DNA of 32,444 bases from the NCBI GenBank assembly GCA_015654525.1, contig JAATGT010000148.1, forward strand, positions 1 to 32,444. Direction: 5' to 3'. This document shows positions 1-32,444 of the stretch, in pieces. The first letter of the stretch is position 1. Each line of letters starts with the position of its first letter. The DNA comes from Bacteroidales bacterium. GTDB lineage: Bacteria; Bacteroidota; Bacteroidia; Bacteroidales; Paludibacteraceae. The notes below the pieces were generated by a model. That model was not told where the DNA came from. It did not search any database and worked only from the letters and a program-made list of their open reading frames with translations. Made by a program: the position numbers and the translations under genes.

Positions 1-69
1 CTAGATAGGAAAATAGGATCAACTTAATAATATATCTTGTTTGTCAGACCTATACAAAATATAATATGT

Positions 70-155
70 CGGTGCGCTGCACCTTTTGAGGGACAGAGTC
101 CCAGAATATTTGTAGAAATTAGCATTATTTTATCATCATTAGGTGCAGCACACCG
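70..155. repeat. Small inverted-repeat element with internal hairpins
   Basis: A 15-base arm at 70-84 (CGGTGCGCTGCACCT) is matched by its reverse complement at 141-155 with 14 of 15 bases identical. The left arm is itself a small hairpin (GGTGC-GCT-GCACC), and a second perfect hairpin GGGAC-AGA-GTCCC lies at 90-102. It sits in the roughly 220-base non-coding stretch before the glutamine amidotransferase gene. It resembles a short non-autonomous palindromic repeat (MITE-like or REP-like), but no target-site duplication or transposase is visible. It could also be a structured leader of the downstream gene. I do not recognise a named family. Confidence 0.5.
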
Positions 156-224
156 TAATATTCAATTATATAGGGAATGAGCCAGAGCTTATCCCGAACT
201 CAGGTTAATACAAAAAAATATCAA

Positions 225-932
225 ATGAAAAGACTTCGTATTCACACCTTCATGCACGTCCCTTTCGAAGGATTGGGATGCATAGAACAATGGACCAGCG
301 CAAACAATCATTCAGTGTCCTACACCCGATTTTATGAAGCTCATCAGTTGCCCAGCATCGACGACATCGACTGGTTAATTGTTATGGGCGGTCCCATGGG
401 TGTGTATGACGAATCTGTTTATCCCTGGCTGGTTGATGAAAAAACATTTATCAAACAAGCCATTGAGCACAACAAAACAGTACTTGGCATTTGTTTGGGT
501 TCACAACTGATTGCCGAGGTACTTGGAGCTAAAGTGCATCCAAACAAACAGAAAGAAATAGGATGGTTTGACATCACACTCTCTGAAATAGCTAAAAGGC
601 ATCCGCTTTTTGAAGACTTTGAAAATCAGTTTGCCGTTTTTCACTGGCACGGCGACACCTACGACCTACCAACCGGAAGCACTCATTTGATCAGTTCGGA
701 AGTATGCCTGAATCAGGCATTCTTATACAACGGAAATGTGCTTGGATTACAATTTCACTTTGAAGTCACCAAGCAGACATTGAAAGAAATGGTGGAAAAT
801 GGAAAGCCGGAATTAGTGCAAAGCAAAACTGTTCAGTCCGCAGAACAAATTCTAAGTCAAACAGAAAACATTGATGCGAATAACAAAAAGATGTTTCATA
901 TACTGGATTATTTTACCAGCAAGATTCAATAG
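225..932 (+). CDS. Class I glutamine amidotransferase (GMP synthase-like GATase1)
   Basis: A 235-residue stand-alone glutaminase-type domain. The nucleophile elbow GICLGSQ carries the catalytic Cys (Cys90 counting from this start), and LGLQFHFEVT supplies the His and Glu of the triad (His178, Glu180). MGGPMG near residue 55 forms the oxyanion-hole loop. Such proteins hydrolyse glutamine to give ammonia, or act on gamma-glutamyl compounds; the acceptor cannot be read from the sequence. I chose ATG 225 (MKRLRIHTF) because homologues start about there; an in-frame ATG at 177 would add 16 residues of no clear identity. The stop is TAG, followed 15 bases on by a strong terminator, so TAG is a real stop here. 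There is no synthase domain, so it is not GuaA or CarA. Confidence 0.85.
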   Translation: MKRLRIHTFMHVPFEGLGCIEQWTSANNHSVSYTRFYEAHQLPSIDDIDWLIVMGGPMGVYDESVYPWLVDEKTFIKQAIEHNKTVLGICLGSQLIAEVLGAKVHPNKQKEIGWFDITLSEIAKRHPLFEDFENQFAVFHWHGDTYDLPTGSTHLISSEVCLNQAFLYNGNVLGLQFHFEVTKQTLKEMVENGKPELVQSKTVQSAEQILSQTENIDANNKKMFHILDYFTSKIQ

Positions 933-947
933 TCCAAGGAGTCATAT

Positions 948-990
948 AAAAAAGAGACATTGCAGAATTGCAGTGTCTCTTTTTTTATTC
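948..990. terminator. Intrinsic terminator, possibly bidirectional
   Basis: A 14-bp stem with one T-G wobble (951-964 pairing with 969-982, loop GAAT) runs into a T-tract at 980-987. On the other strand it is followed by the complement of an A-run, so it may also end the convergent serine hydrolase transcript whose gene stops at 1010. Confidence 0.8.
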
Positions 991-1009
991 TTTTTGTCTC
1001 GTCCTGAAA

Positions 1010-2215
1010 TTATTGCCGGTTAATGATTTCCATTCCGGCATTGAGCCATATTTCCAAATCTTTGTTGTAATTCTGCTCAACATTGATTTCTTTTTCCTTT
1101 TCTTTTCCCAAACGGACAATAACTGCATCCAACGCCGGAATAGCAATAATATATTGTCCGAGCATTCCACGCATATACGAAATTTTCACCCCACGGTAAT
1201 TAGCTATCCAAAACTGATAACCGTAGAAAGTACAAGGCACTGAACTTACTTTTGCTTCACCAGGGTTAGCTTTTGGAGTATATTTCAGCCATGTTGCCGG
1301 TGTGGTAGCTTCTTTGATATAGTTAGAATCAACTACTTGCAGTCCATTCCACATCCCTTTATTCAATATAAGCTGACCCAAACGGGCAAAATCGCGCGCA
1401 TTGGAATTCAGGCAGCAGTAAGCTTTTTCCATACCACTTTTACGATCGAGCGACCATTGGGCATCTTCCTCAGCCTGAATAGGAGTCCAAAGTTTTTCAG
1501 AAGCATAGTCGGCAATATTTTTACCGGTAGCTTTTTGTACTATGAAAGCCAGAATTTGGGTTACACCACTTTGATAATTAAATCTCACACCCGGCTTTTC
1601 GATCAGTTTCTCCGTCAATGTCAGCTTCCATAAATCGTTTCCGTAATAAGCCTGAGTTGTTTTTGAGAAAAGCGAACTATAGGATTCATCCCATTCTACT
1701 CCGGCGCTCATGGTCAACAGATCTTTTATGGTAAGTACTTTCCCGTCGAATGAAGTCCATTGTGGTAAAAAATCACTCACAGGTTGCTCCACACTTTTAA
1801 TCTTACCATCATCTATTGCACAACCAATAAGCAATGAAATAACACTTTTAGCCATAGAGAATGAATTACTCAGACTTAATGGACTATAATTCTTCCAATA
1901 TTGTTCAAAAATAATCCGATTATGCTGAACAACCACAAACCCCACGGTTTTGTACTTCGCAAAATCTGATTCAAATTCCTGCGGGATTTGTTTGTTTTCA
2001 ACATCAGGAGCAAAATTCCATGGATTAGGATCTTCAGCTCTCACCACCCGGTTTTCGAAAATTGTATACTGATCTATTTTCGGATTCCAATGTGTCAAAG
2101 CCCTACGCACATAATAATTAGACGGTAATAATACAAAAATACCTGCCCCGACTAGAATTATCAAAAGCAGATATAGAGTTATTTTTCTAAAACCAAATTT
2201 TTTGTTGGCATTCAT
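1010..2215 (-). CDS. Membrane-anchored serine hydrolase of the beta-lactamase/NylB fold
   Basis: A 401-residue protein with an N-terminal transmembrane anchor (about residues 10-30) and a periplasmic or surface serine-hydrolase domain of the class C beta-lactamase family (PF00144). Ser120-Met-Ala-Lys123 is the SxxK nucleophile motif and Tyr214 in NYQSG is the second active-site motif. The sequence around SFSMAKSVISLLIG and the C-terminal FYGYQFWIANY resemble the 6-aminohexanoate-dimer hydrolase (NylB) group and peptide esterases, rather than resistance enzymes. The substrate is unknown. It lies downstream of dapA on the same strand but is separated from it by a terminator hairpin at 2256-2285, so it is probably transcribed alone; I see no clear promoter box. 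Confidence 0.85.
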   Translation of the reverse strand: MNANKKFGFRKITLYLLLIILVGAGIFVLLPSNYYVRRALTHWNPKIDQYTIFENRVVRAEDPNPWNFAPDVENKQIPQEFESDFAKYKTVGFVVVQHNRIIFEQYWKNYSPLSLSNSFSMAKSVISLLIGCAIDDGKIKSVEQPVSDFLPQWTSFDGKVLTIKDLLTMSAGVEWDESYSSLFSKTTQAYYGNDLWKLTLTEKLIEKPGVRFNYQSGVTQILAFIVQKATGKNIADYASEKLWTPIQAEEDAQWSLDRKSGMEKAYCCLNSNARDFARLGQLILNKGMWNGLQVVDSNYIKEATTPATWLKYTPKANPGEAKVSSVPCTFYGYQFWIANYRGVKISYMRGMLGQYIIAIPALDAVIVRLGKEKEKEINVEQNYNKDLEIWLNAGMEIINRQ

Positions 2216-2255
2216 AACTAATTTTATTTTAAGCCTTTATTTTTTTCACGGCTTA

Positions 2256-2285
2256 CTAAAAACAACCGTTTTTGATCGGTTGCTT
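2256..2285 (-). terminator. Terminator after dapA
   Basis: Read on the minus strand, CAACCG pairs with CGGTTG (plus-strand 2277-2282 and 2263-2268) across an 8-base loop and is followed by TTTTT. It lies 37 bases beyond the dapA stop and before the serine hydrolase start. Confidence 0.65.
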
Positions 2286-2318
2286 GTAAAATGACTGATG
2301 AAAAACTCACAACTATGG

Positions 2319-3212
2319 TTAGCACTTCACATTTAATTCATTAAGAACTATACGAATTTTTTCGTACGTTTTAATGGTATTAGGTACCAATGGTAAACGT
2401 AATATATTTTCGACAAAGCCCATCACAGCCAACATACTTTTCACTCCGGCCGGATTGCCTTCCACAAAAAGTAATTGAATCAGTTCGGTAAAATGATAAT
2501 GGATCTGACGCGCATTGGCATAGTCACCTTGCTGCGCCAGGCGTACCATGCGGCTAAATTCGCGCGGGAAAGCATTTCCTATGACCGAAATAACTCCTAC
2601 AGCCCCCAAGGTAATCAATGGAAACGTAATCCCATCGTCACCCGAAATAACCATAAAGTCTTTCGGTTTATTTTTAATGATATCATCTATTTGAGTAAAG
2701 TTGCCCGATGCTTCTTTGACAGCACAAATATTGGAGAATTCTTTGGCAAGACGCAAAGTAGTATCAGCTACCATATTCACGCCCGTACGTCCAGGAACGT
2801 TATAAAGCACTACCGGTAGCGGCGAAGCTTTAGCTATGGCAACATAATGTTGGTAAATACCTTCCTGCGATGGCTTGTTGTAATATGGAGTAACCGAAAG
2901 TATGGCATCAATACCTGTAAAATCGGTTGTATGTAATTTTTCAACTACAGCCTTAGTATTATTTCCACCTAAACCAAGTACGATGGGTAATCGTCCGGCA
3001 TTGCATTGCACTACAAAACGGGTTACATCTTCTTTTTCTTGCTCGGTTAGCGTAGGGGTTTCGGCAGTAGTACCGCAGACTACCAAATAATCCGTACCAT
3101 TTTTGATCAGATGCTCTACCAATCGAGCCAGTGCATCATAGTCAATCGATTCATCACTTTTAAAGGGTGTTATCAACGCTACACCCATTCCTGTCAGTTT
3201 ATTATTAATCAT
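2319..3212 (-). CDS. dapA: 4-hydroxy-tetrahydrodipicolinate synthase
   Basis: Condenses pyruvate with aspartate semialdehyde, the first committed step toward diaminopimelate and lysine. The 297-residue length is typical. The Schiff-base lysine is Lys166 (AVKEASGNF). Tyr137 and Arg142 lie in LYNVPGRTG, and the Thr48-Thr49 pair of CGTTAETPTL completes the proton relay. The (beta/alpha)8 fold of the DHDPS/NAL family is shared with N-acetylneuraminate lyase, but the GTTAE and YNVPGRT signatures favour DapA. It has its own promoter box at 3238-3245, giving a leader of about 20 bases, although ligA and the DUF6913 gene lie upstream on the same strand. Confidence 0.95.
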   Translation of the reverse strand: MINNKLTGMGVALITPFKSDESIDYDALARLVEHLIKNGTDYLVVCGTTAETPTLTEQEKEDVTRFVVQCNAGRLPIVLGLGGNNTKAVVEKLHTTDFTGIDAILSVTPYYNKPSQEGIYQHYVAIAKASPLPVVLYNVPGRTGVNMVADTTLRLAKEFSNICAVKEASGNFTQIDDIIKNKPKDFMVISGDDGITFPLITLGAVGVISVIGNAFPREFSRMVRLAQQGDYANARQIHYHFTELIQLLFVEGNPAGVKSMLAVMGFVENILRLPLVPNTIKTYEKIRIVLNELNVKC

Positions 3213-3237
3213 CTGTAGAAGGAATACAATTTGTTTG

Positions 3238-3245
3238 CAAAAGTA
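3238..3245 (-). promoter_or_regulatory. Bacteroidota -7 box for dapA
   Basis: The minus-strand sequence TACTTTTG matches TAnnTTTG and ends 25 bases before the dapA ATG. It lies just beyond the stop of the upstream DUF6913 gene. Confidence 0.6.
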
Positions 3246-3250
3246 CAGTT

Positions 3251-3823
3251 TTAATCTGTAGTTTGTATGCTTTTGAGATAAAAAATTATCTGGTTAAAAA
3301 GGTAAGTTTCATCAATCGTATTTTCAGCATCCGGAGCATCCGCAACCGAAGCTTTCTGACGATCTACATCTAGCATAAAATCGAAAACTGGCAAGTCGTT
3401 TTTTCGAGAACCTGTTTTAAACAAAGCATTAGCATACATAGCAATATATTCCAACGTCACGACAGGTTTTATGGACAAATCAATCAACAAATCAAACTGA
3501 AGGCTTTCAAGCTCATTAAGAAACGAAGGCAGAGGCTTTTGAAAAAAATCGGTTTGTTTCTGATGCAAAATTCTGAATTCAGGCAAAATAGAAGCCGAAA
3601 CCTTTTTTTTGTCAATAAAACCCCAAGCTGCAACTTTCTTTCCATCTTGCTGTAACTGAGAAATGATTTTATGAATAGATTCATTTTTTTCAAACGAGTC
3701 GCTTTCAAATAGCAACAATATAGTTTTAGCCTTGTCATAATTCACAAAGTGATGTTTCCGAAAGGTTTCTCCCAGATATTGCTGAGCCCGTTTTTGAAAT
3801 AAATAATTATCTAGTATTTTCAT
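3251..3823 (-). CDS. DUF6913-type hypothetical protein between ligA and dapA
   Basis: A 190-residue soluble protein with no signal peptide or membrane segment and no catalytic motif that I recognise. The pattern of an N-terminal basic helix, a TILLLFESDSF strand, a central AAWGFIDKKK and a later FDLLIDLSIKPVVTLEYIAMYANALFK segment (quoted in part only as LEYIAMYANALFK) matches my memory of the Bacteroidota-restricted DUF6913 family, which often lies between ligA and dapA. Function is unknown. It starts 113 bases after the ligA stop with no visible promoter box between, so co-transcription with ligA is plausible. Confidence 0.75.
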   Translation of the reverse strand: MKILDNYLFQKRAQQYLGETFRKHHFVNYDKAKTILLLFESDSFEKNESIHKIISQLQQDGKKVAAWGFIDKKKVSASILPEFRILHQKQTDFFQKPLPSFLNELESLQFDLLIDLSIKPVVTLEYIAMYANALFKTGSRKNDLPVFDFMLDVDRQKASVADAPDAENTIDETYLFNQIIFYLKSIQTTD

Positions 3824-3936
3824 GTTCTTCTTTTAATTTAAGTAATCAATAATAATTAGCGATACGTTTTGTGTAGGCTATAACATTCAGAGAAACAGTC
3901 TTATCTCGTAGCTCGTAACTATTTCCATGTAACTAC

Positions 3937-5976
<2,040 letters not shown>

Positions 5977-6074
5977 TATGTTGCTATAAATTAACTCCCG
6001 AACCGATCCCGTGAACAGGACGCGTAGCGGGTATTGTTGGTTAAACGTTAAGTAAGATCTTATTTCTTTATTTG

Positions 6075-6082
6075 CAAAAATA
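6075..6082 (-). promoter_or_regulatory. Bacteroidota -7 box for ligA
   Basis: Minus-strand TATTTTTG, about 100 bases before the chosen ligA ATG at 5976. It places the predicted transcript start inside the 5' extension of the longest open frame and so supports the shorter protein. Confidence 0.5.
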
Positions 6083-6189
6083 AGAATTTGTAGACAAGTA
6101 AACAACTAAATATGCTTCGAAGAAAAAGAAATAATAAAATTCCAACAGAAAAATCAGCATTTAGCTGACCGTTTACAGATAATTATTTT

Positions 6190-6197
6190 TACATTTG
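6190..6197 (+). promoter_or_regulatory. Bacteroidota -7 box for the GNAT-nitrilase gene
   Basis: TACATTTG fits TAnnTTTG and lies 51 bases before ATG 6249, in the 272-base divergent gap shared with ligA. Confidence 0.5.
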
Positions 6198-6248
6198 TAC
6201 GAAAATGATTGACTTTGTATGAAATATTTTTAATAAAATTATAAGCTT

Positions 6249-7781
6249 ATGGAATCGATGCCGAGAATCAACAAGGTTATAATGCGACCTTTACAAATAG
6301 AAGATTATACACAACTATCGCAAACATTTACACGAACCTATTCCGATGGAAGTGATGTATTCTGGACACATGAACAAATTGAGAAACTAATCCGGATTTT
6401 CCCCGAAGGACAGATAGTAACCGTGGTGGATAATAAAATTGTAGGGTGTGCGCTTTCTATCATTGTGGATTATGATATAGTAAAAAATGATCATACTTAC
6501 GCTTCGGTTACAGGCAAGGAAACGTTTAACACGCATAACCCCAAAGGCAATATTCTTTATGGTATAGAGGTATTTGTGCATCCCGAATACCGCGGACTCC
6601 GGTTAGCCCGACGCATGTATGACTACCGAAAAGAGGTCTGCGAGACACTGAATCTTAAGGCTATTATGTTTGGTGGCAGGATTCCAAACTTTCATAAATA
6701 TGCCGAAGACTTACGCCCCAAAGAATATATTCAGAAAGTCCGCAAAAAAGAAATTTACGATCCGGTACTTACCTTTCAGCTCTCGAACGATTTTCACGTT
6801 CGCAAGGTAATGACTAACTACCTTCCCAACGATGAAGATTCACGCCATTTTGCCTGTCTGCTACAATGGGATAATATATATTACCAGCCACCCACACAGG
6901 ACTTTCTTCTCCCTAAAACGACTATCAGGGTAGGACTGGTACAATGGCAAATGCGATCGTACAATACTATCGACGACGTATTCGAACAGGTTGAATTCTT
7001 TGTTGATGCAGTTTCCGACTATAAAAGCGACTTCGTCCTTTTCCCGGAATATTTCAATGCACCGCTTATGGCTAAATTCAACGATTTGGGAGAATCGCAA
7101 GCCATCAGACAGCTGGCTCAATACACCAACGAAATACGAAAGCGTTTCATCAAAATGGCTATAAGCTACAATATCAACATCATCACCGGAAGTATGCCGC
7201 AACTTCGTGGCAACGACCTGTATAATGTAGGTTTTCTTTGTCGGCGCGACGGAACGTATGATACTTACGAAAAGATACATGTTACACCCGACGAAATAAA
7301 GAGTTGGGGACTATCGGGCGGTAAAATTATTAAAACATTCGATACCGACTGCGCTAAAATAGGCATCCTGATTTGTTATGATGTGGAATACCCCGAACTG
7401 GCACGCATAATGGCCGATCAGGGCATGCAAATTTTGTTTATTCCGTTTCTGACGGATACTCAAAACGGATATTCACGCGTCAGAATTTGTGCTCAGGCCC
7501 GTGCCATCGAAAACGAATGTTTTGTGGTAATTGCCGGTAGTGTGGGCAATTTGCCCCGTGTACATAATATGGATATTCAGTATGCACAATCGGGTGTTTT
7601 CTCGCCCTGCGACTTTGCATTCCCTACCGATGGGAAATGTGCCGAAGCAACACCTAATACCGAGATGATTCTGGTATCGGATGTAAATCTGGATCTACTG
7701 AACGAGTTACACACCTACGGCAGTGTGCGTAACCTGAAAGACCGACGCAACGATTTATATGAATTACGTTTGAAGAAATAA
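6249..7781 (+). CDS. GNAT acetyltransferase fused to a nitrilase-superfamily amidohydrolase
   Basis: A two-domain protein of 510 residues. Residues about 10-180 are a RimI-like GNAT domain (VFVHPEYRGLRLARRMYDYR holds the acetyl-CoA loop). Residues about 224-505 are a carbon-nitrogen hydrolase with the complete triad: Glu267 (LFPEYFN), Lys342 (EKIHVTP) and Cys376 (ILICYDVEYPE). Known fusions of this architecture form a branch of the nitrilase superfamily whose substrate is not established; acyl transfer coupled to amide hydrolysis is an inference. ATG 6249 is used; ATG 6258 is an alternative three residues on. The alpha/beta hydrolase gene follows after 22 bases and probably shares its transcript. 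Confidence 0.9.
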   Translation: MESMPRINKVIMRPLQIEDYTQLSQTFTRTYSDGSDVFWTHEQIEKLIRIFPEGQIVTVVDNKIVGCALSIIVDYDIVKNDHTYASVTGKETFNTHNPKGNILYGIEVFVHPEYRGLRLARRMYDYRKEVCETLNLKAIMFGGRIPNFHKYAEDLRPKEYIQKVRKKEIYDPVLTFQLSNDFHVRKVMTNYLPNDEDSRHFACLLQWDNIYYQPPTQDFLLPKTTIRVGLVQWQMRSYNTIDDVFEQVEFFVDAVSDYKSDFVLFPEYFNAPLMAKFNDLGESQAIRQLAQYTNEIRKRFIKMAISYNINIITGSMPQLRGNDLYNVGFLCRRDGTYDTYEKIHVTPDEIKSWGLSGGKIIKTFDTDCAKIGILICYDVEYPELARIMADQGMQILFIPFLTDTQNGYSRVRICAQARAIENECFVVIAGSVGNLPRVHNMDIQYAQSGVFSPCDFAFPTDGKCAEATPNTEMILVSDVNLDLLNELHTYGSVRNLKDRRNDLYELRLKK

Positions 7782-7803
7782 TAATGAATGATCTATTCCA
7801 TAT

Positions 7804-8589
7804 ATGAAAAAACGAACAATACTCCTTATCTCCGTAATTTCGTGTATCATTACAGCTTTTGCTCAAAAAAAAGCAATTGTTCACGGTAGTAATCCACAAG
7901 CCGGACATTATGCCCCAATTAATGGCATCAGGCTCTATTACGAAATCTATGGAAGTGGCGAACCATTAATCATGTTACACGGTAATGGCGGATCGATTGA
8001 AGCATTTAAATATCAGATTCCTTTTTTCGAGAAACATTACAAGGTTATTGCTATCGACAGTCGCCTTCAGGGAAAATCGGGTGGAGCAGTTGATACATTG
8101 TCATACAACATAATGGCGGCTGATTTTGCCGGTTTGCTGGATTATCTGCATATCGACTCGGCTTATGTATTGGGCTGGAGCGATGGTGGAATAGACGGAT
8201 TAATTCTGGCTATGAACTACCCCGGGAAAGTAAAAAAATTGGCCGTATAGGGAGCTAATATAGTGCCCGACAGTACGGCTATCAGTGCCGCCGATATCGA
8301 AGACATGCGAAAAACAGTACAGAACCCCAACACACCAGCAAAGGATAGAACATTAAACAGAATGATGCTTTATCAACCGCAGATTCCGTATGGTGACTTG
8401 AAGAAAATTCATTGTCCGGTGTTGGTTATGGCCGGCGACCACGACATGATAAAGCCTGAGCATACATTAAAAATATTCCAATCCCTCCCATCGGCTTCTT
8501 TATGTATTTTTCCCGACTCACATCATGGCGTTTGTCAGCAACATCCGGCACTATTCAACGAAACGGTACAAACGTTTTTCAGTAAATAA
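7804..8589 (+). pseudogene. Secreted alpha/beta hydrolase interrupted by one in-frame TAG
   Basis: The frame of 261 codons encodes a signal peptide (about residues 1-20) followed by an alpha/beta-hydrolase fold: oxyanion loop HGNGG (60-63), nucleophile elbow GWSDGG with Ser126, a catalytic acid in AGDHD (Asp212 or Asp214) and the catalytic His in SHHGV (His240 or His241). Codon 149 (8248-8250) is TAG between KVKKLAV and GANIVPDSTA; the downstream part continues in the same frame with no shift. The nucleophile lies before the stop and the acid and base lie after it, so neither fragment could be active. The substrate is unknown; the family includes esterases, lipases and peptidases. A GTG at 8263 could begin a fragment but no ribosome-binding signal is seen. 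Nonsense mutation, sequence error or amber suppression are all possible. Confidence 0.85.
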
Positions 8590-8671
8590 CTAATGTAAAT
8601 CAGGAATAATTTGCTTTGATGGATTTGCATAAAATAATCCGGGTTAATTGACCTGAACATATTGTGCATGC
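8590..8671. other. Non-coding flank of the palindrome array
   Basis: AT-rich sequence between the hydrolase stop and the array. There is no T-tract terminator. The 16 bases at 8649-8664, exactly one 23-base period before unit 1, match unit 1 at 10 of 16 positions and may be a decayed extra unit. Confidence 0.3.
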
Positions 8672-8848
8672 CGACATGTTCATGTCGTCTATCCCGACAT
8701 ACTCATGTCGTCTATCCCGACATACTCATGTCGTACACCCCGACACACTCATGTCGTGTGCTCCGACTAACGTTAGTCATGATGGTCGACTAACGTTAGT
8801 CGTCATGGTCGATCAACGTTAGTCGTGCACCCTTACTAACGTTAGTCG
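8672..8848. repeat. Array of eight 16-bp palindromes with exact 23-bp period
   Basis: Units begin at 8672, 8695, 8718, 8741, 8764, 8787, 8810 and 8833, each 16 bases, with 7-base spacers. Units 1-4 are of the type CGACATACTCATGTCG; units 5-8 are of the type CGACTAACGTTAGTCG, which is perfect in unit 6. Both types share the outer CGAC and GTCG arms. The right half is invariant within each block (TCATGTCG four times, GTTAGTC four times), while changes collect in the left half. Spacers are T/C-rich and variable (TCTATCC twice, TACACCC, TGTGCTC, TGATGGT, TCATGGT, TGCACCC). The array lies between two convergent genes that have no ordinary terminator. It could be a protein-binding array, a hairpin-rich 3' UTR, or an extragenic palindromic repeat cluster. 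Confidence 0.9.
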
Positions 8849-8915
8849 CCTACCCTGTTTAACCTAATAATTGATGTGGGCTTATCACGACAAACAATAT
8901 AGCGGGTATTTATTT

Positions 8916-11609
8916 TCACCGGCCCGACTGTGCGATATAATTCCGCAATTCATTATTAAAATCATCATTTTGCAACAGATCTTCCATATTCAGGTGCAAG
9001 CGATAGCGCCAACTATGCATAGAGTTCGACGGAACATTAATGCGTTCGTCATGAGGATTAGTACGACGAACAGAATCGGAAATACTCAACAAGTCCTGCA
9101 TCTGGAAAATAGACCACATAGCAGGCGAATATAAATGCTGTAAAATAATATCTCGGCAAATCCAGCTCTCACAAAAATAAGGAGCTTCGCCCCAGTGTCC
9201 GAGCTGTGAGTTAAAGAAACGTTGGGTTACACCGCGGTCTTCTTCCCACCAACCGCGAATTGTACTCATATCGTGAGTAGAAGGAGTAACTACCGATAAA
9301 TAAGGTGCATTATTGGGATGGAAAAATTCAATTTTATTCGACTTTGGTGCCCGTTGAACTTCAAGGCTTAAAATGCCAAGCTCATTCATGGCCGAAGTAA
9401 CACAGGGAGTCATCATGCCCAAATCTTCGCCACAAATCATCATGTTGGTAGCGCGTTTCAGAGCCGGTAGTTTTTCCATACCGGATCGGTACCAGTTTGC
9501 ATCCTGGCGGCGATAGAAATAATCAACATACAACTCCCAAAGCCGGTCTTTCGTGTAATTGTCCAAATCGGCAAATGTACGGAGTGTTTCCATACCAAAG
9601 CGCGGATAATACTGAGTTCCATTACTTCCTTCTACCTCAAAGAACAGCACGTTCGAAATCAGATCGAACAAACCCCACTTGATGCGTTCGGAAATTTCGC
9701 CTTCAACAAATAGTTTTTCAATATACGCCTGACTCAGAAATTCTTCTTTCAATCTCAACACCCAACCATCTTCTATTTGCAGACAATTAGCTTTAACCCA
9801 AGGCACATCTTCACCAAAGAAATCCCACAGAATTGCATCGGTAACATAAGGTTTGCAGTAACGGTTATAATCAAACCACAATCCTTTTTCGGCAAACTCG
9901 TTGACATGTATCGGAACAGATGGATTCAAAAAGCCCATGATCCCTTCTACCTGGCTGATTGGAATTTGCCAGATACGGAAAAATCCTAAAATGTGATCAA
10001 TCCGGAATGTGTCGAAATAATTCGACATCTGCGAAAAGCGTTTTTTCCACCAATCGAAACCGGTATGTTCTATTTCTTTCCAGTTATAGGTTGGCAGTTC
10101 CCAGTTTTGCCCTTTTACTGCAAACATATCTGGTGGTGCACCGGCTTGCATATGCATATGGAAGAGTTCCGGCGAAACCCAGGTATCCACACTATTTCGG
10201 TTCACCCCTATCGGAATATCACCTTTTAAAACAATGCCGTGTGTATGTGCATAATGTGCAGCCTCGGATAACTGAAGATGTAAATGGTATTGAATAAAAT
10301 AATTTACAGCAATATCGTCAAAATGCGGTTGATCCGGCGAACTAAAACCGGCTATCTTCTGAGCATCATAAGTTGCAAAGTCCTGCCATAAACGATAATC
10401 GGACGTTCCGGACTGATCGCGCAGAACGCAATAAGCAGCATACGGAACCAACCAGTATTCATTCTCGGCAAAAAAAGCTTTGAATTTTTTATCTGCCAAA
10501 AATTTCGTTTTAGTCAACAGATACAATTCCTTTGCATACTGAAGCTTGTAATTAATCACATTTAAAAACGAGATCAGTTCTTCTGCATTCAGTTCAGCTT
10601 GCTTTGCTTTATACTCAACTTGCAACGGATGTGTGCCCGGAAGTTTTCCGGTAGCCGGTAAATTCAGAAACAAGGGATTGAGCGCAAAGGCCGAAATGGC
10701 AGCATAAGGCAGCACATCAGCATCGGTATGAGTACCTATCGTATCGTTCAGCGGTAGCACCTGAATCAACTTCAGCCCCACTCTTTCAGCCCAATCAACC
10801 AGCAGTTTTAAATCGCCGAAGTCACCAACTCCAAAACTTTTTTTAGTCCGGATACTGAATACCGGCAACCCAACTCCGGCACCTTTCCATGCATTATTCG
10901 AGATACGAACAAAGCCATCTGAAAGTTGTACCAGTGTTTTTGGTGAATTATATATCGGTGCAATGTGATCAAATCCAGATTCTAAATACCGGAATTGATT
11001 ATCTTCCGGATCGAAAACTCCATATTTATAATGCACTTCGTTTTTCACCTTACTTAAGTCCAGTTCGGCTGTCCACCAATCACCGTCGGTCTGGCTCAGA
11101 ACAACCGGTTTCGTAGTGGACCAGTTACCCAAGATGTCACAATCGCCAATCAGGCAAACAGCCTCATTTTGCTTCAGCATAGGCATCTTTACTTTGAATA
11201 GATGCGTATGTTTTTTAGTCGGTTGCGATTTAGCTGTAAAATGATTATGTTGTAATAATACTTCGTGAAAAGGGGCGGTCAGAAATACGTTTTCAACGCT
11301 TCCGGGAGAGTTCCAACTATCAATACAAAAGCAATGATCGGTTTCAGCCGGATTAGCATCAACAGTGCGGTCATTTCCCCACTCTTCCACAAACTGGTTG
11401 GAGTTTTCATCATACAAAACATATTTGTACGTGAATTGAAAATTCTCCGGCTTATTTATTTCAATCTCTGCCAACCAATCTTCGGGATATTGGAAATTAA
11501 GAGCTAATGCTTTGTCCAAATCACCATTGCCTAATTCAGGAATGTTTGCGCTTACTAAAAGACGTTGTCCCCAATGAGTATAATAGGATATTTTAAAGTG
11601 TATTTTCAT
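8916..11609 (-). CDS. malQ: 4-alpha-glucanotransferase with two CBM20 domains (DPE2-like)
   Basis: Transfers alpha-1,4-glucan segments between acceptors in maltose and glycogen metabolism. The 897-residue protein has two N-terminal starch-binding CBM20 domains (about residues 1-115 and 135-235) followed by a GH77 catalytic domain. The catalytic residues are present: nucleophile Asp538 (FRIDHILG), acid/base Glu728 (ICGEDLG) and Asp780 (PSTHDMS). The order of domains and large size match plant DPE2 rather than the 500-700 residue bacterial MalQ, as is usual in Bacteroidota. ATG 11609 (MKIHFKISYYTHWG) is preferred, since CBM20 begins there; ATG 11630 would add seven residues. A -7 box lies upstream at 11657-11664. 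No other glycan genes adjoin it. Confidence 0.93.
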   Translation of the reverse strand: MKIHFKISYYTHWGQRLLVSANIPELGNGDLDKALALNFQYPEDWLAEIEINKPENFQFTYKYVLYDENSNQFVEEWGNDRTVDANPAETDHCFCIDSWNSPGSVENVFLTAPFHEVLLQHNHFTAKSQPTKKHTHLFKVKMPMLKQNEAVCLIGDCDILGNWSTTKPVVLSQTDGDWWTAELDLSKVKNEVHYKYGVFDPEDNQFRYLESGFDHIAPIYNSPKTLVQLSDGFVRISNNAWKGAGVGLPVFSIRTKKSFGVGDFGDLKLLVDWAERVGLKLIQVLPLNDTIGTHTDADVLPYAAISAFALNPLFLNLPATGKLPGTHPLQVEYKAKQAELNAEELISFLNVINYKLQYAKELYLLTKTKFLADKKFKAFFAENEYWLVPYAAYCVLRDQSGTSDYRLWQDFATYDAQKIAGFSSPDQPHFDDIAVNYFIQYHLHLQLSEAAHYAHTHGIVLKGDIPIGVNRNSVDTWVSPELFHMHMQAGAPPDMFAVKGQNWELPTYNWKEIEHTGFDWWKKRFSQMSNYFDTFRIDHILGFFRIWQIPISQVEGIMGFLNPSVPIHVNEFAEKGLWFDYNRYCKPYVTDAILWDFFGEDVPWVKANCLQIEDGWVLRLKEEFLSQAYIEKLFVEGEISERIKWGLFDLISNVLFFEVEGSNGTQYYPRFGMETLRTFADLDNYTKDRLWELYVDYFYRRQDANWYRSGMEKLPALKRATNMMICGEDLGMMTPCVTSAMNELGILSLEVQRAPKSNKIEFFHPNNAPYLSVVTPSTHDMSTIRGWWEEDRGVTQRFFNSQLGHWGEAPYFCESWICRDIILQHLYSPAMWSIFQMQDLLSISDSVRRTNPHDERINVPSNSMHSWRYRLHLNMEDLLQNDDFNNELRNYIAQSGR

Positions 11610-11656
11610 AGACAATTGAATTATAGTCAATTATGTTATATACATTTAACCACAAA

Positions 11657-11664
11657 CAAAAATA
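11657..11664 (-). promoter_or_regulatory. Bacteroidota -7 box for malQ
   Basis: Minus-strand TATTTTTG, 47 bases before the preferred malQ ATG. Confidence 0.5.
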
Positions 11665-11943
11665 CTGTTATTTTTACTAGCTGCATTTTTGCTCAGTGAA
11701 AAAAGTACAAAATTTGATTTCAAACGTTTGCGGGGAAATCTCGAATCCAATGCTACCAAACAGGATTTAATCCTGCAAAAAAGATCAGTTGAAAATCCTG
11801 CGAAAAGAAATTTCACATCCAAATCTAAATCGGCAACAATCGTAAGAACCGAATTCTCTTAAATTTCAACTTTGCATTAAAACATTATAAATATTCATTG
11901 TCATTTAATCCCGATTTCGCAGCTTTATTATAATTATATTCTG
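11665..11943. other. Non-coding divergent region between malQ and prs
   Basis: AT-rich, with no open frame of note and no tRNA-like cloverleaf that I can see. It holds upstream parts of both divergent promoters. Two short similar stretches, TCCTGCAAAAAAGATCAG at 11770-11787 and TCCTGCGAAAAGAAATTT at 11797-11814, give a weak direct repeat of unknown meaning. Confidence 0.3.
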
Positions 11944-11951
11944 TACTTTTG
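11944..11951 (+). promoter_or_regulatory. Bacteroidota -7 box for prs
   Basis: TACTTTTG, 37 bases before the prs ATG. It matches TAnnTTTG exactly. Confidence 0.65.
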
Positions 11952-11988
11952 CAAAAAAATCGCTAAAACTAAATCTCACTTAAAATCC

Positions 11989-12933
11989 ATGCCAGCTTCA
12001 ACTTCACCTTTTAAAGTATTTTCAGGCACGAATAGTCGCTATCTTGCCGAAAAGATTTGTCAAAGTTTAGAGTGCCCACTCGGAAATATGAAAATTCAGC
12101 ACTTCTCTGATGGCGAATTTTCAGTTTCTTACGAAGAATCAATCCGCGGTCAATACATTTACCTTGTTCAATCAACCTTTCCAAATTCCGACAACCTAAT
12201 GGAATTATTATTGATGATTGATGCAGCGAAACGTGCTTCAGCTTATAAAATTATAGCTGTAATCCCTTATTTCGGTTGGGCTCGTCAGGACAGAAAAGAC
12301 AAACCACGTGTATCAATCGGAGCTAAACTTATTGCCGACATGCTCGGAATGGCGGGTGTAGACCGCATCATTACAATGGATCTGCATGCCGACCAGATAC
12401 AAGGATTTTTCGACATTCCTGTTGATCATCTGTATGCTTCAACCATTTTTGTTCCTTACATCAAATCTTTAAAATTAAAGAATTTGGTTATAGCTTCACC
12501 CGACGTAGGTGGTTCAAAACGTGCAGGTTCTTATTCTAAATACCTGGGTGTTCCAATGGTTATTTGTTACAAAACCCGCGAAAAAGCAAATGTGGTAGGT
12601 GAAATGACTCTTATTGGTGACGTTTATGGTAGAGACGTAATTATCACTGACGATATGGTTGACACAGCCGGTACACTTTGTAAAGCTGCCGATTTGATGT
12701 TGAGTAAAGGTGCAAAAAGCGTTCGTGCCATTGTATCACATGGCGTAATGTCGGGCGAGGCAGGAGAAAAAGTAATGCAATCGGCACTTAGTGAAATTGC
12801 ATTTACTGATTCAATTCCGTTTGACACAGCTAAATGTTCAAAGGCTAAGATTCTTAGCATTTCAAAAATGTTTGCCGATACGATCTTCAGAGTGCAGGAG
12901 AATCAATCAATCAGCGAACAATACTTATTGTAA
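11989..12933 (+). CDS. prs: Ribose-phosphate pyrophosphokinase (PRPP synthase)
   Basis: Makes PRPP from ribose 5-phosphate and ATP for purine, pyrimidine, NAD, His and Trp synthesis. At 314 residues it has class I length. ATP-binding GWARQDRKDKPR is at about 96-107, the metal-binding DLHADQIQGFF is at 131-141, and the PRPP loop VIITDDMVDTAGT is at 217-229. The flexible catalytic loop is KTREKANVV at about 195-203. It is transcribed alone: its own -7 box upstream and a strong terminator 23 bases after the stop. Confidence 0.96.
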   Translation: MPASTSPFKVFSGTNSRYLAEKICQSLECPLGNMKIQHFSDGEFSVSYEESIRGQYIYLVQSTFPNSDNLMELLLMIDAAKRASAYKIIAVIPYFGWARQDRKDKPRVSIGAKLIADMLGMAGVDRIITMDLHADQIQGFFDIPVDHLYASTIFVPYIKSLKLKNLVIASPDVGGSKRAGSYSKYLGVPMVICYKTREKANVVGEMTLIGDVYGRDVIITDDMVDTAGTLCKAADLMLSKGAKSVRAIVSHGVMSGEAGEKVMQSALSEIAFTDSIPFDTAKCSKAKILSISKMFADTIFRVQENQSISEQYLL

Positions 12934-12956
12934 TTCATAATTGAGAATTTATATAC

Positions 12957-12996
12957 TAAAAAACTCCTGAGTCAAACAACTCAGGAGTTTTTTTAT
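12957..12996 (+). terminator. Terminator after prs
   Basis: ACTCCTGAGT at 12963-12972 pairs with ACTCAGGAGT at 12979-12988 across a 6-base loop, extended by flanking A-T pairs and followed by an eight-base T-run. A partial copy of the 3' arm (TCAGGAGTTTATT) recurs at 13020-13032. Confidence 0.85.
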
Positions 12997-13113
12997 TATA
13001 GCTATACTACATATATGAATCAGGAGTTTATTCTATAGATATATAAGTCTTATGGACTGCATTTTTAAACTATTGATTCGCATTACTTACTACCAACTAT
13101 AAACTAAAAACTA

Positions 13114-14439
13114 TTACTCCGCCAGTTCTATCCGCGTTTTCATGTTCTTTATTTTTTCGTTTGATACCAACTGAAGAACATCTTTAACCTGATTGACTTT
13201 GATAGCTACAAATGAATAGTAATCTTTTACCTCTACCATTCCCAATTCATCTTTAGCCAACCGACCTTTTTTAAACATAAAACCAACCACATCCATTTTG
13301 CTTAGTTTATCCTTTTTCCCTTTGCCTATATAAAGGGTAGCCCATTCGGGCTTAGGCGCTGCCGATGTCAGAGCCGGCAAGCTATAGGGTATTGGTTCCG
13401 GGGCAATAAAATCCGGCAGCTTTTCATTGATGGCCTGCAATAAAAAAGCAGAACCCTCAGCTTCCATACGAGCTGTACGACCATTGCGGTGTACAAACTC
13501 ATCCAATCGAACCGGTGCATCAAAATGAATAACATTTTTGATTTCGGGTATATCCAATCCACGCGATGCCAGATCGGTAGAGATAAAAGCAATGCAACTG
13601 CCGTTTCGGAATTTGGAGAGAGCCCGTTCGCGCTCGGTCTGTTCCAGCTTACCATGAAAAAACTCATTAGCCAAATGGCGCTCATTTAAATAAGCATGTA
13701 CTTTTTCCACCGTGTCGCGCTGATTGCAAAATATCAGCGAGGAGTCATTACCCAACCCGCACAACAGACGGTAAAGCAAATCCATTTTATCATTATTCTC
13801 CCCCTTTACCGAATAAATGCGGAGACCTTTCAAAACATTATTTTTTTCCGAGAAATCTAGTTTCAGTGCATTAACTATACCCGTAAAAGCAGGAATTGCC
13901 ACTGCATCGGTAGCCGAAGTGAGTATGCGTTTATTGAGAGCCGGAATATTACTTATGATAATTTCCATTTGTTCGGTAAAACCCATTTCGAGCGACTTAT
14001 CAAACTCATCAAGTACAAGTACACGAATGGCGTCCAACTCAAAGTTTCCCCGTTCAATATGATCCTGCAACCGACCGGGAGTTCCAATAAGCAATGCCGG
14101 TGGTACAGCCAGATCGCGCTTTTCAGCATTAGACGGACGACCTCCAAAACAAGTATTTACTTTATAACCCGTACCCATGCTACGCCACACCTGCTCTATT
14201 TGCTGAGCCAGTTCACGCGAAGGAGCCAGGATTAGGGCCTGCACTTTTTGAACATCCGGATTCATACTCAGCAACACAGGTAGCAGATAAGCCAAAGTTT
14301 TGCCCGAACCCGTAGGCGACAACAGAATAAGGTCTTGCTCTTTTTCATTCGCTTCGAGCGTGGCCAATTGCATAGCATTAAGCGATTCGATACCCATGCT
14401 TCCCAGCGTGTTATCAATTATAGTGGTATTATTTTTCAT
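13114..14439 (-). CDS. DbpA-like DEAD-box ATP-dependent RNA helicase
   Basis: A 441-residue helicase with a Q-motif region (MGIESLNAMQ), Walker A SPTGSGKT, motif Ib TPGR, motif II DEFD (residues 144-147, in place of DEAD), SAT motif III, motif V STDLASRGLDIP and motif VI HRNGRTAR. The C-terminal 75 residues (TLYIGKGKKDKLSKMDVVGF and onward) are a DbpA-type RNA-binding domain, which in E. coli binds 23S rRNA hairpin 92 during 50S assembly. The start is uncertain: ATG 14439 lies only four bases after a -7 box at 14444-14451, implying a leaderless mRNA; ATG 14397 is the next option. The longest frame (from 14502) would begin upstream of the promoter and is unlikely. Confidence 0.92.
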   Translation of the reverse strand: MKNNTTIIDNTLGSMGIESLNAMQLATLEANEKEQDLILLSPTGSGKTLAYLLPVLLSMNPDVQKVQALILAPSRELAQQIEQVWRSMGTGYKVNTCFGGRPSNAEKRDLAVPPALLIGTPGRLQDHIERGNFELDAIRVLVLDEFDKSLEMGFTEQMEIIISNIPALNKRILTSATDAVAIPAFTGIVNALKLDFSEKNNVLKGLRIYSVKGENNDKMDLLYRLLCGLGNDSSLIFCNQRDTVEKVHAYLNERHLANEFFHGKLEQTERERALSKFRNGSCIAFISTDLASRGLDIPEIKNVIHFDAPVRLDEFVHRNGRTARMEAEGSAFLLQAINEKLPDFIAPEPIPYSLPALTSAAPKPEWATLYIGKGKKDKLSKMDVVGFMFKKGRLAKDELGMVEVKDYYSFVAIKVNQVKDVLQLVSNEKIKNMKTRIELAE

Positions 14440-14443
14440 GCTA

Positions 14444-14451
14444 CAAAGATA
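14444..14451 (-). promoter_or_regulatory. Bacteroidota -7 box for the helicase gene
   Basis: Minus-strand TATCTTTG matches TAnnTTTG exactly. It ends four bases before ATG 14439, which would give a leaderless or nearly leaderless transcript. Confidence 0.55.
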
Positions 14452-14578
14452 GTGTAAATATCGTTGAGATTTTATTAATTTGAAATCTAAGGTAATATAC
14501 AATAAACCTTGAAGTTGAAACGCATGATCGAAAATAAAATGTTCCGGAATATAAGGTCGAACATTCGGAAAATTTAGC

Positions 14579-14586
14579 TACTTTTG
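14579..14586 (+). promoter_or_regulatory. Bacteroidota -7 box for the DUF4290 gene
   Basis: TACTTTTG, 26 bases before ATG 14613, in the divergent gap shared with the helicase gene. Confidence 0.6.
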
Positions 14587-14612
14587 CACTTTATCATATC
14601 ACCCGATACAAA

Positions 14613-15200
14613 ATGGAATATACAACCTTACAAGGAAAACTGATTATGCCCGAATATGGGCGAAACATACAACAAATGGTGACTCATGCGCTCACCATTG
14701 AAGATCGCGAAGAACGCACCCGCTGTGTAAAAACAATTATCAATATTATGGGTAATTTGTTTCCATACCTGCGCGATGTAAACGATTTCAAACACAAATT
14801 GTGGGATCACGTGGCAATTATGTCTAATTTCAAACTGGATATTGATTTCCCTTACGAAATTCTTCAGGAAGAAAATCTCTATACCCGTCCTGAGCCTATT
14901 CCTTACAAAAACTCGCGTATTCGTTACCAGCACTACGGTCGAACATTGGAAGAAATGATTGAAAAAGTGGCTGTTTATCCAGAAGGAGAAGAAAAAAACG
15001 AGCTGATTCGTTTAATTGCAAATCAGATGAAAAAGTGCTTCCTCACCTGGAACAAAGAAGTTGTTGACGATCGTAAAATTTTTGATGATTTGCGCGAACT
15101 ATCGAAAGGTAAACTGGACATTCAGGAAGATTTCTTCAAGCTGGTAGAATCGAGAGACGTGCTGTTTAACAAAAAGAATAAACCTAAAAAGAAAAAATAA
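14613..15200 (+). CDS. DUF4290 family protein
   Basis: A 195-residue soluble protein with no signal peptide. The sequence MEYTTLQGKLIMPEYGRN, the run DREERTRCVKTIINIMGNL and LRDVNDFKHKLWDHVAIMS are characteristic of DUF4290, a conserved Bacteroidota family of unknown function usually found just upstream of murA, as here. The C-terminus is a Lys-rich tail (NKKNKPKKKK) that could contact nucleic acid; that is inference. The spacing of 243 bases to murA is longer than a tight operon, but no -7 box is seen in between. Confidence 0.88.
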   Translation: MEYTTLQGKLIMPEYGRNIQQMVTHALTIEDREERTRCVKTIINIMGNLFPYLRDVNDFKHKLWDHVAIMSNFKLDIDFPYEILQEENLYTRPEPIPYKNSRIRYQHYGRTLEEMIEKVAVYPEGEEKNELIRLIANQMKKCFLTWNKEVVDDRKIFDDLRELSKGKLDIQEDFFKLVESRDVLFNKKNKPKKKK

Positions 15201-15229
15201 TAACTACAGAGATACAGCAACCGGTTAAT

Positions 15230-15262
15230 AGTAATATAGTAGGTAGTAGATAGTAGGTAGTG
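15230..15262. repeat. Short TAG-rich imperfect tandem repeat
   Basis: Repeated AGTAGGTAGT/AGATAGTAGGTAG units between the DUF4290 gene and murA. A shorter similar run (TATAGTAGTAGATAA) lies near 15337-15352. It looks like slippage-prone simple sequence; the rest of 15201-15443 shows nothing else I can name. Confidence 0.5.
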
Positions 15263-15443
15263 AAAAGTTAGCAATAGACAATGAACAGATAAACAACTAC
15301 AGCAAAACGGCGGACAGTGATTATCACTCAGAGAGTATAGTAGTAGATAAGCTAAAGACTGTCCAGCTAACAAGTAAAAACCGACAATATCCCTATTAAT
15401 AACTGATTACCGACGGCTGCTAAAACTCACAACTGAAAAATTT

Positions 15444-16748
15444 ATGTCGTCATTCCAAATCGAAGGCGGACGCCGACTATCCGGCTCTATTACACCACAA
15501 GGTGCTAAAAACGAAGCACTGCAAGTTATCTGTGCAGTACTTCTTACTCCAAAAACCGTAACCATAAGTAATTTACCAGACATTCTGGATGTAAACAACC
15601 TGATAAACCTGCTGGGTGACATGGGTGTTGATATTAAACGTGAGAGTGCTCACTCCTGCACATTCACCGCAGATAAGATAAACATGGATTATCTTCAATC
15701 CGAAGATTTTTACCGTAAAAGTGCTGCATTACGCGGCTCGGTCATGATTGTAGGTCCGTTGGTAGCCCGCTTTGGCAGAGCTATTATTCCCAAACCCGGA
15801 GGCGATAAAATTGGTCGCCGCCGCTTAGATACCCATTTTATCGGAATACAGAAACTAGGCGCTGAATTTCATTACGATCCGGTTGCCAAGCGTTACGAAA
15901 TTGAAGCTAAAAAACTAACCGGATGTTACATGCTGCTCGACGAAGCATCGGTAACCGGAACAGCAAATATATTGATGGCTGCTGTGATGGCCGAGGGTAC
16001 TACCACAATTTACAACGCTGCTTGTGAACCCTATCTGCAACAGCTATGCAAAATGCTAAACGCGATGGGTGCCAACATATCGGGGGTAGGTTCGAACCTT
16101 CTGGTCATAGAAGGTGTTAGTAAACTGAACGGATGCGATCATCGCATTTTGCCGGATATGATTGAAGTGGGTAGCTTTATCGGCATGGCTGCCATGACGG
16201 CTTCGGAAATTACCATTAAAGATGTGGCTTACCACGAATTGGGAATTATCCCCGACAGTTTCCGTCGATTAGGCATTCAGCTTGAACAACGAGGCGATGA
16301 TATTTTCATTCCTCATCAAAAAAATTATACCATAGAATCGTTTATCGACGGTTCAATAATGACCATAGCCGACGCACCCTGGCCGGGACTGACACCCGAC
16401 CTACTCAGCGTGTTTCTGGTTATAGCTACCAAAGCCAAAGGCAGTGTGCTCATTCATCAAAAGATGTTCGAAAGTCGGTTATTTTTTGTGGACAAGCTCA
16501 TAGACATGGGCGCCCAAATTATTCTGTGTGATCCGCACCGGGCAACAGTTATTGGACAGGGAAATCATCTTCACCTGCGCGCTTCCACTATGAGTTCGCC
16601 CGACATTCGTGCAGGAATAGCATTACTTATAGCAGCCATGGCTGCCGAAGGAACAAGTATTATTCATAATATCGACCAAATAGACCGCGGTTATCAGGAC
16701 ATTGAAAAACGACTGAACGCGCTGGGTGCAAATATAAAAAGGATATAA
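15444..16748 (+). CDS. murA: UDP-N-acetylglucosamine 1-carboxyvinyltransferase with Asp in place of the fosfomycin-target Cys
   Basis: Transfers enolpyruvate from PEP to UDP-GlcNAc, the first committed step of peptidoglycan synthesis. The 434-residue length, GAKNEAL with Lys22-Asn23, and the two-domain inside-out barrel pattern fit MurA. The active-site loop reads IIPKPGGDKIGRRRLDTH: Asp121 stands where E. coli MurA has Cys115 (PGGC). A Cys-to-Asp MurA stays active and cannot be alkylated by fosfomycin (known from mycobacterial and chlamydial enzymes), so intrinsic target insensitivity is predicted. It lies between the DUF4290 gene and a ferritin gene, all on one strand. Confidence 0.95.
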   Translation: MSSFQIEGGRRLSGSITPQGAKNEALQVICAVLLTPKTVTISNLPDILDVNNLINLLGDMGVDIKRESAHSCTFTADKINMDYLQSEDFYRKSAALRGSVMIVGPLVARFGRAIIPKPGGDKIGRRRLDTHFIGIQKLGAEFHYDPVAKRYEIEAKKLTGCYMLLDEASVTGTANILMAAVMAEGTTTIYNAACEPYLQQLCKMLNAMGANISGVGSNLLVIEGVSKLNGCDHRILPDMIEVGSFIGMAAMTASEITIKDVAYHELGIIPDSFRRLGIQLEQRGDDIFIPHQKNYTIESFIDGSIMTIADAPWPGLTPDLLSVFLVIATKAKGSVLIHQKMFESRLFFVDKLIDMGAQIILCDPHRATVIGQGNHLHLRASTMSSPDIRAGIALLIAAMAAEGTSIIHNIDQIDRGYQDIEKRLNALGANIKRI

Positions 16749-16762
16749 CTAATCTAAAAAAA

Positions 16763-16768
16763 AGGAGG
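16763..16768 (+). promoter_or_regulatory. Strong Shine-Dalgarno for ferritin
   Basis: AGGAGG, eight bases before ATG 16777. A full consensus SD is uncommon in Bacteroidota and is absent from the other genes I checked here. Confidence 0.7.
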
Positions 16769-16776
16769 AATGCCCT

Positions 16777-17289
16777 ATGCTAAACAAAAAAACTGTGGAT
16801 TTGATAAACAGCCAGATCAACAAAGAGTTTTACTCTTCGTACTTATATCTGGACATGTCGAACTATTATTATGCTAAAAATCTGAATGGTTTTGGCAACT
16901 GGTTTGCCATACAAACACAGGAAGAGTATGCTCATGCCATGCTATTTCTGAAATATGTGCAAAACAATGGTGAAACAGTAACGCTGAATGCCATTGCTGC
17001 GCCTGATAAAGCCTACTCTGATTTTAAACAACCATTGGAAACATCACTGAAACATGAGATTTCCATCAGTGCTTCCATTAATGACATCTATGCAGAAGCA
17101 CATGGTTTGAAAGACTTCAAAACCATGCAATTTCTGAACTGGTTTGTAAAAGAACAAGGTGAAGAAGAACAAAAATCAGACGATTTGAACAAACGCTTTG
17201 AACTTTTTGGCATCGATCCGCGTGGATTGTACTTGCTGGATGCCGAACTGGCTACACGCACTTACACAGCTCCATCGCTGGTTATCTGA
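16777..17289 (+). CDS. ftnA: Non-haem ferritin
   Basis: Oxidises Fe(II) and stores the mineral in a 24-subunit shell. At 170 residues it has bacterial FtnA length and the four-helix pattern. The ferroxidase ligands match E. coli FtnA in place: Glu17, Glu50 and His53 (EEYAHA), Glu94, Gln127 and Glu130. There is no haem-ligand Met at the bacterioferritin position that I can assign, so FtnA is preferred to Bfr. The gene starts 28 bases after the murA stop with a consensus SD and no own -7 box, and ends at a terminator, suggesting it is the last gene of the DUF4290-murA transcript with boosted translation. Confidence 0.93.
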   Translation: MLNKKTVDLINSQINKEFYSSYLYLDMSNYYYAKNLNGFGNWFAIQTQEEYAHAMLFLKYVQNNGETVTLNAIAAPDKAYSDFKQPLETSLKHEISISASINDIYAEAHGLKDFKTMQFLNWFVKEQGEEEQKSDDLNKRFELFGIDPRGLYLLDAELATRTYTAPSLVI

Positions 17290-17310
17290 TCGAGCCTCTC
17301 TCCTACTACA

Positions 17311-17348
17311 ACAAAACGTTTCCGGAACATTTTCGGAAGCGTTTTTTG
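17311..17348 (+). terminator. Terminator after ferritin
   Basis: AAAACGTTTCCG at 17313-17324 pairs with CGGAAGCGTTTT at 17334-17345 (one T-G wobble), followed by a T-run. Confidence 0.8.
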
Positions 17349-17602
17349 TTTTCGGAAAAAGAATAACAATATAACCACAAAACATAAATGCAGGCATGCA
17401 TTTACGTCCCGACGGCTGCAGCACCAAAATGCAGACACGCATTAGTTTTTTTTAGTCAGAAATAAGAATGCACACCTCCATTTTTGCACATTCGAAAGTG
17501 GATTGTGCAAGGTTAAATAAATTTTGAAACAGATATTAAACATTTCTTGCCATTGTCACATAAAAACTTATATTTAGGTATAAACATAGTTCAAAAAAAC
17601 AC
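17349..17602. other. Non-coding region with two related palindromes
   Basis: Holds AAATGCA-GGCA-TGCATTT at 17386-17403 and the related AATGC-AGACAC-GCATT at 17428-17443, 41 bases apart (consensus AAATGCAGRCAYGCATT), with a weaker third copy near 17466. They lie upstream of the acyltransferase promoter and could be an operator pair or a small extragenic repeat. No gene is seen. Confidence 0.4.
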
Positions 17603-17610
17603 TACTTTTG
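17603..17610 (+). promoter_or_regulatory. Bacteroidota -7 box for the acyltransferase gene
   Basis: TACTTTTG, 42 bases before ATG 17653. It overlaps the 5' end of the longest open frame (17608), which rules that start out. Confidence 0.65.
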
Positions 17611-17652
17611 TGTTCCGTACCATACGAAAAAAAATTCAACGTATTCTTTATA

Positions 17653-18705
17653 ATGAAGCCAATTATACCACCTATTGACAAAGCCATTTTAAAACAGGAA
17701 CTCTCGTCAGACAAATTCTTACGCCCGACCAATAAAGCGCACAATGAAATTTACGTAATTACAGCACATAATGCTCCAAACGTAATGCTTGAAATTGGTC
17801 GTTTACGTGAGCTTTCGTTCCGGTCAGGTGGTGGTGGAACAGGTGAAGAAATTGATACCGATGAATACGACTACATGGAAAAACCTTATTTCCAATTGGT
17901 GGTATGGGATCCCGTAGCATTAGAAATAATCGGAGGCTACCGCTATCTGCCCGGGCATGATGTAGATTTTGATGAAGCGGGACAACCCAAGTTTGTAATG
18001 TCCCACTTGTTTATATTCACCGAAAAATTCATTAAAGAATATTTGCCGTACACGGTAGAACTTGGCAGAGCATTTGTTCAGCCCGATTACCAAACAGCGA
18101 AAATGGGTACCAAAAGCCTGTTTGCACTGGACAATTTGTGGGATGGACTGGGAGCATTAACTCATACCGTAAAAGATACCCGTTATTTTATAGGTAAAGT
18201 AACTATTTACGAGCATTACCCACTTATAGCACGCGAATTGATCTACGAATATATGTATCGTTATTTCCCAGATCCCGACGATATGATCTACCCTAAAAAT
18301 CCCATTCACGTAGGTACACCAACCCATACACATGCAAAAAAACTTTTTTTGGGAAACGATTCTTCAACGGACTACAAAACGCTCCAAAAAGCCATCAGAC
18401 ACCTGGACACTACCATTCCACCCATGTTTAATGCTTATATAGGGTTGTCGGATACCATGCGCTTTTTCGGGTCTATTTTCGATCCTGATTTTGGATCGGT
18501 ATACGAATCGGGTATTATGATTACAATGGCCGATTTAGTAGAAACAAAACGGAAACGATATATAGATTCTTACGTGGAGTACCTTAGAAAAGTATTGGAA
18601 GCACGCAAAATAGCCAAGCGAGCTGCACGCGAAGCCAAACTGGCGGAAAAAGCAGCAAAAAAAGCGCTTAAGCTGGAACAAAAAGGAAAGGCTAAGAAAA
18701 AATAA
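17653..18705 (+). CDS. GNAT-family acyltransferase related to OlsB/GlsB (putative haemolysin family)
   Basis: A 350-residue soluble protein of the GNAT 'haemolysin' group. The order is NEIYVITAHNAPNVMLEIGR, then LRELSFRSGGGGTG, a DEYD acidic patch, a strand QLVVWDPVALEIIGGYRYL, and VELGRAFVQPDY, the typical OlsB-like acyl-transfer core. Homologues attach a 3-hydroxy fatty acid from acyl-ACP to the amino group of ornithine or glycine, making lyso-lipids; glycine-lipid GlsB in Bacteroides is the closest relative that I recall, but the amino-acid substrate is inference. No PlsC/GlsA-type partner adjoins it. The last 35 residues are a Lys/Ala-rich amphipathic tail (RAAREAKLAEKAAKKALK) that may bind the membrane surface. 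It is convergent with recN, 42 bases away. Confidence 0.8.
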   Translation: MKPIIPPIDKAILKQELSSDKFLRPTNKAHNEIYVITAHNAPNVMLEIGRLRELSFRSGGGGTGEEIDTDEYDYMEKPYFQLVVWDPVALEIIGGYRYLPGHDVDFDEAGQPKFVMSHLFIFTEKFIKEYLPYTVELGRAFVQPDYQTAKMGTKSLFALDNLWDGLGALTHTVKDTRYFIGKVTIYEHYPLIARELIYEYMYRYFPDPDDMIYPKNPIHVGTPTHTHAKKLFLGNDSSTDYKTLQKAIRHLDTTIPPMFNAYIGLSDTMRFFGSIFDPDFGSVYESGIMITMADLVETKRKRYIDSYVEYLRKVLEARKIAKRAAREAKLAEKAAKKALKLEQKGKAKKK

Positions 18706-18747
18706 ACAAGAATACTCAAAAAAAATGGGATTGAGCAAAGCTAAAGC

Positions 18748-20406
18748 CTAACTCCGCAAAAGTTCCTTTGCATTTTGCAAAGCGGCATCGGTCACATTCT
18801 TCCCACTCAGCATTTGAGCCAGTTCTACCAATCGTTCATCTTCATTCAACCGACGAATGTGTGTTTGAGTCTGCAATCCGGTATCATCCTTAAACACCGA
18901 ATAGTGCTGAGCTCCTTTACCTGCTATCTGTGGCAGGTGAGTAATGGTGATCACCTGCATTTCGGTACTCATAGTACGCATAATCTCACCCATCCGATGG
19001 GCGATCTCACCTGAAACGCCGGTGTCTATTTCATCAAAAATAATGGTTGGTAAATCGGCTTTATGTGCCACCAATGACTTTATAGATAGCATCAGCCGCG
19101 ACACTTCACCGCCCGAAGCAATCTGCGTGACCGGCTGTGGTAAGCGATTTTTATTAGCCGAAAAAAGAAACTGAACCTCGTCGTTTCCACTTTCGCTGTA
19201 TTCGTCCAGCGAATTTATATCCACCTTAAACTGAATATTCGGCATTCCCAGCTTGATAAGTTGTTCTACCAAATACGATTCAATGGGTTCACAAGCCTTC
19301 TGACGGCTTTCGGTAAGCTTACGCGACTGTTCCTGCAACTGCGTAAAGATAAGTGCCAACTTAGTGCTTAATGCTTCCAGATCATCTTCAAAAGACCCTA
19401 TCCGTTGCAACTGTTCTTCGTAACTATCCCGCAGTGCAATCAATTCAGTCACCGAACTTACCTTATACTTCTTTTGCAGGGTAAACAATTCGCTCAACCG
19501 ACTCTCCACCTGATTCAGACGTTCCGGATTAAATTCAACACGCTCTTCGTATGAGCTCATCTCAGCTGCCACATCCTTCAGTTCAATCAGGCTCGATTGT
19601 AAGCGTTCGTACCAATTTTCGCCCGACGGAATATAACTTTTAATATGCGACAATGCCAGCACACTCTCTTTAAGCAGCGAAAGCGACATGTTTTCATCCT
19701 CCAGCAGTTGGTTTGCTTTCTGCAATTGCAATTTTATTTCCTCGGCATGGCTCAGCGTTTCCTGCTCCTGCTCCAGCTCCTCCTGTTCATGCTCAGCTAA
19801 TTTAGCATCTGATAGCTGTTGGTATTGGAATTGAATATAATCTACATCCGAAGCCTGTTTATCTGCTGTTTTTTGTAATTGCTTAAGCTCTGCCTGCAAA
19901 TTCCGCCATTGCTGATATGCCTGACGATAAGCATTTAATTCTGATGTATTCTGAGCTATTGTATCCACCACATCCAACTGATAGCCGACATTCGAAAGCA
20001 ACAAATTCTCGTGCTGTGAATGGATATCAATCAACCTGTTGCTCAAATCACGTATTACATTCAGCCCAACAGGTGTATCATTGATAAATGCACGCGATTT
20101 TCCGGCATTAGTCAGTTCCCTACGAATTAAGCAATAGCTACCCGCATTATCCAAGTCGTTTTGGATAAAAAAGTCGGACAAATGTGAGTAAGCGGAAATA
20201 TCAAATTCAGCTTCTATCACACATTTATCAGCATCAATTTTAATGGCTTTCGAGTCTGCACGCTGACCCAAAATAAGTGACAACGCTCCAAGAATAATGG
20301 ATTTTCCGGCACCCGTTTCGCCCGTAATAACCGAAAAGCCCGATTCAAAGTCAATATTTAGTTCTGAAATTAATGCGTAATTTGAAATGTGTAGCGATTT
20401 CAGCAT
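18748..20406 (-). CDS. recN: DNA repair protein RecN
   Basis: An SMC-like ATPase that acts early in double-strand break repair with RecA. The 552 residues contain Walker A GETGAGKS (29-36), a long central coiled coil (about 150-370), the ABC signature ASGGEVSRLML (about 425-438) and Walker B TIIFDEIDTG (about 454-463). It is the third gene of coaBC-DUF4835-recN, a common Bacteroidota order, with 58 bases between the DUF4835 stop and the recN start. It ends in TAG at the normal family C-terminus, showing that TAG terminates here. Confidence 0.96.
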   Translation of the reverse strand: MLKSLHISNYALISELNIDFESGFSVITGETGAGKSIILGALSLILGQRADSKAIKIDADKCVIEAEFDISAYSHLSDFFIQNDLDNAGSYCLIRRELTNAGKSRAFINDTPVGLNVIRDLSNRLIDIHSQHENLLLSNVGYQLDVVDTIAQNTSELNAYRQAYQQWRNLQAELKQLQKTADKQASDVDYIQFQYQQLSDAKLAEHEQEELEQEQETLSHAEEIKLQLQKANQLLEDENMSLSLLKESVLALSHIKSYIPSGENWYERLQSSLIELKDVAAEMSSYEERVEFNPERLNQVESRLSELFTLQKKYKVSSVTELIALRDSYEEQLQRIGSFEDDLEALSTKLALIFTQLQEQSRKLTESRQKACEPIESYLVEQLIKLGMPNIQFKVDINSLDEYSESGNDEVQFLFSANKNRLPQPVTQIASGGEVSRLMLSIKSLVAHKADLPTIIFDEIDTGVSGEIAHRMGEIMRTMSTEMQVITITHLPQIAGKGAQHYSVFKDDTGLQTQTHIRRLNEDERLVELAQMLSGKNVTDAALQNAKELLRS

Positions 20407-20464
20407 AATTTATAGTGAGTAATTGAATTTATACTGTTTTGTTTTAATCCGAGCCCGGCAACAA

Positions 20465-21358
20465 TCAATTAAGTCGGATTCTTTCATATTTAGCCGTCTG
20501 AGTCGGATTTACATCTGAAAGAATTTCAATAGCATCGTTTTTCTGAGCCGTTGTTGCCTTCGAAAATATATTGACTAATTCATCGCTCTTAGCATCCATA
20601 AACGACGAAATTACGACTGCCGACGGTCTTGCCCTATTGGCTTCGCGTAGCAAAGGTAAACCTTCGGCTATTCTATCCTGACCATTAGTAGCATTACTGC
20701 TCATCTCGTCCAGCCCAAACCGATGATATTCATAAAAATAATTACGATACTTTTTAAAGGCTTCGTCCATCAGGTTATTAATAAGTGCATACCTATTCTT
20801 TGTACTTTCAAAAGCCTTCCAACCTTTCAGATCGGCTCCTTGTGCCGCATTCACAATATTCTCTGCCGCCTGAAAATAAGGCGTACCTCCTAATCGGGAA
20901 TACGAATCCATATCATAACCAATGATGATATAAGCATAATAAGCCAACACTGCAGTTAGATTAGACGTAATGGAATTCTCATTCATTTCCAACTGATCAA
21001 ACTCCTTATAATTAAAAATAAATGAATTGTCCTTAAAATTAAACAGGGTGGTATTATAGGTTGAATTAAATACGGGTCTACGCGATTGAACCTGAATTTC
21101 GGCCGTAAAAACATCAGCATCTACACTCTTTACAATGATATTCATTGTGCATTCAATTCGCTCAGTATTAGTAAAGGTCATCTCCGACCACTTTCTTTTA
21201 TTTACAAATTCTGAAATTGATTTTTGAAGCGTATTAAAAACCGACTTATTACTGCCAGGAATCTGATCTGAATTCAGTTGAACAGTACAATTCAACTCCT
21301 GAGCCCGACTAAATCCGGCAAAAAAGAAAATGCTCAACAATAATAACCAATGTTTCAT
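20465..21358 (-). CDS. DUF4835 family secreted protein
   Basis: A 297-residue protein with a signal peptide (MKHWLLLLSIFFFAGFSRAQ, cleavage after AQ or nearby) and a DUF4835 body: ELNCTVQLNSDQIPG, FNTLQKSISEFVNKRKW, YYAYIIIGYDMDSYS and FPYFQAAE-like GGTPYFQAAENIV. It is a periplasmic or outer-membrane-associated protein of unknown function, conserved between coaBC and recN in Bacteroidota. ATG 21358 is preferred over an upstream TTG at 21370, which lies four bases from the coaBC stop. It is co-transcribed with coaBC. Confidence 0.88.
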   Translation of the reverse strand: MKHWLLLLSIFFFAGFSRAQELNCTVQLNSDQIPGSNKSVFNTLQKSISEFVNKRKWSEMTFTNTERIECTMNIIVKSVDADVFTAEIQVQSRRPVFNSTYNTTLFNFKDNSFIFNYKEFDQLEMNENSITSNLTAVLAYYAYIIIGYDMDSYSRLGGTPYFQAAENIVNAAQGADLKGWKAFESTKNRYALINNLMDEAFKKYRNYFYEYHRFGLDEMSSNATNGQDRIAEGLPLLREANRARPSAVVISSFMDAKSDELVNIFSKATTAQKNDAIEILSDVNPTQTAKYERIRLN

Positions 21359-21373
21359 ATCAGGTTTCAAAAT

Positions 21374-22570
21374 TTATATGATTTGACATATTTCAGCCAC
21401 TATATCTTCTGCTACGGCCTGTTTGCTTTTCAAATCATACTCTCTCTTAATGCCGGAACGATGCATTATACTGATTTTATTGGTATCATACCCAAACCCG
21501 GCCTGCGCATCCTGTAATGAATTCAACACAATAAAATCAAGATTCTTCCGCTCCATTTTGCCCAATGCATTTGCTTCTTCATCATTTGTTTCGAGTGCAA
21601 ATCCAACCAGAAACTGCGATTCGCGTTTCATTTCACCTACCGAAGCTGCGATATCCTTCGTTGGCTTCAACTCAATCGTCAGATTATCCTTCTCACGCTT
21701 CACTTTCAGATTAGCAACCTCCACAGGAGTAAAATCGGCCACAGCAGCACACAAAACAGCCCCATCTACACCATAGAAACGACTCATCACCGCTTCATAC
21801 ATTTCTCCAGCCGATTCTACATCAACCCGTTCAATATTCGGATGTTTTGCTCGTAGCTGAACAGGACCTGCAACAAGAGTAACATCAGCACCCTGCGACG
21901 CACAGACTTCCGCCAGAGCAAAACCCATCTTTCCTGTGGAATAATTGCTTACAAAACGAACCGGATCTATCTTTTCGTATGTCGGACCAGCAGTAATCAA
22001 TATTTTTTTCCCAAGCAGAGGCTTATCTGTAAAATAATTATCTAGATATTGAACTATATTTTCAGGTTCTTCCATCCGTCCTTTGCCTTCCAGTCCGCTT
22101 GCCAGTTCACCACTTGCCGGTTCGATAATATGATTACCTATTGACTTCAATGTTTCTATATTACGTTGTGTTGCCGGATGTGCAAACATATCCAGATCCA
22201 TAGCGGGTGCAACAAAAACTGGACACTTTGCCGACAGATATGTTGTCAACAATAAGTTATCAGCGACTCCGGTTGCCATTTTACCAATAGTATTAGCAGT
22301 TGCCGGTGCAATAAGATATGCATCTGCCCATAAACCCAAATCAACATGGCTGTTCCAATTACCGCTAGTAGGATCAAAAAAATCGACTAAAATAGGATTT
22401 TTAGCAAGTGTTGCCAGAGTCAGAGGCGTAATAAATTCTTTAGCCAAAGCCGTCATGACAACCTTTATCTCTGCACCTTGCTTTACCAACAGCCTAATCA
22501 ATGGTGCAGCTTTATAAGCCGCAATACTACCTGTAACACCTAATATTATCCTTTTACCTTGTAACGCCAT
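21374..22570 (-). CDS. coaBC: Bifunctional phosphopantothenoylcysteine decarboxylase / phosphopantothenate-cysteine ligase
   Basis: Catalyses two successive steps of coenzyme A synthesis. The N-terminal flavin (CoaC) half has TGSIAAYKA, catalytic His75 (NWNSHVDLG), PATANTIGK, and PAMDLDMF where E. coli has PxMNxxMW. The substrate-recognition clamp reads GELASGLEGKGRM: Ser158 stands at the position of E. coli Cys158. The C-terminal (CoaB) half, from about 187, has TAGPTYEKIDPVRF, Asn209 in VSNYSTGKMG, CAAVADFTP and Lys-rich VKREKDN. The length of 398 is normal. It is the first gene of coaBC-DUF4835-recN, with a -7 box at 22634-22641. Confidence 0.95.
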   Translation of the reverse strand: MALQGKRIILGVTGSIAAYKAAPLIRLLVKQGAEIKVVMTALAKEFITPLTLATLAKNPILVDFFDPTSGNWNSHVDLGLWADAYLIAPATANTIGKMATGVADNLLLTTYLSAKCPVFVAPAMDLDMFAHPATQRNIETLKSIGNHIIEPASGELASGLEGKGRMEEPENIVQYLDNYFTDKPLLGKKILITAGPTYEKIDPVRFVSNYSTGKMGFALAEVCASQGADVTLVAGPVQLRAKHPNIERVDVESAGEMYEAVMSRFYGVDGAVLCAAVADFTPVEVANLKVKREKDNLTIELKPTKDIAASVGEMKRESQFLVGFALETNDEEANALGKMERKNLDFIVLNSLQDAQAGFGYDTNKISIMHRSGIKREYDLKSKQAVAEDIVAEICQII

Positions 22571-22633
22571 CTTGTATTTACGATTGATTGTTGAAGTTGT
22601 TTTTTCAACTTACCTTATTTTTGTTCTGATTCA

Positions 22634-22641
22634 CAAAAATA
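22634..22641 (-). promoter_or_regulatory. Bacteroidota -7 box for coaBC-DUF4835-recN
   Basis: Minus-strand TATTTTTG, 63 bases before the coaBC ATG and downstream of the terminator that ends the previous transcript. Confidence 0.55.
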
Positions 22642-22663
22642 CAAAAATGAATTGAACTACACA

Positions 22664-22726
22664 CAAACAAAAAAAGATAAAAGAGTACCGCGTTAAAAAC
22701 ACAATACTCTTTTATCAAAAGAGGAT
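22664..22726 (-). terminator. Terminator after the omega-subunit gene
   Basis: A perfect 12-bp inverted repeat, GATAAAAGAGTA at 22676-22687 and TACTCTTTTATC at 22715-22726, followed on the minus strand by a seven-base T-run. It separates bamD-omega from the coaBC operon. Confidence 0.8.
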
Positions 22727-22743
22727 AAGAAATAATCAAACTA

Positions 22744-23073
22744 TTATTTCAATTTATCTTTAATCGGATTACGATAATAGACTTTATCTTCCAAAAACTC
22801 CTGAGTGGCAATTAAAACTGCTTTGGGAAGTTTTTCATAATAACGTGAGATCTCAATTTGTTCTCTGTTTTCAAAAACCTCTTCGATATTCTCGTTAAAC
22901 GACGCAAACTCCTGTAACTTTTTATCGAGTTCAGACTTAATTTCCACGCTAATCTGATTAGCACGTTTACCAATAACTTTCACCGTTTCATAAACATTTC
23001 CGATATTCGCACTCATAGAGTTCATATCTCTTGAAATGGTATTCGTTGGTGCATTTACTTTTTTATAGTCCAT
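22744..23073 (-). CDS. rpoZ: RNA polymerase omega subunit, Rpb6-like Bacteroidota type
   Basis: A 109-residue protein resembling the Bacteroidota members of the Rpb6/omega family (PF01192): NTISRDMNSMSANIGNVYE, then VKVIGKRANQISVEIKSEL, where the basic ..GKRAxQI helix is the omega core that clamps the beta' C-terminus. The acidic middle and C-terminal YYEKLPKAVLIATQEFLEDK fit this lineage. It starts 13 bases after the bamD stop and is followed by a terminator, so the pair forms one transcript. The family assignment rests on motif recognition. Confidence 0.82.
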   Translation of the reverse strand: MDYKKVNAPTNTISRDMNSMSANIGNVYETVKVIGKRANQISVEIKSELDKKLQEFASFNENIEEVFENREQIEISRYYEKLPKAVLIATQEFLEDKVYYRNPIKDKLK

Positions 23074-23086
23074 AATACTATTTATT

Positions 23087-23890
23087 TTATTCTTTCACAA
23101 TTTTCTTCGATTCATTCAAAATCTTATCCACCACTTTGCGGTATTTCCCTGTTGGAAATTCATTGATATAGTTATAACACTCATCTATTGTACCCCGATA
23201 GCGGTCAGCCTTCTTTTCTTCCAAACTTTGAGCTGCCATTTCATGTTTTGAATTGAGCATAAGCATTAAAAACTCTTCCCTATATGAGGTAGACGGAAAC
23301 TTTTTTAAAGCATTTTGAGAAGCAATCACAGATGATTCGTAGTTATTTCCCATATAGTTACCCAAATCGTAATACAATTTTGCATTCAAATAAGATTTAT
23401 AAGCCAGCTTATTGTTCAATTCATCCAACAATTTGTTAGCATCCTTTACTCGGTCACTTTCTGGATAAATGTCAAGAAATTCTTGAAATGCAGCTACTGC
23501 TTTTATAGTTTCCGACTGATCAAGTCTTGCATCTGGAGAATCCAGATAATAACAATATCCTATCATGTACTTCGACTCTACAACATACTTTCCTTTTGGA
23601 TAAGTTTTTACATATGTTTTGTAGTATTCACTTGCAGAATAATAATCTTTTTGACCCATATACGATCTTGCCATATAGTTCAAAACAGTTTCAGAGCGAT
23701 CAGTACCTTTGTAATAAGTTGCAATCGCATCAAATAAGGTTGACGCACGCATAAAATCGCCTTTGTCAAAATATTCAACAGCTTTAGTATATTTCAACTC
23801 TGCATCATCCGATTTAAGCAACTTTTGATAATTACTACAAGAAACCAGAGATAAAAATGCGATTAAAAAGAAAAATGAGTTCTTTTTCAT
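23087..23890 (-). CDS. bamD: Outer membrane protein assembly factor BamD
   Basis: A lipoprotein component of the BAM complex that folds outer-membrane beta-barrels. The lipobox is LVSC with Cys18 as the lipidated residue. The mature part of 250 residues is built of TPR-type helical pairs (YFDKGDFMRASTLFDAIAT, YMGQKDYYSASEYYKTYVK, and so on), as in BamD/YfiO. The length of 267 is typical. A -7 box at 23907-23914 gives a short leader. Confidence 0.92.
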   Translation of the reverse strand: MKKNSFFFLIAFLSLVSCSNYQKLLKSDDAELKYTKAVEYFDKGDFMRASTLFDAIATYYKGTDRSETVLNYMARSYMGQKDYYSASEYYKTYVKTYPKGKYVVESKYMIGYCYYLDSPDARLDQSETIKAVAAFQEFLDIYPESDRVKDANKLLDELNNKLAYKSYLNAKLYYDLGNYMGNNYESSVIASQNALKKFPSTSYREEFLMLMLNSKHEMAAQSLEEKKADRYRGTIDECYNYINEFPTGKYRKVVDKILNESKKIVKE

Positions 23891-23906
23891 AAGAAATTTT
23901 GGAGTG

Positions 23907-23914
23907 CAAAAATA
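23907..23914 (-). promoter_or_regulatory. Bacteroidota -7 box for bamD
   Basis: Minus-strand TATTTTTG, 16 bases before the bamD ATG. Confidence 0.5.
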
Positions 23915-23989
23915 GTTATTTAATCGGGAATAAAAAAATAAAATGATTCTATTTAATGAAAGCAGCTGTTTTTATGTTCTTTGTTTAAA

Positions 23990-25015
23990 TTATTTAGCAA
24001 AGAATTTTTTAAAACCATCTGTATATACGATTTGATTTTTGCCTCTTTTATCGGTATAAATCAAATAACATTCTAAATTCGGAATTTTCTTACATACTTT
24101 CAAACTACTATCAACACCAATCACCATAAATGCAGTTGCATAGGCATCAGCCTGAATACATGTTGGTGCAACAACCGTAGCACTCAGCAAATTATGGACT
24201 ACAGGATAACCTGTTTTCGGGTCAATCTCGTGTGCATATTTCTTACCATTCAAGTAATAAAATTTACGATAATTGCCCGAAGTTGTAATAGCCAAATTAC
24301 TTATTGACGCTATAGCTTGTATTTCATTTATCATGTTGGTAGAATCATCAACAGGCTTATCAATACCTATCTTCCACTTTTCACCCTTAGCGTTCATTCC
24401 TTTACAAACAACTTCTCCACCTATTTCAACCATGTAGTTTTTACATCCGTTATTTTCCAACAGCCTTCCTATAACATCTGAAGATTGTCCCTGCGCCAGA
24501 GCATTCGCATCAATTAAAATCTGAGGATCATCTTTTAAAAGTCTATGGTTCTCTATTTTTATTTTATGATACCCAACATGAGGCAAAAGCTCTTTAACAT
24601 TTGGTATTTTATGGCGATTCGCACTTCCAAATCCAAAACCCCAAGCTTTAACCAGCGGTCCGACAGTAATATCAAATGCACCATTTGTATGTTCTGAAAC
24701 ATCTTTGGCAACCCTAAACATTTCTTCAAAATCAAAATCCGTACGCACCGTTGAATCATTTTTATTGATTCGGGAAATTATTGATTGTGGAACATAAGTT
24801 GAAAGAGATAAATCGAATTCATGTAGACGTTTTTCTATTTTTTCCTGCAAATCAATGCCATCAGGTTGCAGATAAGTAATCGAATAGGTAGTACCTTGAA
24901 TCTCTCCTTCATTATGAATGTATTTAGACTGTTTATTGGACAAAAAATAGACACCTAGAAGAGCGATAATTAAGACTAGCACTAAAGTAGAAAATATCAA
25001 TAATTTATTTTTCAT
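23990..25015 (-). CDS. apbE: FAD:protein FMN transferase (ApbE family)
   Basis: Attaches FMN covalently to Thr in flavoproteins such as the Na+-translocating NADH:quinone reductase and Rnf subunits. The 341-residue protein has an N-terminal membrane anchor (about 5-26, no lipobox Cys), then GTTYSITYL, DASLSTY-like FDLSLSTYVPQS, the segment DANALAQGQSSDVIG in place of the usual LGGIAKGYAVD, the GGEVVCKGMNAKGEKWKIGI flavin loop, and HEIDPKTGYP. DAYATAFMVIG near the C-terminus carries the Mg-binding Asp/Thr. It follows pyrC by 19 bases and is probably the last gene of that transcript. Confidence 0.92.
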   Translation of the reverse strand: MKNKLLIFSTLVLVLIIALLGVYFLSNKQSKYIHNEGEIQGTTYSITYLQPDGIDLQEKIEKRLHEFDLSLSTYVPQSIISRINKNDSTVRTDFDFEEMFRVAKDVSEHTNGAFDITVGPLVKAWGFGFGSANRHKIPNVKELLPHVGYHKIKIENHRLLKDDPQILIDANALAQGQSSDVIGRLLENNGCKNYMVEIGGEVVCKGMNAKGEKWKIGIDKPVDDSTNMINEIQAIASISNLAITTSGNYRKFYYLNGKKYAHEIDPKTGYPVVHNLLSATVVAPTCIQADAYATAFMVIGVDSSLKVCKKIPNLECYLIYTDKRGKNQIVYTDGFKKFFAK

Positions 25016-25034
25016 AACTTTCTATTTTCATTAA

Positions 25035-26384
25035 CTAGCAATCAAACAATAATCTATCTCCTTGTATCGATTCATTGAATTGACCATTATCGTAAATCAA
25101 ATTACCATTTACCCAAGTCTGCAGAACCGAAGCATCAAAACGAATGCCTTCAAACGGAGACCAACCACATTTATATAGAATATTATCGGTATCAACAACC
25201 CAGGGACGATTTAGATCAACAAGTACCAAATCAGCATAATATTCGGGACGAATAAATCCACGCTTTTCTATACGAAATAGTTCAGCTGGTGCATGGCACA
25301 TTTTTTCCACAACTTTTTCCAAACTGAAAGCCCCTTGCTTTACCATTTGCAACATAGCAACCAACGAATGCTGAACTAACGGGCCTCCCGAAGCTGCAGT
25401 CAAACAGGATCCTTCTTTCTCTGATAACAAATGTGGGGCATGGTCAGTAGCAATAACATCTATTTTATTTGAATTCACGGCATTGATCAAAGCCAAACGA
25501 TCAGATTCCGACTTTATAGCCGGATTCCATTTTATCCGGTTGCCATATTTTGCATAATCTGCATCAGAGAACCACAAATGATGTACACAAACTTCAGCAG
25601 TTATTCGCTTCTCTACTAGCGGTACATTTGACGAGAATAAAGACATCTCTTTAGCCGATGATAAATGGAAAACGTGTAATCTTGAATTATATTTTGTAGC
25701 CAGCTCCACTGCATAGGATGATGACTTATAACACGCCTCAACACTTCGGATTAAAGGATGGTATTCAACAGGAATATCATCACCGAACAATCGTTTGTAA
25801 CATTGAATATTATGCTGGATTGTCGCTTCATCTTCGCAATGCGTAACAATCAACAGTGGAATTTCGGCAAAAACGCGATTTAAAGAATTTTTGTTATCTA
25901 CCAACATATTACCTGTAGAAGAACCCATGAATATTTTTACTCCAGCTACATTACGCGGGTTAAGTTTCTTGAGTTCATCTAAATTATCGTTTGTTACTCC
26001 CATTAAAAAAGAATAGTTTGCAAACGATTTTTGTGAAGCTGCATTATATTTTTCCTCTAAAATATCAATGGTAGTAGCCTGAGGACGCGTGTTGGGCATT
26101 TCAAAAAAGGAAGTTACACCACCAGCAACAGCCGCTTTTGTTTCGGTATACAAATCACCTTTATGAGTCAATCCCGGATCGCGGAAATGAACCTGATCGT
26201 CTATAACTCCGGGCAAAAGCAATAAACCTGTCGCATCAATCTCTATATAAGGCTGAGCAATTTCAATTATATCACCATCCTCATAAATAGCCTTTATTTG
26301 CTTGCCTACAATCTGAACCGATCCAACAAAAGTTCGACCTTCATTCACAATAGTTGCATTCCTTATAAGCTGAATAGAGTTCAT
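25035..26384 (-). CDS. pyrC: Dihydroorotase (class I type)
   Basis: Cyclises carbamoyl-aspartate to dihydroorotate in pyrimidine synthesis. The 449-residue amidohydrolase has the metal motif DDQVHFRDPGLTHKGD, with Gln64 where the first His of HxH is usual; as I recall this is common in Bacteroidota dihydroorotases. Other expected residues are Lys150 (GVKIFMG), His182 (VTHCEDE), His240 (HVFHLSS) and Asp314 (ATDHAPH). It starts inside the GT2 stop (4-base overlap), which indicates translational coupling. It ends in TAG, a genuine stop because apbE begins 19 bases later in another frame. Dihydropyrimidinase or allantoinase are less likely alternatives. Confidence 0.9.
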   Translation of the reverse strand: MNSIQLIRNATIVNEGRTFVGSVQIVGKQIKAIYEDGDIIEIAQPYIEIDATGLLLLPGVIDDQVHFRDPGLTHKGDLYTETKAAVAGGVTSFFEMPNTRPQATTIDILEEKYNAASQKSFANYSFLMGVTNDNLDELKKLNPRNVAGVKIFMGSSTGNMLVDNKNSLNRVFAEIPLLIVTHCEDEATIQHNIQCYKRLFGDDIPVEYHPLIRSVEACYKSSSYAVELATKYNSRLHVFHLSSAKEMSLFSSNVPLVEKRITAEVCVHHLWFSDADYAKYGNRIKWNPAIKSESDRLALINAVNSNKIDVIATDHAPHLLSEKEGSCLTAASGGPLVQHSLVAMLQMVKQGAFSLEKVVEKMCHAPAELFRIEKRGFIRPEYYADLVLVDLNRPWVVDTDNILYKCGWSPFEGIRFDASVLQTWVNGNLIYDNGQFNESIQGDRLLFDC

Positions 26385-27139
26385 TTTGTAAACATTAAAT
26401 TAGTTTTTTTCTGTGGGAATTTACGAAACCAACTATTAATTTTCAACTCCATTACACCAAAAAACGCCTCTCCAAATATGCCACCATTCATTTTTGAAAC
26501 TCCCAATACACGATTTATAAAAATCACGGGAACCTCTTTCAGTATAAATCCACATTCGAAAGCAGTGTACTTCATTTCTACCTGAAAAGCATAACCTTTA
26601 AACCGAATTTTATCCAATTCTATAGTTTCCAAAACTTCCCGGCGATAACATTTAAAACCGGCTGTTGTATCGGCAATACGGACTCCAAGTACAAAACGAA
26701 CATATTTCGAAGCAAAATAAGACATCAGCACCCGTCCTATCGGCCAGTTTACAACATTTACTCCGGTAACATATCGTGAACCAATTGCTACATCTGCACC
26801 CTGATTAGCACAAGCATCGTACAAACGATTCAAATCTGTGGGATTATGAGAAAAATCAGCATCCATCTCAAAAATATATTCGTAGTCATGTTCTAATGCC
26901 CATTTAAATCCGGCAATATAAGCTGTGCCCAAACCAAGCTTTCCGTTCCGTTCAAGCATGAATAAACTGGTTGAAAATTCTGCCTGCAATGCTTTTACTA
27001 TCAAAGACGTACCATCAGGGGATCCATCTTCAATTATAAGAATGTGATAATGAATCGGCTGACTTAAAACAGCACGAACTATATTTTCAATATTTTCCTT
27101 CTCATTGTAAGTAGGAATAATTACCAAATTTGATGACAT
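26381..27139 (-). CDS. Polyprenyl-phosphate mannosyltransferase-like GT2 (DPM1 type)
   Basis: A 252-residue cytoplasmic glycosyltransferase family 2 protein with VIIPTYNEKENIENIV at the N-terminus, EDGSPDGT and the metal-binding DADFSHNP. This matches dolichol/polyprenol-phosphate mannose synthase. It lacks C-terminal membrane helices and so resembles DPM1 rather than the membrane-bound polyprenyl-phosphate transferases. Donor sugar and lipid acceptor are inferred from the family. In Bacteroidota such enzymes supply lipid-linked sugar for envelope glycans or protein O-glycosylation. It lies 63 bases downstream of the MBL gene and overlaps pyrC by 4 bases. Confidence 0.88.
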   Translation of the reverse strand: MSSNLVIIPTYNEKENIENIVRAVLSQPIHYHILIIEDGSPDGTSLIVKALQAEFSTSLFMLERNGKLGLGTAYIAGFKWALEHDYEYIFEMDADFSHNPTDLNRLYDACANQGADVAIGSRYVTGVNVVNWPIGRVLMSYFASKYVRFVLGVRIADTTAGFKCYRREVLETIELDKIRFKGYAFQVEMKYTAFECGFILKEVPVIFINRVLGVSKMNGGIFGEAFFGVMELKINSWFRKFPQKKTNLMFTK

Positions 27140-27202
27140 ACAAACTTTATTTGACCGTTTTACATTTTAAGTTTTATGTTTTAACGGAAGTATTTAAACT
27201 AT

Positions 27203-28006
27203 CTAAAACACATACAACTCCGATGGATTTAATCTATCTAAAGTGACTAATTGAACATCTTGCCCAACTATAACCTGTTTTTCTTCAAGGTAATTTTGAA
27301 TAGTTGTATAAGCTAACTCGGGTAAATTATTTTCTCTACTTAAATGACACAAGAAAATGTATTTAATTCGCTCATTATATTTTTGAGCAAGAAAAGCACC
27401 GGCCTGATCATTACTTAAATGCCCCGTTTTAGCTATAATTCTATTCTTCAAATGTATCGGATATGAACCTTGTTGCAACATTTGCAAATCATAATTTGCT
27501 TCCAACACCATATAATCCGCAGTTTCTAAATGAGCAGAAGCTTCAGCACCTACAAATCCTAAGTCAGTTGCAAAGGTAAATCGCTGATCTCTATACTCAA
27601 TAGTGTATCCAACATTATCTGTTGCATCGTGTGAAACAGGGAAAGCAGTAACTTTAAATTCACCAACTTGTACTGTTTCTTCTTTTTCAATATATTTTTT
27701 GCTTGAATATAACTTTTCAGTAACACAATAGCTTCGATGGATTCCCTCATGAACCTTACGGGTTGAATAAATGGGTACAAGATGCTTTTCACCTATTGAC
27801 CCAACAGCTTTTATATGATCTGCATGATCGTGAGTAACAAATACGCCCCAGATATTTTCAAAATCAAGCCCGATATTTCGTAAACATTTACGAATCGAAC
27901 GGACTCCTATGCCAGCATCAATTAATAAACCATTTGAAGCATTGCCTATAAAATAGCAATTTCCACTACTACCGCTTCCAAAACTTTGAAATCGCAATTT
28001 ATCCAT
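27203..28006 (-). CDS. MBL-fold metallo-hydrolase (YycJ/WalJ-like)
   Basis: A 267-residue protein with the metal-binding motif VTHDHADH (His59, His61, Asp63, His64), His126 in PVSHDA and Asp148 in FATDLG. The N-terminal FGSGSSGNCYFI is typical of the YycJ/WalJ group, putative 5'-3' exonucleases or phosphodiesterases linked to DNA mismatch repair in Gram-positives. A role in DNA metabolism here is inference. It ends in TAG. A -7 box lies at 28025-28032. Confidence 0.9.
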   Translation of the reverse strand: MDKLRFQSFGSGSSGNCYFIGNASNGLLIDAGIGVRSIRKCLRNIGLDFENIWGVFVTHDHADHIKAVGSIGEKHLVPIYSTRKVHEGIHRSYCVTEKLYSSKKYIEKEETVQVGEFKVTAFPVSHDATDNVGYTIEYRDQRFTFATDLGFVGAEASAHLETADYMVLEANYDLQMLQQGSYPIHLKNRIIAKTGHLSNDQAGAFLAQKYNERIKYIFLCHLSRENNLPELAYTTIQNYLEEKQVIVGQDVQLVTLDRLNPSELYVF

Positions 28007-28024
28007 TATCTGTTTTTAAGTTCA

Positions 28025-28032
28025 CAAAATTA
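28025..28032 (-). promoter_or_regulatory. Bacteroidota -7 box for the MBL-GT2-pyrC-apbE set
   Basis: Minus-strand TAATTTTG, 18 bases before ATG 28006. It is the only clear box upstream of these four closely packed genes. Confidence 0.45.
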
Positions 28033-28108
28033 ACTCTAAAAACGAGAGTTCCAGTACAAATAATCGGAAATAACGTTAATCGATTATAATTATAATTTCA
28101 ACACACTA

Positions 28109-28150
28109 AAAAACAAGCAGATAGAAAAAATTTCCATCTGCTTGTTTTAT
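28109..28150. terminator. Bidirectional-looking terminator after the CDGSH gene
   Basis: AAACAAGCAGAT at 28111-28122 pairs with ATCTGCTTGTTT at 28136-28147. The minus strand continues with a T-run, so it ends the CDGSH transcript, which stops at 28174. Confidence 0.75.
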
Positions 28151-28173
28151 TTCTTTATGGTTTTTTACTTTTT

Positions 28174-28380
28174 TCAAAACCATGGGCTATTCGTATCAAG
28201 AAAACATTTTGCATGCGATTCATCACAAAAAGGTTTATTTTTGCTTTTTCCACATTGACAAAGAGTGTTTTTACATGATCCTTCGATCTTCTCACCTGTT
28301 GGGAAATCTTGCTTAAAATATCTGGAACCGGCGGAAAAAGATTCTTTAATTCCATGCAAAGAATGATTATTAGTTTCCAT
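28174..28380 (-). CDS. Small CDGSH-type [2Fe-2S] protein
   Basis: Only 68 residues, with one CDGSH motif near the C-terminus: Cys41-x-Cys43, then KNKPFCDESH with Cys52 and His56. This is the 3Cys-1His ligand set that holds a [2Fe-2S] cluster in mitoNEET-type proteins; Glu and Ser follow the Asp where Gly-Ser is the eponym. There is no membrane anchor. The N-terminal 30 residues match nothing that I know. It has its own -7 box (28412-28419) and terminator, so it is a single-gene unit. The electron-transfer partner is unknown; SEC-C-like zinc motifs are a weaker alternative. Confidence 0.85.
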   Translation of the reverse strand: METNNHSLHGIKESFSAGSRYFKQDFPTGEKIEGSCKNTLCQCGKSKNKPFCDESHAKCFLDTNSPWF

Positions 28381-28411
28381 ATTATTATGACTTAAGTGTG
28401 TAATTAGGAAA

Positions 28412-28419
28412 CAAATCTA
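28412..28419 (-). promoter_or_regulatory. Bacteroidota -7 box for the CDGSH gene
   Basis: Minus-strand TAGATTTG, 31 bases before ATG 28380. Confidence 0.5.
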
Positions 28420-28473
28420 CATTAAAAATAGTTCATGCTTCCTTCAACAAATACAGGGTTAAAAAATAAAAAA

Positions 28474-29874
28474 CTATTTGAAATTTCGAAGAAACTTGTT
28501 TTCCTCATTACGTATTTGCATTGTTTTAAGTTGTACCTGTTTCTTTAAATCAATATTTTCAGTTTCCAGTTGTCGAATTGTTGCTGTTGTTGACGCTTTT
28601 TCTTCGTCATTCTGTATTTGATCATAGCCCGCACGCAAAGTTTTTAATTCTGATGTTTTGGCATTTAAATTGACCGAAAGAGCATGCAATTCATTCCATA
28701 ATTTAAGAGCCTCCTCACTTTTAAAGTTTTTTACGTCAGTATAAACAATTGAATCATTTATCACAAACTCAATCTGATTTTTCATTTTTTGTGTTTGTTC
28801 CTTTAACGTAAGAGTTGTATCAGCAACAATCTCCAATCCTTTACGATAAGTCTTTAATTGAGCAGCACGTCGTAAATAGTCTTTATCTTCCGAACGGACA
28901 ATTACTTTTGCTTGATTAGGCTTAAAAGTATAAATCATAACTTTGCCGGCCGGCTGATTACGATCGGTAGCAAACCACCCTAACTGGCGTTGTTCATCGA
29001 TTACCATCATATAATCATTCGCCGGTGAATTAAACGGGAAACCAATATTTTCGGGAGTAAGATAAGTATCGGTAGATGGATTATATCTGGTTATAAACAA
29101 ATCATACCCTCCTATAGAGTTTTCTCCATCCGAAGCAAAATAAACAGTAACTCCATCAAGTAATAAAAATGGATAATTCTCATTCGCCTTTGTATTTATA
29201 AGAGATGAAAGTGGCGTTGGCGCCGACCAGCCATCCAATAATTTATAAGAACTAAAAATATCCATCTGTCCATGAATAGAGTCCGAATAATAAACCCGAT
29301 CCTGCCGCTGGGTAATATATTTTATTTTATCAACAACATGTCGTGCTGACAACTTGAGTGATTCCTGACTTATCGACCCTAATTCCGAACTAAACTTATA
29401 ATAATGAATAAAATCACTTTTGTCGACCACCACACTATCAACGATAACTATGTCTTCAATTCGAATCATTAAACGAGCTGCATTTTCAGCACGTTTAAGC
29501 TTTAGTTGATATTCACTAATTTTACTATCATCGGGTTTTAAAGTGGATATATAAGTCTGATAAGCAGCTGCAGATTGATCAAAACGATAAGTATCAAAAT
29601 ACAGTTCCCCTAAATATAAATTGCGGGCAGGAAACTTACTTCCAGCAACTTCAAAATGAACGATAGCATCCTCTAAGTCTTTTAATTCATAACAGCATCG
29701 GGCGTAGCGAAAATGATAAAGAGCATTATTGGGGCGCTGTTTCAACAAAGCAGCATAAACCGTACGTGCTTTGCTATATTGTTTAGAATTAAATAACACT
29801 TCACCTTCATTCGTTAGTTTGGCGGAAAGTGATATACAAAAAAAGAAAGAGAGAAAAATCAACTTAAACTTCAT
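28474..29874 (-). CDS. Secreted TPR/PD40 (beta-propeller) protein with C-terminal coiled coil
   Basis: 466 residues: signal peptide (about 1-18), three TPR-like helical repeats (about 20-130, for example LFNSKQYSKARTVYAALLKQ), a WD40-like PD40 region (about 200-320, with TVYFASDGENSIGGYDLF and GWFATDR as blade motifs), and a C-terminal Gln/Glu/Lys-rich coiled coil (about 350-466). This layout is common in Bacteroidota outer-membrane-associated proteins, where an OmpA domain often follows; here none is present. The role is unknown. It starts 25 bases after the AsmA-like gene and probably shares its transcript. It ends in TAG. Confidence 0.82.
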   Translation of the reverse strand: MKFKLIFLSFFFCISLSAKLTNEGEVLFNSKQYSKARTVYAALLKQRPNNALYHFRYARCCYELKDLEDAIVHFEVAGSKFPARNLYLGELYFDTYRFDQSAAAYQTYISTLKPDDSKISEYQLKLKRAENAARLMIRIEDIVIVDSVVVDKSDFIHYYKFSSELGSISQESLKLSARHVVDKIKYITQRQDRVYYSDSIHGQMDIFSSYKLLDGWSAPTPLSSLINTKANENYPFLLLDGVTVYFASDGENSIGGYDLFITRYNPSTDTYLTPENIGFPFNSPANDYMMVIDEQRQLGWFATDRNQPAGKVMIYTFKPNQAKVIVRSEDKDYLRRAAQLKTYRKGLEIVADTTLTLKEQTQKMKNQIEFVINDSIVYTDVKNFKSEEALKLWNELHALSVNLNAKTSELKTLRAGYDQIQNDEEKASTTATIRQLETENIDLKKQVQLKTMQIRNEENKFLRNFK

Positions 29875-29899
29875 CCTGAAAATTATTGTAAGTTATAAA

Positions 29900-32444
29900 T
29901 TACAGCTTAGCATCGGTAGCCTTTTGCACTAAATCATTTGCCTTTGTATCAGCTTTAGTGTTCAAATCGTCAGCCTTTTTCTGAGCCTCATTCATCAATT
30001 TTTGTGCCGCTTTTTGAGCAACAGCCTTAGTTATGGGATTGGACGCTTTTGCAACTAATTGATCACTTTGAGTTTTTGCATTAGCCAAAATCTCATCACC
30101 CAACCGTTTTGCTTCTGCTCTTATTTGGTCTGCCTGCTCCTGAGCTGCCTTTATGGCTTTAGGTCTTGCCGAGTCCATTTGCTTATTTACTCCACTAACA
30201 GCTTTTGCCTTAGCGTCGCCCAGAACAGTATTGAGCAGACTCATCATATCCACCTGAATTTTAGGTTTTGAGAATGTGCCGCCTATTTTTAAATCTAGAT
30301 TCGATAGTTTTCCCAAGTTAAATTGATCAGGTAACTGTACCGTGCCAGCATAAGCAATAGATTTATCCAAACCGGTAGAACCACCAAGCTTCATTTTTAT
30401 ATTTCCAACAGCCACATCAAAAGGTTTAGTATTGATTTTACCGTCTTTAATATCAAAATTAAGGTTCAAATCTTTTATCGTCGTATTATTTAATTCCGAG
30501 CGTTTCAATTTAGAAGCCAAAGCTGTAAGAACCGGAACATTACTTAAGCCTAACGATTTAGTGCTAAGCGAACCGTTACCAATCAGTGTAGCCAAGTTAG
30601 GCATCATATCATTTTGCAACAGCGAGCTGAAAGATAATTTTGAAGAAAATTTACCTGTTGCCTTCTCAAAAACAGGAGCAAATTTTTGAAATGTTTCAAC
30701 CTGTTTAAATACTTCGCTAAATGTGACATCTGTCAATGCTAAATCAAATTTGACGTTTGGTTTTTTCAAGTCGGCAGTACTATACAATCCATTCACCAAC
30801 AAACTCCCACCAAATGCCTGCAACCCCATGTTTTGAATCTTCATATCACCGTTAGTCACAATCAACGTTCCTTTGGCGTTTGCAAAGCTCATTTTACTAT
30901 AGTCCAACTTTTTAAAATTAGCCTGCATCGTGAAATCAATATTTTTAGGGATTTGGATAAGCTTCAGTTTTGCGGTGTCGGCAGTTTTAGCCTTTGCATC
31001 GCTGGTCATAAAATCGCTTACGTTAAAGTAGTTTGACTGCATATTTAGCGATCCTTTCAGCGTTTTGTCGTGCAAAGCATAAGCCACAAAGTTTTCAAGC
31101 TTTCCGGACATAGTCAAATCGTTCCTTCCTATTTTCATTTGCAAAGTGGACAAGTCGGCATAACGGTTGTTGAAAACCAAATTAGCTTTAGCGATAGAAA
31201 CATTTTGTGGCAATGATTTCATTTTTAATATCATATTAGTGATATTCATTTTTCCACCAAATTTAAATTTATCGTATTCATTTTTGTCGTAATAGGACAT
31301 CCGACCTCCTAAATCAAGGTTCATATCAAATACGCCATTCAATTGCGTTCCGGCTTCGAGCGGATAAATGTCTTTGATGTTTCCCAAATCAATTTTTCCA
31401 ACAGCCTTCATCAGCAGCTCCGGATCGGACACCGGATAAGCCACATGTATCTGAGCTGAGAATGGATTTCCAGCCAGCGTAAAAGCAAATTTTGAGATAT
31501 CAACAACCGTGGCGTCCAGTGTTTTTCCAGGATTGGTAATCAGGGCCGAAATGTTGATATTATGAACCGACTTTGGCAACTTTGGGTATTGAAACCACCC
31601 ATTAGTAGCTACTAACTTAAAATTAAAAGCAGGATAGTTATCGCCAACCATTTTCCCTTTCATAAATCCGGTCATGCTCACAGCCCCGCCCGCTTTCACC
31701 CCATCAAACGAATTGGCATATACCGCCGGAATCAATGACAAAATAGACTTAAAATCAACCTTTTGAGCATTCAGAGTCAAATCCATGTCATAACCACCAT
31801 CAAGCATTTTCAACCAACCCGCAAACGAGAATTGAATAGCATTAATCCGTGTTGAGTTTTCACTAAACTTAAAAATCATTTTATTCAGATTAGCATCGAT
31901 ATTAGCTTTTAACTCAATATTAGCCTTCGACATGTATTTTACACCGGACATCCAATAATCGAGTGAATCAATAGTGGTTTTTGTTTTCAGCATCGAGCTG
32001 TCGGCTGTAAAATTGCCTGAGGTACTGTGATTCAAATTTCGTATAACCGCTTTCTGATTTCCCTGCTCATCCCAATAGATGATATCAGCATGATTGATTT
32101 CAAAATTTTTCAACTTCATTTTAAAGCTCATAGCTGCAGTATCCTTTTTCTGAGTGGAATCTTTCTTCATCACATCCCAGTTGACTTTACCATTGGGCAA
32201 GACATGAGCCAGCACCTTTGTATTACTAAATTGAAATTTTCGTATTTCATATCCTTTATCTGAAAACAGACTACTGACATTCAAGACTAAGTCTATATCT
32301 TTACTAGACAACAAAGTGTCTTTTTTGAATTCGCCTACACCTACGATACGTAAATTTTCTATTCTGACTGTTGCAAAAGGAAAATGACGAATAAAACTCA
32401 GGTTTATATTTTCAAAATCAACCATAGCATTTAACTTCGAATTA
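29900..32444 (-). CDS. AsmA-family envelope protein, N-terminus outside the window
   Basis: At least 848 residues of an AsmA/TamB-related protein. The frame remains open past Met at 32425 to the window edge (codons Asn-Ser-Lys-Leu-Asn-Ala precede it), and AsmA proteins carry an inner-membrane helix before this point, so the true start lies beyond 32444. DFENINLSFIRHFPFATVRI is the conserved AsmA N-terminal strand pair. The middle is beta-rich (repeating strands such as LTLNAQKVDFKSIL), with LATLIGNGSLSTKSLGLSN typical of the AsmA C-terminal domain. AsmA-like proteins form periplasm-spanning grooves thought to carry phospholipids to the outer membrane. The last 110 residues are an Ala/Lys/Asp-rich coiled coil, an unusual extension. 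Confidence 0.85.
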   Translation of the reverse strand, partial: NSKLNAMVDFENINLSFIRHFPFATVRIENLRIVGVGEFKKDTLLSSKDIDLVLNVSSLFSDKGYEIRKFQFSNTKVLAHVLPNGKVNWDVMKKDSTQKKDTAAMSFKMKLKNFEINHADIIYWDEQGNQKAVIRNLNHSTSGNFTADSSMLKTKTTIDSLDYWMSGVKYMSKANIELKANIDANLNKMIFKFSENSTRINAIQFSFAGWLKMLDGGYDMDLTLNAQKVDFKSILSLIPAVYANSFDGVKAGGAVSMTGFMKGKMVGDNYPAFNFKLVATNGWFQYPKLPKSVHNINISALITNPGKTLDATVVDISKFAFTLAGNPFSAQIHVAYPVSDPELLMKAVGKIDLGNIKDIYPLEAGTQLNGVFDMNLDLGGRMSYYDKNEYDKFKFGGKMNITNMILKMKSLPQNVSIAKANLVFNNRYADLSTLQMKIGRNDLTMSGKLENFVAYALHDKTLKGSLNMQSNYFNVSDFMTSDAKAKTADTAKLKLIQIPKNIDFTMQANFKKLDYSKMSFANAKGTLIVTNGDMKIQNMGLQAFGGSLLVNGLYSTADLKKPNVKFDLALTDVTFSEVFKQVETFQKFAPVFEKATGKFSSKLSFSSLLQNDMMPNLATLIGNGSLSTKSLGLSNVPVLTALASKLKRSELNNTTIKDLNLNFDIKDGKINTKPFDVAVGNIKMKLGGSTGLDKSIAYAGTVQLPDQFNLGKLSNLDLKIGGTFSKPKIQVDMMSLLNTVLGDAKAKAVSGVNKQMDSARPKAIKAAQEQADQIRAEAKRLGDEILANAKTQSDQLVAKASNPITKAVAQKAAQKLMNEAQKKADDLNTKADTKANDLVQKATDAKL

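Follow-up and report, generated by a model that had tools for sequence, protein, structure and literature searches.

The array of short palindromes that lies between two converging genes of a Bacteroidales bacterium (Paludibacteraceae; assembly GCA_015654525.1) raises the question of whether its strict spacing is itself what is maintained, and if so, whether as a row of DNA sites, as a chain of RNA hairpins or as a passive product of repeat turnover. The window, by which we mean the whole stretch of DNA that was analysed (32,444 nt of contig JAATGT010000148.1), holds the array at positions 8672-8848. An initial annotation, made from the letters alone, had described eight 16-bp units with an exact 23-bp period and no indel, and both unit mapping and TRF bore this out: eight 16-mers with 7-bp spacers start at 8672, 8695, 8718, 8741, 8764, 8787, 8810 and 8833, with the array ending at 8848 (we assign no strand to it or to its parts). 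The first four units, block A (8672-8756), are of the type CGACAT-n4-ATGTCG, the fourth with a C.A at pair 6, and the last four, block B (8764-8848), are of the type CGACTAACGTTAGTCG, one perfect and three with changed edges. TRF called the two blocks separately (8671-8757 and 8764-8824), each at period 23 with 0% indels, and types A and B keep one 23-bp register across the change of type. The accompanying description of the units as CGAC-N8-GTCG palindromes holds in part: the exact motif is present in five of the eight (the edges are altered at 8764, 8810 and 8833), and a perfect 16-bp palindrome is found only at 8787, the paired positions per unit being, in order, 7, 6, 6, 5, 7, 8, 6 and 6 of 8.

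No ORF of at least 80 aa crosses the array, nor does any of the kept ORFs (at least 60 aa) overlap it. A scan requiring consecutive palindromic units found a run of six such 16-mers at period 23 in the window; among 300 Markov-1 shuffles of the window, scanned at periods 16-60, the longest run was three (102 shuffles) and 198 had no run, confirming that the array is real and beyond chance in shuffles. The upstream gene, an alpha/beta-hydrolase (7804-8589, plus strand), points towards the array, and the downstream gene, a 4-alpha-glucanotransferase (8916-11630, minus strand), converges on it. Immediately after the last unit comes a tail, CCTACCCTGTTTAACCTAATAA (8849-8870, plus strand), in common with two further own-genome copies (95% over 22 nt for that on C115 and 95% over 19 nt for that on C202). 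These two copies also carry a leader, AATAGTCCGGATTGATAG, which is nearly the same on C349; the left flank of the window copy gave no blast match to the leaders of other copies, and alignment by eye placed a weak counterpart, matching at 14/18 nt, at 8633-8650 (plus strand).

Two window genes, ligA (3937-6105, minus strand) and the alpha/beta-hydrolase (at 8248-8250), each contain one in-frame TAG, as does, judged by eye, a LuxR-type gene at another locus of this genome (L108, upstream of mnmA). Read-through of TAG was considered and dropped: stops between long open runs were not TAG-enriched in this genome (3 TAG, 3 TGA and 20 TAA in 414 kb), the corresponding counts in the relative G340 were 4 TAG, 7 TGA and 36 TAA, recN, at almost the full length of its profile, stops on TAG, and a scan of part of the genome (47 loci and the window) revealed no suppressor tRNA. 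Because TAG is not enriched and recN ends on it, recoding is less likely than nonsense variants or errors.

A blastn search with the window array recovered further arrays from its own genome (361 contigs, 89% complete). Seven consist of A or B units (C250, which is the window, C202, C115, C349, C216, C206 and C38), and three have other palindromes at the same 23-bp period: CGAYAG..AATGTCG on C301, and TGACCAGTACTGGTCA, in three units, on C83 and C33. Because their outer GAC..GTC or GA..TC is alike, these last three may be distant relatives of the A/B arrays. All ten lie between kept ORFs and overlap none. Comparison of 300 nt on each side of the arrays revealed short common flanks in pairs of copies: 32 nt at 97% on the left and 19 nt on the right for C202/C115, 39 and 61 nt for C216/C38, and 81 and 105 nt for C83/C33. 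An exact terminal inverted repeat of at least 8 nt between the 75-nt flanks was absent from seven of seven own copies. The array at 8672-8848 belongs to a dispersed intergenic element of which it is a single copy. L072 (about 2844-3170) and L073 of this genome each hold a longer element, 85% identical over 327 nt and including three units of the TGACCAGTACTGGTCA type; parts of the DNA around it are found again on several further contigs.

Beyond this genome, direct sequence similarity was scarce. Blastn with the array against 40 genomes matched none of the 23 same-genus relatives; the sole match elsewhere was a leader-like 25 nt in G036, where no array could be seen by eye, and plasmids and phages gave no match. 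In a public genome collection, CTAACGTTAG was present twice at 23-bp spacing in five stretches, each from a Bacteroidales MAG (two Tannerellaceae, one Tannerella, one Prevotellaceae and one labelled Bacteroidales only). In L016-L018 the bases around the CTAACGTTAG core differ yet pair, for one to three pairs further out. The Prevotellaceae contig (L017) has four arrays, palindromic by eye, at 1-141, 253-498, 508-591 and 1073-1257, with periods of 22, 23, 23 and 41. We also searched with covariance models of three hairpins, R1 and then R2, the latter built from 12 three-unit sequences (A3); the resulting tallies are lower bounds, because scans of more than 200 genomes scored 13-18 candidates per genome and R2 missed three arrays of G340 that a scan of periods, described below, brought to light. 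R1 found arrays in 3/40 genomes of the genus (E 0.01) and in 1/295 of the order, the own genome (E 0.001). R2 found them in 7/48 of the genus, the own genome included (E up to 0.1), and in 3/393 of the order (own, G347 and G435), and matched 3/395 genomes of the phylum (own, G666 and G460). The match in G460 (L162) was rejected by eye as not being an array.

The initial annotation had held that occurrence in a single strain would count against it, and arrays of this type are present in relatives: the 16+7 layout recurs there, often with unrelated palindromes. CGAATA..TATTCG is the palindrome of G340, G043 and G010; G341 has TGAGT..ACTCA alongside CGAAT..ATTCG; in G014, CCACTA..TAGTGG turns into TTACTA..TAGTAA; G347 has CGATAA..TTATCG; G435 has ACATACGTATGT, in an array about 1 kb from a conjugative-transposon TraM gene; and TGACCAGTACTGGTCA is common to G020 and the own genome. 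An ORF overlaps the array in five of 16 arrays outside the own genome, as in G341 C79, where it is the end of a glycosidase-like gene. Genes neighbouring the arrays include TonB receptors with carboxypeptidase-like domains, GH97 and HU-DUF4469, which along with the named MAGs point to Bacteroidota, and the orientation of genes around arrays is mixed. The arrays of G340 have no flanks common to one another, the C34 pair only overlapping within the stretch compared. Three arrays, possibly by chance, closely follow genes that encode HU-type DNA-binding proteins with a DUF4469 domain (L033, 4237-4971; L084, 2176-2910; L158, 12385-13149). Among viral contigs, L037, L038 and L039 contain CTAACGTTAG 24, 31 and 27 times in 7.7, 14.6 and 12.8 kb with no fixed period, L038 and L039 being near-identical in part, and L203, L204 and L205 have two to four palindromic units of the CGACTTCTGGACGTCG and CGACTTCACGAGGTCG types at period 23, a period that the search pattern required.

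One locus allowed the presence and absence of an array to be compared across relatives. In much of the genus, a gene for a LuxR-type regulator lies next to mnmA. The gene mnmA was found in 43/48 genomes; of these we fetched 30 loci and read the region upstream in 27, recognising LuxR-type gene ends by eye (the domain was confirmed in G341 and G340). An array separates the LuxR-type gene from mnmA at four of the 27 loci (G341, G340, G043 and G010), and the two genes adjoin without one at 20, including G045 and the own genome; another gene precedes mnmA in G006 and G003, and the G046 locus is cut off. The simplest reading of these sequences would be that the array was gained in one clade. G341 and G340 differ in length at this site by 46 bp, exactly two units. 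Comparison by eye of the occupied site with the array-free site of G045 could not place the ends of the element. At two further loci the array and one neighbouring gene are common and the other side differs: a KilA-N gene in G043 C68 and G340 C27, and a HAD-type gene in G340 C17 and G010 C63. Arrays therefore arise at new sites, gain or lose whole units and can be situated near the ends of rearrangements. The KilA-N gene with an array in front (L084, 2994 onwards, and L076) is nearly identical between G043 and G340, as if moved between species.

Most arrays in relatives were found with a model that requires pairing at this spacing, so that their layout is in part circular evidence for it, and we also used approaches in which the spacing was free. 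When patterns of two palindromes were searched with any gap of 0-30 allowed, all matches fell at a gap of 7 or 30 (that is, 7+23) in the own genome (10/10), in G340 (7/7) and in G043 (1/1), and the patterns had no match in G010 and G341. Viral contigs showed a weak preference for these two gaps, with 4/13 matches of a narrower CGAC pattern and 1/2 of the CGAAT pattern. We then scanned stretches excluding known arrays (the own C33 and C38 among those excluded) for runs of three or more similar palindromic units, with any period from 16 to 60 allowed. G340 (771,720 bp) yielded three arrays, all at 23 and with the unrelated palindromes AACGATGTACATCGTT, ACACCACCTATGGTGT and CGGAGGGAAGCCTCCG, which together with CGAAT..ATTCG make four unrelated palindromes in the 16+7 layout of this one genome. 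The own genome (381,965 bp, i.e., 179,881 + 202,084) yielded two arrays, one of period 42 and the other, in which two palindromes take turns, of 21/42, and G016 (400,000 bp) one at 21, two at 41 and none at 23. These arrays of period 21, 41 or 42 in G016 and the own genome lie on L184 (1509-1863 and 9209-9367), L186 (3231-3450), L169 (4789) and L244 (16140-16340); some of those with a period of 41-42 are an alternation of two palindromes about 21 bp apart. All eight arrays found are thus at 21, 23, 41 or 42, and Markov controls (the stretches of G340, own C1-C17 and G016 in triplicate; 4.05 Mb) contained none. The filter for unit similarity was added after the unfiltered result had been seen, which for G340 was three matches at 23 and 14 matches at 12 other periods, scattered like the Markov control. 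A rough binomial estimate, made after the fact, for at least five of eight arrays falling at the periods reported for P. gingivalis (22, 23 and 41) was 6e-5.

In 27 of 31 arrays, spacers have diverged further than stems, and they keep their length. The earlier proposal that position matters and that spacing is constrained agrees with this divergence, with the variable-gap test and with the period scan, and the free drift in period that would have spoken against it did not appear where it was looked for. The same proposal placed neighbouring sites about two helical turns apart, and this part does not stand: one step of 23 bp makes 2.19 turns (10.5 bp each), and neighbouring sites are therefore not on one face of the helix. 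Together, the results suggest that something in these bacteria reads or builds spacing rather than sequence.

What kind of unit is being spaced can be approached from the way in which units vary. The initial annotation had named dimer-binding sites and a chain of RNA hairpins as candidates. In 33 arrays with 165 units (a set that includes two non-palindromic terminal "units" of G340, on C7 and C34a, and excludes L019, with two units in register, the short G010 C225 array, the remaining L017 arrays, those with periods of 21, 41 and 42 and viral L202-L205), units of one array differ least in their outer half-sites and most at the centre and in mid-spacer, and the spacer bases adjoining a unit are about as conserved as the unit edges, a profile that fits dimer half-sites and also hairpin stems. 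As a hairpin chain, a transcribed array would terminate transcription or protect the 3' ends of mRNAs, as proposed for REP. The position of the window copy between converging genes is in keeping with this, as is the folding of both its strands, far better than that of shuffles (z -8.2 and -7.9), with each block forming one long hairpin; however, any tandem palindrome folds well on both strands. There are also coordinated changes: 18/18 pairs changed on both sides in the 12 sequences of A3, which had been picked as palindromic, and CCAC..GTGG gives way to TTAC..GTAA in G014 with a T.G intermediate. We read this covariation, across arrays and in G014, as a change of whole unit type, because within a type the arms vary independently. 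Compared with an expectation of 761.6 (sd 7.6) from re-dealing arms within arrays, own-arm matches numbered 803, more than chance would give, the excess coming mostly from mixed-type arrays, while most single-type arrays were equal or close to expectation. Similarly, among 22 B units of the own genome, eight had a changed left arm, seven a changed right arm and none both, and pair 5-12 in 52 CGAA..TTCG units comprised 27 T-A, 18 T.G, 6 C.A and 1 C-G (Fisher p 0.24). A strand lean in wobbles (G.T to C.A of 4:0 in L017, 0:5 in L018, 6:1 in G340 C7 and 5:1 in G341 C79) would be expected to speak for RNA, but it decides nothing, because it is not uniform (2:3 in the window and 67:50 over all arrays as read) and repeats copied units. 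No terminator-like site was found at the window array, and the mixed orientation of neighbouring genes likewise speaks against a role in transcripts. Pair-by-pair maintenance of RNA hairpins is not supported, and the independent change of arms within a unit type favours dimer-type DNA sites, although not decisively; of the two candidates named at the outset, the DNA sites fit better and the hairpin chain we regard as unlikely.

The account that we prefer, to which we give a probability of about one half, is that of a dispersed intergenic element with regularly spaced, two-fold symmetric DNA sites, similar to the BrickBuilt element of P. gingivalis, in which the spacing is kept while the sequence turns over. 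Such an element would be a non-coding palindrome minisatellite that grows and shrinks by whole 23-bp units, with short conserved flanks on the copies in the own genome; its units may act as DNA sites read half by half by a putative dimeric protein, and the 16+7 layout would be imposed by putative binding or building machinery and not by one common sequence. Binding of this kind might affect neighbouring genes or the structure of the chromosome. Because G340 has unrelated palindromes in the 16+7 layout, one sequence-specific protein cannot read all arrays, and the layout would be set either by several proteins of one geometry or by something independent of sequence. Counting against this account, 23 bp does not make up complete helical turns, the arrays of G340 lack common flanks, some arrays of relatives overlap an ORF, G016 has no array at 23, and no transposase, target duplication or binding protein was identified, both the mover and the binder being putative. 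The turnover of copies differing by whole units and dispersed with common flanks could also be that of a neutral or selfish minisatellite within a MITE-like element, functionless, its period inherited and its units homogenised by slippage and recombination. A comparable MITE is described in P. gingivalis (PMC4596501), and the palindromes of the own genome differ in their core and mostly keep the outer GAC..GTC, as common descent would give. However, spacers that drift in sequence and not in length, and above all the four unrelated palindromes of G340, are not readily explained by an inherited period alone, which would have to bring new palindromes to the same spacing; we consider neutrality the less probable explanation, if a serious one.

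An enzyme that copies or recombines in fixed steps, with a ruler measuring some two or four helical turns, could instead build arrays of any sequence, the arrays being its product or its substrate. The eight scanned arrays, all at 21, 23, 41 or 42 bp, are what such a ruler would produce, and so are the periods in L017 (its palindromes recognised by eye) and those of 22, 23 and 41 nt reported for P. gingivalis in PMC4596501. But the enzyme is putative, some arrays with periods of 41-42 bp merely alternate two palindromes about 21 bp apart, and G016, which uses 21 and 41 and not 23, is at odds with a single ruler; we think this very improbable. A broader proposal, which we put forward tentatively and hold to be clearly less likely than our preferred account of regularly spaced DNA sites, is that a sequence-independent system, widespread in the Bacteroidota, uses a ruler of about two (21-23 bp) or four (41-42 bp) turns to read or build arrays of palindromes; a genome may hold several arrays of unrelated palindromes, and BrickBuilt would be one local example. 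Should a protein or enzyme set the layout, the arrays offer ready bait for finding that factor; should the layout be passive, they show cleanly how bacterial minisatellites retain an exact period during sequence turnover.

On known elements, the initial annotation recognised none with this layout, which calls for correction. The closest known system is the BrickBuilt MITE of P. gingivalis, which, as Klein et al. (2015; PMC4596501) describe it, consists of imperfect 23-nt tandem repeats in 19 dispersed intergenic copies, with a leader and a tail, a unit number that varies among strains and predicted long stem-loops; the element is also named in PMC5771137 and PMC10969869. The interpretation made from the letters alone thus holds for the constrained spacing and, though not decisively, for the fit to dimer-type sites; two-turn helical phasing is not supported, and the absence of a named counterpart has to be corrected. 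The window element and BrickBuilt are alike in being dispersed, intergenic and built of 23-nt tandem units in variable number, and the arrays of the own genome (seven of A/B type, ten in total) are likewise multi-copy and always intergenic, whereas those of relatives touch an ORF in five of 16 cases. With R read as A, the BrickBuilt consensus holds by eye a 12-nt palindrome, TCTCATATGAGA, across the unit border; a strict IUPAC test finds none. Its unit consensus, AGAYCATARTATCCTCTCRTRTG, has no match in the window at up to three mismatches, its IS5-type ends (GAGACC...GGTCTC) are absent at the window array, and GAGACCTTTGCA has two window matches at two mismatches, neither near the array, against a chance mean of 2.36. 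GAGACC/GGTCTC occurs within 400 nt of two of 33 arrays, neither in the own genome. Common flanks extend over hundreds of nucleotides in BrickBuilt and over about 20-105 nt between copy pairs in the own genome. Judged by unit sequence or ends, the window element is not a member of BrickBuilt. Near the C38 array (L015, right part of 1351-1693), we also observed ACGTGAGTTCGATATAAA, which equals the opening 18 nt of the MITE239 end that PMC4596501 lists for P. gingivalis.

A search of the window against Rfam gave no match at gathering score, and the possibility raised at the outset that the array is a repeat already catalogued is not borne out by sequence, there being no match to any family tested. 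REP elements and BIMEs, from what the consulted text of Di Nocera et al. (2013; PMC3733652) states, are similarly short palindromes, mostly extragenic, clustered and dispersed, with several families per genome. REP families are defined there by an unpaired GTAG or CGTC tag, in contrast to the present arrays, in which GTAG is found in 6/132 spacers and CGTC in 1/132; and REP dimers lie 1-5 or 20-100 bp apart, in tandem clusters whose flanking DNA varies in length, unlike the strict 23-bp step described here. The literature reviewed, mostly open-access and by titles and the openings of abstracts, described no such arrays outside Porphyromonas, and the BLASTN searches of PMC4596501 placed BrickBuilt in P. 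gingivalis only, with homologues in P. gulae genomes. Repeats of 22, 23 and 41 nt are reported there for P. gingivalis, and its 464/PgRS MITE has 41-nt repeats, which we liken, by period alone, to the arrays of period 41 in the relatives studied here. Within the bounds of these sources, the repeat type had been described from P. gingivalis and P. gulae alone; it now seems to be one instance of a layout that occurs, with different sequences, in several families of the phylum.
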